The position numbers and the translations under genes were made by a program. From positions 2,728,674 through 2,792,673 of the forward strand of contig NC_012623.1 in assembly GCF_000022485.1 (NCBI RefSeq): DNA of 64,000 nt, written 5' to 3'. This document shows positions 1 to 64,000 of this stretch, one piece after another. Below the pieces are notes generated by a model. The model ran no database searches and had not been told where the DNA came from. It saw only the letters and a list, made by a program, of their open reading frames with translations. Every line of letters starts with the position of its first letter. Within the stretch, counting starts at the first letter, position 1. This DNA is from Sulfolobus islandicus Y.N.15.51. Its GTDB lineage: Archaea; Thermoproteota; Thermoprotei_A; Sulfolobales; Sulfolobaceae.

Positions 1-780
1 ATCACCGAACTCAGCGTAAATAGTTGCAGCACTAATCAAACCAATCCCGGGGATCTTACTCAACTCAATTACTGGTTTTGGAATCTTGGAAATTATCATA
101 TCCTCAACCTCCTTAATCATTTTCTCCAAGTTTTTTAACAGTTCAACTAATTGTTTTAACGCTAGTTTTTCCGCGTCGTTTAAGTTTCTCCCTAGTTTTT
201 CTTTTAGTTCCTCCTTCTCTTCCTTGCTTAGTCCCTCCCCCTTTACTAGCTTTTCAAGTAGTTTTCTTCCCTTCTTGTCGAATGGTTGTATTTTATATCC
301 CGCGAATTCTAATATTTTCCTTATCTCGTTCTTTACTTGTGTTGTCTTCTCTACTAAGCTTTCCCTATATCTCGTTAGTTCTCTTAGCTCCATTATTTCT
401 CCTGTTGGTATGTATGATCCCTTGATTACTCCGGTCATGTGTGCTACTAGTAACCTTTGTGCGTCGAGTTTGTCTGTCTTTTTCCCTAGTATTTCTGTTA
501 GGTGTAGTGGGTTTATTACTGTTACCTTGTATCCTTTTTCCGTTAGTTTTTCGTGTAGGTAGAAGTAATATATTCCAGTTGCCTCTATTATTCCTTCCTT
601 ATATTCTCCTAGGAATTTAATTAGTTCCTCTATTCCCTCGTTGTCGTGGTTGAATTCCTTTACCTCCTTGACGTATACTGCTGATTTTTCTTGTTCTACT
701 ACTAGTTCTCCCTTTGCTGCTGTTAGTTTGCTTTGTGAAATATCAATTGCGAAGGCCTTGTTTGTAACTTTTAATTCCAT
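1..780 (-). CDS. IS110-family transposase (DEDD), N-terminal 260 residues, partial
   Basis: The ATG is at 780-778 and the frame runs off the left edge. The visible 260 residues equal the N-terminal two thirds of the complete 386-residue copy at 44379-45539. The RuvC-like DEDD domain is complete: Asp13 in 'AIDISQSK', Glu66 in 'IIEATGIY', and Asp103/Asp106 in 'KTDKLDAQ'. IS110 enzymes are RNA-guided recombinases of the DEDD type, with a second domain carrying a catalytic serine; that domain is missing here only because the window starts. The gene is preceded by a 498-bp non-coding leader inside the element. Confidence 0.92.
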   Translation of the reverse strand, partial: MELKVTNKAFAIDISQSKLTAAKGELVVEQEKSAVYVKEVKEFNHDNEGIEELIKFLGEYKEGIIEATGIYYFYLHEKLTEKGYKVTVINPLHLTEILGKKTDKLDAQRLLVAHMTGVIKGSYIPTGEIMELRELTRYRESLVEKTTQVKNEIRKILEFAGYKIQPFDKKGRKLLEKLVKGEGLSKEEKEELKEKLGRNLNDAEKLALKQLVELLKNLEKMIKEVEDMIISKIPKPVIELSKIPGIGLISAATIYAEFGD

Positions 781-1278
781 GCTTGTGTATTACGCGTTTC
801 TCGAGATATTTTTTGTTCTCATAATACCTTGTTTTCTTTGCATAGTGTTAAGTGTTTCAGCCCCTAGAGTATTTTGTTACAACCTCCTACTCGGGGGTTT
901 TTATCCCCTCTTGTTAGATCGTTCTAGGGGCTTCACAGCTAGCCTTGTAGATGGGGTTTTATCCCCATGTTTTCTATGAGCTTATGTTGTTTTTCTCCTT
1001 ACTTGTTTATTTCCTTTTCTCTTGTAATACTTGGTTTTATTCGTTCTCTTGTTTTGCGTGGATTGCCCCGTAGGAGTTTTTTAGGGCAAGTGGTTGAGGC
1101 TAAGCTCAAGTTCTGGGCTTACGCATGGATGGTCCACTTGGCTAATTCTGTAGTCGGTAGAGCTCCGGGTATTAGGGTGTGAGCTTGCGAATAACGTTGA
1201 AATAAATATTAATTACTGAAAAATTCTCAGTGTATCATTTCATGCTTATGAAATAAATTGAAGAGATCAACAAAGCAT
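781..1278 (-). ncRNA. Candidate bridge RNA region of IS110 copy 1
   Basis: The element has a 498-bp leader before the transposase with no convincing gene. It holds several perfect hairpins: arms 951-956 / 963-968 (loop of 6), an outer stem 860-868 / 923-931 (9 bp) enclosing an inner G-run/C-run hairpin 893-897 / 905-908, a 6-bp stem 1063-1068 / 1084-1089, and farther out a 7-bp stem whose arms read CAAGTGG and CCACTTG. In the transcript sense two hairpins share the loop ATAAA. In the IS110 group the leader is known to encode the bridge RNA that selects donor and target; assigning that role here is inference. Confidence 0.5.
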
Positions 1279-1292
1279 CTCGACCCTGAAAA

Positions 1293-1300
1293 TTTAAATA
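1293..1300 (+). promoter_or_regulatory. TATA box of the TenA gene (leaderless)
   Basis: TTTAAATA is centred about 26 bp before the ATG at 1323, the usual Sulfolobus spacing for transcription starting at the start codon. The IS110 end lies about 15 bp upstream. Confidence 0.6.
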
Positions 1301-1322
1301 ATAGGCATATGCTATTTCCTTT

Positions 1323-2000
1323 ATGATGGAAAATAGTGAAAAGTTGTGGAATTCTATCAAAGATATTTACTCTTCAATCCTTAAACACCCATTTATTCTT
1401 GAACTGGTTGAAGGAACCCTAAGTAGAAATAAATTCGAGTACTATATCATTCAAGATTATCTGTATTTAAGGGAGTTCTCTAAGGCCTTGGCTTTATTAT
1501 CGGCAAAGGCTGAAGATGAGGAAAATGCTTTATTGTTTGCTATACACATACAAGATGCCATAAAGGTAGAAAAGGCGTTACATAAATTTTACATAAGTGA
1601 ATTCAATTTGGATGTGGAAGATTATGAAATGAGTCCGACTAATCTAGCTTATACATCTTACTTACTTGCTGTGGCTTATTCCAGACCTTTTCATGAAGTA
1701 ATATCTGCAGTATTACCTTGCTATTGGATATATATGGAAGTTGGAAAGGAATTGCTCAAAAAAGGATCTAGGGATAAATATTATCAAAAATGGATAGAAA
1801 CTTATGGTGGAGAGGATTACGAAAGGGGAGTTAGGGCAGTATTGGGTATTGTGAATGGTCTGAAAGTTAGTGAAGAGGAATTTAATAAGATGAAGATTCA
1901 TTTTAGAACTGCATCTATATACGAATATATGTTTTGGGACTCTGCGTATAGATTAGAGAGGTTTCCTTTCCTACAGAAAAAAATAAAGGAGTGTAACTAA
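1323..2000 (+). CDS. tenA: TenA/THI-4 family protein (thiaminase II-like)
   Basis: A 225-residue all-helical protein of normal TenA length. Family landmarks are the N-terminal '[17 protein letters not shown]' helix (about residues 41-57), the conserved Cys in 'VLPCYWIY' (about residue 139), a 'YGGEDY' turn and an '[10 protein letters not shown]' C-terminal helix. TenA proteins hydrolyse aminopyrimidine thiamin breakdown products for salvage; some archaeal members have unknown substrates. The start is ATG 1323 or 1326, both consistent with the TATA box. The next gene follows after 10 bp, suggesting one transcript. Confidence 0.85.
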
Positions 2001-2010
2001 CTTACCTTTT

Positions 2011-3165
2011 ATGGATAAACTGCTACTTCATGTAGGTCCTACTACTATCAAGGAGGATGTTTTAATAGCAGGGCTTGAAAACAACGTTGGTTTTACGTCT
2101 AAAGAATTTGTAGAGGCACTCTCATATTCGTTAAAAGGATTAAGATACGTAATGGGGTCAAGCAAGAGTTATCAGCCATTAATAATCCCCGGAAGCGGTA
2201 CCTCCGCTATGGAAAGCATCACGTCATTACTCAAACCTAATGATAAAATACTAGTGGTTTCTAATGGTGTCTTTGGTGATAGGTGGGAGCAAATATTCAA
2301 GAGATATCCAGTTAATGTAAAGGTATTAAGACCTTCTCCAGGAGGTTACGTTAAACCAGAGGAAGTAGAGGAAGAGGTTAGAAAAGACAACTATAAGTTA
2401 ATAACACTAACTCACGTAGAGACCAGTACTGGAGTTAGAGAACCCGTAAAAGATGTAATAAATAAGATTAGAAGATATGTGGAATTGATAGCAGTAGATG
2501 GAGTATCAAGTGTTGGGGCTGAGGAAGTTAAAGCTGAAGAATGGAACGTTGACGTTTACTTGTCAGCCAGTCAAAAGGCGTTAGGTTCCTCAGCTGGTTT
2601 AGGCTTATTATTACTTTCTCCTAAGGCCGTATCAATATTAGATTCACAAGACTCAATTGCTGGATATTATTTGAATTTAAAGAATTGGTTACCAGTTATG
2701 AGAGCGGTTGAAGAGGATAAAGATGCATACTTTGCTACCCCACCAGTTCATGTAATTTTACAGTTAGCTGAAGCCTTTAGACTGATAGAGAAGGAAGGTA
2801 TAGAAAATCGAATAAAAAGACACGCAACAGTAGCTAGTGCAATTAGAGCTGGTTTAAAAGCATTAGGATTAGACGTAGTAGCTAGGAGACCAGAGTCCTA
2901 TAGTAATACTGTAACTGGAGTACTTCTAAAGACTATTGAACCGCAAAAGGTTCTCGCGGAGACTGTTAACGAGGGTGTAGAGTTTGCCCCAGGTGTTCAT
3001 CCAGCATTCAAATATTTTAGAATAGGTCATATGGGCTGGGTTACCCCTAATGATGCGATAGTAGCAATAAGTGTTATTGAGAGAACCCTAAGGAGATTAG
3101 GTGAACCAATAAGGTTTGGTGAAGGGGTAAAGGCTGTAGAAGAAGTCTTGTCATCAGCCCGCTGA
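2011..3165 (+). CDS. Serine-pyruvate / alanine-glyoxylate aminotransferase (class V, PLP)
   Basis: A 384-residue fold-type I enzyme. The N-terminal 'LLHVGPTTI' and 'GSGTSAME' motifs are typical of the AGT/SPT branch. The PLP lysine is in '[11 protein letters not shown]' (about residue 190), preceded by the Asp of 'AVDGVSSVG' that pairs with the pyridine nitrogen. It would transfer amino groups between serine or alanine and glyoxylate or pyruvate in the cytoplasm. The ATG lies 10 bp after the TenA stop. The precise substrate cannot be read from sequence. Confidence 0.88.
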
Positions 3166-3243
3166 AAGTATATCATCAAATCTAAATCCCCGAAAATATC
3201 ATCACTCTCAGTTTTTAAGATAATACCATATAATATTATAAAT

Positions 3244-3600
3244 ATGACTAATGCTAATAGTAACGATGTTACATTTAACGATATACTGGAATACGAGATT
3301 ATCAAAAAGACTTACCAAAATATTATAACGAAGCTTAATTCTAGAAATTTAAAGTCATTAAAAGAGGGATTAAGAGAACTATTAAACTTCGTGAGAGATA
3401 TAAAGAATAATATATTAGATAAAAGATTAAGAAGAATGATTCAATACCAGCAGAAATTGGCTAAAAGGCTGCTCTTAATCATAAATATAAGGTACGTAAT
3501 ATTCTTTATTTATAAAGTAGTAGTTAACACTTTAGTATCTAGACTTTACGAATCTATCAGAACGTTATTAGAGGAAGTAAGCAATGTTATCAGATATTAA
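3244..3600 (+). CDS. Hypothetical helical protein, 118 aa
   Basis: I do not recognise this family. The protein is rich in Lys, Arg, Leu and Ile, with predicted helices throughout and a hydrophobic stretch 'RYVIFFIYKVVVNTLV' near residues 83-98 that could be a buried helix or weak membrane segment. An AT-rich TATA-like stretch lies just before ATG 3244. The 3' end overlaps the convergent EVE gene by 11 bp. Codon use resembles its neighbours, so it is probably a true gene. Confidence 0.6.
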   Translation: MTNANSNDVTFNDILEYEIIKKTYQNIITKLNSRNLKSLKEGLRELLNFVRDIKNNILDKRLRRMIQYQQKLAKRLLLIINIRYVIFFIYKVVVNTLVSRLYESIRTLLEEVSNVIRY

Positions 3601-4039
3601 GTAATGATTCCTTAAGACACTCTTCCACTATTTTAGCATCGCTTTCCGGAATAGGCCTCTTGAGGTTTGCAGGGGCATTTCTAAGGTATTTAGCTATCTG
3701 CCCTTTATCTTCAATAAATCTTATCTTATCTAAAATTTTTTTCATATCACACTCTCCAATTACAACAGGTTCTACTTTAACTCTATAAACGTATATTCCC
3801 TTATTCCTTACTGTCTCCTCTGGATATATTGGTGTCTGATCCTCATACCAGTTTGAAAGCACTTTTACTATACCTACAATCTTTCCCCCATATCTTTTAG
3901 CATAGTACTTACTAACGTATATAATAATGTAGTCGCCTTCTTTTATGTATTCCTCTAGATTTTCTTTGTAACCATAGACTCCCTTATCTCTAATTATATC
4001 CCACATGTCCTCTTGTATTGGTACTAACCAGTAGGTCAC
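3590..4039 (-). CDS. EVE-domain (PUA-like) protein
   Basis: The 149-residue product begins 'VTYWLVPIQEDMWDII', which matches the usual N-terminus of EVE proteins, and continues with 'EEYIKEGDYIIIYVSKY' and 'GIVKVLSNWY', the beta strands of the PUA-like barrel. EVE domains are related to YTH and bind modified bases in RNA or DNA. I chose the GTG at 4039 over the ATG at 4081 because the family starts there and a TATA-like AATATAAG (top strand 4061-4068) lies 26 bp upstream. The longer reading adds 14 residues without family support. Its role in this organism is unknown. Confidence 0.8.
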   Translation of the reverse strand: MTYWLVPIQEDMWDIIRDKGVYGYKENLEEYIKEGDYIIIYVSKYYAKRYGGKIVGIVKVLSNWYEDQTPIYPEETVRNKGIYVYRVKVEPVVIGECDMKKILDKIRFIEDKGQIAKYLRNAPANLKRPIPESDAKIVEECLKESLLNI

Positions 4040-4060
4040 AGAATGCAATAGTATTTTGAG

Positions 4061-4068
4061 AATATAAG
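4061..4068 (-). promoter_or_regulatory. TATA box of the EVE gene
   Basis: CTTATATT on the minus strand is centred about 26 bp before GTG 4039 and supports a leaderless GTG start. Confidence 0.5.
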
Positions 4069-4145
4069 ATTTACTAAACACTTGATAAAAAGCATTGCCT
4101 TATACAACAACTCCTATAATTACGTAATAATACCAAAAGGGAGAA

Positions 4146-4153
4146 CTTTTAAG
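4146..4153 (+). promoter_or_regulatory. TATA box of a small membrane-protein gene
   Basis: CTTTTAAG lies 26-28 bp before the GTG at 4177, matching the leaderless promoter spacing seen elsewhere in this window. Confidence 0.45.
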
Positions 4154-4176
4154 TAGAGTTTACAGATTTATACTTA

Positions 4177-4278
4177 GTGAACAAGGTTCAACTTGTCTCT
4201 TATATCGCAATCTCCTTATCAATCTTAGGTATCATCTTAAGCACTATAGCAATTATTATGTCACTAAGAGGACATTAA
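4177..4278 (+). CDS. Single-span membrane microprotein, 33 aa, GTG start
   Basis: The frame reads VNKVQLVSYIAISLSILG and continues with more hydrophobic residues to a short 'SLRGH' tail and TAA at 4276-4278. Residues about 6-28 form one hydrophobic helix, so this looks like a tail- or signal-anchored microprotein. Support comes from the TATA box at leaderless distance, the clean hydrophobic pattern and its place in an otherwise empty gap. No family is recognised. The GTG would be the first transcribed codon. Confidence 0.5.
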   Translation: MNKVQLVSYIAISLSILGIILSTIAIIMSLRGH

Positions 4279-4338
4279 TTTGGTTGGAAGGAAAAAGCTA
4301 TAAACATAGAGAGTGATATCACATGTTGGTTAGAAATA

Positions 4339-4665
4339 ATGATAGGTTGTAAAGATACGTCTTGTGTTAAAGATACTCTGAATGGACTCCTTAACAAATA
4401 TGGTGTTAGAAAAAATGTTACAGAAATAGCATTGGAAAATATAAATGAACTTGCAATTTATAGGAATAACAAAATATTCATTAACGTGTTGAAGTATGAT
4501 GAAATAGTAAATGACGTTTCAGGAGAAAGTGAAATAGTATCGGCATTTCTTATTTTATCATCCTTATACTCTTTGGTTGGAATAAAAAGAATGGAGGAAA
4601 TAGTTAAAAATGAGTACAGAAGAGAATCACCCGTATATAAACTCTATGAGATATTATTTAAATAA
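4339..4665 (+). CDS. Hypothetical protein, 108 aa
   Basis: Unrecognised small soluble protein, 'MIGCKDTSCVKDTLNGLL' at the start with two cysteines six residues apart, then a mixed alpha/beta body with a hydrophobic helix 'EIVSAFLILSSLYSLVG'. An upstream ATG at 4323 is in another frame and soon stops, so ATG 4339 is used. A second frame opens at ATG 4610 and gives 40 charged residues up to 4732. It overlaps this gene by 56 bp and may reflect an old frameshift, but I cannot decide. Confidence 0.5.
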   Translation: MIGCKDTSCVKDTLNGLLNKYGVRKNVTEIALENINELAIYRNNKIFINVLKYDEIVNDVSGESEIVSAFLILSSLYSLVGIKRMEEIVKNEYRRESPVYKLYEILFK

Positions 4666-4987
4666 AATTAGACAATTTGTAAAAGAAAATTATAGTCGAG
4701 AATTAGAGTTGAATAGTGAACTGCCCTCATAGAAGGAAACATTCGCCTCCCCCTTCCCCATTAAACACTATTTAAGCTTCAATGGTAATAGATTGCTAAG
4801 ATTAATTAGTAAAATTCTGATAATTAATTTAATAACTATAGAAGAATTTGTATGGAAATTAAAGAATATATTCTATTTTATGCATTAATCTATGTTTACA
4901 CATATTTCTCATTAATTGTGTTTTGAGGAGAATGAAATAAAAACATATGTAGGCATGGTTCTCCAGACATATATTTATTAAAAGTAG
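4666..4987. other. Gap of about 320 bp without a clear gene
   Basis: This AT-rich stretch between the 108-residue hypothetical gene and the 3' end of tpiA contains only the tail of a doubtful 40-codon frame (4610-4732). I see no tRNA-like fold, no IS terminus and no strong repeat. Confidence 0.5.
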
Positions 4988-5671
4988 CTAAGAAGAGATA
5001 GCCTTCAATGCACTTGTGATAAAATCTTCAACAACTTTCTCAGGTTCTTTAGCCTTCATGACTGCACTTGCTACACCTATTCCATGAGCTCCGAGCTTTA
5101 ACGCTTTATAAACGTCCTCACCGGTTGTAATTCCAGCACCCGCTATTAAATAGATCCCCTCAGACTTTCTTATCTCATCCACGGCTTTTGTTATTACCTC
5201 GGGTTTGGCTTTAGACACTGAGATACCGGTTCCTATCAATTCTGGAGGCTCTATCAAAATTGCATCAGGCCTTAGTAAACTAAAGGGATAGACTAACTCA
5301 TATCTGTCAACGCATAGTATACTACTCAAACCTAATTTCCTAGTTCTTTTTAATACATCATCTATTTCATCAGCCCTTAGACGTCTCTCACTGTGATTTA
5401 TCAATGTCCCTTTAGCATCTGCATCTTTTATCATTTCTGGTAATACGGCTCCCGTATAAGCGCCTAGAGGAACTGGATCTACATGTTCAGCATAAATTGG
5501 TAAATCTACCTCTTGGACCATTCTGTAGATCATAGTAGCTGGTACTGATAATATTATTTCAACTGAATGCTCCTTACTTATTTTTTCTATCTTTTTACCT
5601 AACTCAATTGCCTTATTACCAAAGGAGTTTTCGTAGGCCTTAAAGTTTATCACAATAATAGGGGGTTTCAC
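4988..5671 (-). CDS. tpiA: Triosephosphate isomerase
   Basis: A 227-residue archaeal-type TIM barrel, shorter than the roughly 250-residue bacterial enzymes, as usual in archaea. Catalytic residues are visible: Asn9 and Lys11 in 'VINFKAYE', His93 in 'LINHSERR', and Glu141 in '[11 protein letters not shown]', which also forms the flexible loop 6. The phosphate-binding 'AGAGI' and 'GVASA' motifs lie near the C-terminus. It interconverts dihydroxyacetone phosphate and glyceraldehyde 3-phosphate in the cytoplasm. It is divergent from the DUF429 gene, with a 27-bp gap that must hold both promoters. Confidence 0.97.
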
Positions 5672-5698
5672 AATAAGAAGATAATAGGGGAAATAAAT

Positions 5699-6214
5699 AT
5701 GTATTGTGGAATCGATCTAGCAGTAAGAAGGAAGACTGCAGTGGGTATCCTCATAAACAACGAGATAAAAATCATTGAACTAACAATAAATGAGGAAATT
5801 ATAGAAAGTTGTAATAGAGCAAAAGTTACCGCGATAGATTCACCTCTTTCTCATCATAACGGTTTCAGAAACGTTGACAAGGAGTTGATAAAGAGAAAGC
5901 TGAAAGTATTACCACCATCCTTTATGAAAAAACTTGTAGAAAGAGCTATCCAATTGAAGGACAGATTAAATAATGTAATCGAGACTCATCCAACGTCTTC
6001 CATGAAGTTGATTGGTTTGAATTGGAGAGAATTGCATGAGATTAAGGATTACGTTGATGCTGCATTATGTGCCATGACTGCGATGGCTTACGATTCAGGG
6101 TATGCTGAGGAAATAAAGGCTGATGATGGTACGATTTACCTACTATCAACAAAATTTCCTTATGAGATAAAAAGGAAAAATTACTTTGAGTTTTATCTTA
6201 AAGGACCTAAATGA
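5699..6214 (+). CDS. DUF429 family protein (RNase H-like fold)
   Basis: 171 residues. The N-terminal '[18 protein letters not shown]' is the first strand pair of an RNase H-like fold with an acidic residue (Asp6). 'VTAIDSPLS' supplies a second acid near residue 47, '[11 protein letters not shown]' a third, and '[13 protein letters not shown]' the C-terminal Asp. This pattern is typical of DUF429, a predicted nuclease-like family with no settled substrate. It is divergent from tpiA. Its biological role is unknown. Confidence 0.75.
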
Positions 6215-6389
6215 GGCAAGAGACAATTCAAGACTCCATTGCAAATTTAGTTTAGTTGATTCATTTCCTCTCTGCAAGAGTGGAACGTAGAAGTAGCCAT
6301 GCCCGTTCAATAGGTTCGTGTAAAGCTTATAAGTAAAGAAAGAAAATAAGGATATTAGAAGAAATTAATAAAATATCAGCTAATCTATT

Positions 6390-6758
6390 CTAGAATTGAA
6401 AGAAATGAGGTAAGGTAATCCCTATTAGCCCTAGAATAAATAGTATTATAATCGCAACTATTATTGCCAAAATTGCTATGCCTAAAGCCTGTATCCAGCC
6501 GGTGTTAAATACCACCTTGTATACTCCTAGAAATGCTATAAATCCTATTATTACTCCAATTATTGGCGAAATGAGTGAGAATAACGCTGTGAAAATTGCA
6601 TAAACTATTACTCCAATCAACGTCGCTAACATAGCCCTACCAAACGTGGTAGTTCGTGGTGCAACTACTTTTCCAGCTAACCATGTAGGTATGGAAATCA
6701 CTATCCAAGCTATTATAAAAGCGATAATAGCACCTATCGAACCTAATATTGAAGGCAT
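6390..6758 (-). CDS. Small polytopic membrane protein, 122 aa
   Basis: The protein is almost entirely hydrophobic with about four membrane helices: residues 5-27, 40-62, 62-82 and 90-115. One short charged loop 'GKVVAPRTTTFGR' (about residues 29-41) is the only polar stretch of note. No family is recognised. It lies 36 bp downstream of the citrate synthase stop on the same strand and could be co-transcribed with the citrate operon, but has no known link to it. Confidence 0.65.
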   Translation of the reverse strand: MPSILGSIGAIIAFIIAWIVISIPTWLAGKVVAPRTTTFGRAMLATLIGVIVYAIFTALFSLISPIIGVIIGFIAFLGVYKVVFNTGWIQALGIAILAIIVAIIILFILGLIGITLPHFFQF

Positions 6759-6794
6759 CTGTATATATCTTAGGTAAAAAGTTAAAAAAAAAGC

Positions 6795-7928
6795 TTATCT
6801 CCTGTCTATAGGAACATACTCTTGATGTTCTGGTCCAACATACAAAGCTCTTGGCCTAATTAGTCTGTGTTGCTCCTCTACGTATTCTATTATATGTGCT
6901 AACCAGCCTAAAGTTCTCGATAAAGCAAATAATGCGGTAAACATGTATACTGGAAATCCTAAAGCGAAGAAGACTATTCCGGAATAGAAATCGGTATTAG
7001 GATAGATTTCCTTGCTAGAAAATTGCTTTATTCCTAACTCCTCAAGTTTTTGAGCTATCTCGAAATATTTCTTAGCCTCACTATTTCTTTCAATCAGAGT
7101 TGAGGCTAGTTCTTTGAATATTTTTGCTCTAGGATCATAAGTCTTGTAAACCCTATGACCAAATCCCATTAGTCTATTCTTTTGATTTATTATCTTATCA
7201 TTAAACCACATTTCTACTCTATTTGGATCTCCTATCTCAACGAATTGTTTAAAAGCCTCTTCAGCTGCTCCACCATGTAACGGACCTTTTAACGCTGCTA
7301 ATGCTGCAGTAAGAGAGGAATACATATCTGATAAAGTAGATGCAGCTACAAGTGCTGCAGTTGTCGATGCTGGTACCTCATGGTCTGTATAGAGTATTAG
7401 AGCCTTATCCATTGCGTTAATTTCCTCTGCAGTGGGTTCCCTAGCTAAACTAGCTAGCAGAAAGCTTTTAGCGAAACTATCTGAAGGTTCTGGTATTCTT
7501 GGTTTGTTACCCTCCTTTCTCCTATATACATTTGATACTAGAGTAGCCATTTTAGCAATGATACTAATTGCTTTTTCCTTATCATTCTCCTTCCATTTGA
7601 AGTTCTTATCGATAGAAGCCAGCGCTGCTGTTCCCACTTCTAAAAGACCTATAGCATCAGCATCTCTAGGCATCAGGTATATTGAATCTAATACTTCTTG
7701 AGGTACCTCGTACTCCTCATTAAGTTTCTCCCTTAAATCGTTTAACTCTTTCTTCGTAGGTAACTTTCCATAGAGCATTAAATAGATAGTCTCTTCATAA
7801 GTGCCGTAATTAACTAGGTCTTCAATATTATACCCCCTATACCTCAATATTCCCTTTTCTCCATCTATAAATGTTAAATTCGTAACCTTTATAATAACAT
7901 TCTCCAAACCTTTACTTACAACACTCAT
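6795..7928 (-). CDS. gltA: Citrate synthase (citrate / 2-methylcitrate synthase)
   Basis: 377 residues, the archaeal dimeric type. Active-site residues are His218 in 'KGPLHGGAAEE', His258 in 'MGFGHRVYKTYDPRA' and Asp313 in 'YPNTDFYSG'. It condenses acetyl-CoA with oxaloacetate. Small archaeal citrate synthases often also accept propionyl-CoA, and the prpB- and prpD-like genes just upstream on the same strand make a 2-methylcitrate role plausible here (inference). The start overlaps the CBS gene stop by one base, indicating translational coupling. Confidence 0.96.
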   Translation of the reverse strand: MSVVSKGLENVIIKVTNLTFIDGEKGILRYRGYNIEDLVNYGTYEETIYLMLYGKLPTKKELNDLREKLNEEYEVPQEVLDSIYLMPRDADAIGLLEVGTAALASIDKNFKWKENDKEKAISIIAKMATLVSNVYRRKEGNKPRIPEPSDSFAKSFLLASLAREPTAEEINAMDKALILYTDHEVPASTTAALVAASTLSDMYSSLTAALAALKGPLHGGAAEEAFKQFVEIGDPNRVEMWFNDKIINQKNRLMGFGHRVYKTYDPRAKIFKELASTLIERNSEAKKYFEIAQKLEELGIKQFSSKEIYPNTDFYSGIVFFALGFPVYMFTALFALSRTLGWLAHIIEYVEEQHRLIRPRALYVGPEHQEYVPIDRR

Positions 7929-8356
7929 TAGTCAGTACCCCCTTCCCAACTTAACTCAGACCTAACTAAAAAATCTAGAACATGTTTCTCATTAACTATA
8001 TCCTTTATGGATACAACACCAACAAGCTTACCTTCTTCATCCACTACAACTAAATGCCTTATATTGTTTTTAACCATTTTCTCTGCTATTTCTCCAATGG
8101 GAGAATTAGGCTTAACTGTTATTAATTTCCCAAAAGTTCCTAGGTTCTCTACATTGTCATTTAAATTCTTTCCACACGCTACAGCACGTAATACGTCTCT
8201 CTCCGTAAATATTCCGACTGGATAGCCTTTTTCGTCAACAATTACTACAGATCCTATATTATTTTGATACATAATCTTACAAGCCTCAATAGCTTTAGTA
8301 CCTACCTTAACAACCACAGGGGATCTCTTAATTAAGCTTCTAGAAGTTACTGCCAT
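7928..8356 (-). CDS. Two-CBS-domain protein
   Basis: 142 residues made of two CBS repeats, about 12-66 ('GTKAIEACKIMYQNNIGSVV ... GIFTERDVLRAV') and 77-135 ('PIGEIAEKMVKNNIRHLVVV ... GVVSIKDIV'). Stand-alone CBS pairs bind adenine nucleotides and act as energy sensors or regulatory partners. Its stop codon overlaps the citrate synthase start, and it follows prpB by 24 bp, so it is embedded in the citrate operon. A regulatory subunit for one of these enzymes is a reasonable but untested idea. Confidence 0.9.
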   Translation of the reverse strand: MAVTSRSLIKRSPVVVKVGTKAIEACKIMYQNNIGSVVIVDEKGYPVGIFTERDVLRAVACGKNLNDNVENLGTFGKLITVKPNSPIGEIAEKMVKNNIRHLVVVDEEGKLVGVVSIKDIVNEKHVLDFLVRSELSWEGGTD

Positions 8357-8380
8357 AATTTAAATTTCGAATATAAAAAT

Positions 8381-9238
8381 TTAAAGCTTTCTAACGAGTT
8401 TTATACTACCTAATTCCTTATCTAATCTCTCATAGAAGAAGTAATCAATTATCTCATACTGTTGCTGCCTAGTAATCATCTTATCTAATAAATTAACTTG
8501 CGTTCCCTCTTTCAATAGTACTTCTAAGGCATCTTTCATTGCCTTGGCCGCTACTCTAAATATAGTAACGGGGAATATTACGTATTTATAACCCATCTCC
8601 CTAAACTCTTGGGCTTTAATGTAAGGAGTTTTACCAAACTCAGTCATATTAGCCAGTAACGGAGCTTTTACCTCTTTAGCGAACTTGGCGAACTCCTCCT
8701 TACTAGTGAGAGCCTCCGGAAATATTATATCAGCACCTGCCTCTAAATAAATCTTGGCCCTTTCTATTGCATCGTCTAACCCTATTACACCGCGAGAATC
8801 GACTCTTGCAATTATTAAGGCATCTCTTCTAGCCTTTAATGCCGCCTTTATCTTCTGAACCATTTCTAAAGGCTCTACAACCTCTTTACCCTCTAAATGG
8901 CCGCACTTCTTTGGCATTCTCTGATCCTCTATTTGAATAGCGTCAGCACCGGCTTTTTCTAAAACCCTTACCGTTCTATAGACATTTATTGCCTCACCAA
9001 ACCCAGTATCTGAATCAACTATTATCGGAATATCAGCAACTTCCTTTATCCTTCTTATCATCTCAGCAACCTCATCTAATGTTATTAAACCTATATCTGG
9101 TAGACCATAAGATGAGGTAAGAGCTGCACCCGATAAATACACTGCCTTAAAACCTACCTTTTTTGCCAGAATTGCAGTAAATGGATTAAATACTCCCGGT
9201 ACTATTAAGAAGTCAGATTCCTTTAATACTTGAGACAA
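8381..9238 (-). CDS. prpB: Methylisocitrate lyase / isocitrate lyase-PEP mutase family
   Basis: 285 residues, the normal PrpB length. Metal-binding acids are in 'IIVDSDTGFGEA' (Asp75, Asp77) and 'IQIEDQRMPKKCGH'. Cys112 of the 'KKCGH' signature is the catalytic cysteine of isocitrate and methylisocitrate lyases and is intact, which argues against PEP mutase. The expected reaction is cleavage of 2-methylisocitrate to pyruvate and succinate. It overlaps the prpD-like gene by 26 bp and shares its operon. Related dimethylmalate lyase activity cannot be excluded. Confidence 0.88.
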   Translation of the reverse strand: MSQVLKESDFLIVPGVFNPFTAILAKKVGFKAVYLSGAALTSSYGLPDIGLITLDEVAEMIRRIKEVADIPIIVDSDTGFGEAINVYRTVRVLEKAGADAIQIEDQRMPKKCGHLEGKEVVEPLEMVQKIKAALKARRDALIIARVDSRGVIGLDDAIERAKIYLEAGADIIFPEALTSKEEFAKFAKEVKAPLLANMTEFGKTPYIKAQEFREMGYKYVIFPVTIFRVAAKAMKDALEVLLKEGTQVNLLDKMITRQQQYEIIDYFFYERLDKELGSIKLVRKL

Positions 9239-10520
9239 TTTCCTTCACCTTTAATTCTTCCATATTCCACAAAATATTTAACTCTTCCTTCCTACCTTTT
9301 AACCTTAAGTACTTCTCCTCAACTTCTTCATCAGTCATTGGATTATTATAATAACCTCTTGGATTCCTAACCTCAACCATCTCTCTACCCTTACTGGTAT
9401 AAACTGTTACTTTAACGGGTAACTCCTTAGGATATATACTAGTATATTTCTCGTCTTCAATAACAGTAATCTTCTTCATCAAACTCCTTATTTTTTCATT
9501 AAATATCATTTCTTGATCATAGGCGTCGAGCCAGAAATCCTTCTTAATTAGGGTATATGCCAGAATATAAGGCAAACTGTGATCTGCAGTCTCCTTATTA
9601 GTGGGATTCCATTTCTCTTCATCAGCTATTATCGTCTTGGCTGCCTCATAGGTTTCAACTTCAATCTTAACAATATCATCAACGTTAACGTTCAAACTCT
9701 TTCCAGCCTCAACAACCGCTTCAGCGTGATACTCCACTGGATATTTCTTTAGACTAGTCCTAAGTACACCATCAGCCTCTAGGTGATTAAACACCGAAGA
9801 GTCAAAATCTTTAGCTACAACATTAATGAAACCTAATCTACCTGAAAAAGGCTTTGAAGGACCAGTCATACCAAATTTCGCCAAAAGTGCTGAGAAAGCC
9901 GCTTTCCTTGAAGCATCAGCTGCCGCACCAGCTTTCCACATCGATAACTCCCCAGACCTAGTCTCCCTAAGTGCAATGTTTGGCACTATTGTTAACGAAA
10001 TAGCGTTAATAGTAGATTTCTCGTCTAATTTCAACATTTTAGCTAAACCTGCAGCTGCTCCTACTTGAAGAAAAGTTACGTGATCAAAACCTTTTTTTCT
10101 CAATGATGTTGCGTCACATAGTTTTATCCCAACTTCATAGCCTATAGCAATTGCTTCTATTATATCCCTCCCTTTAAGATCGAATAGTGAGCCTAAGGAC
10201 AAGAAAGCGCCTATCATATCACTGGGATGAAGAGGCTCTTTTGAAAGGTAAGTATCATTGAAGTCTAGATATCTAATCAAAAAAGTGTTGTAGAATGCTG
10301 CGAAGTCTGGAGTCGCATTTCCTCCGAAAAGTAGGGGAACAGAACCCTGGAAATACATTACCACGTTTTTGTTAACTAAATGAGGTGGGGAATCTAATGC
10401 TCCACGGGCCACTGCTATTGCATCAATTATCCTCCTTTTTGCCTCATGTATAATCTTTTCACTTAACTTTTGATAATTGACTGAATTTATAAATTCAGCA
10501 ATCTTTTCAGCTATTTCCAT
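9213..10520 (-). CDS. prpD: MmgE/PrpD family protein (2-methylcitrate dehydratase)
   Basis: 435 residues with the helical MmgE/PrpD architecture: an N-terminal helical domain ('RRIIDAIAVARGALDS'), the conserved 'RYLDFNDTYLSKEPLHPSDM' region near residues 84-103, a 'MWKAGAAADASRKAA' helix and the C-terminal alpha/beta domain. PrpD dehydrates 2-methylcitrate to methylaconitate. It is the first gene of the minus-strand run prpD-prpB-CBS-gltA, which gives condensation, dehydration and cleavage steps of the methylcitrate cycle together. It is divergent from malate dehydrogenase. Confidence 0.88.
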   Translation of the reverse strand: MEIAEKIAEFINSVNYQKLSEKIIHEAKRRIIDAIAVARGALDSPPHLVNKNVVMYFQGSVPLLFGGNATPDFAAFYNTFLIRYLDFNDTYLSKEPLHPSDMIGAFLSLGSLFDLKGRDIIEAIAIGYEVGIKLCDATSLRKKGFDHVTFLQVGAAAGLAKMLKLDEKSTINAISLTIVPNIALRETRSGELSMWKAGAAADASRKAAFSALLAKFGMTGPSKPFSGRLGFINVVAKDFDSSVFNHLEADGVLRTSLKKYPVEYHAEAVVEAGKSLNVNVDDIVKIEVETYEAAKTIIADEEKWNPTNKETADHSLPYILAYTLIKKDFWLDAYDQEMIFNEKIRSLMKKITVIEDEKYTSIYPKELPVKVTVYTSKGREMVEVRNPRGYYNNPMTDEEVEEKYLRLKGRKEELNILWNMEELKVKEIVSSIKGI

Positions 10521-10617
10521 AATAGAGTAAAGTTAAATGGAGTATAAAAGTCGAACTATAATGAACATTGAAAAAAGCTTAATATACTTTAGAATGCATA
10601 TTTATACTTGTGATAAT

Positions 10618-11544
10618 ATGGTAAAAATAGCTTTTATAGGAGTAGGAAAAATAGGCCAGACAATAGCTTATTCTGTAATTTTTGACGGTTTAGCAAGTGA
10701 AGTTATATTATACGATATTATTCCAGAATTACCAGAAAAGTTCGAACACGAGTTAAGACATGCAATGGCTACTAGAGGTCTTTCCACTGAAGTAATAGGT
10801 ACTAACTCTCTTGATGATGTAGCCAATGTCGATATCATACTTATTATGGCGGGTAAGCCAAGGAAACCAGGGATGAGCAGAAGGGATCTATTTGTTGATA
10901 ATGCAAAAATACAAATAGATCTTGCAAAACAGCTTCCTCCTAAAAATCCAGGGGCATTATACATAATGGTAGCAAATCCCGTTGACATGATGGCGTCAAT
11001 ATTCATGAGATTCTCTAAACAATTCACAATAAGCACTGGAGACACGGTAGAGACAATGAGAATGAGATCATATATAAGTAAGAAACTCAAAGTCCCAGTG
11101 ACTAAGGTAACCGGGTATGTAGCGGGAGAGCATGGAGAAGACGCAGTAGTTTTGTGGAGTACGGTTAAAGTTAACGGGAAACCCTTTGAGGAAATAGCTA
11201 AAGGATTAACTAAAGAGGAAGTTGAAAATTACGTTAAGTCAATACCGGGGGAGATAATAAGAGTGATGGGGGGAACAACGTGGGGACCTGCAACTATAAT
11301 AAAGGACATAGTTAGATCAGTAGTCTTAAATGAAGGAAGAGTAATGAGCATAGCGACTCCTAGAACTTATCAAGGCGAAATAATACATATAAGTGTTCCA
11401 ACAGTTGTAGGAGCTGAAATAGGACCAAGTTTAGAGGGCGTATTACCAGAGAGTGACAGGGAGAGGTTAAATAAATCTGTTGAGGATTTTTACAAAGTTT
11501 ATAAGGAGAATTTAGATCATCTACTACAAGTAATCAAACAATGA
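10618..11544 (+). CDS. mdh: Malate dehydrogenase (LDH/MDH family)
   Basis: 308 residues from the ATG at 10618, where the protein begins with the nucleotide-binding '[14 protein letters not shown]'. An in-frame ATG at 10537 would add 27 residues not expected for the family. The NAD-selecting Asp is Asp33 in 'LYDI'. '[14 protein letters not shown]' gives Arg82 and Arg88 of the substrate loop, where Arg at the specificity position favours malate. Catalytic His172 is in 'AGEHGED'. It connects to citrate synthase by supplying oxaloacetate and is divergent from the methylcitrate operon. Confidence 0.93.
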
Positions 11545-11608
11545 TTTCTTGATCTCGCAGATGCAGATTTAACTTTATCCCCGTAAATAGATGTCACCCT
11601 AACCATAA

Positions 11609-11620
11609 GCTTTTTTATTC
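11609..11620 (+). promoter_or_regulatory. TATA box of agl3
   Basis: GCTTTTTTATTC is centred 26 bp before ATG 11641 and supports that start over the TTG at 11638. Confidence 0.5.
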
Positions 11621-11640
11621 TCTTAATCTCTAGATTATTG

Positions 11641-12807
11641 ATGAAAGTAGTTATCTTAGGTGCTGATGGTTATTTAGGATGGTCACTAGCATTACGATTG
11701 GCTAAGAGAGGACATGAAGTTATTGGAGTAGATAACTTATACACAAGAAATGCCGTAAGGGAAGTAGGGTCAGATTCTGCGTTTCCATTACCAGATCCAG
11801 AGGAAAGGATAGTAGCAGCAAGGAAACTACTTGATGTTAATATAACCTTTCATAGAGTTGATGTGAAGGATTTTGATAAATTACATGAGATTATTCAAAC
11901 ACATAAACCAGATGCCATAGTACATTTCGCCGAACAAAGATCAGCTCCCTACTCGATGATTGATGTAAACCACGCTAATTACACCTTCATAAACAATCTT
12001 ACTAGTACGATAAATCTCATCTATTCAATCATTAAAGTTGATCCAAGTATACATATTTTAAAGATGGGAACGATGGGAGAGTACGGAACACCAAATTATG
12101 ATATACTAGAGTCGCCATTCGTAGAAGTCGAAATAAACGGCAAAAAAGATAAGATTCCATTTCCCAAATGGGCTAGCAGTTGGTATCATTGGAGTAAAGT
12201 TTACGATAGCTATAATTTGTTATGGGCGAATAAAGTATGGAATTTAACTATTACCGATATTATGCAAGGTCCAGTATATGGTACGAGAACTGAAGAGATT
12301 ATAGATGAGAAGTTAAGGACGAGATTCGATTTTGATGAAGTTTGGGGAACGGTTGTTAATAGGTATTGTGTCGAAGCAGTATTGGGTCTTCCGTTAACAC
12401 CTTATGGAAAAGGAGGTCAAACTAGAGGATTTATCTCACTTGAGGATAGCATGCAAGCGTTAACCATTTTACTTGAACATCCTCCTAATCAAGGAGAGTA
12501 TAGAGTAGTTAACCAAATTCATGAAGTATATAGTGTTAGTCAAATAGCCGAAATGGTTAAAGAAGTTGCTGAGTCCATGGGATTGGGGGTTACTATACAA
12601 AATGTAAAGAATCCTAGAGTAGAAAAAGAGGAGCACTATTATAAAGTTGAAACTAGAATATTACCATCATTGGGATTCAGTCCTAAAAAGAATATGAAGA
12701 AAGAAATAAAAAACATAATAGAGGACTTAATTCCTTACAAGAATAGGCTGGAATCGTTTAAACATGTAATACTGCCTAAAACCGATTGGAGAAGAGGAAG
12801 AACATGA
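11641..12807 (+). CDS. agl3: UDP-sulfoquinovose synthase (Agl3/SqdB)
   Basis: 388 residues, an extended SDR. The Rossmann motif is 'ILGADGYLGWSLA' at the N-terminus. The family-specific 'IVHFAEQRSAPYSMID' (about 95-110) is the SqdB signature, followed by 'MGTMGEYGTPN' and the catalytic Tyr-Lys pair in 'WYHWSKVYDSY'. SqdB enzymes make UDP-sulfoquinovose from UDP-glucose and sulfite. In Sulfolobus the homologue Agl3 supplies the sulfoquinovose of the S-layer N-glycan, which fits an organism with the many sequon-rich exported proteins seen here. It appears monocistronic. Confidence 0.93.
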   Translation: MKVVILGADGYLGWSLALRLAKRGHEVIGVDNLYTRNAVREVGSDSAFPLPDPEERIVAARKLLDVNITFHRVDVKDFDKLHEIIQTHKPDAIVHFAEQRSAPYSMIDVNHANYTFINNLTSTINLIYSIIKVDPSIHILKMGTMGEYGTPNYDILESPFVEVEINGKKDKIPFPKWASSWYHWSKVYDSYNLLWANKVWNLTITDIMQGPVYGTRTEEIIDEKLRTRFDFDEVWGTVVNRYCVEAVLGLPLTPYGKGGQTRGFISLEDSMQALTILLEHPPNQGEYRVVNQIHEVYSVSQIAEMVKEVAESMGLGVTIQNVKNPRVEKEEHYYKVETRILPSLGFSPKKNMKKEIKNIIEDLIPYKNRLESFKHVILPKTDWRRGRT

Positions 12808-12919
12808 ATTACTCTTAACTGTAAAACTGTCGTATTAAGGTAATATTCAAACTAAATTCGTACTAGATGTATCTCGATTTTTGGGAAAAATCTATTTAAA
12901 CCCTCATAAGAAAATTAGT

Positions 12920-13468
12920 ATGTTGGAAAATAGTCTAAAAAAGAAATTAGGCTATTTCATAAATTATAGTGATATAGAATATGAAGTCCTTTCCCAATAT
13001 TATATGTTAGAGTTGAGAATGCCCAGCAATGGAAAATTAGGTCAATTTCTGCATGAATATTTGCAAGAATATCTAATAAATGGTATTAACAAAATTAATG
13101 AGAAATATCTTCCATTTTACTATAATTTGAATAAAGCTCTAGAGCTTCTTTCAGGGATAGTTGATGAGAGGAAGTTGTATTATTGCGATAAGAAAATAGA
13201 GAAAATAGGAAATGTTAAACTAATTGGACAAGCTGATATTTGCTCCGACGACTTAGTGATAGAAATAAAAAGTAAACCAGAACTTAAAAAGGTCGACTTA
13301 ATGCAAGCACTTATATACACTTATTTGTACGAGAGAGATGTAATACTTTTTATGTATGGAATATATACCGGGGAATATACTATAATAAGACTACCTTTTA
13401 GTGAAAGAAATATAAACTCCTTATTCGAAGGTCTCAAAAAGATAAGTGAAAGAGAAGAAATATTGTGA
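12920..13468 (+). CDS. PD-(D/E)XK nuclease, RecB/Cas4-like
   Basis: 182 residues from ATG 12920, which lies about 25 bp after a TTTAAA box; the longer TTG start at 12881 overlaps that promoter and is disfavoured. The nuclease core is 'IGQADICSDDLVIEIKSK' (Asp then Glu-Xaa-Lys), followed by 'LMQALIYTYLYE', the usual Gln-Tyr helix of RecB-type nucleases. The protein resembles Cas4 in size, but I do not see the four cysteines that hold the Cas4 iron-sulfur cluster. No cas genes or repeats are nearby. A repair or anti-element nuclease is possible. Confidence 0.7.
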   Translation: MLENSLKKKLGYFINYSDIEYEVLSQYYMLELRMPSNGKLGQFLHEYLQEYLINGINKINEKYLPFYYNLNKALELLSGIVDERKLYYCDKKIEKIGNVKLIGQADICSDDLVIEIKSKPELKKVDLMQALIYTYLYERDVILFMYGIYTGEYTIIRLPFSERNINSLFEGLKKISEREEIL

Positions 13469-13526
13469 AAACTTTTAAAACAGTATTGTAAGAAAAGGAT
13501 ATAAAACATAAATGAGATAGGTAATT

Positions 13527-14294
13527 ATGGACTCAGTAGATAAGGGAATATTAAAGATACTTCTAAAAGATGCTAGAACACCACAGAGAAGAATTGCAAT
13601 GCTGCTAGGCATATCTCCACCAGCAGTAAGTTACAGAATGGAGAAGTTGTTTGGGGATATAATCAAAAGATTTACAATTTACGTTAATCCAAATTTCCTA
13701 GGCAGATATCATGGTTATGTAGCCTTTAACAATTTATACGATTGGGATGGAGATTACATAGCCAAAATCGAGTGTCTAGAAGAGACTAACGTTTATGAAA
13801 TTGACTCCAAGAGTAGAGTTGAACTTGATGAAAAAATACGAAAAATGAGCGAGAAGTTGGGAGAACCAAAAATGATATATATCCCAAATCAGATGCCTTA
13901 TAGCCCCTCTAAGTTTGACTTGAAAGTAGTAAGCATACTTAAAGAGAAACCCCTAATAAAACCAATTGAACTTGCAGAAGAATTAGGAGTGTCGTCTAAA
14001 ACGATCAGAAGACATCTAAGATATTTGTATAGCAAAAAATTTATCAGATTGATGCCTATTATAGATTTAAATAAGGCTGAAATATCTATATTTGCAGTAT
14101 TTACATCAAGACTAGAAGAGGGGAAAAAATTCTTTGCAAAGTACGCTTTCACTGAAATAGAGGATGACAAGGCTGGAATATTTGTAAATGTAGTCGATAG
14201 TATGGATGAAGCTAGAGACCTTGCATTAAAGTTTAAGAGAGAATATGACAAAGATGTAGAAATAATGATAACAACAAAATATGAATTTTTATAA
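13527..14294 (+). CDS. Lrp/AsnC-like regulator with two HTH domains
   Basis: 255 residues. An N-terminal Lrp-type HTH ('VDKGILKILLKDARTPQRRI ... GISPPAVSYRMEKL', residues 3-41) is followed by an alpha/beta stretch and a second HTH near residues 128-172 ('PIELAEELGVSSKTIRRHLR'). The C-terminal part resembles a ligand-binding module. Dual-HTH Lrp relatives are common in Sulfolobales as DNA-binding regulators of unknown targets. The 3' end abuts the duplicated DUF5752 fragment. Confidence 0.8.
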   Translation: MDSVDKGILKILLKDARTPQRRIAMLLGISPPAVSYRMEKLFGDIIKRFTIYVNPNFLGRYHGYVAFNNLYDWDGDYIAKIECLEETNVYEIDSKSRVELDEKIRKMSEKLGEPKMIYIPNQMPYSPSKFDLKVVSILKEKPLIKPIELAEELGVSSKTIRRHLRYLYSKKFIRLMPIIDLNKAEISIFAVFTSRLEEGKKFFAKYAFTEIEDDKAGIFVNVVDSMDEARDLALKFKREYDKDVEIMITTKYEFL

Positions 14295-14300
14295 AATTGT

Positions 14301-14498
14301 ATTTGTTATAGTATCTTGTCTTCTTTCTCTGCCTACTCTTCAATGCCTTAAACTCCCTAATTCTAGCCAACGATTCTTTCACATCACTAACTCCCCTTAA
14401 CATCTCAGCCAAACCCCTCTCACCAATATAGTTCAACCAAGCCACAATATGCCCTTCCTCAAGATGCCATTCAACACAAGCTGGATCTTCTTTTCCTA
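14301..14498 (-). pseudogene. Truncated duplicate of the DUF5752-like gene (198-bp direct repeat, copy 1)
   Basis: By eye this is identical to 15595-15792. It encodes the last two thirds of the 94-residue protein at 15593-15877 but lacks the N-terminal codons and the native stop, so the frame reads on into flanking DNA ('YYNKYNFIKIH'). The two copies lie in the same orientation and enclose the vapBC pair. The truncated ends show that copy 2 is the original. Confidence 0.85.
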
Positions 14499-14680
14499 AT
14501 TATCACAATAAGACAATGATAGATCAACTTGATGCGTTTAGGCTTATTTTCTACTCAGAAAACTGAAGCAAAGGTATATAGTACAGAGACACCTTTATTA
14601 GGAAAAAGTTAGATTTTAAATTTAAATTGGTACTGTAAGACATTTTATACGGATAAAGTTATATCTTTATTTTACTGAAA

Positions 14681-15067
14681 TCATTCTATAGGTATAAATT
14701 CAACATCATAATCTTTTGCCGTTCTTTCTGCAAACTCGTGATCCGATGTGACAACTGTTCCCCCAATCATCTCTGCTGTAGCGACGAGAAAAGAATCCCC
14801 TAGAGATAGATTATATTTTAATCTTATTTTTGAAGCTATTTCCGCAAGCGTCTTATCAATTTCCACAAGGTTAATGAAGGTCAAGAGATAGTTCAACTTG
14901 ACACCCGAAGCCTTAAAGCCAAATTTCCTTGCATAATGATATGCGAATTCTGAAAGATTTACGGCGTTAATGAACTTCTCGTCATTATTTAATAGATACT
15001 TCTTGACATTAGGCGAACCGGAGAAGAATTGAAATATAATATTAGCATCAAGGATGTACTTTCGCAC
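14681..15067 (-). CDS. vapC: VapC toxin, PIN-domain ribonuclease
   Basis: 128 residues. The PIN acids are present: Asp7 in 'YILDANIIF', Glu40 in 'NLSEFAY', Asp92 in 'SLGDSFLVATA', and Asp109 in 'VVTSDHEF'. PIN toxins are Mg-dependent RNases neutralised by a co-encoded antitoxin. The start overlaps the AbrB-type antitoxin gene by 20 bp, the classical vapBC order. The pair sits between 198-bp direct repeats, suggesting it arrived as a unit. Confidence 0.92.
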   Translation of the reverse strand: MRKYILDANIIFQFFSGSPNVKKYLLNNDEKFINAVNLSEFAYHYARKFGFKASGVKLNYLLTFINLVEIDKTLAEIASKIRLKYNLSLGDSFLVATAEMIGGTVVTSDHEFAERTAKDYDVEFIPIE

Positions 15068-15287
15068 GTTCAGTTTCCCTTTCTTTAATATGTTCCTTAG
15101 CTAGCTCTTCCAAACCTTTTCCCCTATCTATTCCAAATAATTCCTCTGGTGACTTCTTTGGTAATATGTGAATCCCATATTCATCACTGTAAATGATCAC
15201 TTCATCCCCCTCCTTAATGTTAAACTTTTCCCTTATTTCCTTTGTGATAACCACTATTCCCTTTTTGTGTACCTTTGTGACCATCAT
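15048..15287 (-). CDS. vapB: VapB antitoxin, AbrB/SpoVT type
   Basis: 79 residues. The N-terminal swapped-hairpin domain reads 'VTKVHKKGIVVITKEIREKF ... IKEGDEVIIY', typical of AbrB/SpoVT proteins that bind DNA as dimers. The charged helical tail (about residues 50-79, 'LEELAKEHIKERETERAK') would wrap the toxin. It is translated just ahead of VapC with a 20-bp overlap and should repress its own promoter, which lies in the AT-rich stretch above 15287. Confidence 0.92.
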   Translation of the reverse strand: MMVTKVHKKGIVVITKEIREKFNIKEGDEVIIYSDEYGIHILPKKSPEELFGIDRGKGLEELAKEHIKERETERAKVHP

Positions 15288-15400
15288 AAATAATAGTTTA
15301 ACTCAATAGCTATAAAGTTTAACTTCTTAATATTAGAGCGGAGAATCCCATAACCCATATTTTACAATCAATTTTAGATGTAATTTAAGGATAATCTCCA

Positions 15401-15440
15401 ATTAATAATCTTTTTCTTTAATTAATAATTTTTTTCTTTT
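15401..15440. repeat. 20-bp tandem duplication
   Basis: Two consecutive 20-bp units (15401-15420 and 15421-15440), each beginning ATTAATAAT and ending in a T/C tract, match at 18 of 20 positions. They lie upstream of vapB in AT-rich DNA. No function is evident. Confidence 0.6.
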
Positions 15441-15592
15441 CTAGTCTTAATTCCTTACCATTGAAAGTTTAGCCTTTTTAAGGTAAAGATGAATGCTTAA
15501 GATTTTTAGATTTTAATTCAAGTTTTTCATTATGGCCCTGAGGCCATATCCAAGTAAAAAAGCTGGACGTTCCACTAACCGTGGAAAATGGA

Positions 15593-15877
15593 CTATTTGT
15601 TATAGTATCTTGTCTTCTTTCTCTGCCTACTCTTCAATGCCTTAAACTCCCTAATTCTAGCCAACGATTCTTTCACATCACTAACTCCCCTTAACATCTC
15701 AGCCAAACCCCTCTCACCAATATAGTTCAACCAAGCCACAATATGCCCTTCCTCAAGATGCCATTCAACACAAGCTGGATCTTCTTTTCCTAGTCTCTCG
15801 ATTTCCTTCTCCAACTCATTCACATCATGAGCTATTCCTACTGTTCTGTTATATGACTTAAAATAGAATGGTTCCAT
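15593..15877 (-). CDS. DUF5752-like small protein, 94 aa
   Basis: The protein begins 'MEPFYFKSYNRTVGIAHD', then 'DPACVEWHLEEGHIVAWL' and 'NYIGERGLAEMLRGV', with a basic C-terminus. The pattern (short strand region, then a His/Glu-rich helix and an LA-x(4)-G-V helix) resembles DUF5752 proteins of archaea, whose function is unknown; I am moderately sure of the assignment. The intact stop is TAG at 15593-15595. Its 3' 198 bp recur at 14301-14498. Confidence 0.65.
   Translation of the reverse strand: MEPFYFKSYNRTVGIAHDVNELEKEIERLGKEDPACVEWHLEEGHIVAWLNYIGERGLAEMLRGVSDVKESLARIREFKALKSRQRKKTRYYNK
15595..15792 (-). repeat. 198-bp direct repeat, copy 2 (within intact gene)
   Basis: Matches 14301-14498 base for base by eye. 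The two repeats are 1294 bp apart start to start and frame the vapBC module; recombination between them would excise that module. Confidence 0.85.
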
Positions 15878-16456
15878 GTAGCATAGATTCTCTCAGAAAG
15901 AGTTTATAAGGACTTTTGCGTAATACCAAAGAGATTATATGAAGGGCTAGAGGTGGTTTTAAAACAAGGGAAAACTTCATTCTACTAGCCAGAGCCGTTG
16001 CCAACAGTTTCCGATAAACCACGAAATTTATGCACTTTATACGTAAAGATTTCTTAGAAATCTTACCACCAGATGTGGATGGATTTTCCAGAATGATAAG
16101 ATTTCATAAGATGTGCGGATTTACTTATCTGACAGATGAGTAGGGTTATCCCGCTAGATAGATGGAGAAGGGTGAATGGGTTTTCCCGTGACTTCGGTGA
16201 AGCCCAAGGGCTGAGAGTTGGATATGAGTTCATGAAAATTTAATGAAGCCCAAACCCCATACTTAGAAAATACCTAAACGTCTTTTAGAGTTCTCCTCAT
16301 TTGGCTAACTCTATTATAATTCGATAAAGACCTCTATCATTAATTGGGATCGTAATAGAGAATCTTCGTTAATTTAAGTAACTTTTAAGGACTTAGTGGA
16401 TTCTTTCTCCTTAGAACTTGGGATTTACTTTTGAAGAAAATATTATAGGAAACATA
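15878..16456. other. Structured non-coding gap of about 580 bp, possible IS remnant
   Basis: No frame of convincing length is present. Structure is visible: GGCTAG and CTAGCC arms around 15945-16000, a tight AGCCC-AA-GGGCT hairpin near 16202-16213, and GAAGCCCA occurring twice about 50 bp apart near 16201 and 16245. G-rich text between 16130 and 16210 differs from the AT-rich surroundings. It looks like a degenerate end of an IS200/IS605-type element or a small structured RNA, but I cannot prove either. Confidence 0.35.
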
Positions 16457-17989
16457 TTAAATAATTCTTATATTTGACTTTCCTTCTCCATATTCTATAC
16501 CTTCTGACCATTTCTTGAAAATCTCTCCATTTCCTTTTATAACCACGTTGTGTCCAGGGTTTTCACTTGGTGTAATTGTAAACTCCATAAGTTTTCCCTC
16601 TCGATTAATAACCAGTGCTAATGTAACTTGGCATTCTAAATTTAAATTATTGGAAGAGACTCCATTTATTCCAATTATCTCGTCACCCTGAATAATTCCT
16701 GCTTTATCTGCCGGTGAATCATCCTCAACAAAAGTTACCTTCTTGTTATCTAACATTAAACCGCAATACGGAGAACCTTTATCTACGAAACTCAGTTCAA
16801 AATATCTTGACAGCCTATTAAATATTGGTGGATCTCTTGAAAATACTAATTCGTCTAAATTTCTAACTCCTAATCTCTCTGCTATATCCCTAACATTATC
16901 ATACGTACATTCCCCTAACTTGTATAATTCTCTAAAGAAATCATAAATTGAGTTACCATTTTCAATCATCTCTAGATCCATTATAAGACCAACAATGAGA
17001 CCAAGCTGATAATAGGAAATGCCTACGTTTAAGAAATTATTATCACGCCGGTAATACTTTATCCATGTAGTATAGGAAGATTCTGCTAGGCTCATTCTCT
17101 TTGTCCCGGGAAAGGTAAGCCATGCTAACGTATTTGCAATGTAATTCAGAGTCTCCTCAACTTTTACTACTCTTGTTCTTAAAGGTACTATTACTGCAAT
17201 ATACTCTGTAAGACCCTCTGCAACCCACAGCAATTCAGTATAAGTTTCGTCTTCGTAATTAATCCTTAAATCTTTAGGCTTAATCTTCTTCACATTATAC
17301 CTGTGAAAATACTCATGAATAAACAAGCGGATAAGATCTTTGTAATTCCACGAGACTACAATGGAAGAAGATCTCTCATGTTCAATTCCGCCGAAATCTG
17401 TATCAGATCTCCTAAAGAAGAATATATATTCATTTGTAGAGGAATTAGAGAAGATCTTCTGATCTATTTCAAATATACATTTTCCTAGTGATTCTATAAA
17501 CGATTTGTCAAGTTCATCAATAGTAGAAATTTTATGCTTTTTATCAATCTCAATCAGCTTTAATTTAGGTGAAGCTTGAATCGGTGAATCCGCAAATTCA
17601 TTATAGTTATCGGCACAAAACCAATCTTCGACCTTTTTTAGCGTAGTATGGATAGGCCACGTGGTGTTAATTTTTACACAATATTCCTCTTCAATTGTCT
17701 GAAACGGAAATACTGATGGGGGATTAATGAATAAATAGTCACTAGTTGAGATCGCTTCTCTCTGATCTTTACTAAGCGCTTGAATCAAATATCTGAACTT
17801 ATCTTTAACGAAGAATCTATTCTTCCCTATTCTAATTCCTTCCATTTCTACGATATATCTCTCAGTATCTCTAATAACGTAAGAACCTGGTACCCATGTT
17901 GGAAAAATGATTATACCCTCTTTCCCTTCCCCAAAAACCTCAATATACTTATTCCGAGAATTTATATAAAATTTCATTTTAGAAAGCAA
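16457..17989 (-). CDS. M61 family metallopeptidase with PDZ domain
   Basis: 510 residues. The N-terminal beta domain ('FPTWVPGSYVIRDTERYI', about 29-46) is the usual M61 start. 'FGGIEHERSSSIV' (199-211) is the family substrate motif, and the zinc site is HEYFH at 225-229, with a downstream Glu in 'WVAEGLTEYIAV'. A PDZ domain occupies about 420-490 ('DDSPADKAGIIQGDEIIGING'). M61 enzymes are glycyl aminopeptidase-like. No signal peptide is seen, so it is probably cytoplasmic. ATG 17989 or 17977 could be the start. Confidence 0.88.
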   Translation of the reverse strand: MLSKMKFYINSRNKYIEVFGEGKEGIIIFPTWVPGSYVIRDTERYIVEMEGIRIGKNRFFVKDKFRYLIQALSKDQREAISTSDYLFINPPSVFPFQTIEEEYCVKINTTWPIHTTLKKVEDWFCADNYNEFADSPIQASPKLKLIEIDKKHKISTIDELDKSFIESLGKCIFEIDQKIFSNSSTNEYIFFFRRSDTDFGGIEHERSSSIVVSWNYKDLIRLFIHEYFHRYNVKKIKPKDLRINYEDETYTELLWVAEGLTEYIAVIVPLRTRVVKVEETLNYIANTLAWLTFPGTKRMSLAESSYTTWIKYYRRDNNFLNVGISYYQLGLIVGLIMDLEMIENGNSIYDFFRELYKLGECTYDNVRDIAERLGVRNLDELVFSRDPPIFNRLSRYFELSFVDKGSPYCGLMLDNKKVTFVEDDSPADKAGIIQGDEIIGINGVSSNNLNLECQVTLALVINREGKLMEFTITPSENPGHNVVIKGNGEIFKKWSEGIEYGEGKSNIRII

Positions 17990-18011
17990 GTAGAAAAGTT
18001 AATAAAAAATT

Positions 18012-18341
<330 letters not shown>

Positions 18342-18518
18342 CTATTCTACCGAATCATTAATTAAAATAATCCCTAACGAGTTCGGGAATCTTTTTCCAT
18401 CTTTGCTTATTAATATTATATATTGCTTTATTAAGGTAACTAACCCATTACAGTATATAATGAGGCAAATTAGGCTAGCCAAAATATTTAAATCTGAGGA
18501 AAATAAGAGTACAGTTAG

Positions 18519-18914
18519 ATGAATCTCAGAGAGAAAATTCTTGCTTATTTATATCAGAATAGGGACTCCACTTTGGAAGAAATAGCGGAGGGACTTAAGG
18601 AAGATAAATATGAAATTGATGCGACGTTGAAGTATTTAGAACGAGAGGGATTAGTTATAAAGAGAAGTAAAGGCATTATATTTAAAAAGACTGTTTATGA
18701 TCTTACTGCATCCGGTTTAGAGGAGGCGAAGAAGATTTACGAATCTTTACAAGAAAAATCGAGACAATTACAAGAATTACTTACAAGTGGTAATGTTGAT
18801 CCTTCTCAGTTACCTCAAGAGTACATTGATGTTCTTCCATTATTAATCACTTTGTCACTTTTAGATATGATGTTATTAGAAGATCTGATGCTATTTGACA
18901 CATTTGGATATTAA
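18519..18914 (+). CDS. Winged-helix DNA-binding protein
   Basis: 131 residues. The N-terminal 70 residues form a winged helix ('REKILAYLYQNRDSTLEEIA', recognition helix 'EIDATLKYLEREGLVIK', wing 'KGIIFKKTVYDLT'). A coiled stretch 'EEAKKIYESLQEKSRQLQEL' follows and a hydrophobic C-terminus 'LPLLITLSLLDMMLLEDLML' that may mediate dimerisation. It is likely a transcription regulator with unknown targets, divergent from zfx. Confidence 0.75.
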   Translation: MNLREKILAYLYQNRDSTLEEIAEGLKEDKYEIDATLKYLEREGLVIKRSKGIIFKKTVYDLTASGLEEAKKIYESLQEKSRQLQELLTSGNVDPSQLPQEYIDVLPLLITLSLLDMMLLEDLMLFDTFGY

Positions 18915-18949
18915 ACGCTTAAATCCGATAGTGTGCATATAGAAGTTAT

Positions 18950-19549
18950 GTGAGACTTAAGATTACTAGTATTGAAGATTTATTTATCCCACTACTTCAA
19001 GAATACTCATACTTATGTAATGGGATAATAACTGACATGAAATGCAAAGGTATGGAAATTTATAGAGATCCGGATTTTATCGCTTTTACAGTGAATGACA
19101 TACTAAGTTCCATGAGTTTACAAGGTTTAATTAAGATGAAAACCAGAGGAAGGAAAAGGGAAAGGTGGTTAAGATATATTTCAAAATATAAACTGGAATT
19201 AGAACCTAAAGAGTTCTCAACAGTACTGAGATTAGGAGCATTATTAACTATTTACGTTGATGGATATGAGATAGAAGGGAATCAAGGAGATGTAGTAGTT
19301 AAGGAGTTCAGAGTCAGCGGAACTGGTAGCAATACAGACCATATTAGAAAAATGTTACTCGAACTCTCCCCTAGGCTAATAGTCATTCAGAATAAGAATA
19401 ATATTTGGTACGTGGTTACGGGATATAAGGTAGCATTTGTAGATTCACAATTAAAGAAAATAGAAAAATCATTTGTAAACTCAGATAGAATGGAATGTAG
19501 TGAAATACAAGAGGAGTATAACACCAGAATATGTCTTAATCCTTCTTAA
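18950..19549 (+). CDS. Hypothetical protein, 199 aa, GTG start
   Basis: An unrecognised soluble protein. Residues about 20-80 have a helical, possibly winged-helix look ('FIAFTVNDILSSMSLQGLIK', then basic 'TRGRKRERWLRYIS'), which could bind nucleic acid. The C-terminal half is beta-rich. The GTG at 18950 is preferred because the ATG at 18948 is out of frame. It is 35 bp after the winged-helix gene and probably shares its transcript. The far C-terminus may be altered. Confidence 0.6.
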   Translation: MRLKITSIEDLFIPLLQEYSYLCNGIITDMKCKGMEIYRDPDFIAFTVNDILSSMSLQGLIKMKTRGRKRERWLRYISKYKLELEPKEFSTVLRLGALLTIYVDGYEIEGNQGDVVVKEFRVSGTGSNTDHIRKMLLELSPRLIVIQNKNNIWYVVTGYKVAFVDSQLKKIEKSFVNSDRMECSEIQEEYNTRICLNPS

Positions 19550-19758
19550 TCAGAAAGTGAGTTCATTTCACATCGTCAACACTCGGCAAACTCATCATCA
19601 CTTAATTCATGGAGAAACGGATAAAAAACTTAAATATAATAAATGGAAGATTATGCTTCCCTTTGTGGTAATACTGAATAGTTATACGTTATCTTTTAAC
19701 TCCTAAAATTTAATCTGAAAGTTAGGGAATAAAGATGCTTTTTTGCGTAATAGAGAAA

Positions 19759-19790
19759 TCCTCCTATTTGTAGACATAAAAGTAGGAGGA
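19759..19790. repeat. Inverted repeat, 8-bp arms
   Basis: TCCTCCTA (19759-19766) and TAGGAGGA (19783-19790) are perfectly complementary with a 16-base loop. It could act as an RNA hairpin or protein-binding palindrome. Confidence 0.5.
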
Positions 19791-19900
19791 AGACGTTACA
19801 GATTAGAAATAAATAAATTTAAAGTATTTATAAATATGTCCGAATAATTATAAAAATTTCTAGGCGAAGAAAGTTACTAAACACATTAGAAGACATTAAT

Positions 19901-19990
19901 ATGTTCATAGATCGTAAACTTCCTCTGAGTGAGATTAATCAATATCTTGAGGAAAGCTCTATATCCTCAAATACAATAAATTATAGTTGA
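19901..19990 (+). pseudogene. Short coding-like frame, probably a remnant
   Basis: The frame from ATG 19901 encodes 29 residues beginning 'MFIDRKLPLSEINQYLEE'. It is open upstream to about 19824 without a normal start codon, and the upstream text also looks protein-like. The composition is that of a soluble helix-turn-helix-like segment, but it is too short to name. It ends 9 bp before the sfsA start. It could be a decayed gene or a true small protein. Confidence 0.3.
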
Positions 19991-20722
<732 letters not shown>

Positions 20723-20737
20723 TGTTCAGTTGTATAT

Positions 20738-21568
20738 ATGATGGCTAAAAGGAAAAAATCGCAACAAAATGAGAATAAATTGATTTACATACCTTTTGTT
20801 GTGTTAGCTGTGATAATTATAATCTTAGTAGCAGTGCCATACCTTGGCCATCCTTCCTCGTCTTCACCAATTACAGCCAATGCTAATACTCCTCTCTTTA
20901 ACTTATATAAGGTAAGTAATACCAATTACGCTTCTAACAATTCAGTCGAAATTTACTTCATAAGTTGGTATGGTTGTCCAAACGGTGCTACGACGTCATG
21001 GCCCTTATATTTAGCACTTTCAAAATATGGAAATCTAAGCATAGTCACACACTATTCAGTAAACGAGCAAGAATTTGGAGGGGAAATCCCAGCTTTACTA
21101 TTCCTAAACTATACGCCATTTCCAAACTCTCGAGTATACTTCCACCCAATTTACATTTATGGCCAATATTTAAATCAGACAACAAATGGTACACCAATAA
21201 ATACTGATGATGTAACTTTTGGACTGAAAGAGTTAAAAAGTGAGTTACCAGGTTGGGCATATAATCTAGTAGTATATTATGAAGTAAATCAGACATACAC
21301 GAAACTTAATAATATAGCCCCAGCATATTTTGGAAGCCATCCCCACATAATCACAATATTAATTATAACTGGACCTGGAGGCACTTGGGTTGATTTGGGG
21401 TATCCTAATTCAATCTCTCCAACCGTATTAGCAGCATTAAATTCTACATTATTATACAATATGATACTAAACAAAGTTACGCCTTCAGGACAGTACTTAC
21501 AGGCTTACAATGAAATTCTAAATGCTTCAAGCGAAATAACAAATGCTATAAACGAGGCTTTAGCCTAA
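20738..21568 (+). CDS. DUF929 membrane-anchored thioredoxin-fold protein
   Basis: 276 residues. A basic N-terminus 'MAKRKKSQQNEN' precedes one membrane helix (about 15-36), followed by an exterior domain with several Asn-Xaa-Ser/Thr sequons. 'EIYFISWYGCPNGATTSWPL' (about 70-89) looks like a thioredoxin-type active region with a single cysteine. DUF929 proteins are typical of Sulfolobales and are thought to be extracytoplasmic, probably redox-related. The gene follows sfsA by 15 bp and converges with the next gene with a 9-bp overlap. Confidence 0.85.
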   Translation: MMAKRKKSQQNENKLIYIPFVVLAVIIIILVAVPYLGHPSSSSPITANANTPLFNLYKVSNTNYASNNSVEIYFISWYGCPNGATTSWPLYLALSKYGNLSIVTHYSVNEQEFGGEIPALLFLNYTPFPNSRVYFHPIYIYGQYLNQTTNGTPINTDDVTFGLKELKSELPGWAYNLVVYYEVNQTYTKLNNIAPAYFGSHPHIITILIITGPGGTWVDLGYPNSISPTVLAALNSTLLYNMILNKVTPSGQYLQAYNEILNASSEITNAINEALA

Positions 21569-22561
21569 AAATCTTGCTATAAATACTTTTGAGAAGTTAC
21601 CCTCTTTTTGTACTTTTAGCAGTCTTAAAGAGGATGGACATTCGCTACATTTATCAATTTGGGGGAGCTTCTTATTGCCTAATAGAATAATTTTATTGAA
21701 CATGTGGGAATATCTAGTCAGTATGAAGTCGAAATACTGTTTATTAAGTATAACTGGTAATGCTTCAATCTCATGAAACACTGAACTAGTAAATAACTTA
21801 GAGTTCTTCCAAGCTGAAACTATGTTGCTATTATCATCGAAGACCTTATCCTTACCCCATACAAAAATTGGGACCAATAATACATCACCGCCTTCTATAT
21901 CGTTTACTCTTTTGTTTTTACCATATTCTTCTAAAAAGTCAAGTATAACATTCATATAATATCTTCCCAATTTCTCATCATACATCTTATCCTTATCATA
22001 TTGTTCATGGAATAACTCATTAAGCCAAATATAGGCATCAACTATTTCATTTCTTCTCCCTATTATTGGGTCGTAAAACTTAAACTCAGTAAAAGACGAA
22101 AGTGATGGGGACGCAACAATAACGCTCCCTTTAATTTCATCCTTAACCTCATTTAAACCATCTTTGAAATAGTTATAAGGAATTAAGGGATCTACTGCAA
22201 TACCAGGAGTGTAACCTTCTTCAGTCCCAGGGATTGAATATTGAATAAATCTGTAAATATCAAAAAACTTTGCCTCTGGATACCATTCCTTAAATTTTGC
22301 CAAACCATCTTCCTTTCTTTCATTAATCTCCTCCATTATTTTTTTAAATGCCTCAATGGTATCCTTATACTCTCCATCTAGATAGCCATAGGGAATGAAA
22401 ATAGGCTCTCCCCATTTAGGATCCGCATACCTAAAACCATAACCTCTTATAATATCTGGGAGATAAGAATCTAGTATAGTCTTTATTGCTAACTTCATTG
22501 TTGGATGTAAGTGATCTATATGATGTATTACCTTGACTTTCCTACCAAATAAGCTAGGCAC
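21560..22561 (-). CDS. Hypothetical protein, 333 aa
   Basis: I do not recognise this family. It is soluble, mixed alpha/beta, with no signal peptide. Notable features are 'VIHHIDHLHPTMKLAIK' near the N-terminus (a His-rich start that could bind metal), 'IEGGDVLLVPIFVWG' in the middle, and a 'DKCSECP' Cys-Xaa2-Cys near residue 308. Length and codon use are those of a true gene. It overlaps the DUF929 gene tail to tail. Confidence 0.7.
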   Translation of the reverse strand: MPSLFGRKVKVIHHIDHLHPTMKLAIKTILDSYLPDIIRGYGFRYADPKWGEPIFIPYGYLDGEYKDTIEAFKKIMEEINERKEDGLAKFKEWYPEAKFFDIYRFIQYSIPGTEEGYTPGIAVDPLIPYNYFKDGLNEVKDEIKGSVIVASPSLSSFTEFKFYDPIIGRRNEIVDAYIWLNELFHEQYDKDKMYDEKLGRYYMNVILDFLEEYGKNKRVNDIEGGDVLLVPIFVWGKDKVFDDNSNIVSAWKNSKLFTSSVFHEIEALPVILNKQYFDFILTRYSHMFNKIILLGNKKLPQIDKCSECPSSLRLLKVQKEGNFSKVFIARFLG

Positions 22562-22600
22562 GTCTTATAATGGAAGTAATAAAATTTAAAGCCTTTCATA

Positions 22601-23668
22601 TTAAATGCTGCCATTTAGAAATCTTGACGCTAAATATCCTAAAGCATGAGTACCTAAAGCTGCCAACAGCGCTAAAGAAGCCATTTGAGCACCTTTCCTA
22701 AAGGGGTTTATTCCACTTAATATCCCTATGATAGAACCAACTATAAATGTAGATAATCCTGCTACCACATAAGACGTTATCACGCCAGTGAGTCCAGATA
22801 ATCCAACTAAATATGGCAAAATTGGTATTATAGCTCCAGTAATGTATGATAAACCTGTGATTAAGGCACTCTTAACCGGATTTTCTTTAACCTCCGGGTA
22901 TAGAATATCTTCAGCAACGTTAACTAAACTTGACGAAACCTTCTTGGCTAGATTTAGATTTACTCCAAGTTCTGTGAAGAAATTAACTAGCCTTAATTGA
23001 ACTGAGTGCTGGTCAACATTCTTTTCCAACTCCAATCTCTTTCTTTCTTGGATCTTTACATCTTTTTCTGACTTAGTAGATAGGTATGCACCTATTGCCA
23101 TTGAAAGCGTTCCAGATACTCCAACTATTAATCCTCCCACGGCAACAAATAGTGGTGAAGATATGGCCCCAGATAATCCCGATACTGCAGCTAAAACCTC
23201 TACTAGACCATCACTTATACCATACACAAAATCACCTACGCTCTTGGCTTCAACATTCCCTAAAACTTTTTCGTGTACTGCCTCATCTACCATAATATCC
23301 TTTAATCTTTGTTTCTCCTCAGATGAGAAGATCTCCATTTCGGACAATTTTCTATACTTCCCTATGTCATCTTCTTCACTGCTCTCTAAAACTTTAATAG
23401 TAATATCTAAACCTAAAATTTTTCGCAACAAAGTGTAAAAGTTTACTCTGATTCTATTTAATGTTGTTAATTTTCCTTTAACTCTAAGTCCTCTCTTCTC
23501 TGCGACCTCTATCCAAAATTCCGAATGTTTCTTCTCCATCTCTGCTAACTTAAAGAGTGTCTTCTTCAACTCTGGATCTCTCTCTGCTTCTGCTAACTTA
23601 CTGTAAACCTCATGGTCAAATAGCTCTTCTTCGTAACTCCTAAGTATAATATTCTCCAACTTTCCCAC
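22601..23668 (-). CDS. Ferritin-like domain fused to VIT1/CCC1 transporter (MbfA-like)
   Basis: 355 residues. Residues 1-145 form a rubrerythrin-type four-helix domain with metal ligands in 'EEELFDHEVYSKLAEAE', 'EMEKKHSEFW' and 'DEAVHEKVLG'. Residues about 147-355 are a VIT1/CCC1 domain: 'DFVYGISDGLVEVLAAVSGLSG', five membrane helices and the cytoplasmic 'STKSEKDVKIQERKRLELEK' loop. The combination is known from MbfA-type iron exporters and suggests iron or manganese detoxification at the cytoplasmic membrane. It stands alone with its own promoter facing the 93-residue gene. Confidence 0.88.
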   Translation of the reverse strand: MGKLENIILRSYEEELFDHEVYSKLAEAERDPELKKTLFKLAEMEKKHSEFWIEVAEKRGLRVKGKLTTLNRIRVNFYTLLRKILGLDITIKVLESSEEDDIGKYRKLSEMEIFSSEEKQRLKDIMVDEAVHEKVLGNVEAKSVGDFVYGISDGLVEVLAAVSGLSGAISSPLFVAVGGLIVGVSGTLSMAIGAYLSTKSEKDVKIQERKRLELEKNVDQHSVQLRLVNFFTELGVNLNLAKKVSSSLVNVAEDILYPEVKENPVKSALITGLSYITGAIIPILPYLVGLSGLTGVITSYVVAGLSTFIVGSIIGILSGINPFRKGAQMASLALLAALGTHALGYLASRFLNGSI

Positions 23669-23784
23669 TCTTTATAATATTCTATAACAGAGTAGAATTT
23701 AAGATTAACTTATAGTTATTATGAATTAATAGCTACTTCAATTAAGAAGGGAAATTTTTAGCTCCAAAAAGGAGAATATAAAAC

Positions 23785-24066
23785 ATGGACATATTTGAAA
23801 AGGCGAAAAAGCTGAAAAGTTTAGGAGATGAATATGAAAATTTCCTTAATAGTCTACTTAACGACCTATTTAAGTTAATACCGGACTGTCTAGCATTGAA
23901 CTTAGATGACTCCTTATTGCCAATATACGCAGTTTCCGGACTAAAGACAAAAGGATTGCTAGCATTTCCATATAAGTGCAGAGGGAGAGTTGGATATGTG
24001 GTAATTGGTGAGGATGGAATACTGTACTTTGAGGATACAGAAGGAAATGTTATTGAACTTAAATAA
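23785..24066 (+). CDS. Hypothetical protein, 93 aa
   Basis: A small acidic protein, helical N-terminus ('EKAKKLKSLGDEYENFLNSL') then a beta-rich C-terminal half 'YKCRGRVGYVVIGEDG'. Two cysteines are present. No family is recognised. Its start codon is ATG 23785, about 25 bp after an AT-rich stretch, and the next gene begins 36 bp downstream. Confidence 0.55.
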   Translation: MDIFEKAKKLKSLGDEYENFLNSLLNDLFKLIPDCLALNLDDSLLPIYAVSGLKTKGLLAFPYKCRGRVGYVVIGEDGILYFEDTEGNVIELK

Positions 24067-24102
24067 AAATTAATAAAGTATAGAGTGAGAAGTTAATCCG
24101 CA

Positions 24103-24651
24103 TTGAAAAATTTCACTCTAAGCAAGGCAGTATTTTTATTTCCATTTTTATTATGGTGGGTTCCAATTATAGGGCCATTTTTCACTGGGTTACTACTAAG
24201 TTATCATTTCAAAACAAATTATAGGCTTTCAATAATCTCTTCTATAGCATATTCAGTTTTTCTATCTGCAATAACAACATATGTATTTTATGTAGTGAGG
24301 ATTACTATTTTGGGATATCCATTTTATTATTTTGTGTTGGCATTCAATGTAATTGGAAGTATAACATGTATAGCAACGGCATATATGTCAAGCCGGCACG
24401 GTACATTCGCAAGAATGATGAGAAATACCATAGAATTAGAATTTACAGTAAATGATATGAATGAAATAGACGAAATACTATCACAATATCTTGACGTAAG
24501 TCTTTGTAGTAAGCCAAATATTAGGTTCATATCAGAGGATCAAATTGAGATTAAACGATCGTGCAATAATTTACAAATAAATTACGAAGTAATAAAAATG
24601 GGTAGGGCCCTAAGAGTTAAGGCTAAATTTGAAAACCTCAGAAATTATTAA
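24103..24651 (+). CDS. Membrane protein with C-terminal soluble domain, TTG start
   Basis: 182 residues. Three to four membrane helices occupy about 8-30, 40-65 and 72-98, followed by a soluble domain (about 105-182) with acidic helix '[18 protein letters not shown]'. No family is recognised. The start used is TTG 24103; no ATG is available in frame before the first helix. The 3' end overlaps the convergent flavoprotein gene by 14 bp. Confidence 0.6.
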
Positions 24652-25321
24652 ATATTTTCTCAAATGTTCTATCTAATAACAGTCTAAACTTATCATTAGG
24701 TTTCTTACCAAAAACATCTTCAAATACTAAATCTGACAACGTTAGCCTTCTATTCCATCCCTTCTCCTCCAGTTCTGGTATTTTAGGGAACTCCCTTACA
24801 TATCCTAAGGTTAAATAACCTACCAGCTCTATCTCCTTTGGAATTTTTAATATCTCTTTGACTTTTTCCTTATTGAAAAACGATACAAATCCAACACCTA
24901 TTCCCTCTTCAGTAGCAGCTAACCACAAATTGCCTATTGCCAATATAGTACTATACAGTGATGTCTCTGGCATAGTTGACCTACCTAAAATATTAGGGCC
25001 AAATCGATTAGGATCGTAGGTTACTGCTATATTAACGGGAGAATCTAATATGGCTTCTACCTTTATCTTAGAAAATATTGCTTTGCGTTCTTCATCTAAA
25101 ACGTTCTCAAATCTCTTCCTTTCTTCCTCTACTAACTGCTTAATCTTCTTCCTAATTTCCATGTTTTTAATTATAATGAAATTCCAAGGCTGTGAATAGC
25201 CAACTGAAGGAGCTAGATGAGCTGCAGAAAGGATTCTGGCTAACACCTCATCAGGGATAGGGTCTGGTTTATAATAACTTCTTATATCCCTCCTTTTTCG
25301 TATTGCTTCATATACATTCAT
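24638..25321 (-). CDS. Nitroreductase-fold flavoprotein, BluB-like
   Basis: 227 residues. FMN-binding '[10 protein letters not shown]' and '[20 protein letters not shown]' open the protein. The central '[19 protein letters not shown]' and '[18 protein letters not shown]' follow the BluB pattern rather than generic nitroreductases. BluB converts FMNH2 to 5,6-dimethylbenzimidazole, the lower ligand of cobalamin. No other cobalamin gene is nearby, so a different oxidoreductase role in the same subfamily remains possible. It stands 65 bp from the flavoprotein disulfide reductase on the same strand. Confidence 0.75.
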
Positions 25322-25386
25322 ACTTATGGATAGACTATCCAGATATATATACTTACTTGCTGAGTGATGGTGTCTAGATATCTATC

Positions 25387-26616
25387 TCAGAGTCTGCTTA
25401 GAAGTTCAGTTATGGCCTCGATATAGGAGGGATGTGGAGCTACGTAATCCTTAATCTCACTAACCTTAATATTATATCTAATTAAGAATGAAATTAAAGA
25501 TATCACTTCTTCAGCATCCTTCATAAAAGCTTGAGCTCCCACAATCTTATCGTCTTTAACGCAAATCTTAAGGAATCCATCAGTCTCTTTTTCAGTAATC
25601 GCACGACCTATTTCAGCTAAATTAATTTTAGCACACTTTCCTTCCATGTTTCCTACATAAGCTATTGTAGGATGAGTATATACGACTTTAGGTATACCTT
25701 GTTTATTAAATACTTTCTTCCCACCCATAACGTTAATTGCGGCTACTTTCCCTGCGTACATTGCTTCATGAGCAGTGTGAGTACCAATTATATCACCAGC
25801 TGCAAAAACGTTACTTATACTGGTCCTTAAGTATTCATCAACAGTCACAAAGGGATTGTGATTAACCTCCTCAAAACCTTGGATTGATGGTTTTCTACCA
25901 AAAGTCATGTATACAACATCTGCAGTTAACCTCTCCCCGTTCTCTAATACTACCTCTCTTTCTTTCATCTCCTTAACTGAACGATTCAAATACAATTTCA
26001 TACCTATCTTTGAGAAGTAGTTGGTTATAGCATTACTAACCTCCTTATCCAGATATGGCAATAGCGAAGACTGTTTATCAATTATAACTACTTCCTTTCC
26101 AAGTTTTCTTAGCATCCATCCAAATTCAACACCTCCCACATCTCCTCCAACGATAACAACGCTCTGGAAATCCTTATCTAGATAAGGCAAATCCTCTGAA
26201 TATATTATACCCTTAACCACTTCTCTATAAGTACCTGTAGCTAAAACAATATAATCTGTTTGAAGAGTCTCATTATTTACGTTCAACTGCCCAGATCTAA
26301 GGGACGCAACCCCATAAATAACTTCTACTCCATTATCTTCCAGCATGTATTCGACTCCCTTGGATAACCTAAATGACGCCTCCTGGCCTAATTTTCTCAA
26401 CTCTCCCAAATCAAAAACTATACTTTTACCTAACTTTTCGAGCTCAGAAGCCAGATGTATGGGATGCAACATAGCCTTAGATGGAATACAGCCGTATAGC
26501 ACACATGTTCCTCCCAGTCTTTCCTCTTTTTCCACTAATATTACCTTGTTATTTTTAGCTAATTCTAATGAGGCATCTATTCCGGCGGGACCCGAACCTA
26601 TAACCGCAACCTTCAT
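25387..26616 (-). CDS. Flavoprotein disulfide reductase, dihydrolipoamide dehydrogenase-like
   Basis: 409 residues from ATG 26616, where the FAD motif 'MKVAVIGSGPAGIDASLEL' begins. An earlier ATG at 26649 adds 11 residues without family support. The redox pair is Cys38/Cys43 in 'GGTCVLYGCIPSK', the NAD motif is 'VVIVGGDVGGVEFG', 'VFAAGDIIG' is the second FAD contact, and the dimer-interface His-Glu is in 'VAPHPSYIEAITE'. It is somewhat shorter than the usual 460 residues. No lipoyl-protein or E1/E2 genes are close, so the natural disulfide is uncertain. Confidence 0.85.
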   Translation of the reverse strand: MKVAVIGSGPAGIDASLELAKNNKVILVEKEERLGGTCVLYGCIPSKAMLHPIHLASELEKLGKSIVFDLGELRKLGQEASFRLSKGVEYMLEDNGVEVIYGVASLRSGQLNVNNETLQTDYIVLATGTYREVVKGIIYSEDLPYLDKDFQSVVIVGGDVGGVEFGWMLRKLGKEVVIIDKQSSLLPYLDKEVSNAITNYFSKIGMKLYLNRSVKEMKEREVVLENGERLTADVVYMTFGRKPSIQGFEEVNHNPFVTVDEYLRTSISNVFAAGDIIGTHTAHEAMYAGKVAAINVMGGKKVFNKQGIPKVVYTHPTIAYVGNMEGKCAKINLAEIGRAITEKETDGFLKICVKDDKIVGAQAFMKDAEEVISLISFLIRYNIKVSEIKDYVAPHPSYIEAITELLSRL

Positions 26617-26650
26617 AAGAAAAATAATTGACTTGGCATTTAAAAGCAAA

Positions 26651-27868
26651 TCACTGTTCTAGACTTATCTTATATGTCTCTGGTCCAGCGACAAGTCCAA
26701 TTATGGCTATAATAAAGCCAATGACTGCTATAGTCGTAGCTGCGTTAAATGGGTTCATAAAAGTCGAAAGAATTGAAACGTAAATTGGTGCGAAGCCCGC
26801 TATTATATACGCTCCATTGTATGCAGTACCAACTCCTAAAGCTCTTGTAAACGTCTTAAATCTCTCTGATAGAAATGCAGGAGTTATAGAGGAGGGCAAA
26901 TTTATCAGAAAACCAAAAAGTAATACAAGATATAATAAGTTAATGTTGTGTATTTGAATAAAGTAGTAAAAAGTAAATGAGCCTATTGCAGCGATTATCG
27001 AACCTATTATACCCATCATTCTTCTCCCTATATAATCTGAGAGTAATCCTGCAATTATCATCGATGGTATTCCTATTAGATTCATATAGAGAACTAGGGG
27101 ACCATAGTATGAGGGAGGCAACTTCATAACTTGGCCAAATAGTGTAGGTACTAATTGAGGTCCAGCATATATTGCTAACCAGAAGCCTACCATGACTAGA
27201 AAAGGTTGCGGAAGTTCTCTTAAACCTTTTAAGGGGTTTGTAGAATGCTTCACCTTGAGCCAAATACTTGGCTCTGTCATCTTAAATCTGATTAATACTG
27301 CTAACACTGCTGGTATTACTCCAATTGCGAAAATCAGTCTCCAATAAAATGATATAAACTCTGCCCCATTAACAGAAGCTAAATAAGTGAATAAGGAGTC
27401 TACTCCGACAAAACCTACTAGCACTCCAGATTGCATTATACCAGAAAATATACCTCTATAATTGTTTAGACTCTCCATAACTATGGTAAAACTTCCAGCA
27501 ACGTCTCCACCAATAAAAATACCTTGTATGAATCTGAGGATTGAAATTATAATAGCTGCCAAGATTCCTATTTGAGCGTAAGTAGGTAATATAGAAGTTA
27601 AGCCTATAGACAAAGAGTAACCTAAGACTGTAATTAACAAGCTAACTCTTCTGCCGTATTTATCTCCAACAAAACCAAATACGAAACCACCTAAGGGCCT
27701 TGAGATTACAGTAAAAACTATGGGCAAAACTGCACCTAGTAAACCTATTCCGGGATAAAATAATTTACCTAGTATAGTTGACGTAATAACGACAGCGCCT
27801 AAATCGTAACCATCCATTATCCACGAAATGTAACCCCCAACTACATTACTCCAATTTTCAGCTTTCAT
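26651..27868 (-). CDS. MFS transporter (metabolite:H+ symporter type)
   Basis: 405 residues with about 12 membrane helices. The loop 2-3 signature '[14 protein letters not shown]' (about 64-77) and its pseudo-repeat '[16 protein letters not shown]' (about 269-284) are typical of the major facilitator superfamily, and the '[16 protein letters not shown]' region resembles the MHS branch that carries dicarboxylates, aromatic acids or sugars. The substrate is unknown. It is upstream of the disulfide reductase gene by 34 bp and probably co-transcribed. Confidence 0.88.
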
Positions 27869-28201
27869 GGACTCTAACTCTTAAATTTGTACTAAAAAAT
27901 TATCTCCTAAAAATACAAGAAGCTAAACATAAACAGTATTGCAATGCTTTGCTGAATACTTCAATTTTCTAAGATGTCAGACTCATCAATTTTTCTTAAA
28001 TTCAAAATCGAACGTTGATTTAAAAGTAAGTTACACGTTAACTCAGATAAAAATTGAACTAATCCACAAAGCAGTATTGCAAGAAAGATTTTTATTGAAT
28101 CCAACTGTTATGTTTGAAAACAGTTTAATATGCACCACTAATGTCTTCTAAGAGAGCCCTAAGAATAAATCTACGTCATTATTAAGTATTTTAAAAAGGA
28201 C
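27869..28201. other. Gap of about 330 bp
   Basis: The stretch contains a 70-codon open frame (27939-28151) with no start context, no family resemblance and biased composition, so I do not call it. Otherwise it holds AT-rich DNA and presumably the promoter of the MFS gene near 27880-27900. Confidence 0.5.
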
Positions 28202-28579
28202 TTAATATCTAGCTTTTACTTTCTCTCCATTGTATACGAAGATTAAGTTCTTTTTTAAGCCGATGATTTTCCTATCCGTAATTACAACTAATGGGAACCT
28301 CTTCAGGTCTCTCTCTAATCTTATCACACTGGTAACCCTTAACCTATTGGATTTAACTTCTGAAAGTCTTTTCAGCACCTTATAGGTTTCCAATAGATCC
28401 TCCACAGTATAGAATGTTAAAACTAAATTCCCATCTAATTCCACTATACTGTCATCATCTATAATGAAAACTACTTCTAAAGCACCAAATGTCTCAAAAA
28501 GCTTCTTAACTGAGCTCTCTAGTTGAGAAATACTCATATTGGAATTTAGATCTATGGCTATTAGAGGTTCCATAGTCAC
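28202..28579 (-). CDS. Hypothetical protein, 125 aa
   Basis: An unrecognised alpha/beta protein with alternating strand and helix ('LEVVFIIDDDSIVEL', 'GNLVLTFYTVEDLLETYKVL', 'RFPLVVITDRKIIGLKKN'). No signal peptide or cysteine. The start is ATG 28579 or, two codons later, 28573. It faces away from the nucleotidyltransferase-like gene, sharing a 128-bp divergent promoter region. Confidence 0.6.
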   Translation of the reverse strand: MTMEPLIAIDLNSNMSISQLESSVKKLFETFGALEVVFIIDDDSIVELDGNLVLTFYTVEDLLETYKVLKRLSEVKSNRLRVTSVIRLERDLKRFPLVVITDRKIIGLKKNLIFVYNGEKVKARY

Positions 28580-28707
28580 ACACTTTTAACTATGCTTATA
28601 AACTTTTTGCCTACTCACCCTAACGATCTTTTATTAATTTTAGTCAAAAAAGTCCTAAATATTTTTGATGTCAGGATTTATATTGAGGTTAAACTAAATA
28701 ATTTATT

Positions 28708-29460
28708 ATGACAGTAACTAAGGAACAACTGCTGAATAGGGCAATAGAAGTAATAGATAAGGCTAATAATGAGGGAATAACTCTAAGAGCAATTGGAGGT
28801 GCAGCAATAGCACTAATAGCCAAAAAAGGATCAGAGTTATATCCACGAGTATACAAGGATATAGACTATTTTGGACTTTCATCTCAAAGTAGTAAGATAT
28901 CTAAATTCTTAGAAGGCATAGGATTAATCCCAAATAAGAGATTCAACGCTCTGCATGGACATACTAGATTGATGTTCTTTGACCCTATAATAAACTCAAC
29001 GGTTGATGTCTTTTTAGACGAGTTCATAATGTGTCACAAACTTGTATTAAAAGATAGATTAAGAATAATGAAATACACCATCCCAACTTCAGACTTATTT
29101 CTAACAAAAATGCAGATAATACAACTTACTGAAAATGACGAAAAGGATATAGCTGCACTACTTCATGACGTTGAATTAGGAGAGAGGGATGACGAGAAGA
29201 CTATGGACTATAACTATATTGCGAAAATCCTATCTGAAGACTGGGGATTTTATAAGACTTATACAATAAATCATGAGAAAATATTAAAATTCTTAATAAA
29301 TGATAAAAATAGAGAAATAATTGAACCTAAACTATTAAAATTAAGAGAAATAATTGAGAAACATCCTAAGAGCATTAAGTGGAAAATGAGGGCAAAAATT
29401 GGGGAAAAAGTAAAGTGGTATGAAGAACCGGAAGAAGTAAATACTAACTTCACTCAATAA
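28708..29460 (+). CDS. Nucleotidyltransferase-fold protein
   Basis: 250 residues. 'LRAIGGAAIALIAKKGSELY' followed by 'RVYKDIDYFGL' gives the Gly-Gly and Asp-Xaa-Asp-like motifs of the polymerase-beta nucleotidyltransferase superfamily, and 'STVDVFLDEF' would supply the third acid. The C-terminal half is helical and charged. Such proteins occur as toxins, antitoxins (AbiEii-like) or cyclising enzymes; the substrate is unknown. The glutamine synthetase-like gene follows after 37 bp in the same direction. Confidence 0.7.
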   Translation: MTVTKEQLLNRAIEVIDKANNEGITLRAIGGAAIALIAKKGSELYPRVYKDIDYFGLSSQSSKISKFLEGIGLIPNKRFNALHGHTRLMFFDPIINSTVDVFLDEFIMCHKLVLKDRLRIMKYTIPTSDLFLTKMQIIQLTENDEKDIAALLHDVELGERDDEKTMDYNYIAKILSEDWGFYKTYTINHEKILKFLINDKNREIIEPKLLKLREIIEKHPKSIKWKMRAKIGEKVKWYEEPEEVNTNFTQ

Positions 29461-29497
29461 TAATTATTAATAAACTAGCGAGTTTATTTTATTATTA

Positions 29498-30787
29498 ATG
29501 AATGTAGAGAAAGAGCTTAGAGAAAAGGGTGTAGAAATTTTAAGGTTCACTTGGGTTGGGTTAGATGGATATATTAGATCAAAGGGAGCGTATATTGACC
29601 ACATAGATGGATTATTAAAAACGGGCATAGGCTTAACAATGGCAATGATGAGCTTTACCCCAATGAATTATATAAGTCCCTATGGGACATTTGGACCACA
29701 AGATGAAGATGTATTCCTTACTCCAGACCTTAGCACACTCTCAATTTTTCCACCATCAGCCATGGTATTATGTAATTTGTATAAGCAAGGAAATCCGTGG
29801 AATTATGATCCTAGAAGTACGCTAATTAAAACAATAGAAAAGGTGAAAGAAAGATACGATTTCGACTTCAAATCAGCCTTCGAAATAGAGTTCTACTTAA
29901 CAAAGGATAGAAAACCATTTGATGAGGCTAGGTGTTTCGATCCTTCTGCATTTTATACTAATCAAATCGTTCCGGAAATTGCCAAAACAGTAAGGCAAAT
30001 CAACATAGAACCGATAAGGATAATAAAGGAATATGGACCAGGACAGTACGAATTTGACATAATGCACAAAGATACGTTGAGAAGTGCCGATGAAGTTATT
30101 ATATTTAAGGAAGTCGCTAGACAAGTAGCGAGTAAACATGGTGTTGAGGCAAATTTCATGCCAAAGCCTTTTAATAAAATGGCTGGATCTGGACTACATT
30201 TGAACATTAGCGTATGGAAAGATAATCGGAATTTGTTCTATAACCAGAACGATAAGTATGGACTTAGTAACTTAGCTTATAACTTCATAGCTGGTTTATT
30301 AGAACATGCTAAAGCGTTAACTGCAATAGCCGCACCCACTATTAACTCCTATAAGAGACTAGTTCCAGGCTCTTGGGCACCAACTAAAATAGCCTACGGA
30401 TATAACAATAAGTCTGCAATGATAAGAATACCAACACCATATCCCGGAATGTCACAATTAGATAGGAGAATAGAATATAGAGTTTCCGATCCCTCAACAA
30501 ATCCATATCTTCTCTTAACAGCAGTAATAGAGGCAGGGTTGGATGGAATAGAAAAAGGATTGAAGCCTCCAGAAGCTTTAAATGAAAATGCATATAATAG
30601 AAAAGATATTGAGGACATACCAAGAAGTCTCAGAGAAGCGCTAAATGAACTAAGAAAAGATACCAGATTAGTGGAAAAAATTGGTAAAGAAATTATCGAT
30701 GAATTCATAAAGGTCAAGTTAGCTGAGGTAGAGGAATATGAAAGCCTAGTAACAGATTGGGAATATGAGGTGTATAGGCGATTATAA
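29498..30787 (+). CDS. Glutamine synthetase-like ligase (FluG-type C-terminal partner)
   Basis: 429 residues. The beta-grasp N-terminus 'ILRFTWVGLDGYIRSKG' and catalytic domain are complete: 'FEIEFYL' (metal Glu pair), 'QYEFDIMH', 'NFMPKPFNKMAGSGLHLNIS' and 'SYKRLVPGSWAPTKIAYG', then 'RIEYRVSDPSTNPYL'. The sequence is shorter and more divergent than housekeeping GlnA. The next gene is an amidohydrolase; in fungal FluG and related bacterial proteins these two parts are fused. A gamma-glutamyl-amide ligase/hydrolase pair, for example for polyamines, is therefore likely (inference). Confidence 0.85.
   Translation: MNVEKELREKGVEILRFTWVGLDGYIRSKGAYIDHIDGLLKTGIGLTMAMMSFTPMNYISPYGTFGPQDEDVFLTPDLSTLSIFPPSAMVLCNLYKQGNPWNYDPRSTLIKTIEKVKERYDFDFKSAFEIEFYLTKDRKPFDEARCFDPSAFYTNQIVPEIAKTVRQINIEPIRIIKEYGPGQYEFDIMHKDTLRSADEVIIFKEVARQVASKHGVEANFMPKPFNKMAGSGLHLNISVWKDNRNLFYNQNDKYGLSNLAYNFIAGLLEHAKALTAIAAPTINSYKRLVPGSWAPTKIAYGYNNKSAMIRIPTPYPGMSQLDRRIEYRVSDPSTNPYLLLTAVIEAGLDGIEKGLKPPEALNENAYNRKDIEDIPRSLREALNELRKDTRLVEKIGKEIIDEFIKVKLAEVEEYESLVTDWEYEVYRRL
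30767..30772 (+). promoter_or_regulatory. Shine-Dalgarno GAGGTG deciding an AUU start
   Basis: GAGGTG, the complement of the archaeal 16S rRNA tail, lies inside the end of the glutamine synthetase-like gene. It is 8 bases before ATT 30781, ideal spacing for the downstream amidohydrolase, and about 50 bases before the first ATG (30823), which is too far. Confidence 0.6.
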
Positions 30788-31842
30788 TAGATTCTCATGC
30801 CCATTGGTTCTCTGCTAAGATAATGAGTGAGAAGGAATTTATAATAGCTTCAGCTGAATCTTGGCTTGAAAATGAAATAAGTGCAGATACATTTACAATG
30901 AATCAATTGAGGCCATTCTATCTATATCTAAGGAATGAACTTAGAAGATTATTAGGTGACAATTTCATAGAAGAAAGAAATAAGTTAATCAAAGACGATC
31001 CAGTAAAGTATATGCAATTCCTATTTAATGACGCTGGAATAGAGGGATTTGTAATAGATACTGGATTTGGAAATAAGGAGATGGAAATACCAGCAAAACT
31101 AAAGTTACTATTTAGAATAGAGAGCATTATTAATGATAGTATTTTTCAAATGCCTTTCGATAAGGTCTTAGAGTACTTTGAGGAAACCTTAAGGGGAAAA
31201 ATAAGAAAAGAAGGGTATACTGGTTTTAAGAGTATAATAGCATATAGAACTGGATTAAAAGTGAACTGTGACATAGAACAAGCTAGAAGAGATTTTTACA
31301 GTAATGAGACAGATTGGTTTGGCAAAGTTGTAAAGGGTTTTAGAGATTATCTACTTTGCGAAACCTTAAGAATAGCTAAAGAGTTAAAAGTTCCCGTACA
31401 AATTCACACCGGGGCTGGAGATAGAGATATTAAGCTAGAACTATCAAGACCTTCATACCTAACTAATGTTGTTAGAAAGTATGAAGGAAAGGTAATTTTC
31501 GTGCACGCTGGTTATCCTTATCATAGGGAGACATCTTGGATGTCCTACCTCTATCCCTCAGTTTACTTAGACACCTCACAAGTAATACCATTTGCACCTT
31601 TAGCAGCTTATACTATACTAAACGAGATTTTTGAGGTAGCCCCATTAAATAAGGTGATGCACGGTTCTGATGCGTTTCACATTCCAGAAATAGCTTGGCT
31701 TGCAGCTAAGTTAGCTAAAAAAGCTATACATAAAACTACAGAAATGATGATTGAAAAAAATATATTAGATGAAAAAGATGCTAAAGAACTGGTTGAGAGG
31801 TTCTTATACTATAATTCTAAGGAAATGTATGGGTTTGACTAG
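30781..31842 (+). CDS. Amidohydrolase (amidohydrolase_2), probable AUU start
   Basis: The usual call would start at ATG 30823, but the same frame is open upstream to 30781 and encodes 'IIDSHAHWFSAK', the His-Xaa-His metal site that opens every amidohydrolase_2 protein ('MIIDSHAHW'). No ATG, GTG or TTG precedes it. ATT 30781 overlaps the upstream stop and has GAGGTG 8 bases before it. From there the product is 353 residues with 'VPVQIHTGAGD', 'VIFVHAGYPYHRE' and 'VMHGSDAF' completing the metal and substrate site. It forms the N-terminal half of a split FluG-type pair and overlaps the convergent gene by 39 bp. Confidence 0.82.
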   Translation: MIIDSHAHWFSAKIMSEKEFIIASAESWLENEISADTFTMNQLRPFYLYLRNELRRLLGDNFIEERNKLIKDDPVKYMQFLFNDAGIEGFVIDTGFGNKEMEIPAKLKLLFRIESIINDSIFQMPFDKVLEYFEETLRGKIRKEGYTGFKSIIAYRTGLKVNCDIEQARRDFYSNETDWFGKVVKGFRDYLLCETLRIAKELKVPVQIHTGAGDRDIKLELSRPSYLTNVVRKYEGKVIFVHAGYPYHRETSWMSYLYPSVYLDTSQVIPFAPLAAYTILNEIFEVAPLNKVMHGSDAFHIPEIAWLAAKLAKKAIHKTTEMMIEKNILDEKDAKELVERFLYYNSKEMYGFD

Positions 31843-33636
31843 AAACATACCATCTACATTAGGAGGATCACTATTGTTAATTGGAATGAATTGGATTTTT
31901 TGATAAACATAATACCCAATAAAGTTAGTAGTGGAATTCTGTAAACCTTGGGCCAAGAATATCTCCTTATAACCAGCTCCATTAAGCAGTATATAATTAA
32001 CTAAGCTCTTAGTAGTTAAAGCGTTATTTGAAATTATCGAGACAAGTACTGCACCACCATAACGATTTATAACTTCTATAATACCACTAAACCCACCAAC
32101 CGTAGTAACGTTTTCAGTAGTCTTAATAGTCAAATTTTGGTTGTCAAATATGTTAGTATAATAATAGTATAGTCCTAGGTTTAAAGTGCCATTTTGAGCA
32201 TATGATAAGTTGTAAGGTACAACGTGAGGATTAGATATAGGGGAGGCAAATACGGAGAATTGCATAGATATAGGGTAATATACGTTGTAATATAGTGTGG
32301 AGTTATAAAGTGAGCCCTTCTCAATTGCATATTCCATGAAGTTCTCCCCTAAATATGCCTTTTCGTATAGTTGATTGAATGTTTGATAAGCGTAAAATCT
32401 TCCTTCTTGAACAACATCAGAGTATTCAAACCCGTTCTTGAACTGTAAAACTGCAGAGTAGTTAAGTATATACGATCCTCCTTCTTGATAATATTCCCCG
32501 ACTAGACCAGGATTGAAAATTGGTGAAGAATCCATAAATTTACTATAAGCCGTTAGCAATTTAGCTGAAATTAGTGGATTTGACCCGTTAACCCATAACA
32601 TTAATACTCCAGCTATATCCCAATCATAAGCTGCACTACCAGTTAATTGTAAAGCTGTTTCTAGGTTAGTTACCGTAACTGCTATAATATTATTTGGCGA
32701 ACTCATTGCCAATAGTGGTGTTAGGTCTATAATATAAGGACTATGGAAAGATAAGGTATTTATTGATGTTAATGGCTTCCACCAGAACAAATCTATACCA
32801 CCAGTGTATATTGTCTGATAAGGGTTAACAATGCCAACTAGCTTATTATCGTAAAACACTTGAATCTCCCTAGTCGCAGGCTCATTGGCGTACCAGAACT
32901 CATCCAGCCCTCCACCCTCTTCATATAATAGTAAGGTCATTCTATAAGTACCATGGGGTATTGTTAAATTTTGTGATATGTAATAGTTCAATGGATTCAA
33001 TATTACGTAAGAGTAATTGTACTTATTTAGGAATAATGGTATAAAGTAATTAGGTAACCCTTTAGGCGGAGTACCGGGATATAAGTAAAGTGTTACATTC
33101 ATCTTATATATTCCAGTTATACCAATCTTAGCATCATAGAAGTTCTCTAAGACTAATTGGAAAGTAACATTACCACTTAATAAGTTTTCAAACATCGTAA
33201 GATCAGTCTCTGCTGTTGAATTTAGAAACTCTTGAGTTGAGCCCCAGAATATTGGAACATCGTTTGCGAATATGTAAACTGGCCTATCATATTGAGCTCC
33301 ATTAGACTCGTTTATGCTAACGTTTAAAATCAACATGCTATAATTACCCTTCGGTATATTCACATGGACGATATAAGGAGTTAAACCACTATTGTTAAAA
33401 ACAGCATTATTAGCTATTCTTACCACTACTGGAGTAACGTTGGGAGGATGAATCTGATAAGCTTCGAAGGAATAATATGTAGGGTCATACTGTATTTTTC
33501 CGCTGTTTAAGACAGAAACATTCCCTAATACTAGTGGACGTGAGATAATGGAGACGGGCTGTGAGCTGCCTATAGGCACCATAATAATTCCAGCTAAAAT
33601 TGAAAATAATAGAATGAAGGTGATACTCTTCCTCAT
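31804..33636 (-). CDS. Secreted PNGase A-like protein (peptide N-glycanase family)
   Basis: 610 residues with a signal peptide (about 1-25). 'GAQYDRPVYIFANDVPIFWG' (about 113-132), 'AETDLTMFENLLSGNVTFQL', 'GGGLDEFWYANEPATREIQV' and 'YTGGIDLFWWKP' follow the two-domain pattern of plant PNGase A, an amidase that removes N-glycans from glycopeptides. Many sequons show that it is itself exported. It starts 6 bp after the sedolisin protease gene, so the two are one operon. Family membership is good by motif; activity on Sulfolobus glycans is inference. Confidence 0.75.
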   Translation of the reverse strand: MRKSITFILLFSILAGIIMVPIGSSQPVSIISRPLVLGNVSVLNSGKIQYDPTYYSFEAYQIHPPNVTPVVVRIANNAVFNNSGLTPYIVHVNIPKGNYSMLILNVSINESNGAQYDRPVYIFANDVPIFWGSTQEFLNSTAETDLTMFENLLSGNVTFQLVLENFYDAKIGITGIYKMNVTLYLYPGTPPKGLPNYFIPLFLNKYNYSYVILNPLNYYISQNLTIPHGTYRMTLLLYEEGGGLDEFWYANEPATREIQVFYDNKLVGIVNPYQTIYTGGIDLFWWKPLTSINTLSFHSPYIIDLTPLLAMSSPNNIIAVTVTNLETALQLTGSAAYDWDIAGVLMLWVNGSNPLISAKLLTAYSKFMDSSPIFNPGLVGEYYQEGGSYILNYSAVLQFKNGFEYSDVVQEGRFYAYQTFNQLYEKAYLGENFMEYAIEKGSLYNSTLYYNVYYPISMQFSVFASPISNPHVVPYNLSYAQNGTLNLGLYYYYTNIFDNQNLTIKTTENVTTVGGFSGIIEVINRYGGAVLVSIISNNALTTKSLVNYILLNGAGYKEIFLAQGLQNSTTNFIGYYVYQKIQFIPINNSDPPNVDGMFLVKPIHFLRIIV

Positions 33637-33642
33637 TCTTTA

Positions 33643-36600
33643 TCACCTCCTTCTCATTAATACTAACAATAGAATAATAGCTATTATTGCTATTATTAAG
33701 GAAATTATTGCTATTACAGTTAATAAATTCACTGATCCTTGTAGTGTTATAATACGACCTTGTACAGTTACGAGATGATAATTATTTAAAATGTTAAATG
33801 TCAAGTTGTATGGCAACCCATCAGATACGCTTACTGTGAATACGTATTGGCCATCAGAGAATTGAGAAGCATTAAACGGTATACTTAGACTTATTGAGGA
33901 AGGTGAAGATGAAATTACACTATAACTTACTGGCTTATTGTTCATTGAAACTCCTAGAAGTCTTAGGTATTCCCCAGTTATGTTAACAATTATTGATTCT
34001 TTAGATACAGTAACATTAGTTGTTGATAAGTAAATTATCTTAGGAGCAGGTATTACAGACAAGTCAGTTACGTTATACATACTAATACCACTTATGCTAA
34101 TTACTGAATTGGGTTGTAGAAACGCATATCTTGAATTTTGTATTACCGATGAGGTTATAGTCAAATTGGAATCATTAGCAACTACAGCAATATTATTACC
34201 TCCTATTTTAGATCCTATAATTGAGACTGAAGAATTCTCTAATACTAACTGGTTAATACTCGATGACCTTATCATCACATTAGAGTTCTTAAGAGTTATC
34301 GTATTAGCTATAACGTTATCCAAAATAACGTTTATTCCCTCAACCGTAATATTATTTGCCTTAACATTAGATAACATATATGTTGTAGAGTTGATTTTTG
34401 ATAATAGGGGTGAATCTAGAGATTTACTGCTTACTATAATATTATTGATGAAAGTATAAGGCATAACATTAACGAAGCTAAAGGAAGCTGGAGTAGAATA
34501 TAAATTATAACCATTCCAGGAAACACCAGAAACTATAACATTCCAAGGACCAGCTAAGGAATATACAGAGGACCCTTGGAATATGGAGCCGTAAAATATG
34601 GATGGAACCTTATAAATACCAACCCATTCTCCCAAAGTAGAGTTATACTGTAGTGGTATTCCAGCTTGGAATCCTATGATTAACTGTTCATAATTAAGGG
34701 AAGTCGGTAATACTGTTGCAGTGAACATCCCATACTTAACTGGAGTACCATTAGGATAAGTTATGTTAGCGTAAATCTTCAGAACCTCACCCTCATAGAC
34801 TACACTATTCACCTTTACATTTAATCTCAAGTTAGCTGGGGAAACGTAAAACGATGTGACGAAGTTGGCTTTAACTAATCCAGTAGAAGTATTACTCACA
34901 GATTGTATTACAACATTATAGAATCCAGGGGAAGCATCGAAAGGTATTGTGAAGTTAGCGTAATAGAGGAAGAAGAGCAAGTAAACGCCGAATTGTATTA
35001 TATCTGGAGCTGGAGTAAGTTTAACTTGCCCTATAAGGTTACCATTCTGATTATAAATGTATGCAGTGACGTTAGACGTAAATATGCCAGTAAGTTCTGG
35101 CGTAAGTACTTCGTCAATTATAGTTATGTTTTGTCCAGGAGAAGCAGCTGGAAATCCATCATTTATTGGAGTTAAAATTGCGCCAAAATTATACTCACCA
35201 AAATATACATAAGAGAAAGCGCTACCGTATGAATCGTTTATTATTAATAAATAAGTGCCTTGTGGCAATGGAGGAAGTAGGGCGTAACTACCCTCATATA
35301 ACCCTGGAGCCATCATCAATAAGGGTATAGAAGCCAATAGCTTACCGCTATTACTAACTAAATATGCCGTAACGCTTTGATTAACGACTGGAGTACCATT
35401 AGGATAGTATATCCAAGCCTCAATGCCAAATGGTGAGTTATATGGAATAGGAAAGTTAAAGGGATAAGGAATGGGAGATACAATATTGATTGATTCACCA
35501 ATATCAACTTCTGCAGTTCCAACTCCAGTAAACTGACCAGAACTACCGTTAACTACTATTTCCCAGATATTTGGCGGATCATTAGGAGTTATAGTATAAT
35601 TACCAACCCAATAAGTACCGTTAAAGGATAAGGGGACTGTTGCCAAATATCCCTCGCTAGTGTATATATAAGCATTAAAACTACCTTTACTAACAATTGT
35701 GTTGTTGGGATAAGTTACGTACGCAGCTATTGTAAAAGTAGAACGATAGAAATACCAAGGTTGAAAAACTCCAGGCTCAAAAGTACTTACAGATATTGCT
35801 AAACTCTTGGATAGTAAATGCTTTATGATAATTCCTAACATACCAGCATTAGGACTTCCTAAACCAGTAACTAGATTGTAAGAGGAATTAGCATAATAAT
35901 AACCATTATACCCTAAACTTATTGGATGGAAGGCCTTATGATACAAAGTAGTATTTTGGTAAATTTCATAAAGTATTGGATTTACCAAACCTAATGGATG
36001 GCCAACAATTCCATCTATATCAGCAATAATTCCAGCCCACAATGGAGCAGAAAGACTAGTTCCACCACTTACCCCCTCTTGACCTAAAGCATAAATTACA
36101 AACCCAGTAAATGGATTAGCGTCTGCCGCAACATCTGGAATAGCCCTATAATTCGAATGAGTAACATAACGCTGATACCAAGGAGCTGGGAACAACTGAC
36201 CATATCCACCCCCAGAACTCACACCACCTTGAATAACACCAAGCAATGGATTAACACTCCACGCAATCTCAGCACCATAATTCCCTGTAGCATTATAAGT
36301 TGAAATGTAACCGCTAGTAATATTAGCAAATAGGGAAGTACCACCTACAGCTGTAACGAAAGGAGATGATGCAGGATAATTCGCTGAGCCGTAAACGGTT
36401 GGTAAATCATTATAAGCACCTAAATCTCCAGATGACGCTAAAAACGTAATACCCTCAGCCGAACCTAGCTCAAAGTAATAATCGTAATAGGGGTAGTTAG
36501 GAAATGCTATACCATTGAATACGGCATAGAAGCCTGAAGCACCAAATAGTATCCCGGGAAGACCCCAGCTCATGGAAACTACTTGTGCTAAATCCTCGCT

Positions 36601-37566
36601 TACAACAATATCAATTGCTGAAAATAATCCTTCTAAGGTTGCTGATGGCGCAACAACTAATAAAATATTGGAATATGGAGCAGCTGTATGAGCTGCCTCA
36701 ACATCTAACGCAACTTCTTCGAACCAACCAGTAAACAACCCATTTTCTGGATTGTAAGGACCAACTGGTAATACGGTTAAGTTTATTGATGGTAAACCGA
36801 ACTTAGCGTCAAACAGATTTACATCTTGATATATCTCTGGATCGCCATAGGCATCTATTATTGCAATTGTAACCTTTTTATCGGCAGTTGAATTTAGCAG
36901 TGGAGTTATATTGTAAACACCTTGGATAACTTTAGGAGTATACCAAGTTGCTGAGAATTGGAAAGTATAGACAAATGAGGAATAAACTTGTTTACTAGGT
37001 ATTAAATTCCCATTTTCCAATTTACCTAACTGAATTAAAGGTAACGATACGTTGGTAAAGTTTGTTAAACCACCTATTAGTACGTTATCAAGAACAGACG
37101 GTATTTTAACGTTACCACCAGGCTTGTAATATATCTGACCACTAGCCGATTTGGCTACTACAAAATCAGTCCCAAAAACTGATGAAACAAGGGAAACTGG
37201 TGCTTCAGCCATGACTTCGAAGGGACTCCTATATACTATTGTGAAACCCTTACTCTCAAGGTACTCTATAGTCTCGTTAACCTTCTCTTGATTACTAAAC
37301 ATCGAGATAAGCTGACTGTTACTTAGTGGCTTAATTTGATGGTTAGCTACTTCTTGTGCTACTAGATAAAGCTCATTAAGATTCTTTGGGGGGATGAAAA
37401 AGGAAAGAATAATGTTAGTATTTGTGGGTAGAGATGAGATAATGTTAGACTGAGGATAGCTAGGGTTTATAAAGGTTGTGGAATAGGCTAAAGATAGTAA
37501 GGGGAATAAAGTGGATATCGATAAAAAAGTAGATATAACTATAACTTGTATTATTCTACTTTCCAT
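33643..37566 (-). CDS. Secreted sedolisin/kumamolisin-type acid protease (S53), membrane-anchored
   Basis: 1307 residues. A signal peptide (1-28) and pro-domain (about 40-190) precede the catalytic domain. The S53 residues are all present: Glu284 and Asp288 in 'FEEVALDVEAA', Asp381 in 'SSGDLGAY', Ser504 in 'GVSGGTSLSAPLWAG'. About 700 residues of repeated beta-sandwich domains follow ('YPNGTPV' recurs in them), then a single C-terminal helix ending LVLMRRR. It is therefore an acid protease displayed outside the cell, fitting a sulfuric hot-spring archaeon. It is first in an operon with the PNGase A-like gene. Confidence 0.92.
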   Translation of the reverse strand: MESRIIQVIVISTFLSISTLFPLLSLAYSTTFINPSYPQSNIISSLPTNTNIILSFFIPPKNLNELYLVAQEVANHQIKPLSNSQLISMFSNQEKVNETIEYLESKGFTIVYRSPFEVMAEAPVSLVSSVFGTDFVVAKSASGQIYYKPGGNVKIPSVLDNVLIGGLTNFTNVSLPLIQLGKLENGNLIPSKQVYSSFVYTFQFSATWYTPKVIQGVYNITPLLNSTADKKVTIAIIDAYGDPEIYQDVNLFDAKFGLPSINLTVLPVGPYNPENGLFTGWFEEVALDVEAAHTAAPYSNILLVVAPSATLEGLFSAIDIVVSEDLAQVVSMSWGLPGILFGASGFYAVFNGIAFPNYPYYDYYFELGSAEGITFLASSGDLGAYNDLPTVYGSANYPASSPFVTAVGGTSLFANITSGYISTYNATGNYGAEIAWSVNPLLGVIQGGVSSGGGYGQLFPAPWYQRYVTHSNYRAIPDVAADANPFTGFVIYALGQEGVSGGTSLSAPLWAGIIADIDGIVGHPLGLVNPILYEIYQNTTLYHKAFHPISLGYNGYYYANSSYNLVTGLGSPNAGMLGIIIKHLLSKSLAISVSTFEPGVFQPWYFYRSTFTIAAYVTYPNNTIVSKGSFNAYIYTSEGYLATVPLSFNGTYWVGNYTITPNDPPNIWEIVVNGSSGQFTGVGTAEVDIGESINIVSPIPYPFNFPIPYNSPFGIEAWIYYPNGTPVVNQSVTAYLVSNSGKLLASIPLLMMAPGLYEGSYALLPPLPQGTYLLIINDSYGSAFSYVYFGEYNFGAILTPINDGFPAASPGQNITIIDEVLTPELTGIFTSNVTAYIYNQNGNLIGQVKLTPAPDIIQFGVYLLFFLYYANFTIPFDASPGFYNVVIQSVSNTSTGLVKANFVTSFYVSPANLRLNVKVNSVVYEGEVLKIYANITYPNGTPVKYGMFTATVLPTSLNYEQLIIGFQAGIPLQYNSTLGEWVGIYKVPSIFYGSIFQGSSVYSLAGPWNVIVSGVSWNGYNLYSTPASFSFVNVMPYTFINNIIVSSKSLDSPLLSKINSTTYMLSNVKANNITVEGINVILDNVIANTITLKNSNVMIRSSSINQLVLENSSVSIIGSKIGGNNIAVVANDSNLTITSSVIQNSRYAFLQPNSVISISGISMYNVTDLSVIPAPKIIYLSTTNVTVSKESIIVNITGEYLRLLGVSMNNKPVSYSVISSSPSSISLSIPFNASQFSDGQYVFTVSVSDGLPYNLTFNILNNYHLVTVQGRIITLQGSVNLLTVIAIISLIIAIIAIILLLVLMRRR

Positions 37567-37706
37567 ATAATTAATAAACTTTCACACGTATAAAAAGATT
37601 ACTTTAAAATCAAATCATCACAAGATTCTTTCATAAAAAAGAGATTATCCTATTAAGTGAAAAATAAAAATAAAAACTTCTCACTTTATATTTAAATCTT
37701 ATTCAT

Positions 37707-37924
<218 letters not shown>

Positions 37925-38118
37925 GTTTCACATAAATAAGCTTTACGCTATTAACAAGAGTACGACTTAAAGGAAATCCTTAGCGCAAACTAAAGTTATT
38001 ACCTTAGCCCATAATAAAAATAAAGATGCCTAGAAGGGCAAAAACACATTGCGTCAACATAATATATTTACTTATTGTTTTATACTGATATCATTTATAT
38101 TACCTATAATTAAAACAT

Positions 38119-38181
38119 TAAGTCATAAGAAAAACATTACGTGTCATTTTGTAGAAAAAAATATAAGTCATAAGAAAAACA
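38119..38181 (+). promoter_or_regulatory. Two 18-bp direct repeats before the zinc-finger gene
   Basis: TAAGTCATAAGAAAAACA occurs at 38119-38136 and 38164-38181, 45 bp apart. The second overlaps the TATA-like ATATAAG that is 26 bp before GTG 38191. The arrangement suggests paired operator sites, perhaps for autoregulation. Confidence 0.6.
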
Positions 38182-38190
38182 CTTTAGCTA

Positions 38191-38493
38191 GTGAAAACTA
38201 TGACAATGGCTGAAGCACTAAACAAGATCATGAAAAACAGAACAACCACTTTAAAACTATCCTATTACCCCTTCCTGCTGGCAGTAAAGGATAACGTACC
38301 AGAACTAGACATAATGCTAAAAAGAAAAAGAGAACTAAACTATTACTTAGACAAATTGTATAGTGAAAGCAAAAAATACTTATTAAAATACGCTAAGGAT
38401 AAATACTATTGCGTATGTGGAAGAACATTCCCGTCAGCATATGACTTTTACACTCACGTTTTCAGAGAGCATAAATTAAGTATAAGGAATTAA
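38191..38493 (+). CDS. Small C2H2 zinc-finger protein
   Basis: 100 residues. The C-terminal '[20 protein letters not shown]' followed by 'REH' is a single C2H2 zinc finger (Cys-Xaa-Cys ... His-Xaa4-His). The N-terminal 70 residues are basic and helical. GTG 38191 is leaderless relative to the promoter; ATG 38200 is an alternative. Similar short C2H2 proteins are common in Sulfolobales and their viruses and plasmids as DNA binders. It overlaps the convergent permease gene by 4 bp. Confidence 0.75.
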
Positions 38494-39989
38494 TCTGGTG
38501 GTATCTCCTTATACACTAACCTTAAATCTATACCACTCTTCTTCCTATAATAGTATGATGATACGAAAGTAATGACGCCTAATCCTATTAAGCTAACTAT
38601 ATAGGCTATTCCCGGCCAGTAAGGTGCACCGTTATCAGATATAACACCGAAGTAAGGATTAATAAAGGCCTCGTATCCCATAAAACCCAAAAACACAATA
38701 GAAAGTAAAGCTGATATTAGCATACCCATATTTCCCTCACTTAAAGCCTGCCTAATACCAGCTATTGAGACTAAAACTAAGTAGGCAATAGCCAAAGGAG
38801 TATAACTATATAAGGCCTCGTATCCGTTAGGACTTATTATTGGTACTGCTAAGAACACTAAAGTTACCGCAAAGTCTAAGAGATGAGCATAAGCTGGAGA
38901 GCCTTGCCTATTTAACCTTGAAAACACCTCTGGGAATAACCTATCAAAGGAGAATGCAAATACGTACCTAGCGAAAACAACGACACCGAAAGCCATTACA
39001 AAAAACTCCCAGGCTATCAAACTAATCCCTATAAACCACTCTAAAGCGTAGCTATGAGATAAAGCAATAGCGACAGTCCAGAAGTTATAAGTACTTGATA
39101 AATATAAAGAGTAATTAAACCCATACCCTGCAGCAATATCCATTAGCAGGAATGGGACAGTTATAAAGATAAGCGTTAACAAACTACCTAAAATTAAATT
39201 GTATCTTATCCCACTCGTATTCTTTATCTCAGAAGCGACAGCTGGCCCTGCATATAACCAAATGTAAGCAAATGATGCAAAGTAAGGAATCATATAAAAC
39301 GTTGAAGACAAACTAAATGTTGGTCCCTTATAGGGTTGAACAGTTAAATTAAAGTCCTTTAGAAAAGGCTGAATTGCAGTATGAAAATCTGAAACGTTAA
39401 GTGCTAATACAAGAATTGCAACTAGAGTACCTAAAAGCGAAAGCATCCCTAGTGCTGACGTTAAAGTATAACCCCATCTTGGTCTGAGGATGTTAATAAG
39501 AATTATTATCAGAAATGCAAGCGCTGCTAAACTATAGGCTAGAATAGCATTACTAGTTGTAAACACATTATTAGCTAGATTAACCAGATAGGGCTGGGAA
39601 TTCAAAGTACCAATAATTAACAATACAATATTTATTGCTGAAACAGAAAAGAATGCTGATAGTGCAAAAAACGGAGGCATATTAAAAGCTAATGCAACAC
39701 CCATTATAGCACCTAAAGGACCATTAAGCTTTCTAGATAGCCAAATATAATCACCTCCAGTCCTAGGAATTCTAGAAATAAAGTAAGTATAAAGAAATAC
39801 AAGGGGTAAAGTGAATAGGAAAGTGAGCAATGAAGCAATCCATAATACCGCACCCTTGACTATGTAAGGACTTATCCCGATAAAAATTGCTAACCCAGCA
39901 CCCATATTAGCTACATTTAACATTGTTGCATCCAGCAAAGAGACGTTTTTGGTAAGACCAGAAGTTTCCCTAACAAACAGCTTAGCCAT
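38490..39989 (-). CDS. APC-family amino acid permease
   Basis: 499 residues with about 12 membrane helices. The N-terminal '[20 protein letters not shown]' and '[19 protein letters not shown]' are typical of the amino acid-polyamine-organocation superfamily. Substrate specificity is not readable. It begins 4 bp after the large membrane protein gene and may be the last gene of the pilin operon, though its function looks unrelated. Confidence 0.88.
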
Positions 39990-39993
39990 AATC

Positions 39994-42342
39994 TCAATTA
40001 TGATGAAATATTTTTAAAGTTATCTTACGAAAATATGTTCGGGCATATAGTAGAGATATAAATAAAATTACAGTGATTAAGAGAGTAATTAAATTGATCA
40101 TTATTGAAAAAGAGATAACATTATTATCATTATAGGGATACCCAAAAGCCCTACCCAATTGTGGATAAGGATAAGAGGAAATGTTATTGCCATTAAGTTC
40201 ATTTTGTATAGAAATGTTATAAGGGATAAACATTACACCTATTAGATATGATAGAGAATTTCCAATAAAGAACAGCTTCACGCTACTAGAGACAGAAATA
40301 TTACCTAAATACGAAAACACAATAGAAATGTTTGGAGAGGAAGTTGAAACAGAAAGCGAATAAGAACCATTAGTAACACCGAAAACACCTCCTCCAGGTA
40401 AAGAGACATAAACTAGCACAACCTTGTAAAATCCTGGTTTCACTCCTAAATTAAGAAATGAAGTATTACTAACAGAAATAAATGAAATGCTTGGGAATTC
40501 TGACAAAATTTCCTCATCATATACATTTACGTTTATTGTATCTGTGAAATTATTAGGATATGGTAAGTGCTTAACGTTTAGTTTAACCGGTAAGATACCT
40601 TGTTTATATGCAGACAGTGCTAGAAGTTCAGCATATGTCACATTTCCAAAATAACCACCTATATACTTTGGAGGAATATCAAACATGAGATAAGAGGGGA
40701 CAACGTTAAGTGAACTATTAGTATTAGGAATCTTTGGATATTCAAAATTTATGAAAATTGGGGAATTAATATTATACGTAAAATCGTTGTTTTTGTATAC
40801 TAAAAAGTAAGAGTCGTTATAAACTAGAGTGAAGACGTTTTTGTGAGAGTTAATTATGCTCAAGGTGTAATTATCATTAACAGTACTAACAACGTATTGT
40901 ATACCATACTCGTTTAAAATAGTCCCTACACTAGAGGTATTAACTAAGAAGGCAGAAGTTACATTCGGTAATACTTCAATAAATGTACTCCAATTTGATG
41001 GAACTATAGCATCAACGAGAACGTTGCCTATAGTGTTATTCTCTAAAAATTTTGCTAAATTTACTAGTAGGGGAGGAGGATTTACAGGGTTATAATATCC
41101 AAGGTAGTCTCCGCTAATTACCATTGAGGAGGAAAAGGTAAATTGAGATAAAACTATGAGAATAAATAAAGGAATTAAGTAGTGTCTTGAAAGAATCTTA
41201 GCCATTACCAAGGATACTAAAAGAAATAGTGGTGCTAATATCATCTCAGTTAAATAAGTTGGCAAAAAGAGCCATAGGTAACTATACACGAAAGTTTGGG
41301 CTAAGAAATCCAGTAAGGGATATGTTAAGTTCAACATTATGTTATACCCTAAAACGTTTACATAAGACGAGACTAGAAATACTAAAAATAAGTAAAGCGC
41401 TAAGAAATAGTTAGCTGGTGAGCCCTTTTTCTTTAGAAAGATATAGCCTAAAATTCCAGTTTCGACAAACGCAAAGGACATCACATAAATCAGGAGGGGA
41501 TTTCCAAACGACAAGTAAGATACTAATGGCCTAAATAGTGACAATCCCCTCAATGAATCTAATAGGGGAAACGTAAAGTAATTTAACCATAACTGTTGAT
41601 TAGATATTGTGAAACTTATTGAGGAGTAAGAGTGAAAGTTGTAAAATAATACCACAAACAGTCTAGAATTTAATAAGAGATAAAAAGGTATTGAGTATAG
41701 GAAGACCTTTAGATCATTTAATTTATGTCTATAAATAAGAATTGAAAGTATTATAAATAACGTGTAAACGAAACCCCTAGGGTCAGTTGTAGTTAGAGAG
41801 GCGAAAAGTGAGAGAAGTATAGCACCAGAAAGACCTCCTTTCTCTAGCGAGTAAAAAGTACCGGCAATCAACCCCGGTAAAAGCGCATAAAAGGCTGCGT
41901 AATTGGACCAATGACTGAAATAGTAAGCTGTAGGTGTTATAGCGTAGAGGAAAGCAATAGTAGAAGATACTGAAATTTTAACCCATAATTTAGTTTCTTT
42001 TGCATATTTATTTAAAAAGTATCTAGAAGAGAAATACATAGATGGGACTGAGATGGCATAGGGAAATAAAAGATACGTTATCCAGTATGCTATCACTGGT
42101 GAGATGAAATTAAAATACAGTATAACCACTAAAGGCATCCAAACATTATCTATAATCATGGGAAAATTAAGATAAGATAGCGCTGCCTGCCTAGAGTCTA
42201 AATAAAAAGTCGGGTAAGAATCCCTTTGATAAATGTATCCAACATGGAAGAAAACCTTCCATAAGGCTATCATGGGAGTTAGTATGGAAAGGAGTATTAC
42301 AACAATTATCTCAACTACTTGAAGTCTTCTTTCTCGACGCAT
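39994..42342 (-). CDS. Large polytopic membrane protein, 782 aa
   Basis: About 12-14 membrane helices fill residues 10-415, then an exterior beta-rich domain of roughly 300 residues with many Asn-Xaa-Ser/Thr sites, and a final membrane helix near the C-terminus. The N-terminal part resembles GT-C-type glycosyltransferases in overall topology ('[20 protein letters not shown]' as the first exterior loop), but I see no certain catalytic motif. It overlaps the upstream gene by 32 bp, so it belongs to the pilin operon. A role in assembling or modifying the surface structure is inference. Confidence 0.65.
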
Positions 42343-43021
42343 AAATTTTCACCATCACGAGTACAAAAATGAGCAAAAGAGTTACAAAACTTATATATTT
42401 ACCAACTACTTGATCTAGATCAGAGTTTAAATCTAAAGAAATAGGTAAATTAATGATCTTGCTATTATTTGTGAATTTAAAGCCATCTGGAAGTATTGGT
42501 TGTTCGTTAGGATTTACAAGATTTGAGCTCACTAAAGTATAAGTTGTATTACTGACTATCTGTCCACTCTCCCCTATTTGAAGGATAACGATCTTATATG
42601 GAACCCCAGTGGAATTAACGTAATAAAAATACTCAAGCTCAATATAACCTATAAAAGTCTTGCCATAATATACATAGTTGGAATTATTTGAGGATAGTAA
42701 AGACAAGATAACACCTCTTTCAATTACTGGTTCTCCAACATTAGGAATATAGAAAAAAGTTTCCGGAAGAGAGACATTATCTAGAATTGTGGAAGAAGTT
42801 AGAATCTGAGAGAAATTGAGAACATAAACAGTCAGATTATAAGCGAAGGTTGCATTATTATAACAAACTCTTGTAACATTTTCAAAAAGAAGCTCTGATA
42901 GATGGTAAACTTGGTTGTCATAATTTATTTGAATATGAAGCGAGTACTCTACAAAGGCGTTAGGAAATAAGGCTATTATTAGGAGAAATAGAAGAGGAGA
43001 AGACATGACTATCTTACCCAT
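42311..43021 (-). CDS. Exported membrane-anchored protein, 236 aa (paralogue A)
   Basis: An N-terminal signal (about 7-24), an ectodomain of 180 residues with about eight sequons, and a C-terminal helix 'YISFVTLLLIFVLVMVKI' followed by basic residues. 'VPYKIVILQIGESGQIVSNT' is clearly related to 'LADKIINLQIGANGKISSET' in the neighbouring 241-residue protein, so the two genes arose by duplication. It overlaps both neighbours (32 bp and 13 bp) and is translationally coupled to them. No known family is recognised. Confidence 0.7.
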   Translation of the reverse strand: MGKIVMSSPLLFLLIIALFPNAFVEYSLHIQINYDNQVYHLSELLFENVTRVCYNNATFAYNLTVYVLNFSQILTSSTILDNVSLPETFFYIPNVGEPVIERGVILSLLSSNNSNYVYYGKTFIGYIELEYFYYVNSTGVPYKIVILQIGESGQIVSNTTYTLVSSNLVNPNEQPILPDGFKFTNNSKIINLPISLDLNSDLDQVVGKYISFVTLLLIFVLVMVKIYASRKKTSSS

Positions 43022-43703
43022 TTAGTCCCCCTAAATAAAAGAATTACCATAACGAGAAGTGCCCCAACTATTATAATGTACTCCATAATTTTAGAATATT
43101 GCGGGAATAGACTGACAATTACTTCACTACTTGCAGTCGTAATTCCCTCAAAGTAAGGTATTCCAATATGCGTATTATTGAAGTTCGTCATCCATAAAAC
43201 TAATGTAGTTTCACTAGATATCTTACCATTTGCACCTATCTGTAAGTTAATTATCTTATCCGCCAAACCATCAGACTTAAAATAAAAGTAAGTTTCTATA
43301 GCTACGCCTTCTACATTACTTTTTCTGAGATAAACGTAACAGGAGTTAGTATGATTAACATAAAAAAGGTTTACTCTACTTACACTTATGTTTTTTTCTC
43401 CTAATAATAAGGGTGAAACATAATAAAATGGTAATGGAAGAGTAGAGTTAACTAATGAATATGAAAACTTACTTTGCATTGATGTATTCCATGATATTAT
43501 ACTTATACCAACTAGAACTGTCCCGTTGTTAAAGGTCTTGTTTATCATTTGAATTATAGAAAATTTCTGAAATAACATAGATCCATCTTGGAGATAATAA
43601 GTTGAGGTGCCGTTATAAATTGCGAATGTGCCAGAAACTAGAGAAGATTGAGAGGACGTTATTAAAGTTAAGGAAAGGGCTAATGGAAAAAGAAGAATAG
43701 ACA

Positions 43704-44227
<524 letters not shown>

Positions 44228-44229
44228 CT

Positions 44230-44370
44230 AAAGGCTGTAAGGGAGTTCAAGAGGTTGGAGGGAGGAGAAGGGTTATGGTGTTGGGTGGAGGATTGAGTCC
44301 TTATTCTCTGCTGTGAAGCGTACTTTTGGGGAATCTGTTAGGGCTACAAGGCACTACATGCTGACGCCTC
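44230..44370 (+). pseudogene. Fragment of an IS5-family (DDE) transposase
   Basis: One frame reads 'WRIESLFSAVKRTFGESVRA', the C-terminal Glu region of IS5-type DDE transposases ('ESxFSavKRxFGEsvRat'). The upstream part is shifted into another frame ('VREFKRLEGGE'). Only about 45 codons remain, cut by the pilin repeat on the left and the IS110 element on the right. Confidence 0.7.
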
Positions 44371-44378
44371 TAACAAAC

Positions 44379-45539
44379 CTATGGGGATAACGAGTCTAGC
44401 GCGTCTCCCACGTCGAAGTCCTTGACATTAACTTCCTTACCCCTAGGAATCCTAAAACTCTTCTTGACAACTCCCTTGTAAACACCGTCCTTTATAACAT
44501 GATAACAAATGCTTGCAAGCTTTCCGGCAAGAGCACAAGTAGCTTGAGTAACACTCTTCCCCCTAGCAATAAGCCTCTCATAATACCCTTTAAAAGGCTC
44601 AAGACCCCTAGCAACCTTGGCAACCAAGTAGAGAGCTCTACGCAAATACTTATTACCCCTAATCATACCGGAGTGAGACTCGCTATCACCACTCTGCTTA
44701 GTTTTGGGTGCAAAGCTTGCATAAGCCCTAGCAGCCTTAGAACTGGAAAAACGGGAAACATCACCGAACTCAGCGTAAATAGTTGCAGCACTAATCAAAC
44801 CAATCCCGGGGATCTTACTCAACTCAATTACTGGTTTTGGAATCTTGGAAATTATCATATCCTCAACCTCCTTAATCATTTTCTCCAAGTTTTTTAACAG
44901 TTCAACTAATTGTTTTAACGCTAGTTTTTCCGCGTCGTTTAAGTTTCTCCCTAGTTTTTCTTTTAGTTCCTCCTTCTCTTCCTTGCTTAGTCCCTCCCCC
45001 TTTACTAGCTTTTCAAGTAGTTTTCTTCCCTTCTTGTCGAATGGTTGTATTTTATATCCCGCGAATTCTAATATTTTCCTTATCTCGTTCTTTACTTGTG
45101 TTGTCTTCTCTACTAAGCTTTCCCTATATCTCGTTAGTTCTCTTAGCTCCATTATTTCTCCTGTTGGTATGTATGATCCCTTGATTACTCCGGTCATGTG
45201 TGCTACTAGTAACCTTTGTGCGTCGAGTTTGTCTGTCTTTTTCCCTAGTATTTCTGTTAGGTGTAGTGGGTTTATTACTGTTACCTTGTATCCTTTTTCC
45301 GTTAGTTTTTCGTGTAGGTAGAAGTAATATATTCCAGTTGCCTCTATTATTCCTTCCTTATATTCTCCTAGGAATTTAATTAGTTCCTCTATTCCCTCGT
45401 TGTCGTGGTTGAATTCCTTTACCTCCTTGACGTATACTGCTGATTTTTCTTGTTCTACTACTAGTTCTCCCTTTGCTGCTGTTAGTTTGCTTTGTGAAAT
45501 ATCAATTGCGAAGGCCTTGTTTGTAACTTTTAATTCCAT
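44379..45539 (-). CDS. IS110-family transposase (DEDD recombinase), complete
   Basis: 386 residues. Domain 1 (about 1-150) is RuvC-like with Asp13, Glu66, Asp103 and Asp106. A coiled region (about 140-240) follows, then the Tnp20 domain with 'PVIELSKIPGIGLISAATIY', 'KAARAYASFAPKTKQSGDSE' and 'SGMIRGNKYLRRALYLVAKV', which contains the catalytic serine segment of the group. Both domains are intact and no stop interrupts the gene, so the element may still be active. The protein is identical to copy 1 over the shared 260 residues. Confidence 0.95.
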   Translation of the reverse strand: MELKVTNKAFAIDISQSKLTAAKGELVVEQEKSAVYVKEVKEFNHDNEGIEELIKFLGEYKEGIIEATGIYYFYLHEKLTEKGYKVTVINPLHLTEILGKKTDKLDAQRLLVAHMTGVIKGSYIPTGEIMELRELTRYRESLVEKTTQVKNEIRKILEFAGYKIQPFDKKGRKLLEKLVKGEGLSKEEKEELKEKLGRNLNDAEKLALKQLVELLKNLEKMIKEVEDMIISKIPKPVIELSKIPGIGLISAATIYAEFGDVSRFSSSKAARAYASFAPKTKQSGDSESHSGMIRGNKYLRRALYLVAKVARGLEPFKGYYERLIARGKSVTQATCALAGKLASICYHVIKDGVYKGVVKKSFRIPRGKEVNVKDFDVGDALDSLSP

Positions 45540-46037
45540 GCTTGTGTATTACGCGTTTCTCGAGATATTTTTTGTTCTCATAATACCTTGTTTTCTTTGC
45601 ATAGTGTTAAGTGTTTCAGCCCCTAGAGTATTTTGTTACAACCTCCTACTCGGGGGTTTTTATCCCCTCTTGTTAGATCGTTCTAGGGGCTTCACAGCTA
45701 GCCTTGTAGATGGGGTTTTATCCCCATGTTTTCTATGAGCTTATGTTGTTTTTCTCCTTACTTGTTTATTTCCTTTTCTCTTGTAATACTTGGTTTTATT
45801 CGTTCTCTTGTTTTGCGTGGATTGCCCCGTAGGAGTTTTTTAGGGCAAGTGGTTGAGGCTAAGCTCAAGTTCTGGGCTTATGCATGGATGGTCCACTTGG
45901 CTAATTCTTTAGTTGGTAGAGCTCCGGGTATTAGGGTGTGAGCTTGCGAATAACGTTGAAATAAATATTAATTACTGAAAAATTCTCAGTGCATCATATC
46001 ATGCTTATGAAATAAATTGAAGAGATCAACAAAGCAT
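45540..46037 (-). ncRNA. Candidate bridge RNA region of IS110 copy 2
   Basis: This is the same structured leader as 781-1278, with hairpin positions shifted by 44759: outer stem 45619-45627 / 45682-45690, inner hairpin 45652-45656 / 45664-45667, and hairpin 45710-45715 / 45722-45727. It differs from copy 1 at 45881, 45909, 45914, 45992 and 45998. It lacks a credible gene and is on the transposase-upstream side, where IS110-group bridge RNAs are encoded. Confidence 0.5.
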
Positions 46038-46236
46038 TCCAACTACACATACATCTTGGTAGGGTCTTCTCACGGCGCCCTAATAGGACATTAAATACCA
46101 TGGAGGCTATTTATATTTTGATTAATATTCTTAAGTGGATTTGTTTTCTGAATTCCCGATAAGTCAGAATACATCTCTAGAATATAATTTGCTAATTTCC
46201 TATATAAACAAAAGATATAGCCTCTTTAATTTATAT

Positions 46237-47076
46237 TCAAGTCGAGATTGCTTCATTACTAACCAATACTAATTTTGCCTTAGACATTTTAAGTAACTCT
46301 TTTAGAGTTTCTTTAAACTCCTCTAGATGAACTTCAGGTTGCTCTATAACTATAATATCATTATTGCTTGAATTTTTAATGAAATAGACTATAGGAAATA
46401 AGCTTAACACGGAAGAGTCCGCATTATATAGTATATTATCATCACAGTAAACTTCATCGTCTTTAATGTAGATTTTATGTGCTAGAACCTCTTCAGAATA
46501 CCCTTGTGGTAAGACCATTGAGTTTATGAAATCAGAAATTATGCCGAGCGTCTTTGGAATACCCGGAGCTCCCTCAAACCTAATGGGAAGAAATTTGTAA
46601 AATGATGCTACCAATCCAGCCCTAATTGCTGGTATAATGTATGGTCTCTTCTTATTAATATCTGAAAAGTAAAAGGAGTCTATCTTAACCAAACTCCTAA
46701 TCTTATCTTCTTGCAGTTCTAACTCAGGTAAAACTTTCAACTCTACTTTAGCTTCAACCTTACCATTTTGAATAGTCCCTATGATAGACATTTTAGGTGA
46801 GGTTATTTTAAAGTATAATTCTAATGTTAATAACTTAGCTAAACTTAACTCATTTGTTAAAATATGCGTGAATTGTCTTTCAAACTCGTTTTTCCAATTT
46901 ACGAGTGGTTCTTTAGCTGTTATTCCATAAAGTCTAGGAATTAAGAATATGGTCTTAGTTAGATAGTAGTAAACTCTACCTATTACAATTCTATCCCTTC
47001 CGTTAATTATTTCAGTTTGCTTATTATCATTATTAATTTTAACAGTAGCAGAAGGAGTTTTTATCTCTATTTCCAT
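46237..47076 (-). CDS. ATPase-like protein lacking a Walker A motif
   Basis: 279 residues. 'NDIIVIEQPEVHLEEFKETL' (about 243-262) is the Walker B plus signature-like stretch of AAA/OLD/SMC-type ATPases (hhhhEqPEvHL). I find no Gly-Xaa4-Gly-Lys-Ser/Thr loop in the N-terminal part, which instead is beta-rich ('IEIKTPSATVKINNDNK'). It is either a degenerate ATP-binding subunit working with a partner, or the C-terminal end of a broken gene. It lies between two IS elements and could be cargo. Confidence 0.6.
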   Translation of the reverse strand: MEIEIKTPSATVKINNDNKQTEIINGRDRIVIGRVYYYLTKTIFLIPRLYGITAKEPLVNWKNEFERQFTHILTNELSLAKLLTLELYFKITSPKMSIIGTIQNGKVEAKVELKVLPELELQEDKIRSLVKIDSFYFSDINKKRPYIIPAIRAGLVASFYKFLPIRFEGAPGIPKTLGIISDFINSMVLPQGYSEEVLAHKIYIKDDEVYCDDNILYNADSSVLSLFPIVYFIKNSSNNDIIVIEQPEVHLEEFKETLKELLKMSKAKLVLVSNEAIST

Positions 47077-47264
47077 AAGCGTTATTTGAATTTTAAAAAT
47101 AAAAGAGTTTTAGAAACTTCTTATTTTAAAGACACATTTATACAAGGCGAGATAACTGGTACTACAATTTTTAGTGATAAAAACTATCTCATAAAAAGAG
47201 TGAGTGTGGCGTTCAGTAATAAACCTTTCGGCCAAACTTCAAGCATAGTGTCAACTAAGATTGC

Positions 47265-47289
47265 CACGTGGGTCCTTTCAACCCACGTG
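47265..47289. repeat. Perfect inverted repeat, 9-bp arms
   Basis: CACGTGGGT (47265-47273) and ACCCACGTG (47281-47289) flank a 7-base loop. It lies about 28 bp beyond the stop of the IS1111-like transposase, where that subgroup carries subterminal repeats or its guide RNA. It could also be a terminator. Confidence 0.6.
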
Positions 47290-47316
47290 ACGATTCGGGG
47301 AGAAGGGTTTCTTTAA

Positions 47317-47953
47317 TTATTTGGGCTCATAAGGCTTATTATTATACCATACACTCCATATAATCCTAGCCAACTTTCTAGCCAAAGCAGTGTAGAACTT
47401 CTTACCTTTTAACCTATCCCTATGAGACTCATAAAACTTCAACAATGTTGGGTTCCTAGAATAATTCCTCCCTGCCAAGAAGTAAAGCAAACTACACAAG
47501 TACTTATTACCCCTCTTCGAAATACCCTTACTTATTACAGCTTTTCCACTCCTTTCCACAACTGGATCTAAACCACAATAAGCCACAAAGGACTCTGGTT
47601 TAGGAAAACGCTTAACATCACCAACAATACCAATAATAATACCAGCTGCAAGCCTCCCAATTCCCGGGATTGTTAATAAAACGTGATTATCCGGTACTTG
47701 TTCCTCGATCATCCTCCTAACTTCTTTCAATTTCTCTTGCGTTTCTAGGAGTGTTTTTGCTAGGACTTTGATTTCTTCAACTACTATTGGTGTGTATTCT
47801 AGTTGGTATAGTTCTTCTTGTGTAAAATCTCCTTTTGCGAGTTTTTCTAACCTTTCCTTGCTTATCTTGTTGTTGTCGCTTACTAGGAATAGTGTTCTCT
47901 CTAACCTGTTCTTGTACTTTACTTCTATGTCCTTGAGAGAGTGTCCAGAATGC
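47317..47953 (-). pseudogene. IS110/IS1111-type transposase, C-terminal half
   Basis: The frame encodes the Tnp20 domain: 'HVLLTIPGIGRLAAGIIIGI', 'PKPESFVAYCGLDPVVERSG', 'ISKRGNKYLCSLLYFLA' and a final 'SVWYNNKPYEPK'. The N-terminal DEDD half lies at 49214-49689, and the two are separated by a 1.26-kb DDE element inserted at 47953/49216. This family is clearly different from the IS110 copies at both ends of the window. Confidence 0.82.
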
Positions 47954-48115
47954 AAATAATTCAATAAATATAATGTGATAGAAAAACAATATTATAACTA
48001 GTTGAGAATAGAAGTCAATTATATCTTTCAATATGAGGGAAGATTAATATTTTATTGTAATATAAAATAACTTATAGTTGAGAAAAAATGAATTTCAAAC
48101 ATACCCCATATTATT

Positions 48116-48144
48116 CTAGTTAACCCTAGCCTAGGGTTAACTAG
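48116..48144. terminator. Long palindrome at the transposase 3' end
   Basis: CTAGTTAACCCTAG, one central C, then CTAGGGTTAACTAG: 14-bp perfect arms with no real loop. It overlaps the stop codon of the DDE transposase (48137-48139). In RNA it would be a strong hairpin limiting transcription; as DNA it could be a protein site or block incoming transcripts. Confidence 0.55.
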
Positions 48145-49075
48145 AGAGTTTGACAAATTCCTCTTGCGGAACTTTTGCTAACACGGAAGTGTAAATCAAG
48201 GAATTGTAAATTATTCCAATAACGTAAACAAAAACCTCAACCATATCCTTGTTAATAGCGTAAGGTCTCCAATACCTCTTCAAGAAAATACCAAAGAATT
48301 CAACATAACGTCTAAAACTAGAAAAACCAATTATCCAAGTTGAGGGCATTCCCAAGAAACCCCTATCAACAACCTTATAACCACTCATACCAAAACCAAC
48401 CTTATTATCGGGAAAGTTTGCAAACTCAACTTGAATTGCGTGAAGAATCATGGTTGGGGAAATAGCATATAAAACCTTGAAGCCGAAGAAACTCCTACCC
48501 CTCTTCTTCGCAAACTCACCCTTAAATCTACGATGAATCTTAGCCCTCATATAGTAGTAAATTAAGTTTGCTGCTTCCCTAAACTTTCCTTGTCTCAAGT
48601 TGAGTTCTAGCTTTTTCTTTAATGTCTCCTTGTTTCTCTTTCCGAAGGGTACTTCGATTATGTTGGAATCTATTGCCCAGAGTTTGTTAACTTTGCCGTA
48701 TAAGGCACTACTTGGCAAGTAGTTTTCTAGTTTGCTTAGCTTTTCCTCAAGTTCTTTTGCGTATTCCTTGAATGCTTTCTTTATTTCTCCCCTAAGTTTC
48801 TTTGCCCTTCTGTGGTTTTCGGATTTTGACTTGCGTTCTCCTAGAAACCATCTTACTACAATGTCCGTGTAATAGTATGCTTCTACATCTCTGTAGGAGC
48901 ATTGCCATATCATCATGACGATGAGTACTCTAAGTATGTATAGGTCTAGTGATGATAGTGCTTTTGAGGTGATTAGTATGTAGTGCATTTTCAAAAGAGT
49001 TTTATGCCTTGATGATAGTTTATCATAGGGGACCGGGAGATTGTAGTATTCTATCCAAGGTTTCATATCTCCCAA
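48137..49075 (-). CDS. DDE transposase, 312 aa
   Basis: The N-terminal domain is helical ('LSSLDLYILRVLIVMMIWQC'). The catalytic domain has 'KLWAIDSNIIEVPFGKRNKE' (first Asp, about residue 135), 'GMSGYKVVDRGFLGMPSTW' (second Asp, about 236) and a Glu in the C-terminal helices. The layout resembles the IS4/IS5-like DDE elements of Sulfolobales, but I cannot name the element. It looks intact. An inverted repeat (49027-49103) spans its 5' end. Confidence 0.8.
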   Translation of the reverse strand: MGDMKPWIEYYNLPVPYDKLSSRHKTLLKMHYILITSKALSSLDLYILRVLIVMMIWQCSYRDVEAYYYTDIVVRWFLGERKSKSENHRRAKKLRGEIKKAFKEYAKELEEKLSKLENYLPSSALYGKVNKLWAIDSNIIEVPFGKRNKETLKKKLELNLRQGKFREAANLIYYYMRAKIHRRFKGEFAKKRGRSFFGFKVLYAISPTMILHAIQVEFANFPDNKVGFGMSGYKVVDRGFLGMPSTWIIGFSSFRRYVEFFGIFLKRYWRPYAINKDMVEVFVYVIGIIYNSLIYTSVLAKVPQEEFVKLSS

Positions 49076-49103
49076 TCCTTGTACTACGTCTTCCCGGTCC
49101 CCT
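49027..49103. repeat. Inverted repeat around the DDE transposase start
   Basis: AGGGGACCGGGA (49027-49038) and TCCCGGTCCCCT (49092-49103) are perfectly complementary, 53 bases apart, with further partial matches inside. The start codon at 49075-49073 is in the loop. A folded 5' end could hold transposase expression low, particularly on read-through transcripts. Confidence 0.5.
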
Positions 49104-49213
49104 TTAAGTATTACTCAAGATTTTACTCCAAGTGAAAATTCAAAATTTCTCAAGAGTTTATGCTTTCTTTTGAGTTATTATCTATAAACTTATACATAGA
49201 TTTATTGAATTAT

Positions 49214-49689
49214 TTACACTTGGGATGCTCTCTTGAGGAAGAGGTAAAGTGTTACCATTTCCCTCAAGGGGTTATACTCGTACTCCTTTGCCTTATCAAC
49301 CATGTTTTCTATTTTTTCAGCATCGTAAAAATCCGTTTTCTTTCCCCTAAACTCTTTTCTCTTGATAACATGTTTGGGCTTACTTGTAATACTTTTATTC
49401 CTTTCTCCTTGAAGTATTGTGAAGGCCTTATTGCGTAAACTCCCGTAGGTTCTAGGACTATTGTACAAGGTTTCATTTCAAGTATCTCTTCATATCCCTC
49501 TTTGTTGTTCTTGTATTTTCTCACCCTCCCCCTACTAGTTATTAAATAATCTTTTGATACGTCTATTCCTATTACCCCTACCCCTTTGTCACACCTACAT
49601 GCGTGAATTTTATCATAATGTTCAGTCCGACGGTAGGGGTTAGTCACGCCCGTAGCCGAAGACTTTGCTTCAGATAGTGTCTCGACCAT
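49214..49689 (-). pseudogene. IS110/IS1111-type transposase, N-terminal half, frameshifted
   Basis: 'GVIGIDVSKDYLITSRGRV' and 'PCTIVLEPTGVYAIRPSQYF' give the first Asp and Glu of the DEDD domain. The frame then shifts between about 49310 and 49390 to 'EFRGKKTDFYDAEKIENMV' (last two Asp) and 'NPLREMVTLYLFLKRASQ', where the DDE element is inserted. The rest is at 47317-47953. The gene is dead twice over: one frameshift and one insertion. A hairpin (49704-49709 / 49715-49720) lies just upstream. Confidence 0.82.
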
Positions 49690-49742
49690 GTTTCCCCAGC
49701 CGAGGAGAGTATTACTCTCCCCGACTAATAAAACCTATATAG

Positions 49743-50534
49743 GACATAGTGTCGTCATTAAGCTATTTATATTTGTATAACGAGTATTACTTATGGGTAG
49801 GAAGGCTGTAGTTAGGCAAGACGTTTCTTGCCCCTCTTGTGGTAGTCATAATGTTGTTAAGTGCGGTAGGCCTTTGGGTAGGCAGAGGTATTTGTGTAGG
49901 GATTGCGGTAAGTACTTCTTGGGTGACGCTACTTACCATTCCAAGAAGTTGAGGGAGGAGGCTTTGAGGTTGTATGCTAATGGTATGAGTATGAGGGCCA
50001 TATCCAGGGTGCTTAACGTACCTCTAGGTACTGTGTTCACTTGGATTAAGCGTTATGGTGGGCAGAAGTACGAGAAGCTTGTTGAGTTGTGGGGGAAGAC
50101 TAAAGGCTTAGTTAAGGGTAGTGTTGTTACTAAGGTTGTGGATGAGATGTGGGCTTACTTGTACAAGAACACTAGAACATTCTATAAATGAATTTTTACT
50201 TGTTATGTGTACACGAGATTGGAGTTTACCTCATTTACTCTGTGGGCGATAGGGATGAGAATACTTTTCGCAAGGTTAAAAAGTATTTGTTGGATGAGGG
50301 TAGATGGGTGAGCGATGATTATAACTTGTACTTCTGGTTGAAAGACCACACGGTTATCTCACCAGTTAACCCGAACGAGTCCTTTCATTCCTCACTAAGG
50401 GATAGCTTGTACGTTTTAAGAGGGCTACTAAGGCAGTAAATAGGAGCATTAGTACCATGATGTACTTCATAGCCCTAGTCTTATGGGAGAAAAAGCTAAT
50501 ACCAGAATTTGTAGCTTAATGACGACCCTATGTC
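49743..50534 (+). mobile_element. IS1-family insertion sequence, about 0.8 kb
   Basis: Terminal inverted repeats of 23 bp with 22 matches bound it: GACATAGTGTCGTCATTAAG... at 49743-49765 and the complement of GACATAGGGTCGTCATTAAG... at 50512-50534. Size, repeats and the InsA-like zinc ribbon correspond to the small Sulfolobus IS1 element known as ISC796 or a close relative. It ends 13 bp before the second pilin arm. Confidence 0.85.
49793..50518 (+). pseudogene. IS1-family transposase, two frameshifts
   Basis: Frame 1 (49793-50191) has a zinc ribbon 'SCPSCGSHNVVKCGRPLGRQ', an HTH 'NGMSMRAISRVLNVPLGTVF' and 'KVVDEMWAYL' (DDE Asp). Frame 2 (50188-50439) has 'YLIYSVGDRDENTFRKVKKY' and 'PVNPNESFHSSLRD'. 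Frame 3 ends 'AVNRSISTMMYFIALVLWEK' at 50518. The joins near 50190 and 50410 are frame changes, so no complete product can be made without two shifts. IS1 uses a programmed shift in bacteria, but not two. Confidence 0.85.
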
Positions 50535-50547
50535 ACACTCAAGCACT

Positions 50548-51068
<521 letters not shown>

Positions 51069-51138
51069 AATTTTGCAAAAATTTTTATCATAATTCATAT
51101 AAACATTATTATTTAAGCCTTTGCGAATACTAGTATTT

Positions 51139-51504
51139 GTGGAATACCCATATTTTGACTTGAAGACTGCTAGAGAATTGTTACCGTGGCTTAGGGATCG
51201 CTTAATACAATTGAGAAAGATAAAGAATGAGATTGAGATCCTTTTAGTTAATGGTGATAAATATGCTTTGCAACAATACGCTAGTGAGACTAAGAAAATT
51301 ATTGACGAAATCATTTCAAAGGGTATTATACTACGAGACATAGATATAGGCTTAGTTGACTTCCCAGCTATTATAAATAATAAGCCTGCATTTCTTTGTT
51401 GGAAAATAGACGAGGGTGACATAAAGTATTGGCACTATACGGACGAGGGATTTAGAGGGAGAAAGAGGTTAACTGGTTATGAGGATATTCTAAGTTTACG
51501 TTAA
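51139..51504 (+). CDS. DUF2203 family protein, probable GTG start
   Basis: 121 residues from GTG 51139, which is about 26 bp after a TTATTTAAG box (51109-51117). A TTG at 51121 gives six more residues but would lie inside the promoter spacing. Family features: 'DLKTARELLPWLRDRLIQL' near the start, 'ISKGIILRDIDIGLVDFPAI' and 'AFLCWKIDEGDIKYWH', then 'GFRGRKRL'. DUF2203 is widespread and uncharacterised. It precedes the molybdenum enzyme gene by 32 bp in the same direction. Confidence 0.8.
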   Translation: MEYPYFDLKTARELLPWLRDRLIQLRKIKNEIEILLVNGDKYALQQYASETKKIIDEIISKGIILRDIDIGLVDFPAIINNKPAFLCWKIDEGDIKYWHYTDEGFRGRKRLTGYEDILSLR

Positions 51505-51536
51505 ATTTATTTATTTAATTCTCTTAACAATTCCCT

Positions 51537-53726
51537 ATGTACGTTGGTGAAAGAGTAAAAAGAAAAGAGGATTTAAAGTTCATTACTGGTTCTGGACGAT
51601 ACGTTGACGACATTGAGTACCCGGGGACATTATACCTTTATATTGTTAGGAGTAACATTACGCACGCTAAAATTAAGAAGATTGACGTTAGTGACGCTTT
51701 GAAAGTAAATGGTGTTATTGGTGTTATCACTGGTTTGACAATCCCTTTTGAGAATAGACCTAGGAATTGGCCAATGGCCAAGGATGAGATATTATACGTT
51801 GGCCATCCTATTGCAGCAATTTTGGCTACTGATAAATATACAGCAGCTGATGCTGCAGATTCGGTTCAAATAGACTACGAGGAGTTACCTGCAGTTATCG
51901 ATCCAGAAAAGGCTTTGAAAGACGATGTAAAAGCAGTTGAGGGTAAAAGTAATATTGCCTATAAGAAGGTTTATAACGCGGGTGATCCAGATAAAGCCCT
52001 TTCAAACTCAGATATTATATTGGAGGAGAAACTCGAAATTTCAAGGGTTTATCCCTCGCCAATGGAAACTAGAGGATTGCTTTCAGTATATCAAGAGGGT
52101 AGTTTGTTAGTTTACGCATCTACTCAATCCGCCCATTACATGAGAAGGTATTTATTGTCAGCCTTTGGTAACATGGTTAGGGATATAAGAGTTATTCAAG
52201 CTGATGTTGGAGGTGCTTTTGGGGCTAAGTTATTCCCATATGCTGAGGATTTCATAACTGTTTACGCTAGTTTGCAATACAAGAGGCCCGTAAAGTGGGT
52301 TGCTTTAAGGAGTGAGGATATAAGGGGTATGTACCATGGTAGGGGACAGATACACAAGGTTAAGTTTGGAGCTAAAAAGGATGGTACTTTGACTGCAATG
52401 ATAGACGATGCGGTTATTGACTTAGGTGCTGCTTCTCATGGAACTTACTTGGTGGATATAGCAGCTACAATGTTGACTGGACCGTATAAGGTTAGGGATC
52501 TAAGGGTTAATGCTTATGGCGTTTACACGAATAAGACTCCGTTGGATCAATATAGGGGTGCCGGTAGGCCAGAGGCTGCTTTCGTATACGAAAGGATCAT
52601 GGATATTATTTCTGATGAGCTGAAATTGGATCCAATTTACGTTAGAAAAAGGAACTTAATTACTGAATTACCTTATGTTAATCCTCTTGGTCTAAAGTAT
52701 GATTCTGGTAATTACTTAAAGTTACTGGAAAAAGCCGAGAAAGTCTATAGGGAGTTTGAGGAGAGAGCTAATGAGTTGAGAAAACAAGGTAGAAGAATTG
52801 GTGCTGGTTTATCATTTTATCTAGAGCAGAATAACTTTGGTCCTTGGGAGAGCGCTTCAGTTAGGATTAAGGCGGATGGTAAGGTTCAAGTTATAATTGG
52901 TGCAAGTCCACATGGCCAAGGTACTGAAACTGGTATTGCTCAAATCGTTGCCGATGAATTAGAAATAAGTGTTGATGATGTTGAAGTGATCTGGGGCGAT
53001 ACCGCTATTATAGGTGAGGGTTTTGGTACTTACGGTAGTAGGAGTTTAACCTTAGCTGGTAATGCAGCATTATTAGCTGCTAGGAGGGTAAAGGAGAAGG
53101 CTTTGAGGTTAGCTGCACAATTTATGAAGTCAGATGTTCAAGAGCTTGAATATAAGAACGGTGAGGTTATTAATCCTAAGAGTGGTAGAACAATGAGTCT
53201 GAAGGAAATTGCTACTCGTAATATGGCTAGCTTAGGTGGTATTTGGGAGTACAAGGAAGAACCCGGACTGGAAGCTAGTGGATATTTCGGATTTGATAAT
53301 CTAACTTATCCCTACGGTTCACATGTGGTTTTAACAGAGGTTGATGATTCTGGAAAGGTTAAGATACTAGATTATTATGCTATTGACGATATAGGTACTG
53401 TTGTAAATCCAATGTTAGCTGAAGCTCAAGTTATAGGAGGAGTGATTCAAGGCTTTGGTGAAAGTATTTTTGAGGAAATTGTTTACGACGAGAATGGTAA
53501 TTTGCTAACTGGTAATTTGTTTGATTACGCTATTCCAACAGCTGTTGAGGCATTCAATATTAAATGGGAGTACATGGAAGAGGGAAAGTCTAATGCTCCT
53601 TTGCCAGCAAAGGGAATTGGTGAGGGAGCGACAATCGGTACTCCACCGGCTCTTATAAGGGCAATAGAGAAGGCTATTGGTAAGAGGTTAACTAGATTGC
53701 CAAGCAAATTAGAGAATTTAATATAA
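51537..53726 (+). CDS. Molybdenum hydroxylase large subunit (xanthine dehydrogenase/CO dehydrogenase family)
   Basis: 729 residues with the two molybdopterin-binding domains: 'GSGRYVDDIEYPGTLYL' near the N-terminus, 'VIQADVGGAFGAKLFPYAED' (about 220-240), 'QYRGAGRPEAAFVYERIMD' and 'GASPHGQGTETGIAQIVADE'. The catalytic base Glu is in 'GIGEGATIGTPPALIRAI' (about residue 696). The CODH active-site loop with Cys is absent, so this is an aldehyde-oxidase-like enzyme. The medium (FAD) and small (2Fe-2S) subunits are not in this window. Confidence 0.9.
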   Translation: MYVGERVKRKEDLKFITGSGRYVDDIEYPGTLYLYIVRSNITHAKIKKIDVSDALKVNGVIGVITGLTIPFENRPRNWPMAKDEILYVGHPIAAILATDKYTAADAADSVQIDYEELPAVIDPEKALKDDVKAVEGKSNIAYKKVYNAGDPDKALSNSDIILEEKLEISRVYPSPMETRGLLSVYQEGSLLVYASTQSAHYMRRYLLSAFGNMVRDIRVIQADVGGAFGAKLFPYAEDFITVYASLQYKRPVKWVALRSEDIRGMYHGRGQIHKVKFGAKKDGTLTAMIDDAVIDLGAASHGTYLVDIAATMLTGPYKVRDLRVNAYGVYTNKTPLDQYRGAGRPEAAFVYERIMDIISDELKLDPIYVRKRNLITELPYVNPLGLKYDSGNYLKLLEKAEKVYREFEERANELRKQGRRIGAGLSFYLEQNNFGPWESASVRIKADGKVQVIIGASPHGQGTETGIAQIVADELEISVDDVEVIWGDTAIIGEGFGTYGSRSLTLAGNAALLAARRVKEKALRLAAQFMKSDVQELEYKNGEVINPKSGRTMSLKEIATRNMASLGGIWEYKEEPGLEASGYFGFDNLTYPYGSHVVLTEVDDSGKVKILDYYAIDDIGTVVNPMLAEAQVIGGVIQGFGESIFEEIVYDENGNLLTGNLFDYAIPTAVEAFNIKWEYMEEGKSNAPLPAKGIGEGATIGTPPALIRAIEKAIGKRLTRLPSKLENLI

Positions 53727-53818
53727 AATTCTCCTTTTTTATAAAGTAATTTAAAATTCTTTTGACAGTAGTATAGATAGAAAGCTATTTAAGTAAAAAT
53801 AAACACTGTTAAAGCAGT

Positions 53819-54226
53819 ATGACTCAAGTAATAGAATCCTATTCCTCACCATTTTATAAGAACATAATCGATTTACCTCCATCAATGGTTAGGAAATTAT
53901 GGAAAAGTGGAAAGATAATAATACTCGATATTAGAACACCACAGGAATATGAGGACCATCACATACCGGGGGCGATCTTAGCACCCCTAGACTATCTAGA
54001 ACATTTAACTGAACTTTTCGAAGATAGGGAAGTTGCAGTAGTTTGTGAACACGGAAATAGGGCTAGTTATGCCACATACGGTATGCCTCATCTTTACAAG
54101 AAAAAGGCTTACTATATGATTGGTGGAATGGCATTATGGATGGCAATGGGTTACGAAGTGGAAAGTGGAATGGACGAAAATGGAGTGTTATGGCAAAAGA
54201 TTCTAGAAATGAAATTCAACTATTAA
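53819..54226 (+). CDS. Rhodanese-domain protein
   Basis: 135 residues, a single rhodanese domain. 'IIILDIRTPQEYEDHHIPGA' (about 33-52) is the CH2A motif, and Cys76 in 'VVCEHGNRASYAT' is the catalytic cysteine with a six-residue loop sized for sulfur transfer. 'MIGGMALWMAMGYEVESG' closes the domain. It may carry sulfane sulfur in the cytoplasm. It overlaps the convergent pilin-like gene by 11 bp. Confidence 0.92.
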   Translation: MTQVIESYSSPFYKNIIDLPPSMVRKLWKSGKIIILDIRTPQEYEDHHIPGAILAPLDYLEHLTELFEDREVAVVCEHGNRASYATYGMPHLYKKKAYYMIGGMALWMAMGYEVESGMDENGVLWQKILEMKFNY

Positions 54227-54614
54227 CAAGCTGAGCCTCCACTGGAACGTAAATAGTATTTTGGTTAGTTACTATTACTAGAGTCAAAGTTACTGTTTGT
54301 AACCCATTAGGAAAGGTAAATCCAGTGTTAATAGTATATTTATGTTGGCCTATCGATAGCGTATAGTCAATGTTATGCAAAGTTGTGCTGTAGATTATCC
54401 CTACTATCTTAGCATTGCTAAAGGAATTTTCCAAGGTGATGTTGAGTTTACCATCTTGTGTTATGAGAGCTGTACCTATTTGTCTTACTTCTCCATAGCT
54501 GCTTCCAAAATACCCCAGATATCCGAACAATATAGAAATTACTGTTATAGCTAAGATTACTGAGGCTAGTATCACTATCATCATTGTCAAGGAATCACTT
54601 AAACCTTTTCTCAT
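54216..54614 (-). CDS. Pilin-like protein with class III signal, 132 aa
   Basis: The N-terminus 'MRKGLSDSLTMMIVILASVI' and following hydrophobic helix have the archaeal type IV pilin or archaellin layout, with cleavage likely near Gly-Leu-Ser. The 100-residue C-terminal domain is beta-rich. It is not closely related to the pilin at 43753 beyond the signal. No other pilus genes adjoin, so it would have to use a shared assembly machine. Orientation is opposite to the rhodanese gene. Confidence 0.75.
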   Translation of the reverse strand: MRKGLSDSLTMMIVILASVILAITVISILFGYLGYFGSSYGEVRQIGTALITQDGKLNITLENSFSNAKIVGIIYSTTLHNIDYTLSIGQHKYTINTGFTFPNGLQTVTLTLVIVTNQNTIYVPVEAQLVNS

Positions 54615-54919
54615 ATGTGTTATTTAGTTTTCGATGAATATAAATTAGACCGTTTTATATAGATTTTTTGTACTGATTTTTATATATAGTTATACGAGTC
54701 TAGTGAAAAAGGTTTATATAGAATAGATATCGTTGATATTCTGCTACAATGAAGAATACGAAACACCAGGTCCTTTAGGGTATAGCAAATACCGAACTTT
54801 AATCAAAACTAAGAGGTTCATATATGTGAAGAGTCCTCTGATCCTCCTAAAAATACCCTTGATAACGAGTTTTCAAGTTAATAGAAAACACTTTAAACCT
54901 TATTATATCATAAAAACAC
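54615..54919. other. Gap of about 300 bp
   Basis: It holds presumed divergent promoters for the pilin-like gene and the M1 peptidase; a TATA-like TTTATATA lies near 54711-54719. A 64-codon frame with TTG start (54733-54927) covers most of it, but it overlaps the peptidase start and has unconvincing composition, so it is not called. Confidence 0.5.
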
Positions 54920-57271
54920 ATGATTAAGGTTAATAGATACGAGATTTTTCTTGATTTCAGCTTTCAAACTGGAGATTATAAGGGATATGAGAAAATTGAA
55001 ATGGAAAGCGATGAAGAAACAGTAGTACTAGACGCTGTAGGTTTGAAGATTTTAAAAGTAAAAGTAAACGAAAAAGAGATTGAATTCTCACAAGACGAGA
55101 GTAAAGTCAACGTGAAAAGTGGATCTTTTTCTGGTATTTTAGAGATAGAATTTGAGGGAAAGGTTGCTGAAAGGAAATTGGTGGGTATTTATAAGGCTTC
55201 TTATAAAGATGGATACGTTATTAGTACGCAGTTTGAGGCAACACATGCTAGGGACTTTATCCCTTGTTTTGATCATCCTGCAATGAAGGCCAAGTTTAAG
55301 TTAACTGTTAGAGTTGATAAAGGGCTTAAGGTAATATCCAATATGCCAGTAGTAAGAGAAAAGGAAAAGAATGGGAAATTAGTATATGAATTTGATGAAA
55401 CGCCTAGAATGTCTACCTATTTACTATACCTAGGAATTGGAAACTTTGAGGAAATTAAAGATGAAGGTAAGATTCCAACAATTATAGTAGCCACAATACC
55501 AGGCAAAGTGCAAAAGGGAAGATTCTCTATGCAGATCTCAAGAAATTCTATAGAGTTCTATGGGAAGTATTTTGAAATTTCCTACCAATTGCCTAAAGTT
55601 CATTTAATCGCAATACCGGAATTCGCATATGGGGCTATGGAGAATTGGGGGGCAATTACTTTTAGGGAGACTGCTTTATTGGCTGATGATTCTTCTTCTG
55701 TTTATCAGAAGTTTAGGGTTGCTGAGGTTGTTGCTCATGAGTTAGCTCACCAATGGTTTGGTAACTTGGTAACTTTAAAGTGGTGGGACGATTTATGGTT
55801 AAACGAGAGTTTCGCAACATTCATGAGCCATAAGGCTATTTCGCAACTATTCCCGTCATGGAACTTCTGGGGTTATTTCGTTTTAAACCAGACTTCTAAA
55901 GCATTGGAGAAGGACTCTGTGTCAACTACGCACCCAATAGAGGCACACGTAAAGGACCCTAATGAAGTAGAGCAAATGTTTGATGATATTAGTTACGGTA
56001 AGGGGGCTAGTATTTTAAGGATGATTGAGGCTTATGTTGGTGAGGAGAATTTCAGAAGGGGTGTAGTTAACTACTTAAAGAAGTTCTCGTATTCAAACGC
56101 TCAAGGTTCTGATTTATGGAATTCCATTTCTGAAGTTTATGGTTCTAATATTTCTCCGATAATGGCTGACTGGATAACTAAACCTGGCTATCCCATGGTT
56201 AGGGTTAGTGTTTCTGGAAATCGCGTAAACTTAGAGCAGGAGAGATTTTCGGTATTAGGAAACGTTGAGAACTTGACTTATAAGATTCCTCTTACCATGG
56301 AGGTTAACGGTAAGATTGTAACTCATTTACTAGACAAGGAGAGAGAGACTATAACTTTTGAGGAAGATATAAAGAGCTTTAAGGCTAACGTAAATAGGAC
56401 TGGATTTTATCGAGTTCTTTACAACTCTTATCTAGTGTTCAATGCCAAATTATCAGAGCTCGACAAGTGGGGTATTATAAACGATTACTGGGCTTTCCTA
56501 TTGGCTGGTAAAATAGACTTTAAGGAATATGAAAGGATAATATCTAAATTCTTTAATGACAAAGATTTCTTACCGGTTAATGAGCTTTCTAATGAATTAT
56601 TTACCCTTTATGCGATAAATCCGGACAAGTATCAAGGTATTTCAAAGGAATTTCATAGAATTCAGCTGAAGAATTGGAGAAATTCAAAGGATGAGTTAGG
56701 AAGACTGACGTATTCAAATATTCTTTATAGACTTGCTGCAATGGATGATGAGTTCTCTTTAGGTCTTTCTGAGATGTTCAGATTCTACGATTCTCTAGAT
56801 TCTGATACGAGACAAGGAGTAGCTGTGGCATATGCTATTACTTATGAAGAGGACGCTATTGACGAACTGTTAGAGAGATATAGGAAGGAAAGCTTTGATG
56901 AGGAAAAACTTAGATATCTAACCAGCATGTTATTCTTTAGGAAGCCTTATCTTGTGGGAAACACTTTAAGTTTAATACTGAGCGGTGAGATTAAGAAGCA
57001 AGATATTCCTTATACATTAAGCGTAGTATCTTACAACCCTTATGCTAAGAGTGCAGTGCTAAGTTGGATTAAGATGCATGTCAACTTCATGAGAGAGGCC
57101 TATAAGGGGACTGGGATACTTGGGAGGAGACTTGCAGAAGTTATTCCACTAATTGGAATAGGGGCAGAAAAAGAAACTGAGCAGTTCTTTAGTAATCTTA
57201 AAATGCCAGAAGGAGAGAGAGGAATAAGAACAGGGTTGGAGTTACTTAAAGCTTATTCGAGGTTAAAGTGA
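54920..57271 (+). CDS. M1 family zinc aminopeptidase
   Basis: 783 residues, the size of archaeal tricorn-interacting-factor F2/F3-like peptidases. 'FAYGAMENWGAITFRE' (about 234-249) is the exopeptidase motif. The zinc site is HELAHQ at 273-278 with the third ligand Glu in 'WLNESFATF' about 18 residues on. The final 300 residues are helical, as in the ERAP-like C-terminal domain. It trims N-terminal residues from proteasome or other peptides in the cytoplasm. Confidence 0.95.
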   Translation: MIKVNRYEIFLDFSFQTGDYKGYEKIEMESDEETVVLDAVGLKILKVKVNEKEIEFSQDESKVNVKSGSFSGILEIEFEGKVAERKLVGIYKASYKDGYVISTQFEATHARDFIPCFDHPAMKAKFKLTVRVDKGLKVISNMPVVREKEKNGKLVYEFDETPRMSTYLLYLGIGNFEEIKDEGKIPTIIVATIPGKVQKGRFSMQISRNSIEFYGKYFEISYQLPKVHLIAIPEFAYGAMENWGAITFRETALLADDSSSVYQKFRVAEVVAHELAHQWFGNLVTLKWWDDLWLNESFATFMSHKAISQLFPSWNFWGYFVLNQTSKALEKDSVSTTHPIEAHVKDPNEVEQMFDDISYGKGASILRMIEAYVGEENFRRGVVNYLKKFSYSNAQGSDLWNSISEVYGSNISPIMADWITKPGYPMVRVSVSGNRVNLEQERFSVLGNVENLTYKIPLTMEVNGKIVTHLLDKERETITFEEDIKSFKANVNRTGFYRVLYNSYLVFNAKLSELDKWGIINDYWAFLLAGKIDFKEYERIISKFFNDKDFLPVNELSNELFTLYAINPDKYQGISKEFHRIQLKNWRNSKDELGRLTYSNILYRLAAMDDEFSLGLSEMFRFYDSLDSDTRQGVAVAYAITYEEDAIDELLERYRKESFDEEKLRYLTSMLFFRKPYLVGNTLSLILSGEIKKQDIPYTLSVVSYNPYAKSAVLSWIKMHVNFMREAYKGTGILGRRLAEVIPLIGIGAEKETEQFFSNLKMPEGERGIRTGLELLKAYSRLK

Positions 57272-57320
57272 TAAAGATTTTTTAACATGTACCTTTTACC
57301 CTTTCTAAATATTATATATC

Positions 57321-57671
57321 ATGGATAAGTACAAATTAGCTTTATTAGGTGAAGCTGGTGCGGCCGGATTAGATAGAGGATTTTCGATTAGATATAAGGT
57401 TTTTTACGAGTCTTATCTGAACGAGGTATCTCACTGGAAGTATTTTCAAAAATATAGTAGATCGTTCTTGGAGAAACCCGTATATTACGCTTTTTCAATC
57501 CTTGGTTTTGTGATTTCACTATTTGGAATAGAGGCTGTTAAAAAGGTTAATGAGATCGTAGAAAGAAACGCCATTGATTTTTACAAGATTAACTTTAATG
57601 AGAGTAATGAAGATATAAAGAGAATTCTGGAGGATGAGGAAAAGCACTTCTCTATGTCAGTTGATGCTTAA
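57321..57671 (+). CDS. Small helical protein, possibly ferritin-like, 116 aa
   Basis: A helical protein with Glu/His patterns that could be metal ligands: 'LLGEAGAAGLDRGFSIRYKV', 'YESYLNEVSHWKYFQ' and 'ILEDEEKHFSMS'. A hydrophobic stretch 'YYAFSILGFVISLFGIEAV' sits in the middle. The spacing is reminiscent of a minimal ferritin-like or DMQ hydroxylase-like fold, but I cannot assign it firmly. It lies just upstream of the endonuclease IV gene in the same direction. Confidence 0.55.
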   Translation: MDKYKLALLGEAGAAGLDRGFSIRYKVFYESYLNEVSHWKYFQKYSRSFLEKPVYYAFSILGFVISLFGIEAVKKVNEIVERNAIDFYKINFNESNEDIKRILEDEEKHFSMSVDA

Positions 57672-57699
57672 ATAAGTTTTGCATAAGAAGATTAAATTA

Positions 57700-58530
57700 A
57701 TGGTAAAGATTTACTTAGGTCCTGCGGGAATTCCGCACTCCTCTAAAAAGAAGAATACGATTGAGGGTATAAGGACTGTTAAAGAGTTAGGCTTAAACGC
57801 TATGGAAGTTGAGTTCGTGCAAGGTGTAAGAATGAGCAGGGAAACTGCAGAGGAAACTGGACAAGTTGCTAAGGAATTGGGAGTTAGGTTATCGGTTCAC
57901 GCTCCATATTTCATCAATTTGTGTTCCGAGGAAAAAGACAAAATTGATGCTTCGAAGCAGAGAATTTTAGATACAGCTGACAGGGCTGAGTTAATGGGAG
58001 CTGATGCTATAGCTATTCATATTGCATTCTACGGTAAAATGAGCCCAGAAGAATGTTATCAAAACGTTAAGGAAGGATTAGCAGAGGTAATAGATAAGGC
58101 TAAGGAAATGGGTATAAAGAACGTTAAGTTTGGTGTTGAAACTATGGCTAAGGAAACTGCTTTTGGGACTTTAGATGAAGTCATCTCGATATCTAAAGAG
58201 CTAAAGGGCGTAATACCCTACATAGATTGGGCTCATACTTTTGCTAGGCAAGGTGGGGAAATAGATTATGGGAAGATTATCGATAGGCTAATTAAGGAAT
58301 TAGGTTTGACTCATATAAATTCTCACTTCGAATCTCTAGTTTCTAGGAAAGGAAAATATGTGGATGAGCATATTCCCATAGATGCTAACGCCCCACCGTT
58401 TGAACCATTAGCTAAGGAATTGCTTAAAAGGGATATTTCGATAACATTGATATGTGAAAGTCCAGAATTGGAAAGAGATGCGTTAAAAATGAAGGAGGTA
58501 TTGGAGAGACTTGGATATAGACTGGAATGA
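57700..58530 (+). CDS. nfo: Endonuclease IV family protein
   Basis: 276 residues from ATG 57700 ('MVKIYLGPAGIPHSSKKKNT'); a TTG at 57679 adds seven residues. It is an AP-endonuclease-2-type TIM barrel. Zinc ligands are in 'LSVHAPYFINL', 'AIAIHIAFYG', 'KFGVETMAK', 'YIDWAHTFAR', 'HINSHFES' and 'ITLICESPELE'. It would cut at abasic sites in base-excision repair. It overlaps the phosphatase gene that follows by 20 bp. Confidence 0.92.
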   Translation: MVKIYLGPAGIPHSSKKKNTIEGIRTVKELGLNAMEVEFVQGVRMSRETAEETGQVAKELGVRLSVHAPYFINLCSEEKDKIDASKQRILDTADRAELMGADAIAIHIAFYGKMSPEECYQNVKEGLAEVIDKAKEMGIKNVKFGVETMAKETAFGTLDEVISISKELKGVIPYIDWAHTFARQGGEIDYGKIIDRLIKELGLTHINSHFESLVSRKGKYVDEHIPIDANAPPFEPLAKELLKRDISITLICESPELERDALKMKEVLERLGYRLE

Positions 58531-59212
58531 AATACTAGTAGCTTCGGATTATGATAGGACATTAGCCAATGAAGAGAGTAATTTTGTAATATCCCCCATT
58601 GTTGTACAAAAGATAAATGAATTTTCAAAAAAGTATAAGTTTGTTGTAGTGAGTGGTAGGGAAAAGAAATTTATGGACAAGTTGGCTGTTGGTTTAAGAC
58701 CTACTGCGTGGATACTGGAGAATGGTTCGTTGATATTTTTCGATAATAAAGAGTTTGTGCTTTGTGAAAAGAGTTGGTTTGAAAGAGATAGGGAGAAGAT
58801 AATTGAAATATTAGATAATCTTAAAGCTAAGTATTCTATAGGTAGAGTTATAATATATATTGATGGTTATGGATCTAAATTAGATATGCTAAGGGATATA
58901 GAAAAGTATGGAAGAATAGAGGTGAATAGAAACGATGCTATGATTCTACCTAAAGGTGTGGACAAGGGTGTAGGAGTTTTGAAGTTTAAGGAATTAACTG
59001 GATTTAAGGGAAAGATAATAGCTGTAGGAGATAGTGAAAACGATTATGCGTTATTTAGAATTGCTGACATTAAAGTAGCAGTTGCAAATGCAATACCTCA
59101 AATAAAGGAAATTGCTGATATAGTGACTGAAAAACCTAATGGTTTAGGAGTAGTGGAGATTTTAGATAAGATATTATCTGGGAATTTTGGAAAAGAAGTA
59201 GATATCCACTAA
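58511..59212 (+). CDS. HAD phosphatase, Cof/phosphoglycolate phosphatase type (IIB)
   Basis: 233 residues. Motif I is 'VASDYDRTLANEESN' (Asp-Xaa-Asp-Xaa-Thr), motif II is the Ser in 'FVVVSGREKK', and motif IV is 'AVGDSENDYALF'. A IIB cap lies between (about 85-170). The most likely substrate type is a sugar or glycolate phosphate. The start is TTG 58511 within the endonuclease IV gene, implying coupled translation. It converges with the methylase gene with a 39-bp overlap. Confidence 0.85.
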   Translation: MDIDWNEILVASDYDRTLANEESNFVISPIVVQKINEFSKKYKFVVVSGREKKFMDKLAVGLRPTAWILENGSLIFFDNKEFVLCEKSWFERDREKIIEILDNLKAKYSIGRVIIYIDGYGSKLDMLRDIEKYGRIEVNRNDAMILPKGVDKGVGVLKFKELTGFKGKIIAVGDSENDYALFRIADIKVAVANAIPQIKEIADIVTEKPNGLGVVEILDKILSGNFGKEVDIH

Positions 59213-59797
59213 GAACTCATGAATTCTTTTCATGTGCCAAGGATAATATGGTTTTAATCTGTACCTCTCAGACAATATTTCAGCAGAAAATCCGTGCTCT
59301 TTAGCTATTTTGATTATAATTTGCCTCGATCTTTCATTAGACTTATGTATAGAGTAGACTACATTGGAAATACTAAAAGCTGTTTGTAAAAACTTAATAT
59401 CTATTCCTCTATTTACTACTCCAAATGGAGGATTTTGAATTACAGTATCAAATCTACCGTAAAATTGGATTATATCAGCATTTAACAGCTCTATGTCTAA
59501 GTTTAATTCGCTTTTGATATTTCTTGCAGTCTCTAATGATTCTAGATCAATCTCCACACAAGTGCAATAAGCACCTAAAAGTGAAGCCGCAAAGCAGAAA
59601 ACGCCAGTTCCACAACCTAAATCAACTACCTTCTTATTGCTTATATGCCCAGATATATATGCGTGCCAAACTATTTGAGCAACTATTGGTGAAGGTGTTA
59701 CATACTGTTCTAGTTCGTACTTCGGATTTGGATGTGGTTTTGAATATTTTTCTAGGAATTTTTCAATCTCTCTTTTACTAATTCTAGAGCTTCCAAT
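59174..59797 (-). CDS. RNA N6-methyladenine methylase, METTL5-like, probable AUU start
   Basis: The part after GTG 59557 lacks the SAM site. The frame is open farther upstream and encodes 'HPNPKYELEQYVTPSPIVAQ' and 'KKVVDLGCGTGVFCFAAS', the correct N-terminus of this family, up to a stop at about 59803, without ATG, GTG or TTG. ATT 59797 has GGGTGA (59805-59810) 7 bases before it and gives 207 residues; ATT 59782 (202 residues) is the alternative. 'VIQNPPFGV' is the catalytic NPPF. Archaeal relatives modify 16S rRNA. The start lies within the upstream phosphatase gene. Confidence 0.85.
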   Translation of the reverse strand: MGSSRISKREIEKFLEKYSKPHPNPKYELEQYVTPSPIVAQIVWHAYISGHISNKKVVDLGCGTGVFCFAASLLGAYCTCVEIDLESLETARNIKSELNLDIELLNADIIQFYGRFDTVIQNPPFGVVNRGIDIKFLQTAFSISNVVYSIHKSNERSRQIIIKIAKEHGFSAEILSERYRLKPYYPWHMKRIHEFLVDIYFFSKIPR

Positions 59798-60420
59798 AAA
59801 TTATTCACCCTATTTTCCTTTATTTCAGGATAGAACCCTAATCTATCTAAAAGTATTGCCTCAAGACCTGCTCTTTTCGCACCAATTACGTCTATTTCGT
59901 AAATGTCGCCTATATGAATACCATCACTTTTAGCGATTTCCATGGCGTAGGAGAAAATCTTTGGGTGAGGTTTCATAACGTTCAAATCACATGATGCTAC
60001 TATACCATCAAAGTACTTCTTAATACCCAGATCTTCTACTATTTTATAGATATTTCTGGTTGCGTTACTAACTAAAACAACTTTAAATCCGAGTTGTTTG
60101 GCTTCCTCTAGGAACGTAATTGAATCGTCATAGAGTTCATATTCCCCAGATAACAAGTTTTTGCTATTTAATCTAGCTATTGATTCTTGATCAGGATATA
60201 TATTAAGTTCATAAAACAGTTCCCTAAAATCAAAAGCTGAAAGACCTCCGTATTCTGGGCTAGGATAGTGATGTTTTCCTAGAATCTTCGCAACTGCCTT
60301 GAAAACTCTCTTTTCGTCAACATTATACCCAATTTCCTTAAGGGCATATGCAATATTTTCGTGGTACCTAGGCTTAAAGTGTACTAGCGTCTCTCCTAAG
60401 TCTACAAATATTGCCTTCAT
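59752..60420 (-). CDS. HAD-superfamily hydrolase (IA type)
   Basis: 222 residues. Motif I is 'AIFVDLGETLVHF', where the second Asp position is Gly, as in many archaeal HAD proteins; motif II is 'VVLVSNATRNIYK', motif III the Lys in 'VMKPHPKIFSYAM', and motif IV 'HIGDIYEIDVIGAKRAG'. A helical cap lies between 15 and 80. Loss of the general acid position would weaken phosphatase activity. The 3' end overlaps the RNA methylase start by 46 bp. Confidence 0.82.
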   Translation of the reverse strand: MKAIFVDLGETLVHFKPRYHENIAYALKEIGYNVDEKRVFKAVAKILGKHHYPSPEYGGLSAFDFRELFYELNIYPDQESIARLNSKNLLSGEYELYDDSITFLEEAKQLGFKVVLVSNATRNIYKIVEDLGIKKYFDGIVASCDLNVMKPHPKIFSYAMEIAKSDGIHIGDIYEIDVIGAKRAGLEAILLDRLGFYPEIKENRVNNLLEALELVKERLKNS

Positions 60421-60431
60421 ATATATTCGCT

Positions 60432-60737
60432 TTACTTGTTCCTAATTAAAAATTTTGGCATTTCAATTTTCTCAGACTTGCAAACTGGGCATCTACTAGG
60501 CCTTTTTATTTTCTCAGAGTTGAATGTGTAGCCGCAACTCTTGCACCTAGCCGGTATTATTATAAGCGTATAACCTTTCCTTTTGCTCGACCTTGCCAAA
60601 TGCTCTATATGATCGTAAATCTCTTTTTCCTTCCTAATATCTAGTCTTCTCATTATCTCCCTAGCACTCAACGGTTCATCTAAATAAGATAACAAGAAAA
60701 ATATTTTTTCCCTAGTTGTTAAGAAGTCTGTATTCAA
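60432..60737 (-). CDS. HTH plus zinc-ribbon transcription regulator
   Basis: 101 residues. A winged helix (about 5-60, 'TTREKIFFLLSYLDEPLSAR ... YDHIEHLARSS') is followed by a zinc ribbon with two Cys-Xaa2-Cys pairs, 'ARCKSCGYTF' and 'SRCPVCKSEK'. This combination is a small archaeal family of predicted regulators. It overlaps the RmlD-like gene by 26 bp and precedes the HAD gene by 11 bp, so the four genes 59174-61479 look like one operon. Confidence 0.87.
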   Translation of the reverse strand: MNTDFLTTREKIFFLLSYLDEPLSAREIMRRLDIRKEKEIYDHIEHLARSSKRKGYTLIIIPARCKSCGYTFNSEKIKRPSRCPVCKSEKIEMPKFLIRNK

Positions 60738-61479
60738 TTAAGCTCAATATACTCTCTTTTGCGTCAATTTTAATATTATATGCTCTCAGTAGCCAATCAT
60801 CTAGAGAAAAATCCCTCTGTTGATTATCAATTTCAATAACTTCATTTCCAAAGATATCTGAAAGATAACTACATATTTCAAAAAGAGATACTCTGTTACT
60901 TCCTACGTTTATTACACCCCTAGCCTCTTTATTAATAAGTAATTTACTTACCTTAGCTAGCGTATTCAAATCAATAATAGATATATAAAAGTTTTTATTA
61001 CATTTCAAGATTTTTCCCCTTGTAGAAGCTTTAATAAATGGAAATAGAAAACCCCTATATGATAGTGAAAATAACGCTCCAACTCTTAAAACCAAGTAAT
61101 TACCTAAAGTGATAATACTACTTTCTCCAACTAGTTTGGTTAATCCATAGTAATTCAATGGATTAGGAGTATTATGCTCTTTGTAAAAACCTCTCTTTCC
61201 ATCATAAATTAGAAAAGAAGAAAGAAATACATTTACGCTTCCTACCTTAGAACCAGCTCTAGCTATGTTAATAGCATACCACGTGTTAAATGACCAAGCT
61301 AAGGGGGGATTCATGTTACTTTCAAAAATTGGTATTTCAAAGGTGTGCAATATCACATCTGGTTTTTCTCTTATAACCTTAGAAGGACTATCCACTATTG
61401 TAATCTCATTACTATTACTACCAAGAAATCTGGCAAAGGCTTTAGCAATCTCTCCTTCATCTGTAACTGCAATTTTCAA
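60712..61479 (-). CDS. RmlD-like NAD(P)-dependent sugar reductase/epimerase
   Basis: 255 residues of the extended SDR fold. 'VNVFLSSFLIYDGKRGFYKE' and the catalytic Tyr-Xaa3-Lys in 'NYYGLTKLVGE' follow dTDP-4-dehydrorhamnose reductases, and 'RVGALFSLSYRGFLF' is typical of the later region. The nucleotide loop 'VTDEGEIAKAFARFLG' deviates from Gly-Xaa2-Gly-Xaa2-Gly, so cofactor binding or activity may be altered. It is the first gene of the operon with the regulator, HAD and methylase genes. Confidence 0.75.
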   Translation of the reverse strand: MKIAVTDEGEIAKAFARFLGSNSNEITIVDSPSKVIREKPDVILHTFEIPIFESNMNPPLAWSFNTWYAINIARAGSKVGSVNVFLSSFLIYDGKRGFYKEHNTPNPLNYYGLTKLVGESSIITLGNYLVLRVGALFSLSYRGFLFPFIKASTRGKILKCNKNFYISIIDLNTLAKVSKLLINKEARGVINVGSNRVSLFEICSYLSDIFGNEVIEIDNQQRDFSLDDWLLRAYNIKIDAKESILSLIEYRLLNN

Positions 61480-61563
61480 TATCTATATCCTCTCTGATCT
61501 AGAATTAAAAAAGTTTCGATGATTATATAGTGTTGGTCAGGATTATTTTAAAAAAAGGCAAAT

Positions 61564-64000
61564 CTAACCCAAGGTTTTGCTTATCTCAGTCACAATTATA
61601 GTTTTTAATTTTTCAGTATTATCCCTTAGTAACTGTATGATTGCGGATATCACTACGTTCTCATCATATTCTTCTGTGACCCTACTTTTCAATAACGAAG
61701 TAAAGGGTTGCATAACTTTATCTAATTCAATAGTTGATAATGTATTGGATATTTCTTTTACATACTCCGCTAGTACGATTGCTTTATCTATTGAAGACTC
61801 AGAGGATTTTTGCCTTATACTACCAGATAGTTTAGATGCGATAGTTTTGCCTATATTATCCACTACTTGAACTATAATAGGTTCAATAATCTTCTTATAC
61901 TCGTCAACACCAGAAGTGGAAAATGATGCTGTATCAGCTATTAGGTTGACTTGAGAATTAAGAGATGATAGTATACTCGCAATTAGCTCTTTCTTTATGT
62001 ATTCTTTACTATTCTCATCTAGTTGGAAAGAAACTACTCGATATTGTGCACTTTGTATTCCTAATTTTTCTGCTAAGAATTCTATTAGTGTTACAGCATT
62101 TATTCCTACACTTCTGAACTTAGCAGCAGCTAATGGACATAGTGTAACTACTTTTCCATATCTTTCTCCTATAGCTCTAGCCATTAAGTCAGCTCTCTTC
62201 CCTAAACTCTTTTCTAGGATTGCACCAGAACAACCTTCAATCTTCTTAACTCTAAATCCCTTTTCGCTTAATCTTTTAATTACCTCATCTGAATACTCAG
62301 AGGAGAAACAAGCTACATGCAAGTTTATATTCTCATTACTTCCGTCAATAACAATAGACTTTAATAGCCTAAGCTCTAATGGCACTACTTCGAAAAATAC
62401 TTCTGCTCCAGCCAATTTAGAGTAGTCCTTATATGCTGTGGAGAATGTTCTGTAATCTTCAGGAGTAATAGTAATTATTTCTAATGAGTTGTTAACTGTA
62501 TCTAAATTTTGTTTCATTTTTTCTAAGAATCTATTCCCATTTCCACTTATATAATCTAGAAATCCACTATCTGCTGATGTGCCTACTACTTTAACTTTTA
62601 ATCCCATCTTTTTAAGTATTTTTAACGCAGTGATGGCTACTGCAGGATTACTTACAGCATTCTTGCCAACCCATAACACGAATTGACTATTTGGATCATT
62701 TACTGAGGCCAACTCTGGATCAGAAAAGATGGATAGTTCTACTGTTGGTTCCTCTGGTAATTTCTTAGCAACTAGACTGTTCAATTTGATCAATAGTGTT
62801 GAAATTGGAATTCGTGCTGGACATACTCCATCACAAAGACCACATTTATGACAGCCTGAAATCTCAGCTATTACACTATCCGGTATGTCAATGGAACCGT
62901 TTAATTCGTAATAAGCTATTGCACCCCTAACGAAATCAAACATACCCTTTGGAGCATAAGGCCATTGGGGAATTAGCCTATATTGTGGGCAAACAGTAAC
63001 ACACATTGAGCAATCTATACACATAAGGCTATAATCAGCGAAATCTTCCAAATACCTTCTCACATGCTTGAAACCCTCAACCTCGCCACCGGGAGACAAT
63101 CTTTTAACAAAGCCAATCGCAAACCTAAAGTTTAAGGCCTCCTGCTGCCTTCTTGGAATTTCTAGAATAGCCTTAGCCCTATTCTTAGGATCAAAAAGCT
63201 TGCCGGGATTAAAAATTTCATTCGGATCAGTCTCTTCCTTATACTTCCTTATAACTTCATATCTATCGACTCCTAGATCACTAAATGTTTTCCCCATACT
63301 GCTTAATCTATTTTTAGCATATTTGTGAGCAAAGATACCTATTGATAAAAGGGAACCATTAACTTTTACGAATTCGTCCATCATTAATGTGTTCTTAGCT
63401 AAATCATACAATATCTTCTTATCAACTGGACTTACTGAAATTTGAGTAAATGCATTAACTAAAAGGACCTCCCTTCTCTCTAAAGCTATATCTACATCAA
63501 ATCCACCATCAGGGGATAGCTCACCTAATTTGCCTATAGACTTTTCTAGATTCTTTAATAAATCTAAAAGCTTAGTATAATGTATTAGGCCATGTTGATG
63601 TATCAGTAGCCCTTGTGTTCTTAATGCTGCTGCAACGCCATGATTAAATGACCACCAACCAGTCCATTCTCCTTCAAAAACTTTGCCGCCATAAGATTGA
63701 GCGATCTTATAGATTTTCGGTTCGACTAGAGGTGATCTAGGAGATGGGTATAGTATTACCATATTCCATTTTTGAGGTTCGAATGGTGCCTTATACTTCT
63801 CAGCCATATATGTGGAAATATATGGACCCCTAACTTGAACGTGCCAAGCTGGAATTACTTCCCTATAAAACTCTCCCACTGCATGCATCATCTGATCCAA
63901 ATTATCGAAGGATATAATCATAGCTTCAGTTGGAGAGAAATTCCTAAGCTTTAACCCAGCTTTAGCTATTATCCCGGTAGTACCTTCCGCTCCACATACT
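61564..64000 (-). CDS. FAD-linked oxidase fused to Fe-S CCG-like domain (GlcD-GlcF type), partial
   Basis: The frame is open to the right edge; the ATG at 63921 is internal, because the text upstream reads 'VCGAEGTTGIIAKAGLKLR', the conserved FAD-domain motif of GlcD/D-lactate dehydrogenases. The visible 811 residues hold the rest of the FAD domain and FAD-oxidase C domain, two cluster motifs 'CIDCSMCVTVCP' and 'CHKCGLCDGVCP' (about 310-380), and a C-terminal region with 'VACFSSEYSDEVI' and 'LCPLAAAKF'. It would oxidise a 2-hydroxyacid and pass electrons on through Fe-S clusters. The N-terminus is outside the window. Confidence 0.85.
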   Translation of the reverse strand, partial: VCGAEGTTGIIAKAGLKLRNFSPTEAMIISFDNLDQMMHAVGEFYREVIPAWHVQVRGPYISTYMAEKYKAPFEPQKWNMVILYPSPRSPLVEPKIYKIAQSYGGKVFEGEWTGWWSFNHGVAAALRTQGLLIHQHGLIHYTKLLDLLKNLEKSIGKLGELSPDGGFDVDIALERREVLLVNAFTQISVSPVDKKILYDLAKNTLMMDEFVKVNGSLLSIGIFAHKYAKNRLSSMGKTFSDLGVDRYEVIRKYKEETDPNEIFNPGKLFDPKNRAKAILEIPRRQQEALNFRFAIGFVKRLSPGGEVEGFKHVRRYLEDFADYSLMCIDCSMCVTVCPQYRLIPQWPYAPKGMFDFVRGAIAYYELNGSIDIPDSVIAEISGCHKCGLCDGVCPARIPISTLLIKLNSLVAKKLPEEPTVELSIFSDPELASVNDPNSQFVLWVGKNAVSNPAVAITALKILKKMGLKVKVVGTSADSGFLDYISGNGNRFLEKMKQNLDTVNNSLEIITITPEDYRTFSTAYKDYSKLAGAEVFFEVVPLELRLLKSIVIDGSNENINLHVACFSSEYSDEVIKRLSEKGFRVKKIEGCSGAILEKSLGKRADLMARAIGERYGKVVTLCPLAAAKFRSVGINAVTLIEFLAEKLGIQSAQYRVVSFQLDENSKEYIKKELIASILSSLNSQVNLIADTASFSTSGVDEYKKIIEPIIVQVVDNIGKTIASKLSGSIRQKSSESSIDKAIVLAEYVKEISNTLSTIELDKVMQPFTSLLKSRVTEEYDENVVISAIIQLLRDNTEKLKTIIVTEISKTLG

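Follow-up and report, generated by a model that had tools for sequence, protein, structure and literature searches.

The window, a 64,000-nucleotide stretch of the 2.85 Mb genome of Sulfolobus islandicus Y.N.15.51 (genome G000, contig C1), contains a glutamine-synthetase-like (GS-like) gene of the gamma-glutamylamide synthetase type, which is followed on the same strand by a gene for an amidohydrolase family protein (Table 1). The GS-like product matches PF00120 (6.9e-109 in a profile search), while its best match among the ncbifam models, NF045547, lies under the cut-off. The 3' end of the GS-like gene both contains a Shine-Dalgarno (SD) sequence and overlaps the start of the amidohydrolase, by 7 nt if the latter begins at ATT 30781; the SD sequence is read there as Glu-Val, and the probability that these residues are encoded as GAG GTG by chance, estimated from codon usage, is 0.057.

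From 30775 the amidohydrolase frame reads TAG GCG ATT(30781) ATA ATA GAT TCT CAT GCC CAT TGG. There is no ATG, GTG or TTG in this frame between the TAG and the ATG at 30823, and neither GAGGT nor GGTG immediately before that ATG. The first-pass annotation had described a first ATG falling after the His-Xaa-His (HxH) motif, an upstream DSHAHW in the same frame without a canonical start, an ATT overlapping the preceding stop and a GAGGTG eight bases before it; reading of the frame and of the positions bears out each of these.

Table 1. Features at the GS-like/amidohydrolase locus and other genes discussed. Positions refer to the window unless contig C1 of G000 is named.
Feature	Position	Strand	Remarks
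GS-like gene (gamma-glutamylamide synthetase type)	29498..30787	+	429 aa, end ..YRRL*; stop TAA 30785-30787
GAGGTG, Shine-Dalgarno	30767..30772	+	within GS coding sequence (codons GAG GTG); in 4/4 clade species
In-frame TAG	30775..30777	+	blocks longer amidohydrolase N-terminus; in 4/4 clade species
ATT, proposed AUU start codon	30781..30783	+	kept in 4 species; SD gap 8 nt
ATA ATA, alternative non-canonical starts, less favoured	30784..30789	+	SD gaps 11 and 14 nt
Amidohydrolase family protein	30781..31842	+	353 aa if from AUU; PF04909
His-Ala-His metal-binding motif (H6, H8)	30796..30804	+	invariant in 20/20 orthologues
First ATG (M15), probably internal	30823..30825	+	start there drops 14 residues incl. 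HxH
RimK-like alpha-L-glutamate ligase	G000:C1 2431501-2432391	+	TIGR00768, 204 bits vs cut-off 143; loci L173, L176-L205
aRF1 release-factor gene (TIGR03676)	G000:C1 2427226-2428329	+	loci L174, L206-L235; other families L261-L280
METTL5-like methyltransferase	59177-59800 (G000:C1 2787850-2788473)	-	loci L175, L236-L260
Isopropylmalate-synthase-like gene	G000:C1 2481734-2482870	-	loci L301-L330
ABC-transporter ATPase-like ORF	G000:C1 2530598-2531434	-	

The predicted amidohydrolase

The gene is predicted, from sequence and a structure model, to encode a metal-dependent hydrolase of the Amidohydrolase 2 family. Residues 3-352 match PF04909 (Amidohydro_2) over profile positions 1-289 of 289 (6.3e-40, 138 bits against a gathering score of 26.4), and H6, H8, H209, H242 and D297, the metal ligands expected for the family, are invariant in the alignment of 20 orthologues. 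Among solved structures, a model built using these orthologues (pLDDT 74, pTM 0.77) is closest to the metal-dependent TIM-barrel hydrolase 2qpx (TM 0.81). The protein thus resembles the family and 2qpx in domain, fold and HxH/H/H/D residues, although the Sulfolobaceae enzyme differs in being paired with a GS-like gene; the two products are possibly a gamma-glutamylamide synthetase/hydrolase pair. The first strand of the model (beta-1, residues 2-7) carries HxH, and a start at 30823 would remove this strand, the motif and the first positions of the PF04909 profile.

Conservation of the locus and loss of the canonical start

The relatives of G000 include Metallosphaera and other Sulfolobaceae. 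Among 31 Sulfolobaceae genomes, 20 possess an orthologue of the amidohydrolase, and the GS-like gene is its neighbour in all 20 loci. One member of the same genus, G017, has no amidohydrolase gene. A scan of genome contigs with the single protein gave no match, and an alignment-based scan of the contigs recovered a few Sulfolobaceae and distant relatives, none of them from the genus. None of the 20 orthologues lacks HxH, the absence of which from homologues had been named as grounds for rejecting the first-pass reading.

In four species (G000, G013, G016 and G014, with 100, 94, 92 and 90% protein identity) the frame reads ATT ATA ATA GAT TCY CAT and lacks a canonical start; two codons upstream of the ATT it has a TAG. 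The missing start is not a sequencing error, because three further species share it with G000, and nor is the arrangement due to chance, since it is the same in all four. All 16 remaining orthologues have an ATG, GTG or TTG 2-11 codons from the DxH motif. Inspection of homologues for an ATG at the ATT position, which had been suggested as a check, finds it exactly there in four (L009, L010, L015 and L016), while most others have a canonical start within a few codons: one codon before (L006, L007), two codons before (L008, L012-L014) or, as ATG, one codon past, at the first ATA (L017, L018). The start is GTG or TTG in L011 and L019-L021, and the residue matching M15 is Leu in L012-L014.

The spacer between the GS stop and the Asp codon is 2 nt in the four-species clade as against 18 and 25 nt in G012 and G015, the other carriers in the genus, where the ATG sits inside the GS-amidohydrolase spacer. 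The stretch absent from the clade amounts to 16-23 bases and, because the relatives' start lies within it, a deletion probably removed the start; the simplest history would be that spacer and start were lost in one event before the four species diverged.

The codons upstream of M15, including HxH, are under selection at the protein level, and synonymous changes dominate. Over codons 1-14 pN/pS is 0-0.26 in six species pairs, a test that rests on only 14 codons, and downstream of codon 14 it is 0.09-0.12 among the four species; all five variable sites in the stretch encoding DSHAHWFSA are synonymous.

A second gene with a conserved ATT

The rarity of this pattern was assessed by comparing G000 with G015 over the genome stretches covered, which gave 379 orthologue pairs; the missing starts were filtered to remove antisense shadow ORFs and overlaps with upstream genes. 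Conserved codons before the first canonical start are uncommon, and only two of the 379 pairs, the amidohydrolase and a RimK-like ligase gene, show the pattern.

Like the amidohydrolase, the RimK-like gene combines ATT and SD with the lack of a canonical start in the same lineage; it differs in that several genera retain its ATT, at a constant distance from the SD. This ATT stands 6 nt past GGTGA (GGTGG in some) in 19 of 26 readable Sulfolobaceae loci, with an in-frame stop 2-3 codons upstream of it in most of these and spacer codons that vary freely across species. A possible GTG occurs seven codons earlier in three of the 19 (L185, L186, L188). Frameshifting from a GTG before the ATT was considered and rejected, as that frame stops within three codons in L190, L192 and L200-L202. 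Two genomes have ATA at the place of the ATT (L189, L198), the Metallosphaera-type genus has TTG, and readable loci beyond the Sulfolobaceae have mostly ATG, GTG or TTG. The RimK-like ATT thus gives independent support to the use of AUU in this lineage.

Identity of the initiation codon

SD spacing was calibrated on 213 gene starts common to G000 and G015, in which the core GGTG lies 5-10 nt before nearly all starts that have it (mode 7). The gap from GGTG to ATT 30781, 8 nt, falls within this range. Given this spacing and the apparent second AUU gene, AUU 30781 is the most likely start, and translation from it, giving MIIDSHAHW..., is what we consider probable; the predicted N-terminus of the product would be (M)IIDSHAHWFSAK. 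The first-pass proposal that an AUU start restores HxH is accordingly supported by the comparative evidence, the SD spacing and the RimK-like gene, and we regard it as likely to be correct. The codon at 30778 was also considered as a start and rejected, being GCG, GAG, AAG or ACG among the four species.

Initiation at AUA 30784 (or 30787), which would shorten the protein by one or two residues and retain HxH, is unlikely. The ATA is likewise kept by all four species, ATG replaces the first ATA in two relatives and the RimK-like gene has ATA in two genomes; however, gaps of 11 and 14 nt are used by none of 31 calibrated starts, and ATT is the codon that fits both genes. The conservation of ATT and of the first ATA is not independent evidence for either, since both lie partly inside the GS codons TTA TAA.

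Less probable again, and in our view improbable, is initiation at ATG 30823, yielding an inactive or altered product without HxH. This ATG, kept in the four species, is the earliest canonical start of the frame, but no SD lies right before it, the HxH amino acids are kept while third positions vary, and the product would lose the first profile positions together with the beta-1 strand.

A -1 ribosomal frameshift at the GS end, producing a GS-amidohydrolase fusion, is very improbable. The two genes overlap, the amidohydrolase frame is -1 relative to GS, and -1 frameshifting is how S. solfataricus expresses fucA1 (PMC8211752); however, only the seven bases GCGATTA, from the TAG to the GS stop, are usable, and within them neither CGA to GCG nor TTA to ATT allows re-pairing. 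No slippery site was found in the overlap, including any of A_AAA_AAN type, and the orthologues have separate GS and amidohydrolase frames, several with a spacer. No single GS/amidohydrolase polypeptide of FluG type exists among the orthologues, whose frames are separate in all. Fungal FluG is itself a GS/amidohydrolase fusion; its domain order is opposite to the GS-then-amidohydrolase order seen here, where the genes are unfused.

That the gene is a decaying pseudogene, as its lost start and its absence from G017 might suggest, is the most improbable reading, given full-length frames and a pN/pS of 0.09-0.12 after the loss of the start in four species.

Apparent frameshifts in other genes

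The scan of orthologue pairs also brought up three genes with apparent frame changes near their starts. The aRF1 release-factor gene lacks an ordinary start in its main frame: it reads ATG AGT CTT TGA and then continues in the +1 frame in all 30 Sulfolobaceae loci read, and in L279, with CTT TAG replacing CTT TGA in two genomes (L221, L233). Several other families of the order have an NNT codon followed by a stop (ATT, GTT or TTT with TAG, or GGT with TGA), and ordinary starts are present in G187, G048 and G037. The CTT TGA site resembles the CUU UGA C autoregulatory +1 frameshift site of bacterial RF2 (prfB), and a +1 frameshift site of this RF2-like kind seems to recur in aRF1 genes through the order. 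Such autoregulation was described in 2012 as absent from archaeal release factors (PMC3521657), and no later report of an aRF1 site was found in the searchable literature; the site is potentially of greater importance than the amidohydrolase AUU start.

In the METTL5-like gene one frame encodes a conserved peptide that begins with GTG, V-N-N-L-L-E-A-L-E-L-V-K, and the -1 frame encodes the enzyme body, with junctions of A_AAA_GAG, A_AAA_AAT or A_AAA_AAC, an apparent conserved -1 frameshift in Sulfolobaceae. Its conserved ATT was rejected as a third AUU start, the conserved upstream peptide being in a different frame and pointing to -1 frameshifting. In the isopropylmalate-synthase-like gene of many genera a short ATG AGT ATT CTC ... 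NNY-stop frame precedes the +1 frame (for example ATG TCA ATT CTC GGT TAA T in L309), suggesting a possible +1 frameshift, perhaps leucine-related because the CTC is conserved; an ordinary GTG start is possible in the Metallosphaera-type genus. In G000 and G015 about 26 codons upstream of the earliest canonical start of the ABC-transporter ATPase-like ORF are conserved.

Discussion

In the history that we propose, the four species descend from an ancestor in which a small deletion would have taken the GS-amidohydrolase spacer together with its ATG. Ribosomes ending GS translation, or newly recruited by the GAGGTG in the GS 3' end, would then reach the AUU, and initiator Met-tRNA would be placed on AUU 30781, 7 nt into the GS end. 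Amidohydrolase output would probably be below the AUG level and coupled to GS translation. The lineage would tolerate AUU given a good SD, and the family apparently uses it for the RimK-like ligase too.

Among bacterial genes, infC (encoding IF3) and pcnB start with AUU, and to our knowledge the well-known AUU starts are limited to a few bacterial genes. The amidohydrolase resembles infC and pcnB in having AUU as apparent initiator codon, an SD ahead of it and conservation across species. It differs in being archaeal, with aIF1/aIF2 initiation, in having no known link to initiation, and in that its AUU seems to post-date a deletion and shares bases with the gene before it. Work on AUU and IF3 is cited in PMC1976387. 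Two reports count against AUU: it is a weak start in bacteria, reaching about 0.3% of the AUG level when all codons were tested, as quoted in PMC10666635, and aIF1 of S. solfataricus discriminates against non-canonical starts (PMC8211752). Reconstruction of start-codon switches in 36 bacterial and archaeal groups gave one AUG to AUU change in 61,358 (PMC5622118). Archaeal translational coupling with short gene overlaps has been described, with ATT named as a possible overlap start (PMC10666635); the present locus is similar in that the proposed start of the second gene runs into the stop region of the first, and different in its strong SD and its overlap of 7 nt, which is not of the ATGA type. 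In the searchable literature, which covers few subscription journals, we found no example of an archaeal AUU start and no report of the RimK-like one.

Start callers restricted to ATG, GTG and TTG would truncate AUU-started genes, and a truncated amidohydrolase would look like an inactive protein without the metal-dependent hydrolase motif. We put forward tentatively, at somewhat less than an even chance, that AUU may be a standing start codon of the Sulfolobaceae, kept across genera in the RimK-like gene as the infC AUU is in bacteria, possibly tying output to the level of aIF1, and re-recruited in the amidohydrolase after deletion of its ATG. If true, a single archaeal family would have two AUU genes, including one that several genera conserve, as natural substrates for testing start selection based on aIF1.
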